The translations under genes and the position numbers were made by a program. DNA of 64,000 bases from Pilibacter termitis (GTDB taxonomy: Bacteria; Bacillota; Bacilli; Lactobacillales; Streptococcaceae), in assembly GCF_900167335.1 (NCBI RefSeq), contig NZ_FUXI01000012.1, positions 1 through 64,000 of the forward strand, written 5' to 3'. The first letter of the stretch is position 1. Every line of letters begins with the position of its first letter. The notes beneath the pieces were generated by a model that had not been told where the DNA came from, did no database searches, and saw only the letters and a program-made list of their open reading frames with translations. Of this stretch, positions 1 to 64,000 are shown one piece after another.

Positions 1-210
1 ATTTGCGATAGTTCCATGTTTATAGTAATCTGCTGAGCTCTGAAATAGAACCCCACAACTCTCGCAATGCGTAGGAACTTTCGCATATAGCCCATCAATT
101 CTGTTGAATTTTCTATTTTTCTTATCTACCCCTCTAGAAAACCAACGGTCCTTTTCAAATATCAAACTTTCATCTTGAAATCCTAGTAATTCTCTTGTAC
201 ACTTATCCAT
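1..210 (-). CDS. ISL3-family-like transposase, N-terminal part (runs off the window)
   Basis: Reading the minus strand from the ATG at 208-210 gives MDKCTRELLGFQDESL and, further on, a PTHCESCGV zinc-finger-like stretch. This is the usual opening of ISL3-family transposases: a short helical start followed by a CxxC region. A GGAG ribosome site lies about 10 bases upstream. The frame stays open to base 1, so the rest of the gene and the other IS end lie outside the window. The family call rests on the start and the CxxC region only, so an intact element cannot be claimed. Confidence 0.6.
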   Translation of the reverse strand, partial: MDKCTRELLGFQDESLIFEKDRWFSRGVDKKNRKFNRIDGLYAKVPTHCESCGVLFQSSADYYKHGTIAN

Positions 211-213
211 GAA

Positions 214-263
214 GACATCTCCTTTACTGTTGGGTTAGGCACTTACATTGTAAACGAGATGTC
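214..263. promoter_or_regulatory. Inverted repeat covering the transposase ribosome site
   Basis: Arms of 14 bases at 214-227 and 250-263 match with one mismatch. The proximal arm contains the GGAG site of the transposase at 1-210. On the plus strand the hairpin is followed by seven T residues, so it also looks like an intrinsic terminator pointing out of the IS. Hiding the start site from read-through transcripts is a known way for IS elements to limit transposition; that role here is inferred. Confidence 0.5.
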
Positions 264-274
264 TTTTTTTATGC

Positions 275-311
275 AAAAAAATCGCATGGAATTTTTGTTA
301 TTCCACACGAT
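275..311 (-). terminator. Second of two tandem terminators after the HpaB-like gene
   Basis: Arms at 281-291 and 301-311 pair fully in minus-strand RNA if two G-U pairs are allowed, and six U residues follow. Confidence 0.6.
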
Positions 312-324
312 TTAGTATAGAGCC

Positions 325-361
325 TAAAAAACCCAAGTATCATTCTCTAAGATACTTGGGT
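325..361 (-). terminator. Terminator of the HpaB-like gene
   Basis: A perfect 11-bp stem (331-341 with 351-361) is followed in minus-strand RNA by a U run. It starts six bases past the stop codon of the gene at 367-1824. Confidence 0.85.
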
Positions 362-366
362 TGATT

Positions 367-1824
367 TTATTTTCCTTTTACTTCCTCATCAAATGCCGTT
401 CTTGCAACATTTAACGCATCTTTTAGCATTTTCTCACCAAAAGACAAGTCTTCGTGTTGCCAATGTTCTACTTTTATCCACATCGTATTTCCACCATGCA
501 AATGTTCATACGCACGTTGCCTTTGCCCAAAACTTTCTCCTGTCACATCCCACGCAAGATTGAGCAAAATAGTGCGTTCTTTTGCTGAAAGGAGCGGGCT
601 AGACAAGGCATTTTCAAGAGAGTCTGCATTTTCTCCTGCAAAATCACGAACATCTGGCACGCCAACGATAGAACCTGCTGAAAATTCTTGGATTGCACTG
701 AGTACCTCGTCATACATTTCTGGCAAACTGTCACGCACTGCCAAAAGCGACTGCATATTCGGAGTAAATACCCCAAATTCTTCATGCCCACTAACTTCGG
801 CAAAATGCAACGTACCACGAACAAGCTCAAGATTTCTCGTCAATTTCCCAAGCATTTCTTGCACACGTAAAAAGTCAGTCAAACCAAGTGAAATGGCAAT
901 TCTTTTGGCAAGAGCGGTCACAAATTCCAATTTGACGACTCCACGCACTTCATCTTGATGTGCTGTGTGCATGAATAACCCACTTTTTTCAAAAAATTGA
1001 TTGGATTTTTTCGCACTGCCAAAAACAAACACTCGCTCCCAAGGAATAAACACATCTTCAAAAATCAAAAAAGCGTCCAATTCATCAAAGCGATTGCTCA
1101 ATGGATAATCTGCCACAGAATAATCATACTTCGCACTTGACTTTCTCGTCATCACTTTTACACCTTTTGTGGCAAGTGGAACAGAGAATGCCAAGCCAAA
1201 TTTATTGTCCTCTGGCGAAAGATTCGGCACATTGAACACCAAAAGCTCATCGGCAAGAGGGGCAAGCGTATTGACCATTTTCGCACCTTGCACGACAATC
1301 CCGTCACGGTAACTTTCTTTGACCCAGACACCTGCAAACTCATGTCCTTCTTTTAAAAGCTGGTTCATCGTTTTGCTACGGTCAACTTGTGGATTTTGCA
1401 ACGCATGAGAAACAAATAAATCTTCCTCCTTGACCATTTTTGCCCAGTTTTTGATATTCTCTGCAAAATTGGTATATTCGCCTACCCCTAAGTTCTCCGC
1501 ATAATTCTCCAAAATCGCCACTCCCGCATTGATAAAATCAGGCGTGCGACCAAGCATTCCATAGCTAACACTTGCAATTCTCGCGTAAGCCTTGCGTTTC
1601 ATTGCCAAGTCATTCGCATTTTTCGGGGTGAAAAAAGTACGTGAATATCGCTTTCCTCCTTCTTCGTAGGTAAAAACTTCAGGCTCTTCCTCTTGCAATT
1701 CATAATAACGTTGAATGACCTTTAGAGTATCGGCAAACACACGAATACTTGAAAAATCTTCCACTTTTTTTCCCTCAAAATAGACCAGACGTCCATCTCG
1801 CAAATCGCCGTTTTTTGTTGTCAT
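367..1824 (-). CDS. 4-hydroxyphenylacetate 3-monooxygenase-like flavin-dependent oxygenase (HpaB family)
   Basis: The protein is about 485 residues and matches the two-component HpaB/PvcC family along its length: an N-terminal helical region, a central beta domain (around NTLAPLADELLVFNVP and the following strands) and a C-terminal acyl-CoA-dehydrogenase-like helical domain ending in GNTMWIKVEHWQHEDLSFGEKML. Such enzymes use free reduced FAD, made by a separate reductase, to hydroxylate phenolic substrates. No reductase gene (HpaC type) is next to it, so the partner must be elsewhere. I chose the ATG at 1822-1824 because AGAGGAAG lies seven bases upstream; the longer frame would need a TTG start without a good ribosome site. 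It is monocistronic, with two tandem terminators downstream. The exact substrate is unknown. Confidence 0.85.
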   Translation of the reverse strand: MTTKNGDLRDGRLVYFEGKKVEDFSSIRVFADTLKVIQRYYELQEEEPEVFTYEEGGKRYSRTFFTPKNANDLAMKRKAYARIASVSYGMLGRTPDFINAGVAILENYAENLGVGEYTNFAENIKNWAKMVKEEDLFVSHALQNPQVDRSKTMNQLLKEGHEFAGVWVKESYRDGIVVQGAKMVNTLAPLADELLVFNVPNLSPEDNKFGLAFSVPLATKGVKVMTRKSSAKYDYSVADYPLSNRFDELDAFLIFEDVFIPWERVFVFGSAKKSNQFFEKSGLFMHTAHQDEVRGVVKLEFVTALAKRIAISLGLTDFLRVQEMLGKLTRNLELVRGTLHFAEVSGHEEFGVFTPNMQSLLAVRDSLPEMYDEVLSAIQEFSAGSIVGVPDVRDFAGENADSLENALSSPLLSAKERTILLNLAWDVTGESFGQRQRAYEHLHGGNTMWIKVEHWQHEDLSFGEKMLKDALNVARTAFDEEVKGK

Positions 1825-1935
1825 AATACTTCCTCTATTCAAGCGTATTTTTTGTCTTTCAGGGAACAGTATCCCTTATTCTCATAAAGAATTATAACAA
1901 ACTATAAATCCATTAAACAAATAATAAATACTCAA

Positions 1936-1979
1936 TAAAAAAAATCAGCACTGCACAAAGAAACTCATGCAATGCTGAT
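1936..1979 (-). terminator. Terminator of the Mga-like regulator gene
   Basis: A 12-bp stem (1944-1955 with 1968-1979, one G-U pair) is followed by eight U residues in minus-strand RNA, a few bases past the stop codon. Confidence 0.85.
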
Positions 1980-1983
1980 AAAG

Positions 1984-3462
1984 TTAATTCATATTTTGAA
2001 TTTCATAAATCAAACGACCAAGTTTTTTTACTTCTTTCACTCCAAAGAAATCTTTCCATTCATAAACATAGGAACATTGCTTGTTGTCGATTTCTTTCGG
2101 AAACGAGCTGATAATCATATCATAATTTTGCTGTCTGGAAAGAAATTCCACTTGCACACCGTCTATTTTCGCAATTTCTTTGATTAAAACGTAATAATAT
2201 GGATCTGTCGTCTGCAAACCAACGCCCACTTTGAACACATTGACATCTCGCATACACAAAAATACCTTGATTAAAAGATTTTGCATTCTTTCAAGAAAAT
2301 ATTGCTCACGTAAATGCGGAAAAATTTCCTTTAAATCTTTCTTATGACGAATAAAATATGACTTACTCGCTTTCGTCAATCCTTCAATTTCTTTTTCTTG
2401 CCCAAGAGCAGCAGTTTTGATAAAACTTTGAGAGTTAATAACCTCATGATTGTCCAAAATATGAAACATATGAAATTGATAACTAATTTGTCGTTTCAAA
2501 AGCTCTTTTGGCAACACTTTTCCATACTCACAAAAAGCGATATTCGACAAATATCTATAAAAACTATCCGCAATCAACTGAATCCTAGGGATACTCTGAA
2601 AATCCGTCTCATGCGTCGCATCTTCATCTTCTCCCGCAGTAATCAAATCGACTAATCGTCTTTGCACTTTGGAAAAATGAGAAAGCAAGGCAACAAATGC
2701 CGACTCATTCTTCGCCACTTGCTTGTTCTCAAAAAATCGGATAGGCAGAAACCCTTCCTCCAAACCTAAAAAAGAAAGCAATTTTTCTGACGGTGTAAAA
2801 TAATGCCCCTGTTCTTCTCTTCTGCGAATAACATAAAAAAATGTATTTTGATACGACGAGGAAATCATGTACGTTTCCGACCCTAATACATTACTGATCT
2901 CTGTCCGAAAAGAAAGTGTCTCCGCCTCATCACAGTACGGATAATTTTTCTTTCTTGAAAAAGCGATTACGTGCAAAAAGATTAAAAATAATCGTATGGT
3001 CAACTCAGATCCTTTCACACCGATCGGGGTAAAATTGAGTTTTAAATTATACAATTTACAAAAATCCTGCAAATTACTAATCCTATTAGAAAATGTAGAT
3101 CTACTCATCCCATGTTTTTCACAAAATTCATGTACCGATAACGGTTTGAAACTTAATATTTCATTTACAAATTGAAAAGGAAGACTTTCTTGAATCAAAT
3201 ATTCACGATACGTTGAGACAAGATTGCCGTCTGATTTGAAAAAGAAACGATTTTTTTCCACCTTCAAAATTTCTTTTCCAAACAATTCTCGAAAATCAAC
3301 CGCCAATTTTTCTAGCGTTCTTTTTACGAGTATATAATTATTATTTATTTTATCAGCAAACGAACGAATATATGTCTCCTTTGCCCCTGTTCTCTCGAGT
3401 TCTTTGCTCAACTCAAGTTTCCAAAGATCTTTTTCCGTTAAAAAAATTGACTCAAAATACAT
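1984..3462 (-). CDS. Mga-family (PRD-type) transcriptional regulator
   Basis: A 492-residue protein with the layout of the Mga/AtxA group: an N-terminal helix-turn-helix region, a second helix-turn-helix around residues 108-135 (LSVHEFCEKHGMSRSTFSNRI), and a long C-terminal half with PRD-like and EIIB-like segments. Members control surface proteins and virulence genes in Streptococcus, Enterococcus and Bacillus, often next to their targets. Here the WxL surface cluster at 4.6-7.8 kb is the nearest plausible target, though a repeat pair and an XRE gene lie between. The ATG at 3460-3462 has AGGGGG seven bases upstream. Whether PTS phosphorylation controls it cannot be read from the sequence. 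Confidence 0.8.
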   Translation of the reverse strand: MYFESIFLTEKDLWKLELSKELERTGAKETYIRSFADKINNNYILVKRTLEKLAVDFRELFGKEILKVEKNRFFFKSDGNLVSTYREYLIQESLPFQFVNEILSFKPLSVHEFCEKHGMSRSTFSNRISNLQDFCKLYNLKLNFTPIGVKGSELTIRLFLIFLHVIAFSRKKNYPYCDEAETLSFRTEISNVLGSETYMISSSYQNTFFYVIRRREEQGHYFTPSEKLLSFLGLEEGFLPIRFFENKQVAKNESAFVALLSHFSKVQRRLVDLITAGEDEDATHETDFQSIPRIQLIADSFYRYLSNIAFCEYGKVLPKELLKRQISYQFHMFHILDNHEVINSQSFIKTAALGQEKEIEGLTKASKSYFIRHKKDLKEIFPHLREQYFLERMQNLLIKVFLCMRDVNVFKVGVGLQTTDPYYYVLIKEIAKIDGVQVEFLSRQQNYDMIISSFPKEIDNKQCSYVYEWKDFFGVKEVKKLGRLIYEIQNMN

Positions 3463-3656
3463 TGTGATTCCCCCTATTTTCTTTCAATTTACTCTCCGAT
3501 TTTTCATACTGGTTCAACACTAAAAACTAAGATAAAAACCATGTTTTAGAGTTGAATCAATAGAAGAATAAACATAGTATAAATCCATAAAATGGATTTT
3601 AAAATTTGAAAAATTTTTCGTTCTGAAAAATCCTTCAAATATCCTTCCTTTTTTTC

Positions 3657-3903
3657 TAGCTACGAGAGGCTGAAGTCTGGCAACTGCTCTCAATGTCGTT
3701 CGTAACTTCGTTACGAATAAATAAACGACATGGTTCGCTGTTGCAGACTTCAAAACGCCACTCTTCGCCTTCCTTTTTTCTAGCTACGAGAGGCTGAAGT
3801 CTGGCAACTGCTCTCAATGTCGTTCGTAACTTCGTTACGAATAAATAAACGACATGGTTCGCTGTTGCAGACTTCAAAACGCCACTCTTCGCCTTCCTTT
3901 TTT
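3657..3903 (+). repeat. Family T hairpin repeat, two head-to-tail copies with a 124-bp period
   Basis: The units at 3657-3780 and 3781-3903 are identical over 123 bases. Each begins TAGCTACGAGAGGC and ends CTCTTCGCCTTCC plus a T run. Each folds back on itself: GAAGTCTG near the start pairs with CAGACTTC near the end, and an inner arm around AATGTCGTT pairs with AACGACAT. Related but diverged copies occur at 19258, 32674, 33497, 58175, 59044 and inside 59284-59560. No believable protein is encoded. The rest of the 3463-4039 gap is AT-rich and shows no gene. Confidence 0.85.
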
Positions 3904-4039
3904 ATCTTTTTCACCCATATTAAATTTTCTTGCCCTCCAACAAAAAAATAAACAGGTTATAACTTTACTCAATAACAGTTACTTTTTATAATAAAACTTA
4001 GTTTATGTATGAATCTATATTTTTTCCGGTTTTCTTGCG

Positions 4040-4065
4040 AAAAAAGGCTCTTTATTTCGAGCCTC
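4040..4065 (-). terminator. Terminator of the XRE regulator gene
   Basis: An AGGCTC/GAGCCT stem with a nine-base loop is followed by six U residues in minus-strand RNA, directly beyond the stop codon at 4070-4072. Confidence 0.75.
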
Positions 4066-4069
4066 TTTT

Positions 4070-4426
4070 CTAATAAAACAAACTTAGAAAGTATTCCTTT
4101 TCTTTTTCTTCATCTTCTTTCAGCAAGCGAATAAAAAGGAAAATCTTCATTTTATCTGTAACCGTCAGCTCCTCATCTCGAAAAACTAAAGGAGAAAGTA
4201 GAAGTTTTTCAATATCATGCTGTTGCTGACGATTGGAAATGAGCCACTTTGGATCTATCTGAAATAAGTCTGATAAAGCAATAATAAACGATAGTGGTGG
4301 GTCGTATTCGCCACGTTCAAACTTTTGATAGGTCGTCCTTGAAACAAATAATTTTTTAGCGATTTCTTTTTGCGAAATTCCCGCTGATTCACGTAAGTTT
4401 CTGATGATCTCTTGCATATTTTCCAA
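4070..4426 (-). CDS. XRE-family helix-turn-helix regulator
   Basis: About 118 residues with one clear Cro/C1-type helix-turn-helix near the N terminus (IIRNLRESAGISQKEIAKKL then FVSRTTYQKFERGEYDPP). The rest is short, helical and acidic-basic (KEDEEKEKEYF). I prefer the TTG at 4424-4426 because GGAGG lies eight bases upstream; the ATG at 4415-4417 is the alternative. The frame is open to an ATG at 4513, but that start has no ribosome site and would add a stretch unlike this family. It sits between the Mga-like gene and the WxL operon on the same strand, and a 14-bp inverted repeat lies about 75 bp upstream. Its target is unknown. Confidence 0.75.
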   Translation of the reverse strand: MENMQEIIRNLRESAGISQKEIAKKLFVSRTTYQKFERGEYDPPLSFIIALSDLFQIDPKWLISNRQQQHDIEKLLLSPLVFRDEELTVTDKMKIFLFIRLLKEDEEKEKEYFLSLFY

Positions 4427-4500
4427 TTTCAAGACCTCCAAAGCGACTATTTCTCTGCTACTCAAAACGGTTTCTTCCAGTTTAAAAACGAATAGAAAAC

Positions 4501-4549
4501 TGTTGATTTTCACTCATTGTGCTAAATATCACACAAGTGAAAATCAACA
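4501..4549. promoter_or_regulatory. Perfect 14-bp inverted repeat upstream of the XRE gene
   Basis: TGTTGATTTTCACT at 4501-4514 recurs in reverse complement at 4536-4549, with 21 bases between that contain a smaller TTGTG/CACAA pair. It lies between the end of the WxL operon and the XRE gene. It could be the WxL operon's terminator (a moderately U-rich tail follows on the minus strand) or an operator for the XRE protein. The sequence does not decide. Confidence 0.5.
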
Positions 4550-4634
4550 ATTTTTATTTCAAACTGAAACCTACTAAAGCATTAGAAATAGCTCCCCACT
4601 AAAAAGTATCAATTCACTACGATTTGATTTACTC

Positions 4635-5774
4635 TTATGCCTGTGCTTCTCCGCTTCTTCTTGCTTTTCTACGTTCTCTTTCTTTTTCACGCTTTTCTTG
4701 TTCTTTAGCGTCAAGCAATTCTTTCATTTGAGCTCTTTGTTTTTCTTCTTCTTTTTCTTTCTTGCGACGTTTGAATAGAATAAAGAATAAGAAGAATAAC
4801 AATAACAGAAGTAAGCCTGCAATTAGCCACATCCACCACGGAATGCCTTTATCTTCTTTCATCAAACCTTGTTGAATCATGGCATCTACATAGTTTTCTT
4901 TCACTTCTTTAATTTCAAAGCGATTCGTAAAATGCCATTTTTGTCCGTTTTTAGCATATACCCACATATCTAAGTTATACCAACCTTTTGGTACAACTTC
5001 TTTATAGTCATAAAGCACATCGAAACTAGAGTTAGGTGCAACTTGCCCCTCTCCTTTTTTCACTGTAACTTTAGAGTTGTCTTTTTCAGAAGTAATGGTA
5101 CCTTCAATTTTTTCCAATTCAAATGCTACTGGCTCTATATTTGATAAGTTTACAGCGATTTGGTTGTAACCAAAGTTGGCAACTCCTTTTTCACCATTCA
5201 ATTTTAATTCAGGTGTGATTTTTGTATCATTTTGAGTCAATGCCAATGCTTTCAAATAAGAATACACATTGTTGTAGCCTTCTTTTTGTTCTTCCAGTAC
5301 CTTTGTTACGGTAATTCCACCAGCAATCATACCATCCCATTTTGCCCCTTTTACATCAAGTTCAATTGGAACAGTAACGTCTGATTTTGCTTTTATTTCC
5401 ACTTGTGTTTTGGTAACTTTTACCATATCTTTGATGTCTGCTGGTGCTTTTTCTTTGTTTTCCGTTTTATCATCATATGTGATAACTTGGTTTGAGTTTG
5501 TACCCGCACGACCAAAGCCAACGTGGAATTTCGCATCTTTGTCTGATGTGTTTGTTATAATCAAGTCAAGTGTCGTTTTTGTATCTGGCTTAACACGTAA
5601 GTCAAAATACGTTTTGTTTTTGTCTCTTTGCAATTCTGAAGGTCTAATTCCAATGAAATAGCCAACAGGTGATTGATTTTTCTTATCTTCTGCTTTCGTT
5701 GTGAAAGGCAGTGTCGTAAATAAAGTGGCAATAAATGCCAAAGCAATAAATTTCCCCAGTTTCTTCATGTTCAT
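4635..5774 (-). CDS. WxL-interacting protein (DUF916 plus DUF3324 domains), membrane-anchored
   Basis: About 379 residues. A signal peptide (KLGKFIALAFIATLFTTLPF) is followed by a DUF916 domain opening with SPVGYFIGIRPSELQRDKNKTYFDL, then a DUF3324-type beta domain, one membrane helix (WWMWLIAGLLLLLLFFLFFI) and a long, highly charged cytoplasmic tail rich in K, E and R. In characterised WxL clusters this protein binds peptidoglycan and holds WxL proteins at the surface. It is the last gene of the operon, behind a terminator-like hairpin, which would lower its expression relative to the WxL proteins. I chose the ATG at 5772-5774, after AAAGGATAGGG; an ATG six bases downstream is also possible. 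Confidence 0.88.
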   Translation of the reverse strand: MNMKKLGKFIALAFIATLFTTLPFTTKAEDKKNQSPVGYFIGIRPSELQRDKNKTYFDLRVKPDTKTTLDLIITNTSDKDAKFHVGFGRAGTNSNQVITYDDKTENKEKAPADIKDMVKVTKTQVEIKAKSDVTVPIELDVKGAKWDGMIAGGITVTKVLEEQKEGYNNVYSYLKALALTQNDTKITPELKLNGEKGVANFGYNQIAVNLSNIEPVAFELEKIEGTITSEKDNSKVTVKKGEGQVAPNSSFDVLYDYKEVVPKGWYNLDMWVYAKNGQKWHFTNRFEIKEVKENYVDAMIQQGLMKEDKGIPWWMWLIAGLLLLLLFFLFFILFKRRKKEKEEEKQRAQMKELLDAKEQEKREKERERRKARRSGEAQA

Positions 5775-5866
5775 TTTTTCCCTATCCTTTGTTTGAAAAT
5801 TTGTCCTTATCCTTAAAATCCGTTCTATCAAAATAGAAACAGCGGTAGCGATAAGGTTCTACCGCT

Positions 5867-5943
5867 GAAAAAAAGTAACAAAGTGCAGAAAAACCATTTC
5901 CGGATTGGTTGTGTAGCAATTATCTTCACGTTTCTGCACTTTG
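5867..5943 (-). terminator. Terminator-like hairpin between WxL gene and DUF916 gene
   Basis: CAAAGTGCAGAAA at 5879-5891 is perfectly complementary to 5931-5943, and a U-rich tail follows on the minus strand. A second hairpin (AGCGGTAG/CTACCGCT) sits just beyond, at about 5840-5867. Together they probably act as a leaky stop that sets the ratio of WxL protein to anchor protein. Confidence 0.6.
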
Positions 5944-5965
5944 GGTACTTACTTAAATAATAATA

Positions 5966-6598
5966 TTATGGTGTAACTAATGATGAATCAGCAAGTGTGT
6001 AGATGATGTTCCCTTTGTAAGTAGATGCTTTAACACCCGCTTGGTTTACTGTCAATTCACTTGTTACATCACCAGCGTCATGCGTACCGTTTGAGTTCGC
6101 ACTACCTTGTGCAACGATTGCGTGTTTGTTCATGATGTCTACGTCAGTTACAGCAGGAACTTCTGCTGAACCAGTAGTAGTCACTTTCAAAGTAGCCCAT
6201 GGCAAAATGTTTGGAGTAGCTGTTGAACCAGTTGGAAGAACTTCTTTCAACTCTTCAGCTTTCGCAAATACTTTGTATCCAGTGCTACCACCACGCAAGT
6301 CAGTAACTTTAATCGTTACAGGAGCCCCTGCGTTTTGATCACTTTGAGTATTTTTGTACTCGTAGAAACCGTTGTTCAAGTTTTGACCTAATTGTTGAGC
6401 TGTTGCATAAGTAAAGCTTGGTACTTCTTCTAAGATCAAACCACCGTTTTGAGCAGTTACCCCTACAAAAGTAACCACACCTTGACCAGTGTTTACCGCT
6501 TGACCGTTCGCACCAGATGCTACTGGAGCTGCACTTGCTACGTTTGGCAATACAAGAGCACTAGCTACTAATGCTGTTGCTAATAATTTTTTCTTCAT
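5966..6598 (-). CDS. WxL-domain-like secreted surface protein (Trp replaced by Tyr)
   Basis: A 210-residue protein with a signal peptide ending ASA (residues 1-23). The mature part has the WxL architecture: NGGLILEEVPSFTY (51-64), TDLRGGSTGYKVFAKA (99-114) and a C-terminal YKGNIIYTLAD (194-204). In classical WxL proteins the second and third blocks carry Trp-x-Leu; here the positions read GYKV and YTL. WxL domains bind peptidoglycan non-covalently and work with DUF916 proteins. The gene lies between a second WxL-like gene and the DUF916 gene, all one direction. ATG start with GGAGG upstream. It is likely a major wall-associated protein; its ligand is unknown. Confidence 0.82.
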   Translation of the reverse strand: MKKKLLATALVASALVLPNVASAAPVASGANGQAVNTGQGVVTFVGVTAQNGGLILEEVPSFTYATAQQLGQNLNNGFYEYKNTQSDQNAGAPVTIKVTDLRGGSTGYKVFAKAEELKEVLPTGSTATPNILPWATLKVTTTGSAEVPAVTDVDIMNKHAIVAQGSANSNGTHDAGDVTSELTVNQAGVKASTYKGNIIYTLADSSLVTP

Positions 6599-6648
6599 TG
6601 TGATATTTCCTCCACCTTATAATAATTTTCCCTTTTTTTACAACACTC

Positions 6649-6671
6649 TCTCTGGGTGAGAAACCCAGAGA
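6649..6671. other. Hairpin between the two WxL-like genes
   Basis: TCTCTGGGT at 6649-6657 pairs perfectly with 6663-6671. It has no U run on the minus strand, so it is more likely an mRNA processing or stability hairpin than a terminator. Confidence 0.5.
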
Positions 6672-6685
6672 AAGTAATAACTTTT

Positions 6686-7381
6686 TTATGGTAATTTACC
6701 ATCTTCAAGTGTGTACTCTACAACACCTGTGTAAGTACCTGAAGTAATCCCTTGTTGACCAACGTCCATTGTAACGTCAGGGATTTCTGAAGTGATTGTT
6801 CCTGTTGCTTGTGCAGTTGAAGTGATCACTTCACCTTTTACTTTGTAAGTATCTACACCTGTTTTTGCAGCGTGAGTTGGAATAACGTTACCACCAGCAT
6901 CAGTAAAGCTACCTGCTTTTACGCTAACTTTAAATGTGTTTACTGGCAATAGGTAAGAATTACCACCTTTAGTAAGTGACAAGTCTTTTACTTCCATTGA
7001 TACTTTGTATCCAGTAGTTCCCCCACGTAAGTCAGTTACAACAATCCCTTGAGGCGTGTTATCTTGAGTAACCCCTGCAGAGTTTACTTCACGGATACCG
7101 CTAGCTGTGAATGTGTAACCTGTTGTGTTAATAGTAGTTGCAGTAACTGGGCTAAAGTCATAACCCGGTACTTCTTCTAATACTAAACCACCATTGTTAA
7201 TGTTTACCCCTTGGAAAGATACACGGTTGTGTGCTTCCATTTGAGGTGTTAAATTGTTTGCACTAGATTTAGATGTCACTTTAGGATTAGTGTTAATATC
7301 ATCAAGTGCTGAAGTAACCATTGGTAAAGCTACTGTTGCAAGTGCTAAAGCACTTAGGCTTAATACTGCTGTTTTTTTCAC
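6686..7381 (-). CDS. WxL-domain-like secreted surface protein (second copy, no tryptophan at all)
   Basis: A 231-residue secreted protein: signal peptide ending VTSA (about residue 25), then NNGGLVLEEVPGYDF (62-76), TDLRGGTTGYKVSMEV (116-131) and a terminal YTGVVEYTLED (217-227). These are the same three blocks as in the protein at 5966-6598, again with Tyr at the two WxL positions; there is no Trp in the whole protein. The start is a GTG at 7379-7381 that overlaps the upstream gene's TGA (GTGA), with AAAGGAG upstream, so the two are translationally coupled. This pair probably arose by duplication, as their middle regions differ. Confidence 0.82.
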   Translation of the reverse strand: MKKTAVLSLSALALATVALPMVTSALDDINTNPKVTSKSSANNLTPQMEAHNRVSFQGVNINNGGLVLEEVPGYDFSPVTATTINTTGYTFTASGIREVNSAGVTQDNTPQGIVVTDLRGGTTGYKVSMEVKDLSLTKGGNSYLLPVNTFKVSVKAGSFTDAGGNVIPTHAAKTGVDTYKVKGEVITSTAQATGTITSEIPDVTMDVGQQGITSGTYTGVVEYTLEDGKLP

Positions 7382-7758
7382 TGTACATTCTCCTTTATAC
7401 TTTTTTCTTTATCTTCATTCTGTCTCTTTCTAAGAATGAGAAGAAGTAAGACCAAATTCATGAGCAATAAACCGATAATAGTGAAGTATGCGGAGTGTTC
7501 CTCTCCGAATGACCCCAAGTTGTTGCTACCCGATGTTTTAGTTGTTGTATTGGCAGTTGCATTCGTGTCAGGTAAAGTTTTTGAAGGCTTTACCCCATCG
7601 GGCATATCTGGCTCTACTACAACATCTTTCGGAATCGAAATGCGGATGTGATTGACGTTATCATCCACCACAGTGCTTTCATCTGCATTTGTTTTTGTAT
7701 TCCCTGAAAAAATCAGTAATGATAATAGAAAACAAAAAAATGCAACCCTATTTTTCAT
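7378..7758 (-). CDS. Small secreted membrane-anchored WxL-cluster protein with a degenerate LPXTG signal
   Basis: 126 residues: signal peptide (1-25), a short acidic and Thr/Asn-rich extracellular part, a C-terminal membrane helix (91-109, FTIIGLLLMNLVLLLLILR) and a positive tail. In many WxL clusters the first gene encodes a small LPXTG protein. Here the place of LPxTGEE is taken by LGSFGEE (81-87), so sortase cleavage is doubtful and the protein probably stays as a membrane protein. An LPDTN at 62-66 is too far from the helix to serve. It is the first gene of the operon; ATG start with AGGGGTGG upstream. Confidence 0.75.
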   Translation of the reverse strand: MKNRVAFFCFLLSLLIFSGNTKTNADESTVVDDNVNHIRISIPKDVVVEPDMPDGVKPSKTLPDTNATANTTTKTSGSNNLGSFGEEHSAYFTIIGLLLMNLVLLLLILRKRQNEDKEKSIKENVQ

Positions 7759-7926
7759 TTTTCCACCCCTTTCTAAAACGTCTAAAACTATTTTCGTTCA
7801 TTTCAAATGGAAATACTAGATAAATATACTGTATTCAAAAAAAAGTAAAAAGTTTAGGGGTATTTTTTTCAAAAATCATGATTTTAATTGTTTTTTAACC
7901 TAATTGAGCCGTTTTTTCACTTCCAA

Positions 7927-7967
7927 AACGCAAAAAAAGAACCTAGAAAAAAATTCTTTTCTAAGTC
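7927..7967 (-). terminator. Terminator of the Eis-like gene
   Basis: A 13-bp stem with G-U pairs (about 7935-7947 with 7954-7966) is followed by seven U residues on the minus strand, ten bases past the stop codon. The rest of the gap up to the WxL operon start at 7758 is AT-rich and holds the operon's promoter region, where I see no strong consensus. Confidence 0.7.
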
Positions 7968-7976
7968 CTTGATTTC

Positions 7977-9143
7977 TTAAAAAATATCTGAGACGATTGT
8001 CATCTCTTGCACGACAGAACGCTTGAGGCTAGGGAAAATCCTGTTTTCAGAACACTTCACACGTTGCATTTTGACAAGCATATCAACGCTAGTATAACCT
8101 AGCAATAAAGAAGAGAACGTTCCAATATCACAGGAAATCAGTGGCAAATGAGGTGTCAACACTTTTTCTCCATTTGCAAGAAAAATTCCGTTGTTATTCG
8201 GGAGGTTTTTATCCGTTAGCTCAAAAGCAAAATTTGCCTCCTCTTGCCAAGGGTATGATTGAAGAAACACTTCAACATTTACAATTCTTGCCTGCATATA
8301 TGGAAGTAATTCTCGTTTGACCGCACGAGGTTCTTTCATTAAATGCAAAACTGGAATTTCTTTCACATTGCTATTGGCTGACAAATAAGTAATCGTATCA
8401 AATGCCATGCTATGACTATTGATAAAATTGACACTTGCCTTAGCCGCCTCAAAATCCGCATTTACCCATTCGATAATATGCAAATTCGGATAATCCATTG
8501 TGTAGATTATATAACCGACTGCTTGCATTTCTTCGTTGTAACAAATAGCGGTATAATGCCCTTTCCATTTGTGCATATGCGTGTAGTTCCACCACCACGC
8601 ATTACGACGTGAACTACCACGAGAAAATTGTTCATTTTCTGCGTGCAACTTTTTCAAAGCAGGAAATGCCTCATCAAAAGACATTCTCTTCATCGTATAG
8701 TTGCTCTTTTCTGCTTGCGGGAAATTTTTTGCCTCCCACGAAAGCAACAGACGATCACACGCAGCCTCATAGCCAAATTGTTGATAAAACTGATAAGAAA
8801 ATGGGTCAAGCAGAGAAAGTGCTGCACCACGATTGTACTCACGCTCAAAAATTTGTCGAAAAACTTCACGAATCCCACCTTTGCCTCGAGCTTCTGGATA
8901 ACTTGCCACATAACTAATGCCGCTCGCCAACAATGTTTTTCCGTGAAAATTCACCTCATGCTCCACAAGCGTAATCTGACTTGTTAGCACTTCGTCATGA
9001 AGTACACCAAAATTAATCGAATGCTCCGTCAAATAATCAAAACACTTTGCCCACTCTGGAGAAAATTTGTTGAAAGAATATTGTACTAATGCTTTGATTT
9101 CTTCATTTTTTTCGTTTGGCAAAATACCTATCTCTGTTTTCAT
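7977..9143 (-). CDS. Eis-like GNAT N-acetyltransferase with C-terminal SCP2-type domain
   Basis: About 388 residues. The N-terminal GNAT fold includes the acetyl-CoA loop YPEARGKGGIREVFRQI and the following LLDPFSYQFYQQFGYEAA; a second GNAT-like middle domain (KGHYTAICYNEEMQAVGYIIY) and a C-terminal lipid-binding-type domain (FAFELTDKNLPNNNGIFLANGE) complete the three-domain order of Eis proteins. Eis enzymes acetylate amines, including aminoglycosides in mycobacteria; the substrate in Gram-positive cocci is not known. The ATG at 9141-9143 has AAGGA eight bases upstream and is preferred to an in-frame TTG. It follows the aldo/keto reductase gene by 23 bases, so they are probably co-transcribed. 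Confidence 0.82.
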   Translation of the reverse strand: MKTEIGILPNEKNEEIKALVQYSFNKFSPEWAKCFDYLTEHSINFGVLHDEVLTSQITLVEHEVNFHGKTLLASGISYVASYPEARGKGGIREVFRQIFEREYNRGAALSLLDPFSYQFYQQFGYEAACDRLLLSWEAKNFPQAEKSNYTMKRMSFDEAFPALKKLHAENEQFSRGSSRRNAWWWNYTHMHKWKGHYTAICYNEEMQAVGYIIYTMDYPNLHIIEWVNADFEAAKASVNFINSHSMAFDTITYLSANSNVKEIPVLHLMKEPRAVKRELLPYMQARIVNVEVFLQSYPWQEEANFAFELTDKNLPNNNGIFLANGEKVLTPHLPLISCDIGTFSSLLLGYTSVDMLVKMQRVKCSENRIFPSLKRSVVQEMTIVSDIF

Positions 9144-9166
9144 TTCCTCAGTCCTTATCAATTTTT

Positions 9167-10084
9167 TTATGGCAAAATATTGCCAGCTGACATATAAATA
9201 TCATACCATTCCTCACGAGTTAACACCACATCGCTTGCTTGGCAGATTTCTTTAATTCTGCTCGGTGTCATCGTGCCAATAATCGTTTGAAGGTTAGCAG
9301 GGTGGCGATTAATCCATGCCGTTGCAATTCCTGTTGGGGTAACATTATATTTTTCAGCAATTTCTTCGAGTTTTTTGTTCAACTCTGGGAATTTTTCATT
9401 TCCAATGAAAATACCCTCGAAAAATCCATATTGATATGGAGACCACGCTTGAATGGTCATATCGTGAAGTCTTGAATACTCCAAAATTTGCCCGTCATGG
9501 TCGAATGACCCGTTATCTTTCATATTTACATGAATCCCTGCATCAATCATCCCCGTGTGCATAACGCCAAATTGTAATTGATTGGCAATTAACGGCTGTT
9601 GAACAGACTTTTTGAGCAATTCAATTTGCATAGGATTTTGATTGGAAACACCAAAATAACGTACTTTCCCAGATTTCTCCAACTCGTCAAACGCAGCTGC
9701 CACTTCATCAGGTTCCACTAAAGCGTCTGGTCTATGCAAAAGCAAAGCGTCAACGTAATCCGTATTTAAACGTTTGAGCGAACCTTCCACGGCTGAAATG
9801 ATATGCTCTTTTGAAAAATCAAATGCCACACCCGGTACAATACCACATTTTGTTTGCAAGAGAATATCTTCACGTTTTACGCTTGACTGTGCAAGTGCAG
9901 TTGCAAAAATTTCCTCACAACTTCCACGACCGTAAATATCTGCATGGTCAAAAAAGTTAATGCCACACTCTACTGCTGTTTCAATGACTTCAACGGGATT
10001 TTTTTCCTCATCGTTAATACGCATACACCCCAAAACAATCTGAGAAGCATTCAAGTCACTTTTGCCAATGTTAAATTTCTTCAT
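9167..10084 (-). CDS. Aldo/keto reductase (YdhF-type)
   Basis: A 305-residue NADPH-dependent oxidoreductase of the aldo/keto reductase superfamily. The catalytic tetrad can be placed at Asp46, Tyr51 (DHADIYGRG), Lys79 (LQTKCG) and His117 (LLHRPD). The substrate barrel continues through VRYFGVSNQNP and AWSPYQYGFF, and the C-terminal cofactor region is IIGTMTPSRIKE. It resembles the YdhF branch, whose natural substrates are unknown. It is followed closely by the Eis-like gene and preceded by about 150 bases that hold a possible remnant of a family M repeat near 10111-10146. Confidence 0.85.
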   Translation of the reverse strand: MKKFNIGKSDLNASQIVLGCMRINDEEKNPVEVIETAVECGINFFDHADIYGRGSCEEIFATALAQSSVKREDILLQTKCGIVPGVAFDFSKEHIISAVEGSLKRLNTDYVDALLLHRPDALVEPDEVAAAFDELEKSGKVRYFGVSNQNPMQIELLKKSVQQPLIANQLQFGVMHTGMIDAGIHVNMKDNGSFDHDGQILEYSRLHDMTIQAWSPYQYGFFEGIFIGNEKFPELNKKLEEIAEKYNVTPTGIATAWINRHPANLQTIIGTMTPSRIKEICQASDVVLTREEWYDIYMSAGNILP

Positions 10085-10234
10085 TTTGATACACTCCGTT
10101 TCTTTTTTTTAGGTAACTCTAAAGCAAATTGGAATTTTTAGAGTCCTCTCATGCTCACGCAAATGGGTTGCCTGAACATTTACACTACTATTATATACCT
10201 TTATTTTAAAATGTATATAGTTTTTTGAAAACAA

Positions 10235-10789
10235 TTACATTAAAAGAAAATCTAGCACTTCTTTTTCGATTGCTTCAACTTCAGCTAATGCTCCAATGGC
10301 AATTTTTCCGCTTGAAAGTCTATCTTCACGAGGCTTGATTTCCTTATACCCACGTTTTTTTAGCTTGTCAATGTTTTCCTGCACAATTTCTTGATGATAC
10401 ATCACATCATTCATCGCTGGGGCAAAAAGTTTCGGAGTGCCTTTAGGAACAGCTTGTGCCACGCTTGTGAGCATATTATCCGCCATTCCATGAGCAATTT
10501 TGCCAATCGTATTACTTGTCGCTGGGGCAATCAAAAAAACATCTGATGATTGAGCAAGAAAAATATGATTGATTTTTTCCGGTTCATGCTCTTGAGCGAC
10601 ATTTACACTCACCTCATTTTGTGTCAACGTTTGAAACATTAACGGAGAAATAAATTTCGTTGCATTTTCCGTCATAATCACGTGAACATCTATTTCAAAC
10701 TGTTCATTTTTCCTAAAGCGTTCAATTAAATCACACATTTTCCAAACCGCAGAGCTCGCAGAAATACCAAGCGTTATCATTTTCTTCAT
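10235..10789 (-). CDS. coaC: Phosphopantothenoylcysteine decarboxylase-like flavoprotein (stand-alone CoaC)
   Basis: A 184-residue flavoprotein of the HFCD family. It has the active-site His75 in INHIFLAQSSDVFLIAPATSN, the FMN-binding ADNMLT segment and the PAMN motif (124-127). Lactobacillales carry CoaB and CoaC as separate short proteins, which fits the length; the CoaB partner is not here. The C-terminal substrate-clamp segment reads LSSGKIAIGALAE, with Ser160 where the family normally has the cysteine that completes the reduction of the enethiol intermediate. It may therefore be a related HFCD enzyme rather than true CoaC. It is monocistronic with an ATG start. Confidence 0.75.
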   Translation of the reverse strand: MKKMITLGISASSAVWKMCDLIERFRKNEQFEIDVHVIMTENATKFISPLMFQTLTQNEVSVNVAQEHEPEKINHIFLAQSSDVFLIAPATSNTIGKIAHGMADNMLTSVAQAVPKGTPKLFAPAMNDVMYHQEIVQENIDKLKKRGYKEIKPREDRLSSGKIAIGALAEVEAIEKEVLDFLLM

Positions 10790-10851
10790 ATTAACACACT
10801 CCTTTTTCCGTTAATCATCGTAGTCTTTATTTTATCAATAAAAAGCAAAAG

Positions 10852-10875
10852 AAAAAAGCCTAAGCGTTTAGACTT
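10852..10875 (-). terminator. Distal terminator after mnmE
   Basis: Arms AAGCCTAA (10856-10863) and TTAGACTT (10868-10875) pair with one G-U pair, followed by six U residues on the minus strand. Confidence 0.65.
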
Positions 10876-10922
10876 ATGGTCGGTATAACAGTTTTATTTT
10901 ATTTTCCAATTTTCAACTACCT

Positions 10923-10951
10923 AAAAAAAGCCAACTCCATAGAATTGACTT
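10923..10951 (-). terminator. Original mnmE terminator, pushed away by a repeat insertion
   Basis: A ten-base stem (10928-10937 with 10942-10951, with G-U pairs) is followed by a long U run on the minus strand. It lies 180 bases beyond the mnmE stop codon only because the 155-bp family M element at 10969-11123 lies between. Confidence 0.7.
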
Positions 10952-10968
10952 TTCTTTGTATTTCTCTT

Positions 10969-11123
10969 GGGCACCTCTAAAAACTCCGGTTAAGCCAAAA
11001 TTAGCTAGTTTTTCGATTTTCGAGGAAATCGACGAAAGCTATGTGGTTCATAGGTTGAGGAGACTGACGAAGAAAATCGGAAAACTAGCAATTTTGGATA
11101 ATCGTGAGTTTTTAGAGGTGCCC
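10969..11123. mobile_element. Family M MITE-like element, full length 155 bp
   Basis: The termini GGGCACCTCTAAAAAC and its complement bound a strongly self-complementary body, with CTAGTTTTTCGATTTTC matched by a near-complement further in. TCTT flanks both sides (10965-10968 and 11124-11127) as a 4-bp target duplication. It has no coding capacity and lies one duplication plus one base from the mnmE stop codon. A copy of the same length in opposite orientation is at 17748-17902. Confidence 0.85.
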
Positions 11124-11128
11124 TCTTG

Positions 11129-12523
11129 CTATTTTCCCAAGCAAAATTGGCTAAATAATTGATTCAATAGTTCATCTTGTACGCTTTCGCCAATAATTTC
11201 TCCTAGTAATTCCCAGCATTTTGTCATATCCATTTGTACCAAATCTACGGGTAAACCTGATGAAATGCCGCTTAACACTTCTTGCAAACTTGCCTGTGCT
11301 TGCTCAATTAAGCCGATGTGGCGGACGTTTGAGAGGTAAGTGGCGTCTTTTTCTATCGTTTCACCCGCAAAAAAGAGCTTGGCAATCGCTTCTTCGAGTG
11401 CGGATAAATTTTCGCCTTGCAAAACGGAAATAGGTAGAATTTCACTGTTTTCTGCCAAAGTTTCCAGAGTTTCCAATGAAATTTTTTGTGGTAAATCGGT
11501 TTTGTTCAGCAAAATAATGCGTTTTAGACCACTCGTTGCCTCAATGAGTTGCTCGTCTTCAAAAGATAATTCTTCCGCTGCATTTAGCACAAGCAAAATT
11601 AAGTCGCTCTCAGAGAGTGCTTTACGACTCCGTTCAACGCCGATACGCTCGACAATATCCTCTGTCTCACGAATACCAGCAGTATCAATCAATCGCAGTG
11701 GCACACCACGCACATTGACATATTCCTCAATCACATCACGTGTTGTCCCTGCAATATCCGTCACGATTGCTTTTTCTTCTTGCAGTAAGTAATTTAACAA
11801 AGAACTTTTCCCAACATTTGGTCGCCCGATAATTGCCGTAGACAAACCTTCACGCAAAATTTTCCCTTGCTTAGACGTTTCAAGTAAATGAGCAAGCTGT
11901 TTTTCAATAACAATCGCTTTTTCACGCAAAAGTTGTGTCGTCATCTCCTCAACATCATCATATTCTGGATAATCAATGTTCACTTCAACTTGTGCTAAAA
12001 CTTCCAAAATCTCTTGTCTCATCTTTTGAATGAGCTGAAAAAGTCTGCCGTCAAGTTGAGAAGTCGCAATGCTCATTGCTCTATCCGTTTTTGCACGAAT
12101 AACATCCATGACCGCCTCCGCCCTTGTCAAATCAATTCGACCATTTAAAAAGGCACGTTTCGTAAACTCACCGGGTTCGGCAAGTCTTGCACCAGAGCGT
12201 AGCAAGAGCTGCAAAATCTGGTTAGTGACAACAATTCCGCCATGTGTATTGATTTCCACCACGTTCTCACGTGTAAATGTGCGTGGTGCGTGCATGACAC
12301 TCACCATGACTTCATCGACTAATTGCTCGCTTACAGGGTCAACGATACGTCCGTAATGAATAGTATGTGTCGCCACTTCACTCAGATTCTTTTTCCCTTG
12401 CAGAAACAATTTACTGGCAATTTCAATCGCTTGAGTACCAGAAAGACGAACAATCGAAATCGCCCCCTCACCAAGAGGAGTAGAAATTGCTGCAATTGTA
12501 TCAAATTCTTTTGTTATGTTCAT
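11129..12523 (-). CDS. mnmE: tRNA uridine-5-carboxymethylaminomethyl modification GTPase MnmE
   Basis: A 464-residue protein with the full MnmE layout: an N-terminal formyl-tetrahydrofolate-binding domain ([22 protein letters not shown]), a helical domain, an embedded Ras-like G domain ([36 protein letters not shown]) and the C-terminal FCLGK whose cysteine is conserved. With MnmG it installs carboxymethylaminomethyl groups at the wobble uridine of certain tRNAs. MnmG is not adjacent here. A mobile repeat is inserted directly after the stop codon without altering the protein end. The other tRNA wobble-modifying enzyme, MnmA, is also in this window. Confidence 0.97.
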
Positions 12524-12650
12524 GGAATACTCCTTTTTTGTTCTAATTAAGGATAGCTCTCAAAACTATCTAGCTTTGGGTAGTGTATAACGTTTTGAAA
12601 AAATTTTCAAGTGTTCGTGTTTTGTCAAGTTAGTATGAACAACATTTTTA

Positions 12651-12697
12651 GAACACCTCTAAAAACTTACACTTCCCCAAAATTGTTCATTTTTGGT
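12651..12697. repeat. Single end of a family M element
   Basis: GAACACCTCTAAAAACTTAC followed by CCCCAAAATTG matches the left end of the family M elements, but no second end follows. It lies in the gap upstream of the gene at 12738 and may supply part of that gene's leader. Confidence 0.5.
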
Positions 12698-12737
12698 AAA
12701 ATAAAGTGAGTGAAATTTAGAAAATGTAGGTGAGCAG

Positions 12738-13175
12738 ATGATTATTTTTAAAATTACAGAAGAAGTGGCAAAAAAAGCTGGACTTCAATATGAAGATTTG
12801 CCTGAAATCGTTGGCAAAGAGGAACAAAATTTCTTAATGGACGTTGAACTTTTGGAGAATGGATTGTTGAATTTTTACTATATGAATCAATTTGACGGAT
12901 TCATTCAAGCATTTCCAATTACTCCAATGTTGGATAATCTTGTCCCTGAGTTTGTCCTAGGTCCAAGTATTACTGGCGATATTCAACGAGCGATTTTCTT
13001 TGACGGACTTCCTTTTTCCGATGAAGTAAAATCAATCATTCATCAGTCTGGAAAACAATTCAAATGGAGCAAAATCAGTACAAAAGAAAACAATTTACTT
13101 CATTCTGTTTATGAAACACAAAGAACAATTATTCACAAGGAAATTGCTCGCAGAATAGCAAGAGGAAAAGAATGA
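12738..13175 (+). CDS. Conserved-looking hypothetical protein, 145 residues
   Basis: I do not recognise the family. The protein is soluble and mildly acidic, with no signal peptide or membrane helix: a small mixed alpha/beta domain (FLMDVELLENGLLNFYYMNQFDGFIQAFPI), a middle part rich in I, F and P, and a basic helical C terminus (HKEIARRIARGKE). The ATG has AGGTGA eight bases upstream. It is the only plus-strand gene between mnmE and glyS, and it converges on glyS across a shared terminator. The codon use looks like that of its neighbours, so it is probably a real gene; no function can be given. Confidence 0.7.
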   Translation: MIIFKITEEVAKKAGLQYEDLPEIVGKEEQNFLMDVELLENGLLNFYYMNQFDGFIQAFPITPMLDNLVPEFVLGPSITGDIQRAIFFDGLPFSDEVKSIIHQSGKQFKWSKISTKENNLLHSVYETQRTIIHKEIARRIARGKE

Positions 13176-13199
13176 TATTTCTTCTCCTCAAAAAAATAA

Positions 13200-13231
13200 A
13201 AATCGCATGAAACACTTAATCCATGCGATTT
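13200..13231. terminator. Two-way terminator between the 145-residue gene and glyS
   Basis: A ten-base stem (AAATCGCATG with CATGCGATTT) with a T run on the plus strand and a U-rich tail on the minus strand. Confidence 0.85.
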
Positions 13232-13239
13232 TTTCATTT

Positions 13240-15300
13240 TTATTTCACAATCAATAAATCAACACTTGCAAAGCTCAAAATAATTTTGGCAAGTTTTTGC
13301 AGTTCACTCAAACGGTTGTTTTTCACTTGTTCGTTGTCTGTCATGACCATTGTGTTGTCAAAATACTCATTTATCACGCTTGATAAACTCATTAATTGCT
13401 GATATTTTTCTTCGGCATTGCCTGTGAAGTTTTCTTCAAGAGAAATAATTTTTTCATTTAATGCTTTTTCATATTCATTTTCAAACAGAGAAGTATTCAC
13501 ATCTACTGCTACCTCGGCTTTTTGAGCAAGGTTGACGACACGAGTAAGACTTTCGATACCCAAGCGGAAGTTTTCGTCATTTTGATGTGCGTTTAAAACT
13601 TCTGCGGTCGCAAATAACTCTGAAATGTCGCTTTGTTCAGCATTGACTACGGCATCTAAAATGTCGTGACGTGTGATTTTTCCACTTAAAAGCTGACGAA
13701 CACGTCCTTTGACAAAAGAAAGTGCCTCTTTTTCGTTCGTGTAAGTGAGTTTGTAAATTTCCGTTTCTGCATTGATTGCTGTGAAAATCTTCTCTTGCAA
13801 GTCTGCAAATGAAAATTTCCAGCCAAATTTATCCAAAATACGAATCACTCCTTGTACTGCACGGCGTAAGGCATATGGATCGTTTGAACCTGACGGAATA
13901 AGGTCAACAGAGAAGAAACTATACAAACTCTCAAGTTTGTCACTTACCGCTAAAATAGCCCCTACTTTACTCTCTGGCAAAACACCTTCTGAGGTCGTTG
14001 GCAAATAATGTTCACGAATTGCTCTAGCAGTTTGCTCGTTTTCTCCTTGTAAAACCGCATATTTTTCTCCCATAATCCCTTGCAACTCTGGAAATTCTCC
14101 TACCATATTGGTCACAAGGTCAAATTTGTAAATATCGGCTGCTCTTTTCAAATCTTTTTTCTCTGTTTCTGTTAACTCTACCATTTCTGCTAGAACTTCA
14201 CCAATTTTTTTCGTTCTAAGCATATGCTCTGCAAGTGTGCCAATTTTTTCATGGAACGTCACTTTAGAAAGTTTCGCCACCAAGTCAGCAATCTGCAATC
14301 GTTGATCTTCTTTCCAGAAAAATTCACCGTCCTCTAGTCGAGCAACTAGCACTTTTTCATTTCCTTTAATGACATTTGCCAAATGATTGTCTGTTCCATT
14401 TCGTACAGAAATAAAATGCGGACTTAATTTGCCGTCCAGTTCATGCACGTCAAAGAAACGCTGATGTTCTTTCATTGAAGTAATAAGCACTTCTTCTGGC
14501 ACATCCAAATATTTCTCGTCAAAACTCCCCGCAAAAGCTGTCGGATATTCAACAAGATTGTTCACTTCTTCAAGCAATTCTTCGTCTAAATCAACCGTCC
14601 AATTGTTTTCTTTTTCAAGTGCAGCAATTTGCTTGCGAATGAGATTTTTTCTCTCCGCGGCATTAGCAATAACATTGAACTTCGCCAATTCCTCTTCGTA
14701 ACTATCTGCATTGGAAAATGTTGGTACACCTTCTAGCAAGCGATGTCCTCTTGAAGTGTTGCTTGTGTCTACACCTAAAATAGAAAATGGAACAATTTCA
14801 CTTCCAAATAAAGCCACAAGCCAGTGGATTGGGCGAATAAATTCTACATCGTTGTCCGCCCAACGCATAGAAACAGGGAACGTCATAGAAAGAATCACAT
14901 TTGGCAATTCTTTCAAAATTTCTTCTGTCGCCTTCCCTTTTTCCTCGACCGTTGCAAAGACGTATTCTACACCTTTGACTTCTTTGAACGTCATTTCATT
15001 TTCAGTTAATCCTTTTCCTCGTAAAAATCCAAGCACTGCCTTGCTCAAATTTCCATTTTCATCATAAGCAATTTTTTTTGCAGGTCCTTTGACTTCTTCT
15101 CTTGTATCTTCTTGTTTTTCTGCAAGTTTTACAATTCTCAATGCCAGTCTTCGTGGGGTAGAAAATACTTCAATGCTTTCAAATGAAAGACGATTTTCCA
15201 CTAAAAATTTTTCGATTTTTTCCTTTAATTGTATCATTGAAGGAGTTACCACATGAGCAGGCATTTCTTCTAAACCAATTTCTAATAAAAAGTTACGCAT
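13240..15300 (-). CDS. glyS: Glycyl-tRNA synthetase beta subunit
   Basis: About 686 residues, the usual length for bacterial GlyS. It opens with NFLLEIGLEEMPAHVV, has the family's PTRRLALRI-like STPRRLALRIVKLAEKQ, a conserved SMRWADNDVEFIRPIHWLVAL block and an HD-type middle region, and ends in an anticodon-binding region. It binds tRNA-Gly and works with GlyQ as an alpha2-beta2 enzyme. I placed the start at 15298-15300, where AAGGAGG lies upstream; the open frame extends 24 codons further into the end of glyQ, but that start is not supported. It is 19 bases behind glyQ and shares its T-box control. Confidence 0.97.
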   Translation of the reverse strand: MRNFLLEIGLEEMPAHVVTPSMIQLKEKIEKFLVENRLSFESIEVFSTPRRLALRIVKLAEKQEDTREEVKGPAKKIAYDENGNLSKAVLGFLRGKGLTENEMTFKEVKGVEYVFATVEEKGKATEEILKELPNVILSMTFPVSMRWADNDVEFIRPIHWLVALFGSEIVPFSILGVDTSNTSRGHRLLEGVPTFSNADSYEEELAKFNVIANAAERKNLIRKQIAALEKENNWTVDLDEELLEEVNNLVEYPTAFAGSFDEKYLDVPEEVLITSMKEHQRFFDVHELDGKLSPHFISVRNGTDNHLANVIKGNEKVLVARLEDGEFFWKEDQRLQIADLVAKLSKVTFHEKIGTLAEHMLRTKKIGEVLAEMVELTETEKKDLKRAADIYKFDLVTNMVGEFPELQGIMGEKYAVLQGENEQTARAIREHYLPTTSEGVLPESKVGAILAVSDKLESLYSFFSVDLIPSGSNDPYALRRAVQGVIRILDKFGWKFSFADLQEKIFTAINAETEIYKLTYTNEKEALSFVKGRVRQLLSGKITRHDILDAVVNAEQSDISELFATAEVLNAHQNDENFRLGIESLTRVVNLAQKAEVAVDVNTSLFENEYEKALNEKIISLEENFTGNAEEKYQQLMSLSSVINEYFDNTMVMTDNEQVKNNRLSELQKLAKIILSFASVDLLIVK

Positions 15301-15319
15301 AATTTCCTCCTTATCTTTT

Positions 15320-16246
15320 TTATTCCTCTTCTTTTTTCGCAACAAAACCAATTTGTGCTCGCCCTTCATCATCTAGCAATGGGTAGCCTAATTTTTCACG
15401 CTCAGCAACAAAAATTTTCGCCACACTTTTTGCCATATTGCGAATGCGATGTAAATATCCAGCACGTTCCGTTACAGAAACTGCACCACGAGCATCTAAT
15501 AAATTAAAAGTGTGTGAGCATTTTAAAATATAGTCATACGCTGGATGTACCAAACTTTCTTCGATACAACGTTTTGCTTCGTTTTCAAATTTATTGAAGT
15601 TTTCTAGGAGCAATTCTTGATTGCTAATTTCAAAGGAATATTTTGAGTGTTCGTATTCTGGTTGACGGAAAATTTCTCCGTATTTCACCCCTCGACTCCA
15701 TTCCAAATCATATACCGAATCGACTTCCTGAATATAGCTCGCAAGTCGTTCTAGTCCGTAAGTTACTTCGCTTGTGACAGGTTTAACAGGTAGTCCTCCA
15801 ACTTGTTGGAAATAAGTAAATTGAGTAATTTCCATGCCGTCAAGCCAAACTTCCCAGCCAAGACCTGCACAACCCATAGACGGATTTTCCCAGTTGTCCT
15901 CAACAAATCGAATATCATGCTCTTGTGGGTCAATGCCGAGCAAACGCAATGACTCCAAATACAACTCTTGAATGTTGTCAGGACTTGGTTTCATTACCAC
16001 TTGAAACTGATGGTGTTGGTACAAACGGTTAGGATTTTCCCCATAGCGACCGTCTGCTGGACGTCGACTCGGTTCTACATAGCAAGCATTCCAAGGCTCT
16101 GGTCCTATTGCACGCAAAAATGTGTAAGGACTCATTGTTCCTGCACCTTTTTCCGTGTCATAACTGTTCATAATCATGCAGCCTTTCTCCGCCCAAAAAT
16201 TTTGCAACGTTTGAATCATTTCTTGTAAAGTTAGCTTTTTTGTCAT
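15320..16246 (-). CDS. glyQ: Glycyl-tRNA synthetase alpha subunit
   Basis: A 308-residue class II synthetase subunit with [20 protein letters not shown] at the start and the motif-2-like [27 protein letters not shown], followed by the conserved [22 protein letters not shown]. It forms glycyl-adenylate and, with GlyS, glycyl-tRNA. First gene of the glyQS operon; AAAGGAG upstream of the ATG at 16244-16246. Expression is controlled by a T-box leader directly upstream. Confidence 0.97.
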
Positions 16247-16282
16247 GTTGTTCTCCTTTTCGTGAGGCTAATTTTAGGCATA

Positions 16283-16495
16283 AGAAAAAGCTCACGCCCA
16301 TGCCAAATAAATGACATAGGGGTGAGCTTGAAATTCAAATCCACGGTTCCACCCTACTTCTAAGATTTCTCTTAGCACTTCATTTGCTCGCTCTAAAGTG
16401 CCGTTCAACAAGTCAAGTTTTCCGGCTTTCACTCTCCCGAAATCGCTACAAACTCAAATTTGCCTACTCCTCTTTTTCAACACGAGCTTTTTTTA
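16283..16495 (-). promoter_or_regulatory. Glycine T-box riboswitch of glyQS
   Basis: In minus-strand orientation the leader contains AGGGTGGAACCGTGG (16341-16355 on the plus strand), the T-box sequence that pairs with an uncharged tRNA end. A terminator follows with arms at about 16289-16304 and 16311-16329 and a U-rich tail. Stem I is closed by GCTCG/CGAGC, and a GGC triplet at 16400-16402 lies in the position of the specifier codon, matching glycine. Uncharged tRNA-Gly should favour the antiterminator and switch glyQS on. Confidence 0.93.
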
Positions 16496-16496
16496 T

Positions 16497-16525
16497 AGAA
16501 TAATGCTTTTTTCGCTTGTTGTCAA
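16497..16525 (-). promoter_or_regulatory. glyQS promoter
   Basis: TTGACA (16520-16525) and TATTCT (16497-16502) with a 17-base spacer, just upstream of the T-box leader. Confidence 0.8.
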
Positions 16526-16563
16526 CTGATTTATCAATCAATAATGGATTTTCCATAAACCAT

Positions 16564-16593
16564 TTGCACACTTCATAGAAAAAATAGTATGAT
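16564..16593 (+). promoter_or_regulatory. Probable promoter of the HAD phosphatase gene
   Basis: TTGCAC (16564-16569), an 18-base spacer and TATGAT (16588-16593), about 60 bases before the ATG. Confidence 0.55.
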
Positions 16594-16655
16594 AGTTCTT
16601 ATACAGCTGTAAAAATTACAATAATTGACGATATTATAAAAAAGGGGTAACTAAA

Positions 16656-17309
16656 ATGAAAGACTATGATTATTACTTTTTCGACCTTGACGGTACGCTG
16701 ATTGATTCCTCTGAGGGAATTATTCACTCCATTCAATATGCAATTGAGAAAATGGAGATTCCAGTTTCACAAGATTTGGATTATTATTTGTTTATCGGTC
16801 CCCCTATTATTGAGAGTTTTCAGAGCTTTCTTTCCCTTGATGAAAAAAGAGCAAGAGAGGCGATTTCGCTCTACCGAGAATGTTTTAAAGACAAAGGCAT
16901 TGTAGAAAACAAAATTTACGACGGAATGGTAGAATGTTTAAGCAAACTGAAAGAGTCTGGAAAAAAATTAGCAATTGCCACGAGCAAACCAGAAATTTTT
17001 GCCAAGCAAATCGTAGAATTTCTACAATTAGAAGAGTATTTTGACGGTGTATTTGGTGCTACACTTGATGACGGCGTGCGAAGTGAAAAAGCAGACGTCA
17101 TTGGCTACGCTATGGAAAATCTCGGAGTGAACCATGAGGCAAATATCTTGATGATTGGCGACAGAAAACACGATATTTTAGGAGCAAAGGAAAACAATTT
17201 AGATAGTGCAGGCGTTTTGTGGGGGTTCGGTTCTGCAACTGAACTAGAAACGTGTCAGCCTGATTATATTCTTTCTTCTCCTCTTGCACTTTTGTCATTA
17301 GAAGAATGA
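16656..17309 (+). CDS. HAD-superfamily phosphatase, phosphoglycolate-phosphatase-like
   Basis: A 217-residue HAD subfamily IA hydrolase. Motif I is FFDLDGTLIDSSEG (8-21), motif II the Thr/Ser in AIATSKPE, motif III the lysine near EKADVIGYAM, and motif IV MIGDRKHDILGAK. The helical cap between motifs I and II is of the PGP type. Likely substrates are small phosphate esters; the exact one cannot be read off. A good ribosome site (AAAGGGG) precedes the ATG. It is a single plus-strand gene ending in a strong two-way terminator shared with the convergent DUF1033 gene. Confidence 0.88.
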   Translation: MKDYDYYFFDLDGTLIDSSEGIIHSIQYAIEKMEIPVSQDLDYYLFIGPPIIESFQSFLSLDEKRAREAISLYRECFKDKGIVENKIYDGMVECLSKLKESGKKLAIATSKPEIFAKQIVEFLQLEEYFDGVFGATLDDGVRSEKADVIGYAMENLGVNHEANILMIGDRKHDILGAKENNLDSAGVLWGFGSATELETCQPDYILSSPLALLSLEE

Positions 17310-17332
17310 GTGTAAGGGATAGGGTCAATTCT

Positions 17333-17384
17333 AAAAAGCTGTTCAATGCGTAGACAATTTGCCTACTTCATTGAACAGCTTTTT
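17333..17384. terminator. Strong two-way terminator
   Basis: Sixteen-base perfect arms (17333-17348 and 17369-17384). It terminates the HAD gene, and its right arm contains the end of the DUF1033 coding sequence. Confidence 0.9.
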
Positions 17385-17722
17385 GCTTTCCCCTCGCTTG
17401 TCACACGTTCGTATTTTTTCTTGCCAATTTCCTCTGCTAACATTTTGTTGTCATAAAGAATCGCCAAACTATGATATTGCTGCAAATAGTCGTTGCACTC
17501 TTCACACCAACGTTCATCATCCTCGCTCCAAAAAGCTGCAAGAAAATTTCGCTTGCTATTGACTTCGTCAAACTTTTTTCTATACTCTAGCCAACATTTT
17601 TTGTAATAGCATAAGGCATCTTCTAGGTTTTCAAAGGAAGAAGATTGAACAATATCTTCTTCCCACCCCTCTAAAAACCACCATGGCTCATTATCGCCGA
17701 ACATCTCGACTACTCGGTACAT
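17363..17722 (-). CDS. DUF1033 family protein
   Basis: About 119 residues beginning MYRVVEMFGDNEPWWFLEGWEEDI, the signature opening of DUF1033 proteins found across Lactobacillales and Bacilli. It is rich in aromatic and acidic residues and has cysteine pairs (ALCYYKKCW, RWCEEC). No biochemical role is established for the family. The ATG at 17720-17722 follows AAAGGA by nine bases. A 155-bp family M element ends 25 bases upstream of the start, so its promoter either lies inside that element or has been displaced. The last codons lie in the terminator shared with the HAD gene. Confidence 0.8.
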   Translation of the reverse strand: MYRVVEMFGDNEPWWFLEGWEEDIVQSSSFENLEDALCYYKKCWLEYRKKFDEVNSKRNFLAAFWSEDDERWCEECNDYLQQYHSLAILYDNKMLAEEIGKKKYERVTSEGKAKSCSMK

Positions 17723-17747
17723 TTTTATCAATCCTTTATTAATATAT

Positions 17748-17902
17748 GGACACCTCTAAAAACTCACGCTTACCCAAAATTGCTAGTTTTCCGATTTTCT
17801 TCGTCAGTCTCCTCAACCTATGAATCACATAGCTTTCGTCGATTTCCTCGAAAATCGAAAAACTAGCTAATTTTGGCTTAACCGGAGTTTTTAGAGGTGC
17901 CC
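17748..17902. mobile_element. Family M MITE-like element, full length 155 bp
   Basis: It is an inverted copy of 10969-11123, with the same length and nearly the same sequence. Termini are GGACACCTCTAAAAAC and a matching complement. Flanks ATAT and ATAA agree in three of four bases, a decayed target duplication. No ORF of its own. It lies directly upstream of the DUF1033 gene. Confidence 0.85.
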
Positions 17903-17993
17903 ATAACTTACTTATACAAAAAATACTCCGTTTTTCCTTAATGTGCAAGAAATTTGCTTACAAATCATTTTTGTTTTAGAAGTAATCCTAAAA

Positions 17994-18026
17994 TATCTCT
18001 CTAAAAAATACTTTCTTAGAGAGATA
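17994..18026 (-). terminator. Terminator of the hyaluronan synthase-like gene
   Basis: An 11-bp perfect stem (17994-18004 with 18016-18026) followed by a short U run on the minus strand, 15 bases past the stop codon. Confidence 0.7.
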
Positions 18027-18041
18027 AAGTCGATAAAATAA

Positions 18042-19235
18042 TTATCTTGTTCCCCAACGTGTTGATTTTAGTGTACAAAGTGCATAAAATCTCACTGGTA
18101 ATAAAACTAAAACGTGAATAAAGCCGTAAATTACAAAAAGTAAAAATCCTAAATCCCTCGTCCTAAAAATACCGTATAGCGAACGAAGAACTGCAATCAA
18201 TGCTAGAACGATTAAATATTGAACGAAATGTCGAACATCTCCGTAATAAATCGTCTGGAATACCATTGCAAATAGTGAAACAACTAACATGAACGGCAAA
18301 ATAAATTGCATTAACAAATCATAAAGCATATACCAATGATGTCTGTGAGCAAATTTAATTGTCCAAAGCATTTCACGATAAAAACTTTTGTTCCATCTTA
18401 CTTGTTGTTTTACATATTGCCCTAGTGTTTCTGGTACAAACGTCTGCACTGTTGCGTGCTGATGAAACGCTACTTCATGCCCTTCTTTTAGCACTAAATT
18501 CGTCAAATGACGGTCATCACCATAAGTACAATTTTCACCTAAGAAATACTGTGAAACATACTCGTCTTTCACTTTGTTTACAATTTCAGTACGATACGCT
18601 GAAAATGGTCCAGAACAGCACATTACCACGTGAAAACGGCTTTGTGCCGCACGTTCTTGGTGGAATGCTGACCAGTAGCGATAGCTAATCAAGCGAGTGA
18701 GAAGATTGACTCCTTTGTTTTCCACTTGCACATCTCCTGTTACTGCACCAACTTTTTCGTCAACTAAACGCTGAATCAATTTTAAAATCGCATTTTTATC
18801 TTTCAATAGCGTATCTGAGTCAACTGTTACAATTATTTCACCTGTCGCTCTATCAAACCCTAGTTTTTGTGCATGACGTTTCCCTTTGTTTTGTTTTGGC
18901 AACAAAATTCGCACACGTTCGTCGTTTTCATACGCATTGTAAACTTTTTCGATTAATTCCTCTCTATTTTTAGAAAAGTCATCAACCACGATAATTTCTA
19001 ACTCTTCAAGTTTCTGCTTACAAATGCTGTCAATACAAGCCTTTAAAATACTCGGCTCTTCATTGTAGGCGGGGACGATTACCGATACGCTTGCCGTATG
19101 CCCTTGGTGGAATGATTTAAATTTCTCACCATGCTGTCTTCTGTTTTCACTATGGCAAATCACGAGCTGTATCAAAATATGCCCCAATGCCAAAATTCCA
19201 TAAACCAATAAAAAAATACTTAATAACGAGGTCAT
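18042..19235 (-). CDS. hasA: Hyaluronan synthase-like membrane glycosyltransferase (HasA type)
   Basis: A 397-residue GT2 enzyme with an N-terminal membrane helix, then VSVIVPAYNEE (50-60), NKGKRHAQ (116-123), the DSD nucleotide-sugar motif (139-141), NLLTRL, ERAAQS (194-199), CSGP, GDDRHLTN (239-246) and the processivity motif QQVRW (277-281). Four further membrane helices follow, and the protein ends LCTLKSTRWGTR. From memory, streptococcal HasA shares nearly all these blocks, including the last. It would polymerise UDP-GlcNAc and UDP-GlcA and export hyaluronan. A UDP-glucose dehydrogenase gene lies directly upstream in the same direction, which supports this over a chitin-type or poly-GlcNAc synthase. 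ATG with AAAGGAG upstream. Confidence 0.88.
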   Translation of the reverse strand: MTSLLSIFLLVYGILALGHILIQLVICHSENRRQHGEKFKSFHQGHTASVSVIVPAYNEEPSILKACIDSICKQKLEELEIIVVDDFSKNREELIEKVYNAYENDERVRILLPKQNKGKRHAQKLGFDRATGEIIVTVDSDTLLKDKNAILKLIQRLVDEKVGAVTGDVQVENKGVNLLTRLISYRYWSAFHQERAAQSRFHVVMCCSGPFSAYRTEIVNKVKDEYVSQYFLGENCTYGDDRHLTNLVLKEGHEVAFHQHATVQTFVPETLGQYVKQQVRWNKSFYREMLWTIKFAHRHHWYMLYDLLMQFILPFMLVVSLFAMVFQTIYYGDVRHFVQYLIVLALIAVLRSLYGIFRTRDLGFLLFVIYGFIHVLVLLPVRFYALCTLKSTRWGTR

Positions 19236-19257
19236 CGTTTTCTCCTTTGTCTAACTT

Positions 19258-19323
19258 TGTAGTGGTGAAGTCTGCAATTGTAGTTTCATCTTGCAGACTT
19301 CACAATGCACTACTCCGCTTTTT
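19258..19323. repeat. Short family T hairpin between hasB and hasA
   Basis: GAAGTCTGCA and TGCAGACTTC form a stem, with outer GTAGTG/CACTAC arms, ending CCGCTTTTTTT. It is an internally shortened relative of the repeat at 3657-3903. It fills most of the 91-base gap between the two genes, three bases from the hasB stop codon, and may affect the hasB:hasA expression ratio. Confidence 0.75.
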
Positions 19324-19326
19324 TTG

Positions 19327-20496
19327 TTAGTCTCTAGCAAACACATCATGTGTATGCACTTTTTCCTTTACATCTTGCAAACAATCGTCAAAGCGATTTG
19401 CCAAAATAATTTCTGATTGCTTTTTAAATTCCTGTAAATCATGAATGACTTCAAATCCATTGAAATGCGTACTTTCATGAAGTGGTTCGTAAACTAATAA
19501 ATCAATTCCTTTTTGTTTTAGGTGTTTCATTACTTCTTGAATGGCACTGTAACGGAAATTGTCGCTTCCGTGTTTCATTGCCAAACGATAAACGCCAACT
19601 TTCTTAGGTTGCTTTTTCTCAATCGTCTCGGCAATAAACTCTTGACGTGTCTGATTACTTGCCACAATCGCTGAAATCAAGTTTTCTGGCACATTGCTAT
19701 AATTTGCCTTTAACTGCTTGGTATCTTTTGGTAAACAATAACCACCATAGCCAAAACTTGGATTGTTGTAGTGCATACCAATCCTAGGGTCAAGACTGAC
19801 TCCTTCGATAATTTGAGCAGTATCCAAATTATTCATCGTTGCGAATGTATCTAGCTCATTAAAATATGCTACTCGCATTGCCAAATAAGTATTGGCAAAT
19901 AATTTGACGGACTCAGCTTCTGTTTCTCTCATGTAGATAACTTCTACATCTTTTTTCAAAGTATTTCTCAGAAACATTTCGCCAATGACTTTCCCCTCGT
20001 CTCCTGTATTTCCTACAATAATGCGTGACGGGTACAAATTGTCATACAACGCTCTGCCCTCTCGCAAAAATTCTGGGGTGAAAATAATACTTGCGACATT
20101 CGGAAATTGCTCCTTTAGTCGCTCTACATAGCCAATCGGAATGGTCGACTTAATCAAAAATTTACTTTCTGGTTTAATCATAAGAGCATCTGAGATGACT
20201 TTTTCAATGGAGGTTGTGTCAAAGAAACACTCTTCCTCATTGTAATCAGTTGGAGTGGCAATCAACAGATATTCTCCATGTTTCACTGCCTCCTCAAAAC
20301 TCACCGTCCAACTCAAATTCAATTGTTTTTCCTGTAAAAAATCAGAAATATGCTCATCAACAATCGGCGACTGTCGATTGTTCAAAAGTGCTATTCGTTC
20401 TTCATTGACATCAAAGCCCATTACTTCTTCATTTTGCCCGAGCAAAAGAGCATTGGATAATCCAACATATCCAAGCCCAAAAACTGAAATCTTCAT
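19327..20496 (-). CDS. hasB: UDP-glucose 6-dehydrogenase
   Basis: A 389-residue NAD-dependent dehydrogenase: Rossmann start VFGLGYVGLSNALLL (5-19), STIPIGYVERLKEQFP, TPEFLREGRAL, and the catalytic Cys254 in FGYGGYCLPKDTKQL (248-262). It oxidises UDP-glucose to UDP-glucuronate. Its place directly upstream of the HasA-like gene fits supply of UDP-GlcA for hyaluronan. The usual third gene, a UDP-glucose pyrophosphorylase (hasC), is absent from the window. The length matches the short bacterial HasB/Ugd group. The long non-coding region upstream (20497-21118) probably holds its promoter. Confidence 0.93.
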   Translation of the reverse strand: MKISVFGLGYVGLSNALLLGQNEEVMGFDVNEERIALLNNRQSPIVDEHISDFLQEKQLNLSWTVSFEEAVKHGEYLLIATPTDYNEEECFFDTTSIEKVISDALMIKPESKFLIKSTIPIGYVERLKEQFPNVASIIFTPEFLREGRALYDNLYPSRIIVGNTGDEGKVIGEMFLRNTLKKDVEVIYMRETEAESVKLFANTYLAMRVAYFNELDTFATMNNLDTAQIIEGVSLDPRIGMHYNNPSFGYGGYCLPKDTKQLKANYSNVPENLISAIVASNQTRQEFIAETIEKKQPKKVGVYRLAMKHGSDNFRYSAIQEVMKHLKQKGIDLLVYEPLHESTHFNGFEVIHDLQEFKKQSEIILANRFDDCLQDVKEKVHTHDVFARD

Positions 20497-20525
20497 TTCC
20501 CATTTTCCCTTCGATTTTTACTGAA

Positions 20526-20596
20526 GGGGACCTCTAAAAACTTACGCTTACCCAAAATTGCTAACTTTGGCTTAAACGGAGTTCTTAGGTGTACCC
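20526..20596. mobile_element. Family M element, short 71-bp class
   Basis: GGGGACCTCTAAAAAC at one end and GTGTACCC at the other, with the central body of the 155-bp form removed. It is the same length as the copy at 48700-48770. Flanks TGAA and TTAA match in three of four bases. It lies 30 bases upstream of the hasB start codon. Confidence 0.8.
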
Positions 20597-21053
20597 TTAA
20601 AGTGACTTGTTAAACAAGCCCTTCCGTAAACTTTCAACTATTTTTATTATTGTGAAAATTTGTATATATCCTTCAACCCATAATATCGCACTGACCTTTC
20701 GTGCAACTTCCCCGATTCTTTTTTAGCACTTCATGATACTACCACCAGAAATTCATTCTGTCATTGTCTAATTTTCCTAAAATCATTGTCTTTTTTACCC
20801 AGAGTCTGCATTTTCAAACTTTCTTCACAATTTTTGCCGTATAATTATTTTCTGGATATTTTCACCTCTTTCTTTTTATGTTGGTCATTAATAAATTTCG
20901 TTTTTTATTAATAACTTAAGTTTCCTAAATGATAGTAATACAAAAAACGAGACATTTTAATCTTTTTATACAAATTACAAAAAATAAATAAAATAAAACG
21001 TTCTCTTTTTTCACTTCTCCACCTTTTCGTTTCTATTAGTCTTAAAAAAAAAA
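20597..21053. other. Long non-coding region upstream of hasB
   Basis: About 460 bases without a plausible gene on either strand. It includes a perfect palindrome CTTGTTAAACAAG near 20606 and an inverted repeat ATTAATAAA/TTTATTAAT near 20889-20913. The length suggests a regulated leader or promoter region for the capsule genes. No clear riboswitch or consensus promoter is visible. Confidence 0.4.
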
Positions 21054-21081
21054 CAAAAAACCACCCCCATAGAGAGTAGTT
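21054..21081 (-). terminator. Terminator of the FemX-like gene
   Basis: A short stem (AACCAC at 21059-21064 with GTAGTT at 21076-21081, one G-U pair) followed by long U runs on the minus strand. Confidence 0.6.
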
Positions 21082-21118
21082 TTTGCTTGCTTTTTATCTA
21101 AAATGAAAATGCCAATCC

Positions 21119-22366
21119 TCACCCTCTCGCTCTGTCAGCAATTCTTCTTAACATCTGATAAAATTTGTATTTCATTGGCTGAATCACGAGGTCGAACGAG
21201 CCGATTTTTTCTTCGACGACTCCTGTGAAAGATTGTTTGAATTTTAACACACCGTCGCTACCATCAAAATTTCCGTCAATTCCGTAGAAATTGTACTTTT
21301 CAATTCCATTTTCAATCGTAAATTTCATCATTTCATCTTGAATAAGATAGGGTGCATAGAAATTTTTATACTTGTCATACGTGCCAGAAAAAAGGTAAAT
21401 GACTTCTTGTTTGCCGATGATAAATAAAGCTCCTGCAAGAAGAACATCTTCATCGCCACTTTCTTTCCGAAACTCTTCTGCCTCTTCAATTCGCTTCTCA
21501 TGCGTTGCCTTTTGAGCCTCAAATTCACGTTGCTGATTGAGCATTTTAGAAGAATTAGGTGTCTTCTCGAGATTTTGAGCAATTCTATCCAATTTTGCTT
21601 GCAATTCCTCCTCACGCTTGCGGAGATTTTCGATATAGTCCTTAAAATTAATTTCTGCGACCATGAATTTTGCTTTTTCACCAAATTCTTTGAAAACTGC
21701 CTGATAATAATCAAGTGGTTTATCTTGAAAACTACGTCTTTTAGCAGTATGTTCGGTCAATTGTTTGAATTTGTCTAGTTCTTCGTACGGCAATTCACGC
21801 AAAGTAATCCCAAATTGTGCAGTTTTTTTCACAGAATAAATCGCATCTTTTTGATAGCTTTTGCGAAGTGATTTTTCATCAAGTCCACGCAATTCTTTGA
21901 CAAATACCCAACGAGGTGAGGCAGTGGAAAATCCTTTTTCAAAGCCGTGATGAACAAACCCAAGAGATGTCAACTCGTTTAAAATCTCACGTTTCGGTGT
22001 GCCTACTACATTTCCATTCCAATCACGTTGTTGATACACGACGTTTGGCGTCATAGTGAGGTACAATGCACCGTTTGATTTCAGGTGTTGCTTTAAACCA
22101 TTGGTAAAAACGGACAAGAGTTCTTTATTGTCAAAATCAGCTAGAAAACCACCGTCAATGTCATAATAATAGCCAAAACGAATTTTCATGCGTGCCAAAA
22201 GGGCAGTTGCAATCACCTCTCCGTTTTCTTTTACTCCTACATATTCCACGCCCCAGCCACGCATTTTGCGAACGCGTGCCATTTCTTTCGTCTGTAAAAA
22301 GTTTGCCAACGGATGATTTTGTGCATGACGTTGATATTCTTCTTCTGTTAATGTTGTAAATTCCAC
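21119..22366 (-). CDS. FemXAB-family peptidoglycan cross-bridge aminoacyltransferase
   Basis: A 415-residue Fem/Mur-type enzyme: two GNAT-like domains with a coiled-coil arm inserted at about residues 245-300 (LRKREEELQAKLDRIAQNLEK and the following basic-acidic helix), then LFSGTYDKYKNFYAPYLIQDEMMKF and YNFYGIDGNFDGSDGVLKFKQSFTG near the end, a family hallmark. Such proteins transfer amino acids from aminoacyl-tRNA to the lipid II side chain to build the interpeptide bridge. Which amino acid is added cannot be told. The start is GTG at 22364-22366 with AGAGGT upstream, 14 bases after whiA, so co-transcription is likely. Confidence 0.88.
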   Translation of the reverse strand: MEFTTLTEEEYQRHAQNHPLANFLQTKEMARVRKMRGWGVEYVGVKENGEVIATALLARMKIRFGYYYDIDGGFLADFDNKELLSVFTNGLKQHLKSNGALYLTMTPNVVYQQRDWNGNVVGTPKREILNELTSLGFVHHGFEKGFSTASPRWVFVKELRGLDEKSLRKSYQKDAIYSVKKTAQFGITLRELPYEELDKFKQLTEHTAKRRSFQDKPLDYYQAVFKEFGEKAKFMVAEINFKDYIENLRKREEELQAKLDRIAQNLEKTPNSSKMLNQQREFEAQKATHEKRIEEAEEFRKESGDEDVLLAGALFIIGKQEVIYLFSGTYDKYKNFYAPYLIQDEMMKFTIENGIEKYNFYGIDGNFDGSDGVLKFKQSFTGVVEEKIGSFDLVIQPMKYKFYQMLRRIADRARG

Positions 22367-22380
22367 TTTTAAAACCTCTC

Positions 22381-23316
22381 TTATTCTTGCTCTGCTCGTA
22401 ATTTTTCTGCTATTTCATTGATTTTTCTCATGCGATGATTGATACCTGATTTTGAAATCGCACCACTTGGCATCATTTCCGCAAGCTCTTTTAACGCAAG
22501 CTCTGGATTTTCTAAACGCAGTTCGGCTAGTTCTCGCAATTTTGGAGCAAGAACACTCAAAGTGCTATGTGCTTTAATAAATTCAATATTTTCAATCTGT
22601 CTTGCTGCAGCATCAATCGTTTTATTGAGATTCGCCGTTTCACAATTTACCAAACGGTTCACCGAATTTCGCATATCTCGCATGATTCGCACATCCTCAA
22701 ATTTCAACATAGAATTGGTTGCACCAATCAAAATCATAAATTCTGTAATATGTTCCGCACCTTTTAAATACACAATATAACCGTTTCTACGCTCTAACTC
22801 ACCTGCATTCAGCCCGAAATAATTCATCATTTCAGCCAAATCGTGATTGTGGTCTTCATAAACCGAGTAAATTTCCAAATGGTAGCGACTTGTTTCTGGA
22901 TTGTTCACACTTCCACTTGCCTCAAACGCACCACGAAGATAAGAACGCATTTTCTGTGCATTCCCTTTAATATCCTCACTGACTCCCGTGGTAAAAAATA
23001 AACCGTCCAAAATCTCTAAATCAGCTAAAATTTCCTTCGTTTCTTGTTTTAAACGTACGATATAAACATTATTTTTCTTGAGTTTCATTTTCCTACGAAC
23101 CAAAACCTCACTTTTCACCCCATAAGTATCTGAAAGTAAGGTGAAAATTCGTCTGGCAATTGACGCATTTTCCGTTTGGATATTGAGAACAAATTGCTTG
23201 TCGGCAATAGATAACGCACCATTCATGCGAATGAGGGCAGCAAGCTCACTTCTTGCATGCTCACGATGTACTTCCAATGTCGTTAACTCTTTTTTTACCT
23301 CACTTGCAAAGCTCAT
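22381..23316 (-). CDS. whiA: Sporulation/cell-division regulator WhiA
   Basis: A 311-residue protein beginning [37 protein letters not shown]. It has the LAGLIDADG-homing-endonuclease-like domain ([27 protein letters not shown]) and a C-terminal helix-turn-helix of the WhiA type ([23 protein letters not shown], then [12 protein letters not shown]). WhiA binds DNA and in firmicutes affects division and metabolism. The usual upstream partners rapZ and yvcK are not present; the next gene upstream is an unrelated membrane protein. A FemX-like gene follows 14 bases downstream. Confidence 0.95.
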
Positions 23317-23392
23317 GGTAACTCCCCCTCATACTTTTTCTACTTGATTTATTCTAGCATAAATTTTGAAATAGTTCTTGTGTTAATTTTGT

Positions 23393-24484
23393 TTACTCAC
23401 ATTCTTCTCGTTTTATCACTTCAAGAAATTTTTCATTGCTAAAAATCAACATTTCTATCTCATCTCCTCCCAAGTACGCACACTCGGTTAGATTTTGTAT
23501 GGTCGCTTTTTCTTCTTGTAGCAATAAAGCATACAATTTTTCCTTTGCTCGTTTCTTCGCTTTTGACACTCTAAACTCAATGATACCGCCACTAATCAAG
23601 AAAGAGGTCGTAACTCCTGTTGTAAATAGAGAAACCATGCTCGAAACTTCAGAGATGACTTCTCTTTTTGAAAAATAATTCACCAAATCAATTACTTCTT
23701 TTCTCTGCAAGAATTGCTTTATCTCCGCAGGAAGTGAGGAGTCATTCGGAATTATTTCACCGCTAAAGGAAATTTGCGTAAAAATCGCCTCCATCGCCAC
23801 AGGTGTCGCTTGAATGATGACCGTTGTCAAAATCGAAAGAATCAACATGATAAAAATTTTCTTCGCATTGATTCTCCTTAGGGTATACAAAGGCAATATT
23901 AAAACAAAAAGAATACATAAAACTAGAACAATGACTAGGAAAATAATCAAAATGAATACCTTTTTCATCTCTTGTAAATGATTGCCAAAACAAAGAAGAA
24001 CAAGTCCCGCAACAAACGGAATACTAATATAGCTACATATCGGATGTTTGTATATACTAAAACCCGCTAAAACCGCAAGAATAAATAACAAAACCAAAAA
24101 TTCGACAAACGATAAAAATAGCTCACTTACTGGGTTTGAGAGCTTGCTCAAAAGAGAGTAAATAGAAAAAATATTCGCCGCCAGCACCAAAAAACTAGCT
24201 ACACTAAATGTTCGAGGTAGTCTTATCAAAACTTTCAAATTCTCAATTCGTGCATTCTTATCCTCATTTTTCCCAATATCTTTGAGATGATAATATTTTA
24301 TTTCCCGCTTTTTATACAAAAACTTCTTGATTCCTTCTTGCAACGCACTTCGATTGCAAAACAAACAAATGAACGTATATGAAATAACCCCAATTTCCGC
24401 TATCACATATTGTTTAGCAATTGAGAGAATGATAGCAAGGAGAAAAAGAAACGATAAAACGAGATTGATTTTGTTCTTTTTCAT
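23393..24484 (-). CDS. Multi-pass membrane protein of unknown function
   Basis: A 363-residue protein I do not recognise. There are two N-terminal helices (LVLSFLFLLAIILSIA; IGVISYTFICLFC), a charged cytoplasmic stretch (KKREIKYYHLKDIGKNEDKN), four or five further helices through about residue 230, then a hydrophilic segment, another possible helix (TTGVTTSFLISGGIIEF) and a charged C-terminal tail of about 70 residues. There is no catalytic or transport signature. The ribosome site is weak. It occupies the position upstream of whiA where rapZ-yvcK normally lie, with a 76-base gap. Confidence 0.7.
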   Translation of the reverse strand: MKKNKINLVLSFLFLLAIILSIAKQYVIAEIGVISYTFICLFCNRSALQEGIKKFLYKKREIKYYHLKDIGKNEDKNARIENLKVLIRLPRTFSVASFLVLAANIFSIYSLLSKLSNPVSELFLSFVEFLVLLFILAVLAGFSIYKHPICSYISIPFVAGLVLLCFGNHLQEMKKVFILIIFLVIVLVLCILFVLILPLYTLRRINAKKIFIMLILSILTTVIIQATPVAMEAIFTQISFSGEIIPNDSSLPAEIKQFLQRKEVIDLVNYFSKREVISEVSSMVSLFTTGVTTSFLISGGIIEFRVSKAKKRAKEKLYALLLQEEKATIQNLTECAYLGGDEIEMLIFSNEKFLEVIKREECE

Positions 24485-24520
24485 TTGTTTTCTCTTTTCT
24501 TTTTTGTAAAATTAACTTAT

Positions 24521-24554
24521 GGCACCTATAAAAAACATTGTTTTTTATACTACC
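24521..24554. repeat. Minimal family M remnant (two ends only)
   Basis: GGCACCTATAAAAAAC is directly followed by its near-complement (GTTTTTTATACTACC), forming a perfect TATAAAAAAC/GTTTTTTATA hairpin. It is the smallest member of the repeat family in the window and sits upstream of the membrane protein gene. Confidence 0.5.
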
Positions 24555-24627
24555 TAAACATTAAGCGAATTTTTAAATCAATGCAAGTGAAATGAACCTA
24601 TTCACACGACTCCCACATACAACTAAC

Positions 24628-24672
24628 AAACCGCATAAAATCCATTTAAAAAAACGAATTTCATGCGGTTTT
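24628..24672. terminator. Terminator after asnS
   Basis: Stem AAACCGCATAAAAT with a matching right arm ending CATGCGGTTT. It has the better T run on the plus strand but is placed right behind asnS. Confidence 0.65.
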
Positions 24673-24688
24673 TCTTATAGTTTCAATT

Positions 24689-25990
24689 TTAAGGGAAAAT
24701 CCGATGCAACATACGAGGAAACGGAATAGCTTCACGGATATGTTCGTTTCCGCTAATCCATGTTACCATGCGTTCAAGTCCTAGACCAAAGCCAGAATGT
24801 GGCACGCTGCCGTAGCGACGTAAGTCTAAGTACCATTCGTAATCCTCTTGGTTTAATCCTTCTTCTTTGATTTTTTCTTCGAGGTATTCTACATCCGTGG
24901 CACGCTCGCTACCACCAATAATCTCACCATAGCCTTCTGGTGCAATCAAATCGGCACAAATCACAACATCATCACGAGTTGGGTGTGGCTTCATGTAAAA
25001 TGCTTTGATTGCTTTTGGATAGTTCAAAATAAAGACTGGTTTTGAAAATGAGTTGGCGATAAATGTTTCATGCGGAGAGCCAAAATCATCTCCCCAAACA
25101 ATATCGTCAAAACCATTTTTCTGCAACAACTCAATGGCATCATCATAGCTAATGCGTGGGAACGGTAGCTGTGTATAACTTTTTAGCAATTCCTTGTCAC
25201 GTTCTAAAACGTCTAAGGCATAATCACAGTTGTCTAGCACGCTTTGCACAAGAAAAGCTACATAACGTTCTTGAACTACCAAACTTTCCTCGTGCGTTGT
25301 AAATGCCATTTCTGGTTCAATCATCCAAAATTCCGTTAAATGACGGCGAGTTTTTGATTTTTCAGCTCGGAACGTTGGACCAAAAGTGAACACTTTCCCA
25401 AACGCCATTGCTCCCGCTTCAGCGTATAGTTGACCTGTTTGGGCAAGGTAGGCTGGGCGACCAAAATAATCTGTCTCAAAAAGATCTGTTGTTCCTTCTG
25501 CTGCTGTACCTGTTAAAATCGGGCTATCCATTTTAACAAATCCCTCTTTATTATAAAACTCATACGTTGCACGAATGATTTCGTTTCTCACCTGCATTAC
25601 AGCGTGTTGCTTTCTTGAGCGAAGCCATAAATGACGGTGATCCATCAAAAAGTCCGTTCCATGTTCTTTTGGTGTAATCGGGTACTCTGCACTTGTGCCG
25701 ACCACTTCGATTGCCTCAATACCAATTTCATAGCCAAATTTTGATCGTGTATCCTCACGAATTACGCCTGTCACCCAAACACTCGTTTCTTGTGTCAATG
25801 ACTTAGCTGTTTGAAACATTTCTTCGCCAACCTCATTTTTCACAACAACTCCTTGGAAAAAGGCTGTTCCGTCACGAAATTGTAAAAATAAAATTTTTCC
25901 TTTTCCGCTTTTATTGGCAACCCACGCACCAATTTTCACTTTTTCTCCCACGTGTTTTTTGCTGTCAATAATTGAAATTACTTTTGTCAC
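24689..25990 (-). CDS. asnS: Asparaginyl-tRNA synthetase
   Basis: A 433-residue class IIb synthetase: OB-fold anticodon domain at the start ([32 protein letters not shown]), then motif 2 [24 protein letters not shown] and motif 3 [15 protein letters not shown] near the end. The [31 protein letters not shown] block matches AsnRS rather than AspRS. It charges tRNA-Asn. The GTG at 25988-25990 lies one base past the aspB stop codon, with AGAGGT upstream. It is last in the dinG-ypmB-aspB-asnS group, an order also known in Bacillus. Confidence 0.96.
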
Positions 25991-25991
25991 T

Positions 25992-27194
25992 TCATTTACC
26001 TCTAAATTCTTTCTTTTTGCTTTCTATAAATCTGGCAATTCTGTCTACTGCCTCATTAAGTGTCGCCAAATCCGTGGCATAGCTCAATCGCACATTATAC
26101 GGACTACCAAAGCCGTCCCCTGTTACAAGTGCCACATATTCTTCCTCCAAAAGTGCATCTACAAACTCAGTTGCATTCTCCATACCAATCATATCAAGTG
26201 TTTCTTTGATGTTTGGGAAAAGATAAAACGCTCCTTGTGGCTTTTTCAACTTAAAGCCCGGTAATGCTGCAACTTTTGGATAAATTTCATTGAGCCTTTC
26301 TTCGTAGCTTTGACGCATTTCTTCCACCACTTCTTGCGTACCATTGAGTGCTTCTAACGCTGCAAATTGGCTGACTGCCGTTGGATTACTCGTTGATTGG
26401 CTACCGATTTTAATCATTGCTTTGATAATTTCCTCATTGCCAATCGCAAAACCAATTCTCCAGCCTGTCATCGCATATGCTTTGGAAACACCGTTGATAA
26501 TCACCGTATTTTCACGAATTTCCTCGCTAATACTTGCAATCGGTGTGAACTTATTGCCATTATACACAAGACGGCCATAAATATCATCTGCGACAATTAA
26601 AACATTGTTCCTAACTGCCCATTCACCAATCGCTTTTAATTCATCATAAGAATAAATCATGCCTGTCGGATTGCTTGGTGAATTGATAATCACTGCTCGT
26701 GTGTTTTCCGTCCGTTGCTCCTCAAGCTGTTCAACTGTCACCTTGTAGTCATTTTCCTCTGTCGCATAAACGAAAACAGGGGTCGCCTCGGCTAATTTCA
26801 CTTGCTCAGCATAGCTCACCCAGTAAGGCACAGGAATCAATACCTCATCGCCTTCGTTTAAAATCGCTTGAAAAAGGGAATATAAGGCAAATTTTGCCCC
26901 GTCAGTTACGACAATATTCTCATCTTGAAAATCAATGCCATAAACATTACGGAAACGATTTTCAATCGCTTTTCTCAGCTGAGGGATACCCGGTGTTGCA
27001 GTATAATAGCTCGCTTTGCCTGATTGGATTGCTTGAATTGCGGCATCTTGAATGTTTTTTGGTGTTGCAAAATCTGGTTCGCCAACCGTCAAGATTTTCA
27101 CATCATTTCCTTGTGCTTTCAGCTTTTTCGCTTTTGCTGCCGCCTGCAATGTAACACTTGGTGCAAGTTTCCTTGCTCTTTCGGATAACATCAT
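25992..27194 (-). CDS. aspB: Aspartate aminotransferase (class I)
   Basis: About 400 residues; a PLP fold-type I aminotransferase with [29 protein letters not shown], the cofactor lysine in [20 protein letters not shown] (SKxxAMTGWR motif) and [15 protein letters not shown]. It interconverts aspartate/oxaloacetate and glutamate/2-oxoglutarate. I chose the ATG at 27192-27194 because GGAGGG lies seven bases upstream; the longer frame has no good site. Adjacent asnS uses asparagine, and this gene order is conserved in Bacilli, so the operon links aspartate-family supply with tRNA charging. Confidence 0.93.
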
Positions 27195-27246
27195 TTCCAT
27201 TCCCTCCGTGTCTTTCAATTTAGTGTATGTTTTTTATCGTTGTTTC

Positions 27247-27741
27247 CTATTTTTCATTCACATCTGCTCCGTCTTTGAAGTCTAGCAAATAATAAGTGAT
27301 TTTTCCTTTTGCCGTTTCTCCAACAACTTCCCAGACCACTTTGCCGTCAAACATTCCAAGATTGGCTTTACGGATTTTACTGACGTCCTTGTGTCTGTCT
27401 AAAACTGTCGCCTCAGCCTGTCCCTGTGCCACACCGTCTTTCATTGGTACAACTGTTACTTTGTCGCTCTCTTTTGGCACGATAACCGCAACTTCTTCGT
27501 TTTTATCATTTTTGCCAACAACTGTAAAATACGTTTCTTTTCTGGTGAAGGCATAAAAATGGTCAACATTTTCCACATTGGCGTAACTTTTCGCAACATT
27601 TGCCGCTTGATTTTCAGCCTTTTTCATTGGAGAAGTCGCACTTACTAAAATTAAAACGGCACTTAATACCCCTACAATCAAGAGAATAAGAATCCCTAAC
27701 AGGATTTGTTCTCTTTTATTCATTTCAAATCTTTCTCTCAC
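27247..27741 (-). CDS. YpmB-like membrane-anchored protein (DUF5590)
   Basis: About 164 residues with one N-terminal membrane helix (EQILLGILILLIVGVLSAVLILV) and an extracellular PepSY-like domain (KSYANVENVDHFYAFTRKETYFTVVG ... GKVVWEVVGETAKGKITYYLLDF). The position between dinG and aspB identifies it with B. subtilis YpmB, whose role is unknown. The best start is a GTG at 27739-27741 with AGGAG six bases upstream. An ATG overlapping the dinG stop codon (TAATG, at 27793-27795) is open but lacks a ribosome site; the ATG at 27723 is a further option. Confidence 0.8.
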   Translation of the reverse strand: MRERFEMNKREQILLGILILLIVGVLSAVLILVSATSPMKKAENQAANVAKSYANVENVDHFYAFTRKETYFTVVGKNDKNEEVAVIVPKESDKVTVVPMKDGVAQGQAEATVLDRHKDVSKIRKANLGMFDGKVVWEVVGETAKGKITYYLLDFKDGADVNEK

Positions 27742-27794
27742 TTTTCTCTCCTCTTGCAAAAAATCTAGCCACACAAATTCTCTATATGCAAACA

Positions 27795-30530
27795 TTATAG
27801 CAGAAACTCACGCATTTTTTCGACTAAATCTTCTAATTTTCCTTCATTTTTTTCCATATCTTTCGGAAATACCGCAAGCAAGCGAGTGCCGTAGCCTTTC
27901 GTCAAAATACGGTCGTCCAAAATAAACATTACACCTCTATCACTACTTGAGCGAATTAATCGCCCTAATCCTTGTCGCAAGCGAAGTGCAGCCTTTGGTA
28001 AAGATAACGAACTAAAAGGCGACAAACCTTTTGTTGACAAGTAATCATAATAACTTTTAACAAATGGTCGCAACGGATTTTCAAATGGTAATTTTGTCAC
28101 AATTAATAACTCCAACACATCTCCCGGCAAGTCCACTCCGTCCCAATACGAATCTGTACCAAAAAGAGCAGCTCCTTTCGTAAAGCGAAAACGTTTCATG
28201 ATTTTTTCTTTTGAACCTGAAATATCTTGAGCCAAAATTTCCTTTCCGAGTTTGAACAATTCCGGTTGCAAAAGATTGTAACAATCGGTTAGCATTTCTT
28301 TTGAACTAAATAGCACAAGCGTTGACTTCTCGGTGTTTTCAAGTATTTTGAGTATTGCTTGCGACAATTGTTCTTTATTCAATAACTCTCCGTTTTCCGA
28401 CAAATCCGTTGGCAAGAAAAGTTTCGCCTGTTTGCCATAATCAAAAGGAGAGGGAATCGTACGAAAACCGTATTGCTCAATTCCTAACTGTGTGGGTAAG
28501 AATTTTTTATTGTTCCCAATTTTCATCGTCCCACTTGTAAACAACACTTTTTCAAAACGTGCATACCAAGTTGAAAAATCAAGCATGGAACGCTCAAAAT
28601 CCTGTAAATGCAATGTAATACTCTGCGTTTTCGTGAAATTTGTTAGCCATTTGACTAAAGAAGTATTCTCCTCTGAAAAAAAACGAGTAAATAGCATTAA
28701 AATTTCTTCTAATTTTCCCGTAAAATCAAAAATCGGGGTCATAATGTATTGCTCGTAACTTGAAAATTGCTCGATATTCACAAACAATTCTGTTTCAATT
28801 TCTTTTGCAATCTGCCAAATTTCAGCTAGTTGACTTAGAAAAATCTCCTTCTCTATGTTCAATTGCTCTATTTGTTCTTCATTCATGAAAATTTCTTCGT
28901 TTCCATGGGCGATTTTTTTACATTCTACGCTCAAATGCTCCAAATTTCGATCGAAATTCGACAGAGAAAAACGAAGTAATTGAACTCGCCGTAAAATTGT
29001 CTGCGAGAGTTTCTCTTGAATTTCCTCTTCGACTACTTCTAAGACACCTTTATCCTCAAAAAGTGATTTTAGCTCACGCATAAATGCCTGAAGATTGCAC
29101 CTTGCACTGCTTAATTGCAAAAGAGTATTGGGCAAATGATGTGCCTCGTCCACTATTAAATATTTCGCCTTAGGCAAAGCAAATTCTCCTCGCACATTTT
29201 CATTCACCAAATAGGCATGATTGACAATCAAAAGATTACTTTTTCCTATTTTCTCCTTGACAGCACAGAGAAAATCATCTACATAAAGAGGGGAAAGGGG
29301 ATTTAAAAATCGAATCCCTCTATGTCTTATATCTTCATAGAAAAAATGAGTGTAACTCGTCTGATTTAATTCTTCCAAATCACCCGTTTGCGTCTCAAGC
29401 AACCAGACAAGTGTTGCCATTTGATACAAACGATACTGCTTTTGCGGTTTCGGATGAAGTAAACTTTCCTTAAAACGTACTAAATCAATATAATGTCTCG
29501 CACTTTTCACCAGCGTTGCGTGCAATTTATTCGGCAAAAACTGCTCCATTTTTGGCAAAACTTCTTGCATCAACTGCTCTTGTAAAAGTATGCTCGGTGT
29601 TGCAATGACGGCTTTTTCCTCTTTTGTCGCAAGAAATGCAAGTGGCAAAAGATAGCCTAGCGTTTTTCCTATTCCTGTTGCTGCCTCGATAAACAGATTT
29701 TTTTCCGTAGGATTTTCATGAAAATGTTTATACACCATATTCATAAATCTTGCCTGCTCATCTCGGTATTCATTCACAGCACCATACAAACGAAGTTTTT
29801 GCTTTTTCGTTTTTGGGTAGGTTTCTTGATTGAAAAATAACGTCTCTTGCACTTCTTTATTCCGTAAAATTAAGCCGTCATTTTCATGCAAATGTTCTGG
29901 TAAATGCTCACCCTCCGAAAGTCTACGTCTTTCCAATCTATGTTGCAAAAATGCCTGACTTTCAAAAGCTAATACATCACTTAAACGCACGATTTGCTCT
30001 AACGTGTGAAGTGGAATCGTCATGATTTTTTTCTCAATTTCTAACAACAAATCAGCCGTCACAAGTGCATCACTATCTGCCTGATGTGGATTTTCATGCA
30101 CAAAACCAAAATACTGCGACAAATCACTCAAACGATAGCTCTCAAGCGTTGGAAAGAAAATCTGCGACAATTCGACTGTGTCTACCCCTGCATTTTTCAT
30201 AAGTGGCAAACCGACACGCTCAAATTCATTGTTTAAAAAATTGAAATCAAAATGAATATTGTGTGCCACAAAAACCGTTTCCGCAAGAAGTGAATGAATC
30301 GTCGGGGCAATATCCTCAAAAATAGGGGCATTTTTCACCTGTTCATTGCTTATTCCTGTCAACTCTTGAATGACAGGCGAAATTGTTTTTTCTGGATTGA
30401 CATCTGTGGCATAAGTAGAAACAACTCGACCATTTTCCACAAGCACAATCCCAATCTGAATGATACGGTCTTCTGTTGCATTCGTTCCTGTCGTTTCTAA
30501 GTCCACAACTGCATAAGTGGTTTTTGACAT
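27795..30530 (-). CDS. dinG: DinG-type helicase with N-terminal DnaQ-like 3'-5' exonuclease
   Basis: A 911-residue protein. Residues 1-170 form a DEDD exonuclease (YAVVDLETTGTNATEDRIIQIG, VAHNIHFDFNFL, HQADSDALVTADLL). From about 270 follows an XPD/DinG-like SF2 helicase: Walker A IEAATGIGKTLGYLLP, DEAH in LIVDEAHHLPNTLL, and C-terminal motifs ALFGTDSYWDGVDLPGD and RQGLGRLIRSSSDRGV. No iron-sulphur cysteine cluster is evident, as in other firmicute DinG proteins of this type, which act mainly as nucleases in vitro. It probably works in DNA repair. First gene of the dinG-ypmB-aspB-asnS group; weak ribosome site before the ATG. Confidence 0.93.
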   Translation of the reverse strand: MSKTTYAVVDLETTGTNATEDRIIQIGIVLVENGRVVSTYATDVNPEKTISPVIQELTGISNEQVKNAPIFEDIAPTIHSLLAETVFVAHNIHFDFNFLNNEFERVGLPLMKNAGVDTVELSQIFFPTLESYRLSDLSQYFGFVHENPHQADSDALVTADLLLEIEKKIMTIPLHTLEQIVRLSDVLAFESQAFLQHRLERRRLSEGEHLPEHLHENDGLILRNKEVQETLFFNQETYPKTKKQKLRLYGAVNEYRDEQARFMNMVYKHFHENPTEKNLFIEAATGIGKTLGYLLPLAFLATKEEKAVIATPSILLQEQLMQEVLPKMEQFLPNKLHATLVKSARHYIDLVRFKESLLHPKPQKQYRLYQMATLVWLLETQTGDLEELNQTSYTHFFYEDIRHRGIRFLNPLSPLYVDDFLCAVKEKIGKSNLLIVNHAYLVNENVRGEFALPKAKYLIVDEAHHLPNTLLQLSSARCNLQAFMRELKSLFEDKGVLEVVEEEIQEKLSQTILRRVQLLRFSLSNFDRNLEHLSVECKKIAHGNEEIFMNEEQIEQLNIEKEIFLSQLAEIWQIAKEIETELFVNIEQFSSYEQYIMTPIFDFTGKLEEILMLFTRFFSEENTSLVKWLTNFTKTQSITLHLQDFERSMLDFSTWYARFEKVLFTSGTMKIGNNKKFLPTQLGIEQYGFRTIPSPFDYGKQAKLFLPTDLSENGELLNKEQLSQAILKILENTEKSTLVLFSSKEMLTDCYNLLQPELFKLGKEILAQDISGSKEKIMKRFRFTKGAALFGTDSYWDGVDLPGDVLELLIVTKLPFENPLRPFVKSYYDYLSTKGLSPFSSLSLPKAALRLRQGLGRLIRSSSDRGVMFILDDRILTKGYGTRLLAVFPKDMEKNEGKLEDLVEKMREFLL

Positions 30531-30713
30531 TTCTTTTCTCTTTTCGATGTTTAATAGTGTTATTATAACAAAGTTGATGAAAGGGTTGCAAATTAAAAAA
30601 ATTTATAGCATACTATTTGTATAATAACAGTGAGTGAATAAGTTTTGGAATCCTAGAGTTTCTCATTTTCAACACTAAAAATTTCAGAATTTAAGAAATT
30701 CTTTCCCCTCAAA

Positions 30714-30730
30714 ATTTTTAGAGGTGACCT
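30714..30730. repeat. Single end of a family M element
   Basis: ATTTTTAGAGGTGACC, the complement of a family M terminus, stands alone in the divergent gap between dinG and the reductase gene. An imperfect second end may be the TCCTAGAGTTTCTC near 30650. Confidence 0.4.
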
Positions 30731-30814
30731 AAAACAAATAAAATGCTTATTTGTCGCATTTTGATTAAAATAGAAGAGCAGAGCAGAGTATTCTGCGGAA
30801 AAGAGGTTATTATA

Positions 30815-31795
30815 ATGAAAGAAATCTATGACATTACAATTATTGGTGCAGGACCTGTCGGGTTGTATGCAGCAATTTATGCAGGAATGAGAAAGGCGAA
30901 AACGAAAGTGATTGAAAGTCTTTCAGAAGTCGGTGGACAATTGACTACACTTTATCCTGAAAAATATATTTATGATGTGCCGGGATTTCCAAAAGTTCAA
31001 GCACGAGAATTGATTGACCACTTGGTTGAACAAGGGAAGTCTTTCGATACGACTTTTTGCTTAAATGAAAAAGTGGAGAATTTAAGTAAAGAAGGTGAGA
31101 TTTTTTGTCTAAAAACGAACAAAGAAACTCATTATACGAAAACCGTCATTCTTGCGGTAGGAAAAGGGGCATTCACTCCGAGAAAAATCGGTTTGGAAAA
31201 TGAAGAAGTTTTTCATCAAAAAAATGTCCACTACCACATCAAAGATATGTCGCAATTTCACGAGAAAAATGTCGTCATTGCTGGCGGTGGCGATTCCGCA
31301 CTAGATTGGGCATTAATGCTCAAAGACATCGCCAAAAGTATCTCTGTCGTACATCGACGAGAAAAATTCCGAGCACACGAGGCAACGGTGGAACGTGTGG
31401 AAAATTCAGAAATTAAACTCCTCACTCCGTTTACAATTTCTTCGCTTGTGACAAATGAACAATTTGACGGCGTGGAAATCATGCACACAAAAACAAAAGA
31501 AAAAGAGAAAATTGAATGTGACCATTTGCTCATTCACTACGGTTTTACCTCCGATATATCTCCGATTGATGAATGGGATTTCACGTTTGAACGTCAAAAA
31601 ATCAAGGTTGCAGAAGATTTGAGTACGGATATTAAAGGAATATTCGCAATCGGCGACATTGCTAGTTACAAAGGGAAAATTGAACAAATCACCATTGGTT
31701 TCGGCGAGGCACCACGTGCTGTCTGTTCTGCTCTTTCAATTGCTCGCCCTGATGAAAAATTGCGTCCAGTGCAGTCTTCTAGTTTGTTTGAGTAA
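30815..31795 (+). CDS. Ferredoxin/flavodoxin-NADP reductase, thioredoxin-reductase-like type (YumC group)
   Basis: About 326 residues with two Rossmann folds: FAD site IIGAGPVGLYAAIYAGMR at the start and NADP site VVIAGGGDSALDWAL in the middle, followed by VVHRREKFRAHEATVE and FAIGDIASYKGKIEQITIGFGEAPRAV. There is no CxxC between them, which separates it from thioredoxin reductase and fits the Bacillus YumC class that moves electrons between NADPH and ferredoxin or flavodoxin. I chose the ATG at 30815-30817 (AGAGG upstream) over an earlier in-frame start. It has a single transcription unit and a strong terminator after it. Confidence 0.92.
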   Translation: MKEIYDITIIGAGPVGLYAAIYAGMRKAKTKVIESLSEVGGQLTTLYPEKYIYDVPGFPKVQARELIDHLVEQGKSFDTTFCLNEKVENLSKEGEIFCLKTNKETHYTKTVILAVGKGAFTPRKIGLENEEVFHQKNVHYHIKDMSQFHEKNVVIAGGGDSALDWALMLKDIAKSISVVHRREKFRAHEATVERVENSEIKLLTPFTISSLVTNEQFDGVEIMHTKTKEKEKIECDHLLIHYGFTSDISPIDEWDFTFERQKIKVAEDLSTDIKGIFAIGDIASYKGKIEQITIGFGEAPRAVCSALSIARPDEKLRPVQSSSLFE

Positions 31796-31803
31796 ATGTT
31801 CAT

Positions 31804-31842
31804 AAAAAAGCTCATGTTTTTTCATTCATGAGCTTTTTTTTC
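31804..31842. terminator. Two-way terminator between the NADP reductase and ktr genes
   Basis: AAAAGCTCATG pairs with CATGAGCTTTT across ten bases, with T runs on both strands. Confidence 0.9.
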
Positions 31843-31846
31843 GTTT

Positions 31847-32503
31847 CTAAATCTTCTCATCCAAATGCTCAACATCACGTGTTTCACCAAGTACGAGTAA
31901 ATTGTCCCCTTCATGCACAACAGAGCTTGAATGTGCCAATTCTACCACACCATTACTTCTCCGAATGGCTGCAACGTTGACACCAAAACGACCTGTGAGA
32001 TTGAGTTTTTCGAGTGTTTGATTGACAAATTTAGACTTTTGCACCTTAATTTCTGCCATTGAAAATTTTTCTGAAAGCTCTAGGTAGTCTAGGAGATTAC
32101 GTGCTACTAAGCGATGTGCGATACGTTTGCCCATATCACGCTCAGGATGTACCACTCTATCGGCTCCGATTTTTTCAAGTACACGTGCATGATAATCATT
32201 TTGTGCTTTCGCCCAAACATTTGCCACGCCCATTTCCTTGACCATAAGTGTCGTTAAAATGCTCGCCTGAATATCTTCCCCTATCGCCACAACAACGGTA
32301 TCAAAATTCCGGATACCAAGCGAACGCAAAGTATTTTCATCTTGTGCATTCGCCACAACTGCGTGCGTTGCAATATTCATATATTCATTAACACGTTCTT
32401 CAGTGCTATCAATCGCTAAAACTTCTTGACCACTCTCAATTAAATTTCTTGTTACACTACCACCAAAACGACCTAAGCCGATTACTGCAAAACTCTTTTT
32501 CAT
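31847..32503 (-). CDS. Potassium uptake regulatory subunit (KtrA/KtrC, RCK domain)
   Basis: A 218-residue cytoplasmic protein with RCK_N (FAVIGLGRFGGSVTRNLIESGQEVLAIDSTEERV, nucleotide-binding GxGxxG) and RCK_C (residues from about 135: FSMAEIKVQKSKFVNQTLEKLNL). It binds ATP/ADP and c-di-AMP in related bacteria and gates the KtrB or KtrD membrane channel. No channel gene is adjacent, as is usual for KtrC. The ATG has GAGGG upstream. A family T repeat pair lies between this gene and liaR upstream. Confidence 0.92.
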   Translation of the reverse strand: MKKSFAVIGLGRFGGSVTRNLIESGQEVLAIDSTEERVNEYMNIATHAVVANAQDENTLRSLGIRNFDTVVVAIGEDIQASILTTLMVKEMGVANVWAKAQNDYHARVLEKIGADRVVHPERDMGKRIAHRLVARNLLDYLELSEKFSMAEIKVQKSKFVNQTLEKLNLTGRFGVNVAAIRRSNGVVELAHSSSVVHEGDNLLVLGETRDVEHLDEKI

Positions 32504-32673
32504 ATTGTTTCCCTCTTAGTTATTATTTTTTTGATATTGTTGAAAAATACATTGAAATTCCCACTTGTAAATTTTGTTGTTCTTTGTTTCTTGCCTGCAC
32601 GAAAAGGTACTTGGCTTCTCGGATTTTACTTCGAGCAAGCTCAAAGCGAAACTAAAGTTTCTGTCTACTTCGT

Positions 32674-32833
32674 AGACTAAAAACCCTCCTAAACGCCCCT
32701 CTCGCTTTTCTGTGTCTAGCTGCGGAGGGGCAGGAGGTTGGTCGCTGTTCACAATGCCACCTGAAGCTCTGCTTCAGGCTAGTAAATGGCATAGCTCACT
32801 GCGACAACCTCCTAAACGCCCCTCTCGCTTTTC
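32674..32833. repeat. Family T repeat: one truncated and one full copy, head to tail
   Basis: The 3' end of one copy (CCTCCTAAACGCCCCTCTCGCTTTTCT, about 32684-32710) runs straight into a full copy starting TCTAGCTGCGGAGG at 32715 and ending GCTTTTC at 32833. The full copy folds through GGAGGTTGGTCGC/GCGACAACCTCC and an inner CTGAAGC/GCTTCAG stem. Its last base abuts the liaR stop codon. The rest of the 32504-32673 gap holds a short hairpin-rich stretch and the ktr promoter region. Confidence 0.75.
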
Positions 32834-33466
32834 TTATTCCACTAAGTGGTGTCGGAAGGCGTAGATTGCTGCTTGAGTGCGGTCTTCTACTTCTAGTTTA
32901 CTTAGAATATTCGATACGTGGGTTTTGACTGTTTTTAGTGTGATGTACAGTTCGTTAGCAATTTCTTGATTACTTCTTCCTTGAGCAATGAGTTGCAAGA
33001 CTTCGTTTTCTCGGTTGGTTAATTCCTCGTGTAATTCTGTGATGTGTTTTTGAGTCATTTTTTCAACCATTTTTTCTGTTACCGCAGCCTCTAAGACTTT
33101 TTCGCCTTTAAACGTTTTGCGAATTGCGTTAGCAATTTCTTGTGCAGAACTTGTTTTCAAAAGATAACCACTTGCCCCTGCCTCTAAAGCTGGATATACT
33201 TTTTCATCATCAATGAAACTTGTAACAATAATAATTTTTGCCTCTTTCCATTCAGACAATATTTTTTGCGTTGCCTCAATTCCGTCCATTACATCCATTA
33301 CCAAATCCATTAAAATCACGTCTGGTCGTAATTCAAGTGCTTTTTCATAGCCAATTTTTCCATTGTCTGCCTCAGCTACCACTTCAATATCTTCTTGTAT
33401 AGACAAATAACTTGAAACACCTAGACGTACCATTTCGTGATCATCTACTAATAATACTTTTATCAT
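32834..33466 (-). CDS. liaR: Response regulator LiaR/VraR (NarL/LuxR type)
   Basis: A 210-residue two-component regulator: receiver domain with the acidic pair in [10 protein letters not shown], the phosphoacceptor Asp in [14 protein letters not shown] and the conserved Lys in GYLLKTSS; LuxR-type helix-turn-helix at 150-200 ([40 protein letters not shown]). In Enterococcus and Streptococcus LiaR answers cell-envelope stress such as daptomycin or bacitracin. It follows liaF and liaS on the same strand, with a shortened family T repeat in the liaS-liaR gap and another repeat directly at its stop codon. Confidence 0.93.
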
Positions 33467-33496
33467 TTAAATTTTTCCGCCTTTTCATTTTTATGT

Positions 33497-33555
33497 TTGT
33501 CTTTTTTCTAATTGCGAGCGAATAAACGAAACAGCTCACTGTTGCAAATTGCAAA
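33497..33555. repeat. Shortened family T repeat in the liaS-liaR gap
   Basis: TTTTTTCTAATTGCGAG ... AACAGCTCACTGTTGCAAATTGCAAAAC matches both ends of the family T unit with the middle missing. It fills most of the 94-base gap between liaS and liaR, where an operon would normally be tight. Confidence 0.55.
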
Positions 33556-33560
33556 ACACA

Positions 33561-34625
33561 TCAATCATTTTTCTCTTCGATAATAATTGGCACACGAATT
33601 TCCACACCCGTTCCTTGACCTTTAAAGCTAATGATTTTCACTTCGCCCCCCATACCTAACACACGCTCACGAATATTGATTAGACCATAACTCGCACTTT
33701 TCTCCTCTTGCATATCAAACCCCACACCGTCATCAATTACTTTCAGCACAACTGCTGCACCTACTTTATGCAAATAAACTTCTAACTCGTCTGCTTTTGC
33801 GTGTCGCAAAGTATTGCTTAACAACTCCTGCATAATCCGAAACAAATGATCTTCAATCGCAGTGGTAAGAGCCACATCTTCAATGTCCCACTTCAATTTG
33901 ATTTTAATTTTTGTCTCTAGTTCTCGCAAAAGCTGTTCAATCCCTTGTTTCAAACTTTTCCCTGACAATTCGATTGGTCGCAAATGCAAAAGTAATGCAC
34001 GCATTTCACTTTGTGCTGTATTAATAACGTCTGTTACGGTTGCAAGTTGCTTCGTAAATACTGGATTTTCATCACTAGCACTCGCCTGTTCGTTTAACCC
34101 TGACAAAATCATCATCGCAGCAAACAATTGCTGTGAAACAGAGTCATGTAACTCTCGGCTCAAACGCAAACGCTCCTGACGTAAAATTTCTTCCCGTGAT
34201 TCTGTTCCAACTTTCACTTGTTCCAAACTTAATTGTTGTAGCTGTTCATTCATCAGACGAAGTTTTTCAGCCAGTAGATGAATACTTTGATGAATTTGTA
34301 CATTTGTCGAAAGAGCGGCTCCTTCAGTCATTTCAAAATGAATGACTTTGTCATACTCCTGTCGCACCAAATAATGCAAATTTTCCTCTACTTGTTTGTC
34401 GTAATTTCGCTCTGACCAACTCACCATGCCATAAGTCAAAATTGCCACGATAAGTGAAAATGTAAAGACATAAATCACCATAGGGATATTCAAAAAACTC
34501 GTGTGAAGGAGTAAAACAATGAAACTTTCCTCGCCTGTATTTGAAAACAATAATACAAGTAAAATGACCACAAATGTGATAAAAAATGAGTAAAATAACA
34601 CTGCAATTCTGGGAAACCTTATCAT
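33561..34625 (-). CDS. liaS: Sensor histidine kinase LiaS/VraS
   Basis: A 354-residue HisKA_3-type kinase: two N-terminal membrane helices (FYSFFITFVVILLVLLF; FLNIPMVIYVFTFSLIVAIL) with a very short outer loop, a coiled linker, the phosphorylated His in RLSRELHDSVSQQLFAAMMI, and an ATPase domain (LLSNTLRHAKADE, KVIDDGVGFD, YGLINIRERVLGMGG). Such intramembrane-sensing kinases have no large sensor domain; they depend on LiaF to stay inactive. The start overlaps the liaF stop codon by four bases (ATGA), so the two are coupled. Confidence 0.94.
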   Translation of the reverse strand: MIRFPRIAVLFYSFFITFVVILLVLLFSNTGEESFIVLLLHTSFLNIPMVIYVFTFSLIVAILTYGMVSWSERNYDKQVEENLHYLVRQEYDKVIHFEMTEGAALSTNVQIHQSIHLLAEKLRLMNEQLQQLSLEQVKVGTESREEILRQERLRLSRELHDSVSQQLFAAMMILSGLNEQASASDENPVFTKQLATVTDVINTAQSEMRALLLHLRPIELSGKSLKQGIEQLLRELETKIKIKLKWDIEDVALTTAIEDHLFRIMQELLSNTLRHAKADELEVYLHKVGAAVVLKVIDDGVGFDMQEEKSASYGLINIRERVLGMGGEVKIISFKGQGTGVEIRVPIIIEEKND

Positions 34626-35335
34626 AAACGAATCACCTCGATTTCCCCGAATAAAACGCTCGATACAATTTTCAAATGACGAGTCGTTTCATCATAATCT
34701 TTACTGAAAATTTTCAGCGTTTCATTGTTTAAACTGTATGTTTCTCCCTCAAAAGCGACATTTCCTGCTAGAGCATTATGTGAGAAAGAAACACCGATAC
34801 CTGTCGGTACTAAAATACGTGTGCGACCAAACGATTTCCTAAGCGAAATCACACTTTCACCTTTGGGGAGCAACGTGTTACCTAAATCAATAATTGTGTC
34901 GCCTGCAAATTTTGTAAAGTTAATATCATTCCACTCATAAATTTCTGAGCCAATTTTTTCCGAACCAAACCACTGTCCTCGTTGTTTAAAACCTGATTTT
35001 TCCGTTGGTTCACTCGTCTCTACCATAATAAATTCTGGAGTGTCGTATTTTTCCCACTTCTTTGAGGCAAATAGTTTCCCCGTCGAAGAAAAATACAGAA
35101 TCGCTGCTCCAAGCATTAACCAAATGAAAAAATTATTTAAAAGCATTAACCCTAAAAAAATAACAGATAAAATCTTCAAATTTTTGCTAGAATGTTTTTT
35201 CATCATTGAAATAGCGAATACACCAATTCCTAAAACAAAAAAACTTGCCAGCACTTCTGTGTGTAAAATGGTAAATACTGCAAGCAGTCCTAAAACCGCC
35301 TCAATCGCTAAAAATATGCGAAAGGGAATTTTCAT
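34622..35335 (-). CDS. liaF: LiaF membrane inhibitor of the LiaRS system
   Basis: A 237-residue protein: about four N-terminal membrane segments (AIEAVLGLLAVFTILHT, FFVLGIGVFAIS, SVIFLGLMLLNNFFIWLMLGAAILYF) and a C-terminal soluble domain of the cell-wall-active antibiotics response type (IYEWNDINFTKFAGDTIIDLGNTLLPKGESVI ... LVPTGIGVSFSHNALAGNV). LiaF holds LiaS off until envelope damage occurs; mutations here give daptomycin resistance in enterococci. First gene of the liaFSR operon; GGAGGG upstream of the ATG. A family M remnant lies 33 bases upstream. Confidence 0.93.
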   Translation of the reverse strand: MKIPFRIFLAIEAVLGLLAVFTILHTEVLASFFVLGIGVFAISMMKKHSSKNLKILSVIFLGLMLLNNFFIWLMLGAAILYFSSTGKLFASKKWEKYDTPEFIMVETSEPTEKSGFKQRGQWFGSEKIGSEIYEWNDINFTKFAGDTIIDLGNTLLPKGESVISLRKSFGRTRILVPTGIGVSFSHNALAGNVAFEGETYSLNNETLKIFSKDYDETTRHLKIVSSVLFGEIEVIRL

Positions 35336-35367
35336 TTTCTATCCCTCCAATTATCTTTTCTATATAA

Positions 35368-35409
35368 GGGTACCTCTAAAAGAAAATAACTTGTTTTTAG
35401 AAATACTTG
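35368..35409. repeat. Short family M remnant upstream of liaF
   Basis: GGGTACCTCTAAAA and, 15 bases on, TTTTTAGAAATACTT form the two ends of a 42-base derivative. It lies in the liaF promoter region between liaF and the Fur-family gene. Confidence 0.5.
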
Positions 35410-35462
35410 TCTCTAGTATAAATGATTTTTCTCCTCCATACATCAGACTAGAGGATGAAAAA

Positions 35463-35915
35463 TCAATTTTTTTTATTTTCCTCTACACATTTTTCGCATT
35501 TACCAAAGATTTCCACTTGATGCCCCTCTACTTTCACTGCTCCTAGGGATTGAACCATTTCCTCAATCGGACAAAAATCAATTTCTTGTATTTCGCCACA
35601 GCCTGTGCAAATAAAATGGTGATGATGATGTGGCACAACTACACCAAGCTCACAATTAATTCGATAATGACGTTTCCCTTTAAAATCTACTCGCTCAAGC
35701 ACGCCAAGTTCTTCCCCCTCTTGGAGATTGCGGTAAATCGTATCAAGACTAATATTTGGAAAAGTTTTCTTCATCATTTGATGTACTTCTTTTGCAGAAA
35801 CATAATGATTTTCCTGATTTAAACATTTCAACAATTCCTCCCGTTTTTTAGTGTATTTTAAACCAGAGGATTTGATATTTTCTAGTGCTATATTTACTTT
35901 ATTGATTTCAGTCAT
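35463..35915 (-). CDS. Fur-family metal-dependent regulator (Fur/Zur/PerR group)
   Basis: About 150 residues: winged helix (SGLKYTKKREELLKCLNQENHYVSAKEVHQMM ... SLDTIYRNLQ) and a metal-binding dimer domain with HHHHHFICTGCGEIQEIDFCP and the C-terminal GKCEKC, which form the structural zinc site. The five-histidine run and the lack of clear PerR-type regulatory residues fit Fur or Zur, but the metal cannot be assigned. The ATG at 35913-35915 is preferred; GTG at 35924 is open. It is divergent from the PPDK-regulator gene, with a palindrome in the shared promoter region that could be its own operator. Confidence 0.88.
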   Translation of the reverse strand: MTEINKVNIALENIKSSGLKYTKKREELLKCLNQENHYVSAKEVHQMMKKTFPNISLDTIYRNLQEGEELGVLERVDFKGKRHYRINCELGVVVPHHHHHFICTGCGEIQEIDFCPIEEMVQSLGAVKVEGHQVEIFGKCEKCVEENKKN

Positions 35916-35959
35916 CTTCCTCACCTACTAATTTTTTCTTCACAAAATTTATAAAAGAA

Positions 35960-35974
35960 TATGATATAATCATA
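35960..35974 (+). promoter_or_regulatory. Extended -10 promoter overlapping a palindrome, between fur-type gene and PPDK regulator
   Basis: TGATATAAT at 35962-35970 is an extended -10 for the plus-strand gene at 36016. The same bases lie within the palindrome TATGAT-ATA-ATCATA (35960-35974). A Fur-family protein binding here would cover the promoter; this is a reading of position and symmetry only. Confidence 0.5.
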
Positions 35975-36015
35975 CTATATTTTGGAGAAAATAAAAAATA
36001 GATTGGAGCAAAAAT

Positions 36016-36843
36016 ATGTCAGAGAACAGCTTAACGAATATTTATGTGATTTCAGACTCGGCGGGGGATACTGCGATTAAATTAGCACACGCAACAATGT
36101 CGCAATTTCCTGACAACAATTTTCGAGTGTTTCGCAAAAACTTCATTCAAAAACTAGATGCACTGGAAACTGTTTTGACAAACGCAAAAAAGCGAGACGC
36201 AATTATTATTTTCACGATGATTGACAAAGAATTAAATCGTTTTGTTCACAGTTTTTGTGAAACAAACTCTCTTTTCCATTTTGATTTGATGTCGCCTGTC
36301 GTAGAAGAAATGGAGCGTCGAACGAATACCGCAGCCAAACGTGAAATCGGGGCTCAACATCATTTGAACGAAAATTATTTCAAACGAATCAAAGCAATTG
36401 AATTTGCTGCTAAATATGATGACGGTCGTGACCCGAAAGGATTTTTAAAAGCAGACGTGGTCATTCTCGGTGTTTCTCGTACTTCTAAAACACCTTTGTC
36501 ATTTCTTTTGGCACAAAAAAATCTCAAAGTGGCAAACTTGCCAATTGTACCACAAGCAACAATTCCAGACGAGATTTGGAAAGTTGACCCGAAAAAAATT
36601 ATTGGTTTGACCAATGATCCAGAAGTGCTGAATAAATTCCGTGTGGAGAGAATGCGTTCGTATGGTTTAGATGACGATACTCTTTATTCAAATATGGACA
36701 ATATTTTGCAAGAACTTGAGTTTGCCGACGAGTTGTATAAAAAAATCGGCTGTCCTGTAATCAATGTAGCCCAGCGTTCTATCGAAGAAACGGCTGCGAT
36801 TATTTTGGAAAAATTAGGCGTTGAGGACAAGACTTTTCAGTAA
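36016..36843 (+). CDS. Pyruvate phosphate dikinase / PEP synthase regulatory protein (DUF299, YqfL type)
   Basis: A 275-residue bifunctional serine/threonine kinase-phosphorylase. It opens with NIYVISDSAGDTAIKLAHATMSQFP, carries the P-loop-like GVSRTSKTPLSFLLA (about 152-166) and the conserved IGLTNDPEVLNKFRVERM. In other bacteria it switches pyruvate phosphate dikinase off and on by ADP-dependent phosphorylation and phosphate-dependent dephosphorylation. No dikinase gene is in the window. TTGGAG precedes the ATG. It is read divergently from the Fur-type gene. Confidence 0.93.
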   Translation: MSENSLTNIYVISDSAGDTAIKLAHATMSQFPDNNFRVFRKNFIQKLDALETVLTNAKKRDAIIIFTMIDKELNRFVHSFCETNSLFHFDLMSPVVEEMERRTNTAAKREIGAQHHLNENYFKRIKAIEFAAKYDDGRDPKGFLKADVVILGVSRTSKTPLSFLLAQKNLKVANLPIVPQATIPDEIWKVDPKKIIGLTNDPEVLNKFRVERMRSYGLDDDTLYSNMDNILQELEFADELYKKIGCPVINVAQRSIEETAAIILEKLGVEDKTFQ

Positions 36844-36853
36844 AAAATCTTCA

Positions 36854-36900
36854 GGGTACCTCTAAAAAAACGCAAAAACTTCAATGTTTTTGCGTTTTTT
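36854..36900. terminator. Terminator carrying a family M end
   Basis: Stem AAAACGCAAAAAC with GTTTTTGCGTTTT, T runs on both strands; it serves the PPDK-regulator gene and the convergent pepA. A single family M terminus (GGGTACCTCTAAAAA, from 36854) runs directly into its left arm, ten bases past the stop codon. Confidence 0.8.
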
Positions 36901-36904
36901 CATT

Positions 36905-37981
36905 TTATCCATAAATCAGTGTTTGAACCGTAGATTTATCCAAACTTCTTAATACTTGTAAAAGTAATTCTTGTGCTGCCTCAAAGTCAGCTATTGCAAA
37001 CATTGTTTCATGTGAATGAATGTATCTTGCAGGTACACCAATTACAGCACTTGGAATCCCATTTCCTTTAAGATGTGCAGCTCCAGCATCTGTCCCACCT
37101 TTTGAAACGTAGTATTGCACTGGAATGTTGTGCGTTTGAGCAGTATCCAATAAAAACTCACGCATACGTTTGAGCATAATATGTCCTGGGTCAAAAATAC
37201 GCATAAGCGTTCCTTGACCAAGTCGTCCTTGTGCAAGCGGGTCTTTGTCTGTATCATTTGCCGGACTGGCATCCACTGCAAAGAATAAATCTGGTGCAAA
37301 TTTAGTTGTTGAAACTTGAGCACCACGAAGTCCTACTTCTTCTTGCACGTTCGCTCCTGCGATTAATGTGTGATTTAATTGTTCATTCTTTAACGTTTCC
37401 AATGCCTCAAGTACCATTGTCACACCGTAACGATTATCCCATGCTTTTGAGATGATATTTTTCTTGTTAGCTGTGTAAATCGTCTCCGTTTGTGGCACGA
37501 TATAATCTCCCATGCGTACACCGAAACTTTCAGCCTCTTCTTTTGAATAAAATCCTGCGTCAAACAAAACATCTTCGATTTTTAGTGCTTGCTGACCATT
37601 CGTTCCACGAAGTAAGTGCGGTGGAACACTTCCAGAAACAACAGGAATTTTTTCTCCCGTCCGTGTAATAAGAGTAAAGCGTTGAGCACTGACAACATAA
37701 GGATTCCAACCGCCTAAAGCGACCACATGAAACATTCCGTTTTCTTCGATTCGTGAAACCATAAATCCAACTTCGTCCATATGTGCAGCTACCATTACAC
37801 GTGGGGCATCACTCTCTTTATGCTCACGAATACCAAAGATTCCACCTAATCCGTCTAATTCCACACGGTCAACAAGAGGCGTTAATTCTTTACGTAAATA
37901 TTCTCGCACTTCATCTTCACAACCTGACGGTGCTTGTAATTCTGTCAAAGTTTTTATCCGTTGAAATAATCTTTCTTCCAT
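36905..37981 (-). CDS. pepA: M42-family glutamyl aminopeptidase
   Basis: A 358-residue metallo-aminopeptidase with metal ligands in VAAHMDEVGFMV, the ISKAWDNRYGV aspartate, the catalytic QEEVGLRGA glutamates, AVDASPANDTD and a histidine in HSHETM. Family M42 proteins form 12-subunit hollow tetrahedra that trim acidic residues from peptides. It corresponds to B. subtilis YtoP, and the two genes on the other side of the divergent gap correspond to YtzB and YtpP, so the neighbourhood is conserved even though this gene is read the opposite way. ATG with AAGGAG upstream. Confidence 0.93.
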   Translation of the reverse strand: MEERLFQRIKTLTELQAPSGCEDEVREYLRKELTPLVDRVELDGLGGIFGIREHKESDAPRVMVAAHMDEVGFMVSRIEENGMFHVVALGGWNPYVVSAQRFTLITRTGEKIPVVSGSVPPHLLRGTNGQQALKIEDVLFDAGFYSKEEAESFGVRMGDYIVPQTETIYTANKKNIISKAWDNRYGVTMVLEALETLKNEQLNHTLIAGANVQEEVGLRGAQVSTTKFAPDLFFAVDASPANDTDKDPLAQGRLGQGTLMRIFDPGHIMLKRMREFLLDTAQTHNIPVQYYVSKGGTDAGAAHLKGNGIPSAVIGVPARYIHSHETMFAIADFEAAQELLLQVLRSLDKSTVQTLIYG

Positions 37982-38068
37982 TTCTATAATTCTCCTTATT
38001 CGATTTCACTTCGAGAAATTCGTTACTCAAAGTCTTTCAATTCGCTCGATGTTATTGATTCCTAAGAC

Positions 38069-38097
38069 ATTATACTAAATTCCTTTTGTTTTGTCGC
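38069..38097 (-). promoter_or_regulatory. Probable pepA promoter
   Basis: GCGACA (38092-38097), 17 bases, TATAAT (38069-38074) on the minus strand, about 90 bases from the start codon. Confidence 0.6.
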
Positions 38098-38195
38098 TTG
38101 CTTGCTACTTGATACTCGATACTTCTTTGAGGTAATGCAATGAAATTATGGTAAAATAATAATATACAATATAAAAAAAGCGAGGTGCATAGAAC

Positions 38196-38543
38196 ATGAC
38201 TGAAAATGAAAAACGTTCGTTAGGCTTTGGGTTGGGATGTGGAATTGTGCTAGGTGCAGGGATTAGTTTTGGAATTTACTCGCTTGTTGCCAATAGAAAG
38301 CTCTCCAGTAAAGCAATTCTTCGCAAAGTGCGGCGACATTTTGCAAAAGAAGGCGAAATTCGAGGAAGTTTTATTCATCAGGAAATTGAGCACTTTCCTC
38401 AAATGGATGTAAGTATTCCTGTTTATCGAGGCGGAATTGTTCGGTTAGAAAACGAAATGCTTGTCAGCTATGAATTTCTTGCAGATAGTAAAACTGGTGT
38501 GCTAGTTGATTTCCAACAAATCGGGATTGAAGAAAATGACTAA
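38196..38543 (+). CDS. Small membrane-anchored protein, YtzB-like
   Basis: 115 residues: an N-terminal glycine-rich membrane helix (LGFGLGCGIVLGAGISFGIYSLV), a basic stretch (RKVRRHFAK) and a small soluble domain (IPVYRGGIVRLENEMLVSYEFLADSKTGVLVDFQ) that looks like a short PepSY-type beta fold. The position between pepA and a YtpP-like thioredoxin matches B. subtilis ytzB. Function unknown. GAGGTG lies before the ATG, and an extended -10 (TGGTAAAAT, ending 38157) upstream is a likely promoter for this gene and the two after it. Confidence 0.7.
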   Translation: MTENEKRSLGFGLGCGIVLGAGISFGIYSLVANRKLSSKAILRKVRRHFAKEGEIRGSFIHQEIEHFPQMDVSIPVYRGGIVRLENEMLVSYEFLADSKTGVLVDFQQIGIEEND

Positions 38544-38559
38544 ATGAAGGAGACGGAAT

Positions 38560-38874
38560 ATGATTTACCCAAATTCTTATGAAGAAATTGCAGGATATAT
38601 TGAAAAGGGAGAGACGGTATTCTTCTTCACGGCAGATTGGTGTGGTGATTGCCGTTTTATCAAACCTGCTATGCCTGAAATCGAAGAAAATTTCCCAGAA
38701 TATAATTTTGTCGAAATTGACCGTGATAAATTTATGGATTTAGCGATAAAATGGGATATTTTTGGTATTCCAAGTTTTGTAGTGACAACTAATGGTCATG
38801 AATTGGGCAGATTGGTTAACAAAAACAGAAAAACAAAAGAGGAAATCACAACGTTTTTAAATAGCTTGAAGTAG
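38560..38874 (+). CDS. Thioredoxin-family protein (YtpP-like)
   Basis: 104 residues with a thioredoxin fold: FFFTADWCGDCRFIKPAMPEIE carries the active site WCGDC, and the cis-proline is in FGIPSFVVT. The CGDC centre differs from the CGPC of housekeeping thioredoxin and is the pattern of YtpP-type proteins, reported to act in bacillithiol or low-molecular-weight thiol redox in some firmicutes. It follows the YtzB-like gene by 16 bases and precedes a universal stress protein gene, so the three are probably co-transcribed. Confidence 0.88.
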   Translation: MIYPNSYEEIAGYIEKGETVFFFTADWCGDCRFIKPAMPEIEENFPEYNFVEIDRDKFMDLAIKWDIFGIPSFVVTTNGHELGRLVNKNRKTKEEITTFLNSLK

Positions 38875-38907
38875 ACGTTTGCCTACTTGTTTCAAGGAGG
38901 GATTCTC

Positions 38908-39363
38908 ATGGAACAAAGATATAACACGATTTTAGTCGGGCTTGACGGTAGTCCTCAAGCCAACCACGCATTTGAATGTGCGGTAGAAGTGGCACGTAGA
39001 AACGATGCTCGTCTCATAGCTGTTTCCATTATACAACACCAAATGTACGATTTGCTTGGTTATGGAAATATTAGCCATAATGCTCTAACACATGAGGCAA
39101 AGGAATTTACGGAATTGCTTGAAGAAGTAAAAGTTTGGGCGAAAAGTATTGATTTTCCAAACGTTGAGACTGAAGTCATTTACGGCAATCCGAAAGAGCT
39201 TCTTGCACACACATTGCCAAAAAAATATGGTGTGGACTTAATCATGGTAGGACAAAGTGGTTTGAACACGATTGAGCGTTTCATGGTGGGAAGTGTGAGC
39301 GATTTTGTCATTCGCAATGCTCCTTGTGATGTTTTGGTGGTAGCCGAGGAAGTTGTAAAATAG
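38908..39363 (+). CDS. Universal stress protein (UspA family)
   Basis: About 151 residues: NTILVGLDGSPQANHAFECAVEVARR at the start and the ATP-binding signature MVGQSGLNTIERFMVGSVSDFVIRNAPCDVLVV (G-2x-G-9x-G-S type) at the end, which marks the nucleotide-binding subgroup. Role in stress survival is general; no specific partner is shown. The start is the ATG at 38908-38910, with AAGGAGG upstream. A clear terminator follows. Confidence 0.9.
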   Translation: MEQRYNTILVGLDGSPQANHAFECAVEVARRNDARLIAVSIIQHQMYDLLGYGNISHNALTHEAKEFTELLEEVKVWAKSIDFPNVETEVIYGNPKELLAHTLPKKYGVDLIMVGQSGLNTIERFMVGSVSDFVIRNAPCDVLVVAEEVVK

Positions 39364-39368
39364 CACTC

Positions 39369-39405
39369 AAAAAAAGCTAGACAACTAAAAATTCTAGCTT
39401 TTTTT
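39369..39405 (+). terminator. Terminator of the universal stress protein gene
   Basis: AAAAAGCTAG pairs with CTAGCTTTTT; seven T residues follow. Confidence 0.88.
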
Positions 39406-39490
39406 GTTCTCAAAACCTTTAGGGCAGCTTACTTTTGCTTAGTATTTCTTGCAATCCGTCACACTAAAACTCTTCCAACAGGCAAAACAA

Positions 39491-39955
39491 CTACAAGTTT
39501 GTTACAACAAATAACCACCAAATCAGTCGAACAATCGTCAAAAGCACGCATAGAACACCCGCTCCAAGTATAACTTTTTTTAGAAACATCGACTCTATTC
39601 TTCGATTAAGATAGATACTTAAAAATGGAATGAATAGAACAAATGGTGTAATAGATATACATATAACAATCAAGACCACTAAAAAAATAGTCTTTTTCTT
39701 GTTTTTTTCAGCTAACGTACACGCTTTCATTTCTTCTGTATGCTCAGTTCCCTCTTGTTCTTGAAACAATTCATCTACGGAAACGCCTAGCTCTTTTGCC
39801 AGCATATGAATATTTTCTATATCAGGTAAATTTTTATTCGTCTCCCACCTCGAAATTGTCTGTCGTGAGACTGCAAGCTGTCGTGCCAATTCCGTTTGCG
39901 ATACCCCTTGCCTTTCCCTTGCTTGTTTTAACTTTTCACCCAAAGTCCCTTCCAT
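39491..39955 (-). CDS. Membrane-attached XRE-family regulator
   Basis: 154 residues: an N-terminal Cro/C1 helix-turn-helix (LKQARERQGVSQTELARQLAVSRQTISRWETNKNLPD) followed by a linker and two C-terminal membrane helices (FLVVLIVICISITPFVLFIPFLSIY; VILGAGVLCVLLTIVRLIWWLF). Such DNA-binding membrane proteins may sense envelope or membrane state. The upstream gap to mnmA is rich in TTTCACA/TGTGAAA half sites, which are candidate binding sites. No partner gene is adjacent, and its targets are unknown. Confidence 0.82.
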   Translation of the reverse strand: MEGTLGEKLKQARERQGVSQTELARQLAVSRQTISRWETNKNLPDIENIHMLAKELGVSVDELFQEQEGTEHTEEMKACTLAEKNKKKTIFLVVLIVICISITPFVLFIPFLSIYLNRRIESMFLKKVILGAGVLCVLLTIVRLIWWLFVVTNL

Positions 39956-39966
39956 AAATTTCTCTC

Positions 39967-40120
39967 ACTTTCACATTTGATTGGATCAATTTGTGAAAAC
40001 GAAAACTTTCCCCTTTTTTATTATATTTCATTTCACAAACTCAAACCCTTAGTAAAATTTTATCTTTATCAAATTAAAAGTTCAAGCGGGAATAGCGTAT
40101 GATGTGAAAAAGTTTCACAA
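39967..40120. promoter_or_regulatory. Cluster of TTTCACA/TGTGAAA palindromes upstream of the membrane XRE gene
   Basis: An imperfect palindrome with TTTCACA and TGTGAAA ends lies near 39969-39998, a half site near 40031, and a 17-base palindrome TGTGAAA-AAG-TTTCACA near 40103-40119. The 405-base gap holds no gene. The spacing and symmetry suggest operators, for the XRE protein or another regulator. Confidence 0.45.
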
Positions 40121-40292
40121 GAAGAAATGGATAAACTCTTCTCAAAATTTGAATCAATTTTTCCTTAGCCTTATGTTTTAGGGATTTATACAAAATTCAA
40201 ATAACTTTTAGCGATATATAATAACTCAAATTGCATAGTGTTGGTTGTGAAACAATATAGCGAAACTTATAAAAAATTTAAACTATCATGCT

Positions 40293-40327
40293 AAAAAACT
40301 CATGCATTTGAGATTCATGAGTTTTTT
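40293..40327. terminator. Terminator of mnmA
   Basis: AAAAAACTCATG pairs with CATGAGTTTTTT across 11 bases. It lies just downstream of the mnmA stop codon. Confidence 0.88.
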
Positions 40328-40360
40328 AGCAAACTTTTTGACATTTTATATCGTTAGTTT

Positions 40361-41958
<1,598 letters not shown>

Positions 41959-42069
41959 TTTAACCTCCTATTTTAATTTTCTTTTAGTTTGTCTTTTTTC
42001 GTCTCGATTTTTCCGAGGGCGACCGATTTTTTATTAGCATTTCGCTTTTTCCTTTCTTTCTCAAACGCA

Positions 42070-42107
42070 AAAAAAGCCAACTCTCAAAATAAAATGAAAG
42101 TTGGCTC
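42070..42107 (-). terminator. Minus-strand terminator between toxin locus and adhesin remnant
   Basis: AGCCAACTCTC (42075-42085) pairs with GAAAGTTGGCT (42096-42106), one mismatch, and a U run follows on the minus strand. Confidence 0.7.
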
Positions 42108-42130
42108 TTGCCTTGTTTATGATTTTTTAG

Positions 42131-42158
42131 TTGACTTCTTCTGGTTTTGATATATAAT
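42131..42158 (+). promoter_or_regulatory. Promoter of the antisense RNA
   Basis: TTGACT (42131-42136), 16 bases, TATAAT (42153-42158): one of the best consensus promoters in the window, with no protein gene downstream. Confidence 0.75.
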
Positions 42159-42164
42159 AAAAAT

Positions 42165-42250
42165 AGAAAGAACGACCGAGTAAAAGTCGGTGGCTCGTAT
42201 AATACAGTAAAAAAAACCGTCTAACTTGCCAAAGTCGTGGACGGTTTTTT
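42165..42250 (+). ncRNA. Predicted antitoxin antisense RNA (type I system)
   Basis: The strong promoter at 42131-42158 would start an RNA of about 85 bases that ends at the hairpin 42209-42250. It contains a small hairpin (ACCGA/TCGGT) and no ORF. It is convergent with the toxin mRNA, and its last 40 bases are the exact complement of the toxin mRNA's 3' end, the usual layout of par/Fst and TxpA/RatA-type systems. Its 5' end (AGAAAGAACGA ... GTCGGTGGCT) closely resembles the toxin mRNA's own 5' end, so those parts are similar rather than complementary. Confidence 0.65.
42209..42250. terminator. Shared two-way terminator of toxin mRNA and antisense RNA
   Basis: AAAAAACCGTC and GACGGTTTTTT form the stem; T runs on both strands. 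Confidence 0.88.
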
Positions 42251-42251
42251 A

Positions 42252-42356
42252 CTATTTGTAGTTATCCTTTTTTACAAGGACAACTACAAGTGATAGCAAC
42301 GCAACAACAAATGCACCAAAAGCAAGCATTAGTTGTAGCGTTTCATACACTGTCAT
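42252..42356 (-). CDS. Small hydrophobic toxin, holin-like toxin family (type I toxin-antitoxin)
   Basis: A 34-residue peptide, MTVYETLQLMLAFGAFVVALL followed by SLVVVLVKKDNYK: a short polar start, one membrane helix and a lysine-ended tail. This is the pattern of the small putative holin-like toxins widespread in Lactobacillales and related to the TxpA/BsrG type. AAAGGA lies 12 bases before the ATG at 42354-42356. An in-frame ATG 17 codons upstream (42405-42407), with its own AAGGA, gives an alternative 51-residue form. The stop codon abuts the shared terminator. Such peptides depolarise membranes when over-produced; the antisense RNA at 42165-42250 would hold it in check. Confidence 0.78.
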   Translation of the reverse strand: MTVYETLQLMLAFGAFVVALLSLVVVLVKKDNYK

Positions 42357-42472
42357 AGTATGAGCTTTTCCTTTCTGTAAGTTCTGAGTGTTAGAGATTT
42401 CTCCCATAGGCACCACATCCTTTCAGATTGTACTAAGCCACCGCCGATTAAACTTTCGTTCTTCTGCTAATC

Positions 42473-42501
42473 ATTTTAATGTAAAACTATTGATAAAACA
42501 A
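42473..42501 (-). promoter_or_regulatory. Promoter of the toxin mRNA
   Basis: TTGTTT (42496-42501), 17 bases, TAAAAT (42473-42478) on the minus strand. The predicted leader is about 110 bases before the short start codon. Confidence 0.65.
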
Positions 42502-42557
42502 GCATTATTTTTAATAAAAATCAAATTTTTCTTCTTATATGAGATTCATTTAGATAC

Positions 42558-42590
42558 ACAAAGAGGCTAGTTTTGTCCCAGCCTCTTTGT
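42558..42590. terminator. Hairpin behind the MFS transporter gene
   Basis: ACAAAGAGGCT pairs perfectly with AGCCTCTTTGT. The GAGGCTGGGACAAAA sequence is a common firmicute intergenic hairpin. There is no U run, so it may act by stabilising the mRNA end. Confidence 0.55.
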
Positions 42591-42657
42591 CGTTAGGTTG
42601 CCCTCATCTACAAATATATCATCGCATGAATTCATTCTTGTGCCAAAAAAATTTACC

Positions 42658-43863
42658 CTATATTTTATTACTAATCCTACGAATTACCATTGCACTTAGC
42701 ACTCCTAAAATTGCAAAATAGCAAAAGACTGGGAAATATCCACCATTTGAGGCTTGGACTAAAATACCGATGAGGCTAGGGGAGACGACACCGCCTAATA
42801 TGCCACCTGTTGCTACTAACGCATAGCTTGGGGCAAATACTTCTTGAGCAAATCGTTTGAGTGGTAGGCTCATCAACGTCACAAAAGTGGTAGAACAAAA
42901 CAAATCACCTAATCCAAGACACATTGTCAAAAGCGAAGTTGTTGGCATAAAATACGCAAGGAGTAAGAAAATGGCGGACAAACTTGCACAAATACTGATG
43001 ACATTTTTTTCGTTTCCTGCAAATTTTTTCCCTACAATAAAACTACCTAAAATTGCACCAAGTAAGAAGAAAAATCCTACAATAGATGTAATACTACCTG
43101 CTTGAGTTAAGCTCATCCCTTTTGCTCCTGTCAAAAAACTAGGAATCCAGTTAACTGCTCCGTACATTAGTGAATTTAGGAAAAACGCTCCAAAAAATAA
43201 CACCCACGCAACAGGATTCTTCGCCACTTGAAAAAGAGATTCCTTGGTAATTTTTTCTTCTTTGACTTCTTCTTTCGTTTGTCGTGGAATGACAAAAAAT
43301 AAAATCACGCCAATAACAATCGCCAATACGGCAAGTAAAAGATACGTTACACTCCACCCTAAGTTTACAACTGCTGGCGTAACAATTTTAGGGCCTAGTA
43401 CACTTGCAATACCTGATGAAGAAAGTAAAATTCCTTGTGCAAAAGTTTGTCGTTTCTCGTCAATTTGCTTTTGTACCTCCCTAGCTGCACTTGCTGCATA
43501 ACCAGAATGTGCAATTGCTCCTGCTAGAAAACGAATGAGGATAAAGTACAAAACACTTGTACCAAAACTAAGCAAACTTGCAAAAATCGCAATACCAAAA
43601 AGTGAAAAACAAACAATTCTTTTGGAACCTAATTTCAAGTTCAAAAAACCCATTGGTACTTGCATAAGTGCATAACCAAAGAAAAAGGCACTCATAATAA
43701 ATCCTTTTTCACTCGCTGAAATCCCGTATTTTTCAGCCATAGGGACAAGGGTGATTCCAATAGACAACTTATCAATGTAAATCATAGTATAACCTAAAAA
43801 CAAGGCTGCGATTAGTGCAACTTGCTTGATAGAAGACGTTTGCTTTTTCTCGTTTATTTTCAT
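42658..43863 (-). CDS. Major facilitator superfamily transporter
   Basis: About 401 residues with 12 predicted membrane helices in two halves, split by a charged loop near residues 200-215 (RQTKEEVKEEKITKES). The first half has YTMIYIDKLSIGITLVPMAEKYGIS and the MFS loop GFLNLKLGSKRIV. The overall look is that of the anion:cation symporter branch (sugar acid or organic anion uptake), but the substrate cannot be read from the sequence. I chose the ATG at 43861-43863 (GGAAG upstream). A single family M terminus (43901) lies upstream, and no enzyme gene is adjacent to suggest a pathway. Confidence 0.85.
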   Translation of the reverse strand: MKINEKKQTSSIKQVALIAALFLGYTMIYIDKLSIGITLVPMAEKYGISASEKGFIMSAFFFGYALMQVPMGFLNLKLGSKRIVCFSLFGIAIFASLLSFGTSVLYFILIRFLAGAIAHSGYAASAAREVQKQIDEKRQTFAQGILLSSSGIASVLGPKIVTPAVVNLGWSVTYLLLAVLAIVIGVILFFVIPRQTKEEVKEEKITKESLFQVAKNPVAWVLFFGAFFLNSLMYGAVNWIPSFLTGAKGMSLTQAGSITSIVGFFFLLGAILGSFIVGKKFAGNEKNVISICASLSAIFLLLAYFMPTTSLLTMCLGLGDLFCSTTFVTLMSLPLKRFAQEVFAPSYALVATGGILGGVVSPSLIGILVQASNGGYFPVFCYFAILGVLSAMVIRRISNKI

Positions 43864-44031
43864 TTGTATTCTTCCGTTCGTTAAAATTCCCACTAAATAA
43901 GGGTACCTTTAAGTATAACGAATTTCTTAAATTTTTCCAGTTTGAGTCACACTCTCATATTGAAACGATTCTATTTTTTCTTCTCGTTTACGTTGATTAT
44001 TAAAAAAATTCCTATATAATTTATTTTATAT

Positions 44032-44111
44032 GGGTACCTCTAAAAATGGTTTTCAAATAGGAGGAAAGTTATGAATAAAAATAAAAAGCCGTTGTCTCTT
44101 TTAGTGGTGCC
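44032..44111. repeat. Degenerate family M element carrying a short ORF
   Basis: GGGTACCTCTAAAAA at 44032 and the complement-type end TTTTAGTGGTGCC ending about 44111 bound an 80-base segment unlike the other copies inside. Its flanks do not match each other. It could be an old element or a chance pair of ends. Confidence 0.4.
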
Positions 44112-44121
44112 TGTTGAATAA
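44071..44121 (+). CDS. Possible 16-codon leader peptide upstream of the NUDIX gene
   Basis: ATG at 44071-44073 has a near-perfect AGGAGG six bases upstream and encodes MNKNKKPLSLLVVPVE before a TAA. The peptide has a basic start and a hydrophobic middle, like very short signalling or leader peptides. It ends 40 bases before the NUDIX gene on the same strand. It is too short for statistics; the ribosome site is the only real support. Confidence 0.35.
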   Translation: MNKNKKPLSLLVVPVE

Positions 44122-44161
44122 ACAGCAATTATCTCTAAATACAAACATTCACGGAGGAAAC

Positions 44162-44737
44162 ATGGAAAAAAATAAAGATTACTATGAAAAAATTGCATCG
44201 CAAGAAGAATTTCTCGAATGGTATCATACGCAAGATGAGCCGAAATATGAGAAACCAAGTGTCACAGTCGATATTGTGATTTTTACACCAGAAAAATCAA
44301 AAATTTTGCTCATCCAAAGAGCTGCAAATCCATTTCGAGATTTTTGGGCATTGCCGGGCGGATTTGTCAATAAGCTAGAGCCTAGTGAAATGGCTGTTTT
44401 GCGTGAAACCAAAGAAGAGACAGGGGTGGAAGTAACGCAAGAAAACATTGCTCAATTTTACACGTTCACCACGCCAAATCGCGACCCTCGTGGCTGGGTC
44501 ATTAGCATTGCCTATTTCGCTGTACTCCCTGATATTCCTACACCGATTGCAGATGATGATGCCAAAGCGGCAAAATGGTTTTCAATCAAAGAAGAGAACG
44601 GGGAGCTTTTAATCGGGGAAAATATGCGTCTTTCCTTGCATGACGGCGAAAATAAAGGCACGAATAAAATGGCATTTGACCATGCAAATGTAATCACAAT
44701 GGCTTGGAAGAAAATGCGTGAAAATCAGCAATTTTAA
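44162..44737 (+). CDS. NUDIX hydrolase
   Basis: 191 residues. The NUDIX box GGFVNKLEPSEMAVLRETKEETGVEV fits Gx5Ex7REUxEExGU. It follows VTVDIVIFTPEKSKILLIQRAANPFRDFWALPG, a pattern seen in ADP-ribose/ADP-sugar pyrophosphatase-like and MutT-like members; a long C-terminal half is typical of the former. The ATG at 44162-44164 has GGAGG upstream and is preferred over an ATG at 44114. The substrate is probably a nucleotide-sugar-type pyrophosphate, but this is inferred from the family. Confidence 0.88.
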   Translation: MEKNKDYYEKIASQEEFLEWYHTQDEPKYEKPSVTVDIVIFTPEKSKILLIQRAANPFRDFWALPGGFVNKLEPSEMAVLRETKEETGVEVTQENIAQFYTFTTPNRDPRGWVISIAYFAVLPDIPTPIADDDAKAAKWFSIKEENGELLIGENMRLSLHDGENKGTNKMAFDHANVITMAWKKMRENQQF

Positions 44738-44754
44738 AAGACATCTCTAAAAAC

Positions 44755-44792
44755 AAAAGTCTCCTATTCACAATGAACAATAGGAGACTTTT
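44755..44792 (+). terminator. Terminator of the NUDIX gene
   Basis: Perfect 14-bp stem AAAAGTCTCCTATT/AATAGGAGACTTTT with a T-rich tail. Confidence 0.88.
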
Positions 44793-44809
44793 CCTTATGC
44801 TGAGAAATT

Positions 44810-44901
44810 GGGCAACTCTAAAAACTTGCACTTATCCCCAATTGCTAGTTTTCCGTTTTTCTTCTTCAATCTCCTTGAACTTATCTAGCTACGAAGTACC
44901 C
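44810..44901. mobile_element. Composite family M/T remnant with a 4-bp target duplication at the bglA stop codon
   Basis: It begins GGGCAACTCTAAAAAC and follows the left half of the family M body (ATTGCTAGTTTTCCG ...). It then switches to TCTAGCTACGAAG, the start of family T, and closes with GTACCC. AATT flanks both sides (44806-44809, 44902-44905); the right copy overlaps the bglA stop codon TAA (44904-44906). The junction lies at the same place as the family T insertion in 59284-59560, so both descend from one composite, here shrunk to 92 bases. Confidence 0.7.
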
Positions 44902-44903
44902 AA

Positions 44904-47659
<2,756 letters not shown>

Positions 47660-47688
47660 CTTGTTTAAAATTCCTTTCTGTGATAAAC

Positions 47689-47811
47689 TTTTCTCATGAG
47701 AAAATTGAAATTGATATAAGCCTATGTGTTTATCATAACGTTTATTGAGAGGGCTTTCTGTTTTTTTATTGAAAGAGAAACATAGAATGAAATCCTTTCA
47801 TATTGTGAAAG
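47689..47811. promoter_or_regulatory. Operator region between the PTS operon and rpiR-type gene
   Basis: Three palindromes: perfect TTTTCTCATGAGAAAA (47689-47704), ATGAAATCCTTTCAT (47787-47801) and CTTTCA-TATTG-TGAAAG (47795-47811), the last two overlapping. An ATAACGTTTAT near 47735 loosely resembles a catabolite-response element. They are placed to let an RpiR-family protein control both directions; binding is inferred. Confidence 0.55.
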
Positions 47812-47856
47812 AAAATAACAAGTATCTCAAAAAAATAGGAGAATAAAAGGGGAAAT

Positions 47857-48663
47857 ATGGAAATTTCGGACATTGTAAGAAAACTACAAGATATTGCTAC
47901 AACAACAGATAATGAGACAAAAGCAATCATTGCGAACACTTTATTGCTCTCCATTTCAAAAAACGATAAGAAATTATCTTTGGAGAGTCTTGCTGAAAAA
48001 TCTCACGTCTCGCCTGCAACGTTGGTGAGGTTTCTACAAAAACTAGGATATAGCAACTATGCAGAGTACAATCAATCCATTGCCACCTATCGAAAACGAA
48101 TTTATTCAGACAATTTAAACAAGCAAAAAGCGGTGTTTGAAAAAAACAATTCCTTTGAAAACAATCTCGAACGATATGGTAAACTCGTTCAAAATTCCAT
48201 TGCGAAAATGATTGGGGCAATAGATAAAGAACAAGTAGATAGATTTTGTGCGAAAATTTACGAACATGAACATATTTATTTTTTCGGTGTGCAATCTAGT
48301 GGAGCGATTTTGCGAGAATTGCAATATTCGTTTTTAAATGTTGGCAAGTTTATTCATTATGCTGACGGTCGATTAAAGCAAAAAAATAATACAAAATCTA
48401 TTAAAGGGGGAAGTTTAATTGTCGTTTTATCCGTCTATGGCAATTTTTTTCCGCATATGGCAGAAACACTTTGGGAATTTAATTTCGAGGAAAATGAAAC
48501 AATCTTGATAACGGGAAACACACAAGCAAAAATTGTCCGTTTATTTGATGAAGTCGTCAATCTAAGCAATCCTTTATCCATGACCACAGGTTCATACCAA
48601 GCACAAGTATTTGCAGATATTTTGATCAGTCGCTATCGTGAACTTTATGTACTGGAAAAATAA
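47857..48663 (+). CDS. RpiR/MurR-family transcriptional regulator
   Basis: 268 residues: N-terminal helix-turn-helix of the RpiR type (LSLESLAEKSHVSPATLVRFLQKLGYSNYAEYNQ, about 40-73) and a C-terminal SIS sugar-phosphate-binding domain (HIYFFGVQSSGAILRELQYSF ... GGSLIVVLSVYGNF). It is divergent from the beta-glucoside PTS-GH1 operon, so the likely ligand is a phosphorylated beta-glucoside. It can be an activator or a repressor; this cannot be decided. Palindromes in the shared gap are its likely sites. GGGG lies upstream of the ATG at 47857-47859. Confidence 0.9.
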   Translation: MEISDIVRKLQDIATTTDNETKAIIANTLLLSISKNDKKLSLESLAEKSHVSPATLVRFLQKLGYSNYAEYNQSIATYRKRIYSDNLNKQKAVFEKNNSFENNLERYGKLVQNSIAKMIGAIDKEQVDRFCAKIYEHEHIYFFGVQSSGAILRELQYSFLNVGKFIHYADGRLKQKNNTKSIKGGSLIVVLSVYGNFFPHMAETLWEFNFEENETILITGNTQAKIVRLFDEVVNLSNPLSMTTGSYQAQVFADILISRYRELYVLEK

Positions 48664-48699
48664 AAACTCGTAAGAAACTGATTTCTTGCGAGTTTTTTA
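48662..48699 (+). terminator. Terminator of the rpiR-type gene
   Basis: AAAAACTCGTAAGAAA pairs with TTTCTTGCGAGTTTTT (one mismatch). A family M element is inserted directly in the T run. Confidence 0.85.
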
Positions 48700-48770
48700 G
48701 GATACCTCTAAAAACTCCGGTTAAGCCAAAACTAGCAATTTTGGGTAAGCGTGAGTTTTTAGAGGTACCC
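48700..48770. mobile_element. Family M element, 71-bp class, with TTTA target duplication
   Basis: GGATACCTCTAAAAAC at the left and GTTTTTAGAGGTACCC at the right. TTTA flanks both sides (48696-48699, 48771-48774). It lies between the convergent rpiR-type gene and ddl, 13 bases beyond the ddl stop codon. Confidence 0.88.
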
Positions 48771-48782
48771 TTTAGTTCATTT

Positions 48783-49859
48783 TTAATTTTTAAAATACCC
48801 TTGTCTTACCTCAAAGCGTTTCTCACCAAGGGTGATAAGCTCTTTAATCAAATCGCTATACGAAAGTCCCATGTTTTCCCAAAGAAGTGGGTACATAGAA
48901 AATTGCGTAAAGCCGGGCATTGTGTTTAATTCATTTAAGAATAATTCTCCGTTTTTTGTTAAAAAGAAATCTGCTCGACTCAATCCAGAACCGTCTAAAA
49001 TTTGGAATGCACGTTTGGCATATTCACGTGCTTTGACAACAATTTCACTTTCTACTTCTGCTGGAATTGCCATTTGGATTTTATTGTCAATATATTTTTC
49101 ATTATAATCGTAAAACGCAGCCTCTTTGACAATTTCACCGGGAAGAGTTGTTTTAACCTCCTCGTTTCCTAGTAGACCAATTTCAATTTCTCTGGCATCA
49201 ATTCCTTGTTCTACGATTACACGACTGTCATATTCAAAGGCAAGCTCAAATGCTTTTTGCAATTCTTGCCTATTTTCTACTTTTGAAATCCCCACGCTAG
49301 ACCCCATATTCGCAGGTTTGACAAATAGAGGATAAACAAGCGTTCCTTCGCACAAATCAAAAATCGTCTTAGGTGAAGTTTTCCACTCATTTCGCAAAAC
49401 GGGTACAAATGGTACTTGTGGAATCCCTGCTACTTGCAAAAGATGTTTGGTCATAATTTTATCCATACCATTGGCACTTGCCAAAACACCTGAGCCGACA
49501 TATGCCATTTTAATCGTTTCAAAAAAGCCTTGAATTGTTCCGTCTTCGCCCATTGGTCCGTGAAGAACAGGAAAGGCGATTGCACCTTTTTCGTAAATTT
49601 CACTTGGTGAAATGATAACACCTGTATAATCTGGTGCGTCATCTTCCTTTGAAATGGCATAGCTTAAATGCAACTCTCCCTCATTTTTCGGTGGTGCGGT
49701 AAAAAGTGTTCCTTTTACCCAATCCCCTTCTTTTGAGATAAAAACAGTTTGCACTTCTACTTGTGTGTAATCCATTGCTTTCAAAACAGAAAACGCACTC
49801 CAAACCGAAACCTCACGCTCTGCTGAACGTCCTCCATAAATTAAAACGATTTTTTTCAA
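48783..49859 (-). CDS. ddl: D-alanine-D-alanine ligase
   Basis: About 358 residues, ATP-grasp ligase: KIVLIYGGRSAEREVSVWSA at the start, FPVLHGPMGEDGTIQGFFE, FVKPANMGSSVGISKV, EQGIDAREIEIGLLG and LNELNTMPGFTQFSMYPLLW. The loop FYDYNEKYIDN has the tyrosine of D-Ala-D-Ala enzymes rather than the phenylalanine of D-Ala-D-Lac enzymes, which suggests normal vancomycin-susceptible precursors. The start is the TTG at 49857-49859, eight bases after GGAGG; the longer open frame begins inside that ribosome site. Confidence 0.94.
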   Translation of the reverse strand: MKKIVLIYGGRSAEREVSVWSAFSVLKAMDYTQVEVQTVFISKEGDWVKGTLFTAPPKNEGELHLSYAISKEDDAPDYTGVIISPSEIYEKGAIAFPVLHGPMGEDGTIQGFFETIKMAYVGSGVLASANGMDKIMTKHLLQVAGIPQVPFVPVLRNEWKTSPKTIFDLCEGTLVYPLFVKPANMGSSVGISKVENRQELQKAFELAFEYDSRVIVEQGIDAREIEIGLLGNEEVKTTLPGEIVKEAAFYDYNEKYIDNKIQMAIPAEVESEIVVKAREYAKRAFQILDGSGLSRADFFLTKNGELFLNELNTMPGFTQFSMYPLLWENMGLSYSDLIKELITLGEKRFEVRQGYFKN

Positions 49860-49906
49860 TTGATATTCCTCCAAATAATCAGTATTCTCTCATGTGAATT
49901 ATCTTA

Positions 49907-50365
49907 TCATACTTTACTCGTTTCTTCTTGTAATAATTCGATTAATTTTTGCTGAAATTCATCATGATTTTCCTTAGTAAAAGGTTTTGGTCCTTTTGTC
50001 CGTTTGCCTGCTGCACGTGTTAGTTGCCCAAAATAACGATTGGCAAGCAATCCGTCAATGTTTTCTGTCGTATATTCAAACCCAAGCTGATGCAATACTC
50101 TAGCACCTTTTGGCAAGACAAGCGAGGCAAGTCCATAATCCTGTGTCACAAGAATATCCCCTGCTTGAATAAGTTGCACAATCCGAAAATCAGCCGAATC
50201 TGCTCCAGCATCCACATAGACCATTTCCACATACTCAGGAATTTTTTTCGTAGAATAGTGGTCAACACTTGTCACCACAAGCACTTGTTCGCCAAACGCC
50301 TCAGCTATGCGAAAAACATCTTCTTTTACAGGCGAACCATCGCCATCAATTACTATTTTTCTCAT
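49907..50365 (-). CDS. YaiI/YqxD family protein (DUF188, PIN-like)
   Basis: 152 residues opening [34 protein letters not shown], with [40 protein letters not shown]: the acidic residues of a PIN-like nuclease-type fold (Asp in [25 protein letters not shown]). The C terminus is basic ([18 protein letters not shown]). Function is not established in any organism. The ATG overlaps the recR stop codon by four bases (ATGA). Confidence 0.88.
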
Positions 50366-50955
50366 AACTCTCGCCGTCCTTCTACTGCTTTGAGCAAGGT
50401 CACCTCATCAGCATACTCAATATCACTGCCGACTGACAATCCATGTGCAAGTCGTGTTACTTTGATTCCTGCTGGTTTAATCAAACGAGAAAGGTACATT
50501 GCAGTCGCCTCTCCCTCCGTTGTCGCATTCGTTGCCAAAATAACTTCTTGCACCACTTCGTCATGGAGTCGTGTAATCAAGCTGGCAATATTAATATCCT
50601 CTGGTCCTGTTCCTTCCATTGGCGAAAGCACTCCATTTAACACATGATAAAGCCCACGAAATTCTCGCATACGCTCCATTGCCAAAACATCTTTTGGCTC
50701 TTCCACGACTAAAATAACCGATTTGTCACGCATTTCATCTTGACAAATATCGCAAGGGTCTTCCTCTGTCAAATTGCCACAAATGCTACAAAAATGTAAA
50801 TCACGTTTCGCAGAAAGAAGGGATTTTGCAAACGAGGCGACATCTTCTTCTTTCATATCTATCGTATAAAACGCAAGCCGAGTTGCAGTTTTTTGCCCAA
50901 TCCCCGGCAATTTCATAAAACTCTCAATCAACTTCGCTATTGGTTCTGGATACAC
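50362..50955 (-). CDS. recR: Recombination protein RecR
   Basis: 197 residues: helix-hairpin-helix [18 protein letters not shown] (about 13-30), zinc finger [16 protein letters not shown] (57-72), then a Toprim domain ([29 protein letters not shown] ... [21 protein letters not shown]) and [28 protein letters not shown]. It works with RecO and RecF in loading RecA; recO is at the right end of this window. The GTG at 50953-50955 has AGGAAG upstream. Confidence 0.96.
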
Positions 50956-51225
50956 AACTTCACTTCCTTTTATTCTTTAAATGATTGCTCTTTTTATTTG
51001 TTTGGCTCGAGTTTTTAGTTCTGAGTCTTTGGTTTCTATTTTACCATAAAAAAGAAAAGAGATTATTAAAATATTTATTCCTGATAAGAAGGCTTTTCTC
51101 TATTTATCCTATTTTCCTTAAAAACAAAATATCCTTGACAAAGAAAATCAAAAAATACCAATTCAAGATAAACGGAAATTTTTTTGAAGACACTCAATAG
51201 ATTAAAAGACTTTAAGGAAAATAGA
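50956..51225. other. Gap between recR and the split helicase; long-range inverted repeat
   Basis: No gene is visible. CTATTTTCCTTAAA at 51109-51122 is repeated in perfect reverse complement at 51211-51224, 88 bases apart; the interior is AT-rich and contains TTGACA near 51135. It could be a terminator of unusual size or the ends of a lost small element. Confidence 0.45.
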
Positions 51226-51274
51226 AAAATCGCAAAAACTTCATTTTCTAAAATGTTGATTTCATGCGATTTTT
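51226..51274 (-). terminator. Terminator of the split helicase genes
   Basis: AAATCGCA and TGCGATTT arms (outer stem) with further pairing inside, U-rich tail on the minus strand. Confidence 0.7.
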
Positions 51275-51307
51275 CCTATTTTTAGATTATTTAATTCTAC
51301 TTATGTC

Positions 51308-54250
51308 TTAATAAACAGCTATTATTACTTCGCCTTTTAGCTCAATTCTCTTCTTTTTTTGCAAATACAAAAATGCTTTTTCATAAATATCTTTATAACC
51401 TTGTGTCAATCTTTCTTTACCAAAAACTTTTTTATTAATATGTCGCATTAAATCATGCATTTCATACCCTACATACTTATTAGCTACAAGCATGATAATA
51501 TCTGAAAGTGCTGGAATGTCATCTTTAAAAACATAGACTCCCTCAGAGTAAAAGGGTAGTACATTATCAACCGCCATATCAACAGGAACAAATTTAATTT
51601 TCTCCTTTAAAGTTTCTCTATCCTTTAGAGTCTCTCCACCAGATTCTGAATATTCCTGAATAGCCTTTTCTATCGTATCAATTAAACGTATTTTTTCATT
51701 CTGATTGTCATGAATCCAAGTGGTAGACCAAATTCTATAAAAACTCCAACCTTTAGATTCTAATATCTCTTGTCTTAATCTATCCCTATCTCGTGCTGTT
51801 CTTGAAGAATGATATGCTGCTCCATCACATTCAATAGCTAAAACATATCTCCCCGGTATATTTGGGTGAATAACTGCCATATCTATTCGGTAACCAGATG
51901 CACCAACTTGCGTATGAACTTTATATCCTCTTTGCGTAAGATAGTCATAAACATTCTCTTCAAAATCAGAATCAAATTCTGTTCCATGATCTTCTTCTAA
52001 CAGATTATAACCAATTAATGCTCCTACTCCTTTTTCAGCAAATTCCAAGAAGTCTCTGAACACTACAAGATTTTCATTATTACTTTTATCAACTGATAAA
52101 TCTATCCCTCTCAAACTAGAAACTACGTGCATAGTTTCTCTTGAACGAGAGACTGCCACATTTAATCTCCTTTCGCCACCAGATTGTATAAGTGGTCCGA
52201 AATTCATCCTTAGTTTACCTTGAGGGTCTTTACCATAACCTACACTAAGAATAATAATGTCTCGTTCATCCCCTTGAACATTTTCTAAATTTTTAATAAA
52301 AAACGGCTCACTTTTATTTTCATCAAAAAAAGATTCTAATTCCTTATGTTGTTCACGTAATTCAAGCACCTTATCCTCGATTATTTCTGTCTGCGATTTC
52401 CCAAAGGCAACTACTCCTAGTGACTTTTCAGGATAGTTTACAGCAAAATCATATATTAGTTGAGTTACTTTTTCCGCTTCAATAGTATTTCCATATTTCG
52501 ATTCCCATACTCCGTTTTCCACATGAGTAAACCGCACATTACTATGGACATCTAAGTTGTCCGTTGGAAAAGTAAACAATCGATCATTATAAAACTTCTT
52601 ATTTGAAAAAGTAATAAGCGATTCATCTTTGCTCCGATAGTGCCAATTAAGGTATGTTTCTGGAATCTTCACACTTAATTCATCTAAAATTGATTCTAAA
52701 TCTTGAATGTCTTCTTCATCATCTTCTTCATTTTCACTTGACGAATTAAAAAATGATGTAGGTGGCATTTGCTTACTATCACCTGCGACTATAACTTGTT
52801 TCCCTCTACTAATAGCTGCAACTGCAAATTCTGGCCTTACTTGTGATGCCTCATCAAATATCACTAAATCAAATTCCCAATCAGAATTTGATGAAAAATA
52901 AGTGCTGACCGTCAAAGGCGACATCATAATACAAGGTTTCAGTCGAGGAAGTAATGTTGGAAGGTTTTCGATAAGTTTGCGAGTTGGCAACAATCTTGCT
53001 TTTTTCGTCAACTCTTTTTTTAAAATTTCTATCTCACCACCAGTTGTTTTTACATTTTCATTTGTATTTGGTAATCTATCAACAAGTGCATTAAAAATCC
53101 TAATACGTGCCAAATCAAAAGTACTTTTATCCTCTTTTTTAAAATTATCTACTTTATCCATTATTGCTTTCGTCGATAAATTGGTTATTGAATTGTACTC
53201 AGGGATATTTTCCAATACTAATAAAATAAATCTTTTTAAAAATACAAGTTCAACATTTTTTGCTTGTATTTCTATTCCTTCCACTTTTTCAATAAAATCA
53301 TCTAACCGATATTCCTTTAACAATTCCTCCTTTATTCGTTTGTAATCAAAAAACTCCTCTTTAGTATTAAACTCCAACTCTTGAATATATTTTAAAACCT
53401 CTTGCATATTGAGCGGAACATTTTCAAAATAATTACTAAATTTAGCGAGTAATTCCGTGATTTTGCCATCCGATTTCTCTTTCTTATCCGCCAACTCCAC
53501 CACTTTAGTCCAGTCAACAACATTTACTCCTTCAACAATATTTTGAATGGTCGTTAGAGAGATAAGCCAAATATTATTTTCATAACAAATATTCTTTATA
53601 CTCTCCCCCCAAGAAATTCCTTTTTTTAACTGAGTTAATTCTTCATCAGAAAGATTTTGACTCACGTTTAAAATTTTAGATAATCTTTGCTCATAACTCT
53701 CCAATTTTTTAGTTTGTTCAGTCATAATACGTGATTTGGAATGAATAGTTGCTAGTTTCTCAACATTGCTTATTAGTCCTTCGTAATTTAACTTGAGTTC
53801 CTTCGTTAGTCGTTTATTCTTTTGGAAAATTTCTTTATACTCCGTTGAAAACAAACGTTTCAAAAATGATTTATATTCAAATTTCAATATTTTTACAAGT
53901 TTTTCAACTTCTTCTATTTCTAAAAATTCATCTTCAAAAACAGTCTTGATTTGACTTTCCGTTGAGGAAATTTCTTCAGCAATAACTCGTTTTTCCATTC
54001 TTAATGATTCAATTTCATTCATTTTAGCCAATACGGTGGATAAATCTAATTCTAACCACTCAGAATTCATCTTCCCTTCCCTTGCAATAGTAGTTCTATG
54101 CAGTTTTTCGACAAATTCCTTCAATGTCATTGAAGATACTTTATTAGGAAAGACACTCAAAATCTTGTATTCTAAGTCAAAAAAATTATCTCCTTCTAAT
54201 TTCAATTCATCAAAAAGATTAGAGATTTCCGTTCCTTTTGTAAAACTCAT
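51308..54250 (-). CDS. Defence-type SF1 helicase-nuclease, C-terminal part (DUF3320 protein)
   Basis: A 980-residue product. A long helical region fills residues 1-400. Then come the helicase half with Walker B FDEASQ (465-470), the AGDSKQMPPTSFF motif and the C-terminal motifs ENVQGDERDIIILSVGYG and RRLNVAVSRSRETM. After that is a Vsr/MTES_1575-like nuclease with RIDMAVIH, AIECDGAAYHSSRTARDRDRLR and GWSFYRIWSTTW, and last a DUF3320-like domain. It has no Walker A; that is in the gene directly upstream (54251-55663). Its ATG follows that gene's TAA without a gap and in the same frame, with AAAGGA upstream, so it can be translated separately. Either the two chains assemble or the gene is a fresh nonsense mutant. 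Confidence 0.85.
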   Translation of the reverse strand: MSFTKGTEISNLFDELKLEGDNFFDLEYKILSVFPNKVSSMTLKEFVEKLHRTTIAREGKMNSEWLELDLSTVLAKMNEIESLRMEKRVIAEEISSTESQIKTVFEDEFLEIEEVEKLVKILKFEYKSFLKRLFSTEYKEIFQKNKRLTKELKLNYEGLISNVEKLATIHSKSRIMTEQTKKLESYEQRLSKILNVSQNLSDEELTQLKKGISWGESIKNICYENNIWLISLTTIQNIVEGVNVVDWTKVVELADKKEKSDGKITELLAKFSNYFENVPLNMQEVLKYIQELEFNTKEEFFDYKRIKEELLKEYRLDDFIEKVEGIEIQAKNVELVFLKRFILLVLENIPEYNSITNLSTKAIMDKVDNFKKEDKSTFDLARIRIFNALVDRLPNTNENVKTTGGEIEILKKELTKKARLLPTRKLIENLPTLLPRLKPCIMMSPLTVSTYFSSNSDWEFDLVIFDEASQVRPEFAVAAISRGKQVIVAGDSKQMPPTSFFNSSSENEEDDEEDIQDLESILDELSVKIPETYLNWHYRSKDESLITFSNKKFYNDRLFTFPTDNLDVHSNVRFTHVENGVWESKYGNTIEAEKVTQLIYDFAVNYPEKSLGVVAFGKSQTEIIEDKVLELREQHKELESFFDENKSEPFFIKNLENVQGDERDIIILSVGYGKDPQGKLRMNFGPLIQSGGERRLNVAVSRSRETMHVVSSLRGIDLSVDKSNNENLVVFRDFLEFAEKGVGALIGYNLLEEDHGTEFDSDFEENVYDYLTQRGYKVHTQVGASGYRIDMAVIHPNIPGRYVLAIECDGAAYHSSRTARDRDRLRQEILESKGWSFYRIWSTTWIHDNQNEKIRLIDTIEKAIQEYSESGGETLKDRETLKEKIKFVPVDMAVDNVLPFYSEGVYVFKDDIPALSDIIMLVANKYVGYEMHDLMRHINKKVFGKERLTQGYKDIYEKAFLYLQKKKRIELKGEVIIAVY

Positions 54251-55663
54251 TTATCCTTTGAAATTTTTCCAGCCATTATCTTTATGTCTGAACGTGGAAG
54301 TAATATACATTTTTCCTAACTCATGAATTTTTTGAAATAATACTTCCATTTTTTCATATTTTAAAGACAACAACTTCTTATCAACTGAAAACAATAAATC
54401 GTCTTCCAAAAGAACTTTTGATAATTTAGCGTGCAATTCATAAAAAGACTTTCCTGTTGAATTCTCTTGACTATGAACTAATTCTGTATAACTATTTAAT
54501 TCATGTACTTTTTTATCCAGCAATTCATAGCGAGACGAATCTTCTTCTCTAAACTTATGTGGATTAGATGAAAGGTTATAAACCTGTTCCAACTGTTCTC
54601 TAATATCACTTTTTTTCTGTTTAGTATTGTGTAATGTCAACAAAAAATCAGCAAGCCCTTTTTCTTTCAATTTTTGATAAACAACTTCAAGTGCTGCTTG
54701 TTTTTCTGAAACAAAAAGAATTTTCTTCCCCAAACCTAATTGTTCGGCAATAATGTTTGATATTGTTTGGCTTTTTCCAGTTCCCGGAGGTCCTTGCAAA
54801 ACAAAACTATCTCCTCTTCTTGCACGACTAATCGCCTCTTGCTGACTTGAATCGGCATCTAATATTTGTAAGCGACTTTTAGAACTTTCACTTTTCAAGT
54901 CTATTTCTTCATTGTATTCATCAAATAATTTTCCTACCACTTCATCCTTCACTCCAGAGATTGCTTTGATAAATGGATTATTACGAATCATTTCTTTATT
55001 GTTTTCAAGGTCTTTTTGGATTACTAAATTTTGAAAATTAAAAGTATCTATAAACACTTGTCTTGAAATCGACCAGTCAAAGCCAATTATACAAGACTCG
55101 ATATATGATAATGACTCAGATATATTTTTAAACTCATATTTTTCATCTATTTCAATCCCAAAATCATCAAAAAGTTTTTTTAGTATTACTGGATTAAAAG
55201 AAATTTCTTCATCTTCTTTTCTTGAAATTTGAATAGGTGACTTTAAATTCTCTCTTTTTATTTGAATTGGAACTAAAATAAGCGGAGATTGAAATTCTTT
55301 GGAATGATTATCATTTTCTTTCCAACATAACAATCCGAAAGCAACATAACCTATATTAAACCCCAATTCGTCATCCGCTTGTTTAATTTGTTTCCTAATA
55401 TAGTCAAGTTTTCTTGTTCGGTCTTTAATCTTTTTATTTTCTTCATTACTGGATGAAGTAGTCATGACTTCAAACAGATAACCTTCCCCTTCCATCAAAT
55501 CTGTGAACAAAGTTTCAATTTCACCTTCTTTTGAAAGTTCAAATGTCCCTGTTTTTCTCGGTTTAAAATTCAGTAAATGGTTCTTTTTTGAAAGATCTAA
55601 TAATTTTTTATTCCATTGTTCAAATTTCTGTTCAAAAAAACCACCTTTTCCACTTTCCTGCAT
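54251..55663 (-). CDS. Defence-type SF1 helicase-nuclease, N-terminal part (DUF4011 domain, Walker A)
   Basis: A 470-residue product: DUF4011-type opening (FEQWNKKLLDLSKKNHLLNFKPRK, about 14-37), an alpha/beta region with PLILVPIQIKRE, then AAA_11-type helicase start SSQQEAISRARRGDSFVLQGPPGTGKSQTISNIIAEQL with Walker A at 291-298, and LFVSEKQAALEVVYQKL. It stops at HKDNGWKNFKG-TAA, in the middle of the helicase, and the same frame resumes with ATG. DUF4011-helicase-nuclease proteins of about 1,450 residues are known as single chains; some with this layout are counted among anti-phage systems. GGAGGG lies before the ATG at 55661-55663. Confidence 0.85.
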   Translation of the reverse strand: MQESGKGGFFEQKFEQWNKKLLDLSKKNHLLNFKPRKTGTFELSKEGEIETLFTDLMEGEGYLFEVMTTSSSNEENKKIKDRTRKLDYIRKQIKQADDELGFNIGYVAFGLLCWKENDNHSKEFQSPLILVPIQIKRENLKSPIQISRKEDEEISFNPVILKKLFDDFGIEIDEKYEFKNISESLSYIESCIIGFDWSISRQVFIDTFNFQNLVIQKDLENNKEMIRNNPFIKAISGVKDEVVGKLFDEYNEEIDLKSESSKSRLQILDADSSQQEAISRARRGDSFVLQGPPGTGKSQTISNIIAEQLGLGKKILFVSEKQAALEVVYQKLKEKGLADFLLTLHNTKQKKSDIREQLEQVYNLSSNPHKFREEDSSRYELLDKKVHELNSYTELVHSQENSTGKSFYELHAKLSKVLLEDDLLFSVDKKLLSLKYEKMEVLFQKIHELGKMYITSTFRHKDNGWKNFKG

Positions 55664-55769
55664 ACAATATTTCCCTCCATTTTTTCTTGTTTGCTGACAT
55701 TATATCATAATTAGTCATAATTCAATTCATAAAAATAATACTACCTTTAAAAAAACATGTATAATTATA

Positions 55770-55832
55770 GGTACTTCTAAAAAACGCCTGAAACTAGCAA
55801 TTTGGGATAAGCGTGAGTTTTTAGAAGTAACC
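55770..55832. mobile_element. Family M element, 63-bp variant, TTATA duplication
   Basis: GGTACTTCTAAAAAAC and the opposing GTTTTTAGAAGTAACC frame the short body; TTATA occurs on both sides (55765-55769 and 55833-55837). It lies in the otherwise featureless AT-rich gap 55664-55964. Confidence 0.75.
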
Positions 55833-55964
55833 TTATACTTAATATCAATGACTCCTCCTGCAAAACAACAAAAAACACATCATTTTTTTACAAACCGTCA
55901 ACATAGTTTATTGAATATAAAATAATTTTATAGTTCTACTTATCTTTAAACCATTGTAAATAAA

Positions 55965-56492
55965 TTATTCCAACCTTAAAATCTCCCTTTCCACCTCCAG
56001 CCAATCCGCACATCTCATTTCATAGTTAATTTCTGCATTATGCGGGGAAGAAAATAAAATGCCCACGCCTTTAAATCCGTCAAAATTTCTTACATGGTCG
56101 TCAATTAATACATCTAGGTCTAACAAGTATTTGCTTGCGGTAAATACTACTCTATCTTTTGAAATAACGGGGAAATATTTTTCCAACCAGCTCAATTTGT
56201 CCACCATACTATTTGGAAACATGATTGCCGAGCTGACAATGAAAAGTTCATGTCGTTCGCTCAATCTTTCGACTACTTCTTGCGAATGTGGTAATGGTGG
56301 AAATCTCAAAAAGTGTCCCGGAAAATTGCGTGCCATTCGCATTGCTTTTGATTTTTCTGGATATTTATGGTCAACATATTGATTCCCTAGTGTTTCCTTT
56401 GTTAACTGTTCATCAAACAACTGATTGTGCAATTGAATATCACACAGAAAAAAATCAGCTAAAACTTCGTCCATATCAATACCTATTTTCAT
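55965..56492 (-). CDS. 5'(3')-deoxyribonucleotidase (NT5C type, HAD superfamily)
   Basis: 175 residues with HAD motif I IGIDMDEVLADFF at the start, motif II in HELFIVSSAIMFPNS, the motif III lysine region KDRVVFTASKYLL and motif IV DVLIDDHVRNFDGFKG. The spacing fits the bacterial/phage NT5C group, which dephosphorylates deoxynucleoside monophosphates. It may trim nucleotide pools or occur as phage-derived cargo. It stands alone between the helicase genes and the coiled-coil gene, with family M remnants on both sides. Confidence 0.85.
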   Translation of the reverse strand: MKIGIDMDEVLADFFLCDIQLHNQLFDEQLTKETLGNQYVDHKYPEKSKAMRMARNFPGHFLRFPPLPHSQEVVERLSERHELFIVSSAIMFPNSMVDKLSWLEKYFPVISKDRVVFTASKYLLDLDVLIDDHVRNFDGFKGVGILFSSPHNAEINYEMRCADWLEVEREILRLE

Positions 56493-56549
56493 TTCTTCAC
56501 CTCTGTTATTTGTGCTTTGTGTATGTACTTCTCTAAAAAAGTTTTTTAA

Positions 56550-56596
56550 GGGTACCTCTAAAAACTCACGCTGAAACGAAGTTTTCAGAGATACCT
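56550..56596. repeat. Short family M remnant (47 bp)
   Basis: GGGTACCTCTAAAAACTCAC at the left and CAGAGATACCT at the right. It lies seven bases beyond the stop codon of the coiled-coil gene and 57 bases before the nucleotidase start. Confidence 0.65.
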
Positions 56597-56602
56597 TTCA
56601 AA

Positions 56603-58159
56603 TTAAGATTCCACTTCCGTTTCTTCCCTCTTCACACCATTCCCCATTAGCCCACTAATCAAAACAGACAGCGAACTTTCCTTTTTCTTGCCTACGCTTG
56701 AAATGTACATATCGTGGACAATTTCATCTGGATTTGGGTTATAAGTAATTCTGACAGATTCGGGTGGTGTTTCATATGACTTGTATTTTTTCATCGCTTT
56801 CCAATACGTTGGGTGGTCAACTCCTTGAATGAAAAGATAGGTGTAATCGTATTTCTCGGAAAATAGCGTTGAAATTACTTGCGTTGGATGTTTTTTGGAA
56901 TCTAAAACTTTTGTTTTGATGCCGTAATTTGACAATTGTATCACATAACTTGACATATTGTGCCATGAAATCAATGCTACTTTCTTTCCTTGAAGCACTT
57001 TTCTCAGTTTTCGCTTGTTTTCTAATTCCTCTTGAGAAATTTGTTTCACGATTTCTTTTTTCCGCTTGCGAGGGGCTGGTTTAGCAGGTAAAATTTCTTC
57101 GATTTTCTCTAGTTTTTCAAGTTTTTTCAACAATTTCACTTGATGTGAGTAGCGTTGAATACTCGCTAAAAATTCGTCCTTATCTTGCAACGGCTCAAAC
57201 CCATTCAAATCTTGCAACAAATAGCATTGTTCCTCAACAACAAGATACACATACTCCCCACGAACAAGAATTTCCCCTCTTACTTCTTCCCAAATATCAA
57301 CTTTTGGCGAAGTTTCAAACATTTGATTGTAGCGTTCTACCAATTTTGGCAATAGAGAAAAACGCTCCGTATTTTTCGGTGAAAGCAAGGTCAACAACCA
57401 TGAAATCAAGACACTTGGAGCAAGTTCTTTTAAATTAAACCACTCGCCATTTCTATATTCTTGCAGTTTACTAATGTGTCGTTCTCTTTCACTTTCCAAT
57501 TTGTGAACTTTTTCCTCTAACGCACTATATTTCGCAAGTGAAGTCTCTACACTATTTTTCTGCAAATCTTCCATTTTTTCTTGAATTTGCTTACTCTCAT
57601 GCTGCATAGACTCCTTTATTTGCAGGGTTTCATGCTCTAATCTCTGAGTTTTGGTTAAAATCGACGCACTATCTCTCTCCCATTTCAGAGATTGCTTGCT
57701 CAACAATTCATTTCCTTTCGCCACAAAGCGATTGAGCGACTTATTCGTCTCCTCTTGAATTACCTTAGAAAGAAAATATTTCATCTGCTCTTCCGTTTTT
57801 CTGTCTAACTCAAACGAAAGGTCTTGAGTAATCCTCTCCGTCTCCATACGTTTATTTAGTTCCTTTTCCTCTTCCAACTGTTGCTCTAATCGTTCAATTT
57901 TTTCTTGTGACTCCCTAAGTTGCTCTTGAAACTCTCGTACTAGTGTATTTTTTTCTTGATAAATTTCTTCTTTTTCTTGTTTCAGTTTTCGAATAATCTC
58001 ATCTTTTTTCTCTAATCCTTTGATAAGGAGGGAATCATTTTCTTGGCTATTCCCCTTACTCTCTTCTTTCTGTTTCTGACGTTTCTTCATTTTCTCTAGC
58101 AATGTAGCTTTAGCATTTATACTTTGCTCCTTGCTTTTTTTGTAATCCTTATCAAACAT
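56603..58159 (-). CDS. Coiled-coil protein with DUF2325-like C-terminal domain
   Basis: About 518 residues. Residues 1-240 are highly charged heptad-rich coiled coil (EKKDEIIRKLKQEKEEIYQEKNTL and so on). A middle folded part (GEWFNLKELAPSVLISWLLTLLSPKN) follows. The last 130 residues form an alpha/beta domain, KKVALISWHNMSSYVIQLSNYGIKTKVL ... YDYTYLFIQGVDHPTYWKAMKKYKSY, whose order (Rossmann-like start, then D-x-V/Y-x-x-F-x-x-x-V-x-H and a Lys helix) recalls DUF2325. No function is established. The ATG at 58157-58159 has AAAGGAG upstream; the longer open frame runs into a repeat. Its neighbours suggest an accessory or defence setting, but this is not proven. Confidence 0.72.
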   Translation of the reverse strand: MFDKDYKKSKEQSINAKATLLEKMKKRQKQKEESKGNSQENDSLLIKGLEKKDEIIRKLKQEKEEIYQEKNTLVREFQEQLRESQEKIERLEQQLEEEKELNKRMETERITQDLSFELDRKTEEQMKYFLSKVIQEETNKSLNRFVAKGNELLSKQSLKWERDSASILTKTQRLEHETLQIKESMQHESKQIQEKMEDLQKNSVETSLAKYSALEEKVHKLESERERHISKLQEYRNGEWFNLKELAPSVLISWLLTLLSPKNTERFSLLPKLVERYNQMFETSPKVDIWEEVRGEILVRGEYVYLVVEEQCYLLQDLNGFEPLQDKDEFLASIQRYSHQVKLLKKLEKLEKIEEILPAKPAPRKRKKEIVKQISQEELENKRKLRKVLQGKKVALISWHNMSSYVIQLSNYGIKTKVLDSKKHPTQVISTLFSEKYDYTYLFIQGVDHPTYWKAMKKYKSYETPPESVRITYNPNPDEIVHDMYISSVGKKKESSLSVLISGLMGNGVKREETEVES

Positions 58160-58174
58160 AGGCTTCTCCTTTCT

Positions 58175-58437
58175 TTTTTTACAGCTATGAGAGGTTGAAA
58201 TCTGGCGGTTGTTCATAGTTTCACCAACTTCAAAACGCACTTCTTCGCTTTTTTTGTCTAGCTACGTGGGGCAGAAGTCTGGTGGCTGTTCACAGTGTCG
58301 CTCGAAACTTCGTTTTGATGCTAGTCTTTCAAGAATCTTTGATTCTTAGAAAGACTGTATGCGAAACGAAGTGTAGCAGTATATGAACGACACGGTTCAC
58401 TGCCACAGACTTCTAACCACCCCGCTCGCTTTTCTTG
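58175..58437. repeat. Family T repeats, two diverged head-to-tail copies
   Basis: A shorter copy (about 58175-58255, AGCTATGAGAGGTTGAAATCTGG ...) is followed by a long copy from TCTAGCTACGTGGGG (58257) to CTCGCTTTTC (58435). The long copy carries an extra inner hairpin, TCTTTCAAGAATC with GATTCTTAGAAAGA, absent from other copies. The pair fills most of the gap between the coiled-coil gene and the next terminator. Confidence 0.75.
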
Positions 58438-58517
58438 GTCTGTTCACGTTTACAATAATAACAATATACAATTTTTCATTATTTTTCAACTTTTTATTCT
58501 ATAAAATTTGAATAACG

Positions 58518-58559
58518 CAAAAAAAAGCCTAAAACAGAATGAACTCTGTCTTAGGCTTT
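58518..58559 (-). terminator. Terminator of the 152-residue membrane protein gene
   Basis: AAAGCCTAA plus ACAGA arms pair with TCTGT plus TTAGGCTTT; a run of eight U follows on the minus strand. Confidence 0.88.
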
Positions 58560-58564
58560 GAATT

Positions 58565-59023
58565 TTATTGTTGATTGGTATTGCTTTGCACATTGTAGCG
58601 ATAGATTGGTGGCACCCAACCGTCATTGTCTGTCCCGTCAGGATTGACTACGTGTAAAATTTGTGCCTCATCAATTTTTTGTTGATTCATCGCCACTTCT
58701 TTCGCCTCTACACGTCCACGAGCTTTGACAAAAACAAGTTTTGTTTCCTTGTTCGTTTTCCAGTCTGCCCTCATGCTATCTGCTACTTTTGTTGACGGTG
58801 CGTAATAAACCTCAAAAGTATAAATATCCGAAACTCCATTACCACTTCCATTCTCTTTCAACAACTTGCGTACTTCTTTTAGTTCACGACTTTGTGTTGC
58901 CTGCGTTGAGTAACTTTGCTGTAAAGCAAGAAAACTCACAATCAACGTAGCCACTAAAAGAATAAGGCTAATAATTGATAAAAATTTCATTGTCTTTTGT
59001 TGTTTTTCATTTGAATGTTCCAT
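58565..59023 (-). CDS. Small membrane-anchored protein of unknown function
   Basis: 152 residues I do not recognise: a short basic start, one N-terminal membrane helix (FLSIISLILLVATLIVSFLAL), a Q/S-rich stalk (QQSYSTQATQSRELKEVRKLL) and a soluble outer part (YTFEVYYAPSTKVADSMRADWKTNKETKLVFVKARGRVEAKEV) ending Q/N-rich. No cysteine or sorting signal. The ATG has AAGGAG ten bases upstream. It stands alone between repeat-rich gaps. Confidence 0.65.
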   Translation of the reverse strand: MEHSNEKQQKTMKFLSIISLILLVATLIVSFLALQQSYSTQATQSRELKEVRKLLKENGSGNGVSDIYTFEVYYAPSTKVADSMRADWKTNKETKLVFVKARGRVEAKEVAMNQQKIDEAQILHVVNPDGTDNDGWVPPIYRYNVQSNTNQQ

Positions 59024-59043
59024 TTTAGGTAAGCTCCTTTTTT

Positions 59044-59160
59044 CTAGCTACATGGCGCTGAAGTCTGGCAACTGTTCTCAACCGCACTGGAAACTACGTT
59101 TCCAGCAAGTAAATGCTATGGTTCACTGTTGCAGACTTCAAAACGCACCATTTCGCTTTT
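59044..59160. repeat. Family T repeat, single copy
   Basis: It starts TCTAGCTACATGGCGCTGAAG and ends CACCATTTCGCTTTT, with GAAGTCTGGCAACTG paired to CACTGTTGCAGACTTC and an inner CTGGAAAC/GTTTCCAG stem. The rest of the gap to 59284 shows no gene. Confidence 0.8.
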
Positions 59161-59283
59161 ATTTTTTCTCAATTCAATTTGTCTATTCACTTTTAAGGAG
59201 ACCTATAACAAGCCTCATCAAACAGCTTACTAAAAAAAGGTGTTTTTTTCAAATAATTAGGATTTTCGACTTTTTGAGGATAA

Positions 59284-59560
59284 GGGGACCTCTAAAAACT
59301 CACGCTTATCCAAAATTGCTAGTTTTCCGATTTTCTTCGTCATCCTCCTCAACCTTGTCTAGCTACGAGGGTCAGGAGTTTGGTCGCTGTTCGCAACAGC
59401 ACTGGAAACTTCGTTTCCAGTAAATAAATGCTGTGACTCACTACGACAAACTCCTGTTCGCCCCTCTTCGCATTTCTATGAACCACATAGTTTTCGTCGG
59501 TTTCCTCGAAGATCAAAAAACTATCTAATTTTGACTTAAACGGAGTTTTTAGAGGTCCCC
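59284..59560. mobile_element. Composite element: 155-bp family M with a 122-bp family T inserted
   Basis: Family M ends GGGGACCTCTAAAAAC and GTTTTTAGAGGTCCCC enclose the usual body, interrupted after CTCCTCAACCT by a complete family T unit (59356-59477; TGTCTAGCTACGAGGG ... CTTCGCATTTCT). The family M sequence then resumes with ATGAACCACATAG, as in the uninterrupted copies. ATAA flanks both sides (59280-59283 and 59561-59564). Confidence 0.85.
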
Positions 59561-59572
59561 ATAATGTTTTTT

Positions 59573-59621
59573 TTAAACTCATACTTCCTCAAAATTGCTG
59601 ATTTTGACCGATACGGAATTT
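59573..59621. repeat. Decayed family M copy touching the prfC stop codon
   Basis: AAACTCATACTTCCTCAAAATTGCTGATTTTGACCG... GGAATTTTTAC aligns with the 71-bp class over its length with scattered changes. Its end supplies the bases directly beyond the prfC stop codon at 59622-59624. Confidence 0.5.
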
Positions 59622-61202
59622 TTACAGCAAACTTTCCAACTCAACATTTGGATATTTGTCTGCAAACCAACGCATTGCAAATTCATTTTCAAATAAGAAC
59701 AATGGATTGCCAAAACGGTCTCGTGCCAAAATGTTTCTGGAGCTACTCATGCGTTCATCAAAATCTTCTTCTTTGAACCAGCGTGCAATTTTATTCCCCA
59801 TAGGTGTCATGACTACTTCTGCGTTATACTCGTTCAACATTCTATATTGAAACACTTCAAATTGAAGTTGACCGACAGCACCGATAATGTAATCTCCTGT
59901 TTGAACAGTTGTGTAGAGCTGAATTGCTCCTTCTTGCACAAGTTGCTCAATTCCCTTATGGAAAGACTTCTGTTTCATCACATTTTTTGCTGTCACTTTC
60001 ATGAAAAGCTCTGGGGTAAAGGTTGGCAACTCTTCATAGGCAACTTTCAACTTCCCTTCGGTAATCGTGTCGCCCACTTGGTAGTTTCCTGTATCATATA
60101 CCCCGATAATATCACCTGCAACCGCAGTTTCAACATTTTCACGAGCGTCTGCCATAAATTGTGTAACATTTGACAATTTCACTTTTTTGCCCGTTCTTTG
60201 CAACGTCACGTCCATTCCACGTGTGAATGTACCGCTGGAAATACGGACAAATGCAATTCTATCACGATGTGCTGGGTTCATATTCGCTTGAATTTTAAAG
60301 ACAAAGCCAGAAAATTCTTCGACAAATGGACTTATTTCTTCCCCTTCAATCGTTTTATGTGCATGAGGTTCTGGTGCAAATTGCAAAAAGGTGGAAAGAA
60401 ATGTTTCAACACCAAAATTTGTCAGTGCCGAACCAAAGAATACAGGCGTTAAATCACCATTTTGAATACGTTCTTCATCGAAAACATTTCCCGCCTCTAC
60501 TAGCAATTCAACATCTTCTTGTGCTTGCGTATAAACAGCATTTTGAAAAAGTTTGTGCGTTTTTGGAATATCGCCTGTCTCATCAAGCGGAATAAAACGC
60601 TCACCCTCATAGTTTTCTGGACGATAAAGTTCCACTCGCTTGTGAAATACATCGTATAACCCTTCCAAACCTTTCCCCATACCAATGGGCCAATTCATCG
60701 GATAACTCTCGATTCCTAGCACTTCTTCTAATTCGCTCAACAAATCCAGTGGCTCACGACCGTCTCGGTCAAGTTTATTCATAAACGTGAAAACTGGAAT
60801 CCCTCTATCTTTTACGACTTTGAAAAGTTTTTTCGTCTGTGCCTCAATCCCTTTTGCCGTATCAATCACCATGACTGCTGCATCTACTGCCATTAGCGTG
60901 CGGTAAGTATCTTCTGAGAAATCCTCATGCCCGGGCGTATCCAAAATATTGACACGTTTTCCCGCATAATCAAACTGCATGACAGAACTGGTAACCGAAA
61001 TTCCACGCTGTTTCTCAATTTCCATCCAGTCAGATTTGGCGAAATTTCCCGTTTTTTTCCCTTTTACACTTCCAGCTTGACGAATTGCACCACCAAACAG
61101 CAAAAGTTGCTCTGTAATCGTCGTTTTCCCAGCGTCAGGGTGGGAGATAATCGCAAATGTCCGTCTTTTTTCTACTTCTTCTCTCAAATGTGAATTGCTC
61201 AT
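59622..61202 (-). CDS. prfC: Peptide chain release factor 3
   Basis: 526 residues, translational GTPase: [23 protein letters not shown] (P-loop), [40 protein letters not shown], then domain II and III ending in [16 protein letters not shown]3 recycles class I release factors after termination. Length is normal for the family. ATG with AAAGGT upstream. Downstream lies a string of family M copies, the nearest abutting the stop codon. Confidence 0.96.
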
Positions 61203-61324
61203 TATATAACTTACCTTTCAATCTTACTAAACTAAATAAAAATCACTCTGTGTTAGTATAACATGAAAGAATGATTTTGGTAGAGTTTTTTGTAGTCGTA
61301 ATTCAAAACTTTAAAGCCTCTAAT

Positions 61325-61353
61325 TTTACATCTACTAAAAAAAACTTTATAAT
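61325..61353 (+). promoter_or_regulatory. Promoter of the ndh2-like gene
   Basis: TTTACA (61325-61330), 17 bases, TATAAT (61348-61353), leaving a leader of about 105 bases with an AAGTTTC/GAAACTT inverted repeat near 61374-61400. Confidence 0.7.
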
Positions 61354-61465
61354 TAATTAGTTGGAGTTTGTCAAGTTTCGTTTGTGAAAAAAAGTGAAAC
61401 TTAACCTTTTTGGATAGTCGTAAAACTCTTAGAAATTATTAATTTATTATTTGGAGGGAATTTAG

Positions 61466-63394
61466 ATGTCAAAACAACGCATCGTTGTCGTCGGTGCTGG
61501 TTTTGCAGGATTGAGTGCAACACGTTTGCTTTCTAGCAAATTAAAGCAAAATGCTGAAATTACACTCATTGACAAGCATAGCTATCACACCATGATGACA
61601 CAACTTCACGAAGTCGCAGCAGGACGTGTGGAGGAAGAGGCTGGTCAATATGATTTGCAAAAACTACTTGGACGTAGAAAAAATGTTCAATTAGTAACAG
61701 ATACCGTTACTAATGTTGACAAAGAAAACAAAGTGGTCGTAACGGAAAATGGTCGTTATGAATATGATTTTGTACTTCTTGCATTAGGTGGAGAGCCAAA
61801 TGATTTTGGGGTGCCGGGTGTTGCCGAGCATGGTTTCACACTTTGGAGCATGGAGGATGCCTTGCGTATTCGTCGCCACTTGGAAGTGATCATTGAAAAA
61901 GCTGTGATTGAGCATGACGAGGAAAAACGCCGTGCCATGTTGACCTTTGCAGTGGCAGGTTCTGGTTTTACTGGAATTGAAATGCTTGGCGAATTAATCG
62001 ACTGGAAAGAGATTATGGCGAAAAAATATCATATCGACCCAAGTGAAATTACACTTGCCGTTGTCGAGATGATGCCTACTATCTTAAACACTCTTCCACG
62101 ACCTGACGCAGATAAAGCACTTCGTTTCCTTCATAAAAAAGGTGTTAAAGTGCTTACCAATCATGCGATTACAGAAGTGGCAGAAAATCACATTAAAGTA
62201 AAAGACGGAGCAGATATTCCTACCTATACACTTATCTGGACAACAGGTGTGCAAGGAAATACACAGGCAAAAGCCTATGGTTTGAAAGAAACGGAACGTG
62301 GCAATCGTTTGGTGGCAAACGAATATATGGAAGCTGTTGGTTTCGAGGGGAAAGGTGTTTATGTAGCTGGAGATATTTCTGGTGTACTAGACGAACAAGG
62401 TCGCCCGCAACCGCAAATCGTTGAGGCTGCTGAACAAACAGGGCATACTGCGGCAAGCAATATCATTGCTGAAATCAACGGTGGCGAAAAACATAAATTT
62501 GTCGGAAAATACCAAGGAACACTTGTTTCCATTGGCTCAAAATGGGGTGTTGCTTATCTGATGAACTTCCTACACCTTTCAGGTTTTTGGGCAATGTTGA
62601 TGAAACATTTGGTTTACATGCTCTATTGTTTCCAAATCAGAAGTGGTTATTATCTCTTCCAGTATTTGAAAAATGAATTTTTCCATACAACAAATATGCG
62701 TAACATGGGGTATGGACATCTAAGTCGTATGGGAAATGTGCTTTGGAGCGTACCACTTCGTATTTTCTATGGTCTTACTTGGCTTGTTGAGGCAAGTCAT
62801 AAAATCGTTGGCGAGGGAGATTTCCTTAAACCTTATACTTGGTTTGGCAAAGGTTCTTGGTTTACCAATGATGTGCATTTCACATTCCCTTGGTTGCAAG
62901 AAAATGTAACAACAGGAGCAAGCGAAGCGGCAAGTGATGCAGTGAGTGCGGCAAGCGGAGCAGCAGCAAGTGGTGCAGGAGAGGCAGCAAAATCTGTTTT
63001 CGGACTCAGTTATTCTTATGGAAACGAACCAATGGCAGTTTTTGACTCTGTACCAAAATTCTTAGAGCCGGTCATGAAATTTATGATTCCTAACAAAGAA
63101 ACAGCTCTACTTATGCAAAAAGTCATGAGTTTTGTCGAAGTAGCAATTGCTCTTGCATTAATTCTTGGACTGTTCACCTTTATCGCAAGTGGTGCTACTG
63201 CTGGTTTAACGGTTATGTTCTGCCTTAGCGGAATGTTCTACTGGACAAATATCTGGTTTGTCTTTGTAGCAATCGCCCTCATGAACGGAAGTGGTCGTGC
63301 GTTTGGTCTTGACCGTTACGTGCAACCTTGGATTCAAAAACATCTTTCAAAATGGTGGTATGGAGTGTCAAGGCCGTTGTATAAAAAGAATTGA
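61466..63394 (+). CDS. Type II NADH dehydrogenase with C-terminal membrane region (Ndh2-like)
   Basis: 642 residues. The N-terminal 400 form a typical Ndh: FAD site VVVGAGFAGLSATRLL (7-22), NADH site VAGSGFTGIEMLGEL (163-177) and GVYVAGDISGV (297-307). A membrane-spanning C-terminal half follows: hydrophobic stretches near 365-400 and 425-440, a low-complexity A/S/G linker (484-509), then three helices (about 553-610). Plain Ndh proteins stop near 400, so this is the long form, like Listeria Ndh2, which feeds electrons into demethylmenaquinone for flavin-based extracellular electron transfer. The other genes of that pathway are not in the window. GGAGGG precedes the ATG, and a clear promoter and terminator bound the gene. 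Confidence 0.85.
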   Translation: MSKQRIVVVGAGFAGLSATRLLSSKLKQNAEITLIDKHSYHTMMTQLHEVAAGRVEEEAGQYDLQKLLGRRKNVQLVTDTVTNVDKENKVVVTENGRYEYDFVLLALGGEPNDFGVPGVAEHGFTLWSMEDALRIRRHLEVIIEKAVIEHDEEKRRAMLTFAVAGSGFTGIEMLGELIDWKEIMAKKYHIDPSEITLAVVEMMPTILNTLPRPDADKALRFLHKKGVKVLTNHAITEVAENHIKVKDGADIPTYTLIWTTGVQGNTQAKAYGLKETERGNRLVANEYMEAVGFEGKGVYVAGDISGVLDEQGRPQPQIVEAAEQTGHTAASNIIAEINGGEKHKFVGKYQGTLVSIGSKWGVAYLMNFLHLSGFWAMLMKHLVYMLYCFQIRSGYYLFQYLKNEFFHTTNMRNMGYGHLSRMGNVLWSVPLRIFYGLTWLVEASHKIVGEGDFLKPYTWFGKGSWFTNDVHFTFPWLQENVTTGASEAASDAVSAASGAAASGAGEAAKSVFGLSYSYGNEPMAVFDSVPKFLEPVMKFMIPNKETALLMQKVMSFVEVAIALALILGLFTFIASGATAGLTVMFCLSGMFYWTNIWFVFVAIALMNGSGRAFGLDRYVQPWIQKHLSKWWYGVSRPLYKKN

Positions 63395-63403
63395 TAATCA
63401 ATA

Positions 63404-63440
63404 AAACACCGAAAGAGTTTTTCGCTCTTTCGGTGTTTTT
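63404..63440. terminator. Two-way terminator between the ndh2-like gene and recO
   Basis: AAACACCGAAAGAG pairs with CTCTTTCGGTGTTT, with T runs on both strands. Confidence 0.9.
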
Positions 63441-63442
63441 CA

Positions 63443-64000
63443 CTAAAACCGCCATTTTACCATTTCATCTAAAAATTTCTTACTTTTTAAATTCAGTCCG
63501 ACATATTCTTGGTACAACTCATCAATTACTTTACGCAATTCTGCTTTTGTTTCGGGTTTTACGGTGATATTTCTTATTCTTGGGTAGGAAATGGCTGAAA
63601 ACATTCTGATTAAGTGTGTAGCTTTTGGGCTTGCGTGGAGTCGTCTTGGGTCTTTGGCAAAATGTTTTTCGCATAAAATACCGTGATTGACCGTTGAGAT
63701 GTCAAATTTTCCGTTCGTTTCTCCGCAAAAAACGCATGAATGAAAATTCACTTTCACTCCAAACCATTGCAATACTTGCACCTCGAAAATGTTGGTAATA
63801 ATCTCCTCGTCGTTTCCATTATCAAGCATGGTCAACGCCTCCATACATAGCTGAAAAAGAGATTCATCTGCTATTCTGTCCTCAATTGCCGCATCAACGA
63901 GATTTAAAATATACGTCGCATATGCTGAGATGAAAATATCTTGCTGAACGGTTTGAAACGCATGAATTTCTTTGGCAGCATTTAAAAATGATAAGCCGTC
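63443..64000 (-). CDS. recO: DNA repair protein RecO, C-terminal part (runs off the window)
   Basis: The minus-strand frame is open from base 64000 to the stop at 63443, giving 185 residues from DGLSFLNAAKEIHAFQTVQQ to VKWRF. The helical RecO_C domain is recognisable (DIFISAYATYILNLVDAAIED, then EIITNIFEVQVLQWFGVKVNFHSCVFCGETNG) with CVFCG as the usual zinc-binding start. It lacks the N-terminal OB fold, which lies beyond the window; the ATG at 63844 is internal and not the start. RecO loads RecA with RecR, also in this window. Confidence 0.88.
   Translation of the reverse strand, partial: DGLSFLNAAKEIHAFQTVQQDIFISAYATYILNLVDAAIEDRIADESLFQLCMEALTMLDNGNDEEIITNIFEVQVLQWFGVKVNFHSCVFCGETNGKFDISTVNHGILCEKHFAKDPRRLHASPKATHLIRMFSAISYPRIRNITVKPETKAELRKVIDELYQEYVGLNLKSKKFLDEMVKWRF

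What the first reader, a model, noticed from the sequence alone, without database searches (positions are those of the whole stretch)
59284..59560. One small repeat family inserted inside another
A 155-bp family M element, flanked by ATAA duplications, is interrupted by a complete 122-bp family T unit, and the family M sequence resumes exactly where uninterrupted copies continue. This shows that family T moves or is copied as a discrete unit, and that family M was there first.
Basis: seen in the sequence. Interest (0 to 1): 0.8.

Follow-up and report, generated by a model that had tools for sequence, protein, structure and literature searches.

The report
Hairpin repeat nested inside a MITE
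A short transposon-like repeat has a second, unrelated hairpin repeat lodged at one exact spot inside it, and genome-wide comparison shows that this second repeat (about 400 copies, mostly packed just upstream of gene translation-start signals) enters or leaves that spot repeatedly and independently of its host element.

Summary
At 59284-59560 a 155-bp element (M), flanked by ATAA duplications, is split after base 72 by a 122-bp unit (T); uninterrupted M copies lie at 10969-11123 and 17748-17902. It is not a one-off. The genome holds about 150 M elements and about 400 T units. Of 72 complete M copies examined, 43 are empty, 22 carry one T and 7 carry 2-7 tandem T, always at the same nucleotide and in the same orientation. 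M is a MITE of IS5-transposase type: 4-bp AT-rich target duplications, 155-bp T-free relatives in three other genera, and a broken IS5-type transposase with M-like ends in the genome. T is a separate structured repeat: a strongly covarying hairpin found singly or in tandem outside M, between co-directional genes, in sense orientation, just upstream of Shine-Dalgarno sequences. The T site in M is itself Shine-Dalgarno-like. T content does not follow M lineage: identical M sequences occur empty or with different T subtypes. How T moves is unknown; no Y1 transposase, reverse transcriptase or IS110 transposase was found.

The parts
59280..59283 (.). left 4-bp target duplication ATAA of M
   Evidence: sequence; same 4-bp pattern in nearly all complete M copies
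59284..59355 (+). left half of M (72 bp), terminal inverted repeat GGGGACCTCTAAAAACTC
   Evidence: zero-gap match to uninterrupted copies
59356..59477 (-). T unit, 122 bp, covarying hairpin; '-' is the strand that is sense to genes at stand-alone sites
   Evidence: (131 bits)
59478..59560 (+). right half of M (83 bp), ends ...GAGTTTTTAGAGGTCCCC
59561..59564 (.). right 4-bp target duplication ATAA of M
59344..59355 (-). Shine-Dalgarno-like GAGGAG (reads AGGTTGAGGAGG on the minus strand) directly beside the T insertion point
   Evidence: compare flanks of stand-alone T
10969..11123 (-). uninterrupted M, 155 bp, AAGA duplication
17748..17902 (+). uninterrupted M, 155 bp (imperfect ATAT/ATAA flanks)
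59041..59162 (-). stand-alone T just upstream of the AAGGAG and ATG of the gene at 58565-59023(-)
3653..3898 (-). two tandem T units (3653-3774, 3777-3898), identical to each other, no M
32713..32834 (-). T unit without M
58178..58435 (-). short T (58178-58254) and long T variant (58255-58435), no M, between co-directional genes
19248..19324 (-). short T variant directly upstream of AAGGAG and the start of the gene at 18042-19235(-)
20526..20596 (+). 71-bp miniature M (the two ends joined, centre missing)
48701..48770 (-). miniature M, about 70 bp

Best explanation
Two independent small repeat families are nested. M (155 bp) is a non-autonomous DNA transposon (MITE) of IS5-transposase type that moves as a unit, with or without cargo, making 4-bp duplications (shown from anatomy). 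T (about 122 bp) is a separate hairpin repeat that colonises purine-rich, Shine-Dalgarno-like sites, normally between co-transcribed genes, with its 3' end facing the GGAG. M carries one such site in the loop of its hairpin, so T lodges there at one nucleotide and in one orientation (association shown; targeting inferred). T has entered M, been exchanged between M copies, or been lost from them many times, independently of M lineage (shown). Single T grow to tandem arrays, partly by local duplication (shown for some arrays). Filled M copies sit within their own 4-bp duplications, so M most likely also carries T when it transposes (inferred). The enzyme and chemistry that move T are unknown. 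Equal tolerance of G-U and A-C suggests that DNA rather than RNA pairing is constrained, which would fit a hairpin DNA intermediate (inferred, weak).
For: Identical junction and orientation in 29 filled copies, with 4-bp duplications outside M. M end matches 293 against 6. M relatives with the same ends, size and 4-bp duplications but no T in three other genera. Broken PF01609 transposase with an M-like left end. T outside M in 64 arrays examined: both neighbours on the T-sense strand in 49 of 62, both opposite in 1; Shine-Dalgarno-like motif within 22 nt in 29 of 51 against 5% background; start codon usually 11-22 nt away. M site reads AGGTTGAGGAG beside T. Identical M halves empty or with different T subtypes; M and T distances uncorrelated (Mantel r 0.02, p 0.35); filled M not a clade, at least 9 forced changes. 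Hairpin covariation: 25 of 36 pairs with changes on both sides, 0 of 500 shuffles; G-U 22 and A-C 21 of 2711 cells.
Against: No candidate enzyme for T: no PF01797, PF00078 or PF02371 in the genome. No clear T target duplication. Subtype T1 (10 copies) was seen only inside M, which fits transfer between M copies by recombination better than repeated fresh insertion. The M tree rests on 155 columns with mostly weak branches, and recombination among M copies would scatter labels too. Outgroup M copies differ in the loop, so 'M first' at this exact site rests on the majority of copies rather than on orthologous empty sites.
Confidence: 0.7

Rival explanations
1. T entered M once; the composite M::T then spread, and T types were shuffled among M copies by homologous recombination or gene conversion through the 72- and 83-bp flanks, with precise losses giving some empties.
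For: Near-identical T1 units (0-2% apart) sit in M halves that differ by about 8%, and T1 was not seen outside M in the sample. A clade of three M copies shares a TGTC change at the right junction but carries different T. Weak correlation of T with the first 22 bp of the right half (r 0.23, p 0.044, uncorrected).
Against: At least five T subtypes inside M, several with close relatives in stand-alone arrays; no correlation in the other M segments; no diagnostic substitutions in filled M.
Confidence: 0.3
2. M and T are modules of one BOX-like composite repeat (A-B(n)-C): T is simply its internal module and stand-alone T arrays are remnants.
For: Variable number of tandem T (0-7) between fixed flanks, as in pneumococcal BOX (PMC3049150).
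Against: Stand-alone T arrays show no M remnants, have precise ends and sit in a distinct, sense-oriented intercistronic context; T-free M relatives occur in other genera; T-like elements occur in other families without detected M.
Confidence: 0.1
3. T is a cis-acting regulatory RNA selected to lie between genes in operons; its position upstream of Shine-Dalgarno sequences reflects function, not targeting.
For: Sense orientation in 49 of 50 arrays lying between same-direction genes; strong structure conservation.
Against: Occurs at the same kind of motif inside M, where no gene start follows; G-U pairs no commoner than A-C, unlike usual structural RNAs; no Rfam match.
Confidence: 0.2

Closest known systems
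BOX elements of Streptococcus pneumoniae / S. suis (boxA-boxB(n)-boxC, boxE-boxB-boxF)
   Same: small modular repeat; outer modules form terminal inverted repeats with target duplications, inner module present in variable tandem number; predicted hairpins (PMC3049150)
   Different: here the inner unit T is an abundant repeat in its own right (about 400 copies), mostly outside M, sense-oriented between genes; M found only short (19-33 bp) scattered matches in the best-represented genus of its family and T none there
MITEs of IS5-family elements
   Same: short, inverted terminal repeats, AT-rich 4-bp target duplications, no coding capacity, an IS5-type (PF01609) transposase remnant with M-like ends in the genome
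   Different: an accessory unit is repeatedly acquired at one fixed internal site
REP/BIME sequences mobilised by RAYT (Y1) transposases
   Same: hundreds of intergenic palindromic units in arrays; hairpin-based
   Different: no Y1 transposase in the genome; units all in one orientation rather than alternating; 122 bp rather than about 20-40 bp
EFAR / Efa-1 repeats of Enterococcus faecalis
   Same: about 163-170-bp double-hairpin intergenic repeats of variable composition in a related bacterium (Efa-1 in PMC2267715; EFAR recalled from memory)
   Different: sequences not available to compare; no nested SD-flanked unit is known to me in them

Membership tests
IS5-type MITE (for M) | terminal inverted repeats | tested here: met
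   37-nt arms, 78% complementary; consensus GGGCACCTCTAA...TTAGAGGTGCCC
IS5-type MITE (for M) | short target duplications of constant length | tested here: met
   4 bp, AT-rich, in nearly all of 72 copies
IS5-type MITE (for M) | ends shared with an autonomous IS | tested here: inconclusive
   broken PF01609 transposase with left end GGGGACCTCTAAAAACTT; its right end is confused with a miniature M
BOX element | outer modules with tandem variable inner module | tested here: met
   0-7 T between fixed M halves
BOX element | sequence homology to boxA/B/C | tested here: inconclusive
REP/RAYT | Y1 (PF01797) transposase in the genome | tested here: not met
   none, while 5 control genomes rang
IS110-type or retro-element (for T) | PF02371 transposase or PF00078 reverse transcriptase present | tested here: not met
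   none; a trans-acting or lost enzyme is not excluded
known structured RNA (Rfam) | match to a curated family | tested here: not met
   no T match at gathering or at E<=1
EFAR of E. faecalis | sequence modules of EFAR | not testable with these tools
   sequences not held

The most novel reading that the evidence does not exclude
T is a new kind of mobile hairpin element, of unknown mobiliser, that inserts with fixed polarity beside Shine-Dalgarno-like (AGGAG) sequences, whether at real gene starts or at the look-alike inside the M transposon, and forms tandem arrays between genes of operons in several families of Lactobacillales.
Probability: 0.35. Interest if true: 0.75.

Novelty: new variant of a known kind. 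Interest (0 to 1): 0.55.

Why it matters
Small non-coding repeats are common in bacteria, but how most of them spread is unsolved. Here one repeat gives a natural assay for another: a host element (M) with a single receiving site, found empty, filled, multiply filled and refilled with different units. The strong polarity and Shine-Dalgarno neighbourhood of about 400 T units means that they probably affect many operon transcripts, and the G-U/A-C symmetry offers a sequence-only way to ask whether such palindromes are kept as DNA or as RNA structures.

Tried and rejected
Single origin of filled M: rejected by tree. T as an original M part: not supported. T as a known RNA: no Rfam match. T or M in phages, plasmids, viral contigs: none. 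Exact T pattern in 85k species genomes: none (own genome may be left out). Clean target duplications for T: spacers between units tend to repeat within an array (e.g. TTT, GTTT, AG), but flanks do not give a consistent duplication. Arrays purely from local duplication: within-array divergence (0.19) is nearly that between arrays (0.22), although the nearest relative lies in the same array far more often than expected (32% against 3.5%). Literature for these repeats in lactobacilli: nothing found. Organism name: not established; RF3 is closest to Enterococcus at 84%.

Full report
Observation. The sequence at 59284-59560 is as described: ATAA, a 72-bp left half, a 122-bp insert, an 83-bp right half, ATAA. 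The halves join without gap or overlap in the uninterrupted copies at 10969-11123 and 17748-17902. The junction reads CTCAACCT|TGTCTAGC...CATTTCT|ATGAACC, so the T boundary is uncertain by 1-2 bp.

Scale. The window lies in a 2.79-Mb draft genome of 59 contigs. The M end pattern occurs 293 times (6 for the reversed control), about 150 elements. The T start pattern occurs 396 times (0 for the control). Among 72 complete M copies extracted from the genome (chosen partly by similarity, so proportions are not frequencies), 43 are empty and 155 bp long (one 156), 22 carry one T (269-294 bp, mostly 277-279), and 7 carry 2-7 T; the insertion point and orientation are the same in all. Neither repeat was found by a DNA search of 19 relatives, most of one genus each, nor in phages, plasmids or viral contigs.

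What M is. Nearly all M copies are flanked by perfect 4-bp AT-rich duplications (TTAA, ATAT, ATAA, TTTA and others) with ends GGGCACCTCTAA...TTAGAGGTGCCC. M folds into a long hairpin with the T site in the apical, weakly paired region. A broken DDE_Tnp_1 (IS5-type) transposase in the genome begins with GGGGACCTCTAAAAACTT, the M end; its other end is overlain by a miniature M, so the IS-MITE link is probable rather than proven. Relatives of M of the same length, with the same ends and 4-bp duplications but without T, occur in three other genera of the family. Shorter M forms of about 70 bp are also present in the window.

What T is. T units align into a family with a conserved start TGTCTAGC and end CGCTTTTCT. 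The hairpin is supported by changes on both sides in 25 of 36 pairs, 192 such cells against 63 in shuffles, none of 500 reaching it. G-U and A-C cells are equally rare (22 and 21 of 2711): structural RNAs normally tolerate G-U far better (general knowledge), so the constraint looks strand-symmetric. There is no Rfam match. A covariance model built from T finds T-like elements, some tandem, in four genomes of two other families; in one, the unit also starts at the stop codon of the upstream same-strand gene (L200).

Where T sits. Of 64 stand-alone T arrays, both neighbouring genes lie on the T-sense strand in 49 of 62, both on the opposite strand in 1. The upstream stop codon is often within a few bases and the downstream start usually 11-22 nt away. 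An SD-like motif lies within 22 nt of the T end in 29 of 51 sites, against 5% of random windows. The T site inside M reads AGGTTGAGGAG on the same strand, the same kind of flank, although no gene start follows. Gene calls here are simple open reading frames, so individual distances are approximate.

History. M halves and T are decoupled. Four M copies with identical halves at four loci are empty (2) or carry T of two different subtypes (2); identical T units sit in M halves differing by several percent. M and T distances are uncorrelated (r 0.02, p 0.35). Holding filled copies together costs 100 log-likelihood units (AU p 1.2e-7), and starred branches alone force 9 changes between empty and filled. 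Gains and losses cannot be told apart on an unrooted tree, and recombination among M copies would also scatter T. Thus T exchange at this site is frequent and recent; whether each event is insertion, gene conversion or loss is open.

Mechanism. Shown: M is a transposing unit; T is an independent unit; the site is fixed; turnover is recurrent. Inferred: T is drawn to SD-like purine motifs in one polarity; filled M carries T when it moves. Unknown: the enzyme for T. Y1, reverse transcriptase and IS110-type families are absent from this genome.

Comparison. [quoted passage not shown] also PMC10969869). It works like BOX in layout, but sequence homology to BOX was not shown, and T leads a large life outside M; for BOX only 17 lone modules were reported in the pneumococcal genome studied. 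I therefore file it as a new variant of a known kind.

Noticed in passing
window 42285-42480 (-): Rfam match to Listeria sRNA rli28 (64.9 bits, gathering 45), not related to M or T.
   Followed up: no
window 3653-3898: Two tandem T units identical to each other, a likely recent local duplication.
   Followed up: partly
L193 1031-2070: Broken IS5-type transposase with M-like ends; a probable relict of M's parent insertion sequence.
   Followed up: partly
L196, L198, L200, L202 (G348, G105): GC-rich T-like hairpins (tandem in L196) in a different family of Lactobacillales, in one case (L200) starting in the stop codon of the upstream gene.
   Followed up: partly
L055, L057, L061, L011, L021: In some filled M copies the right half begins TGTC (or TGTT) instead of ATGA, the same letters as a T start; origin unexplained.
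   Followed up: partly
G000 contig ends (C58 start, C38 end, C17 end, C49 end, C23 start): Several contigs end inside or beside T arrays or filled M copies, so the draft assembly probably undercounts long arrays.
   Followed up: no
L022, L024, L038, L039, L040: The 1-4-nt spacers between tandem T units tend to be the same within one array and to differ between arrays.
   Followed up: partly
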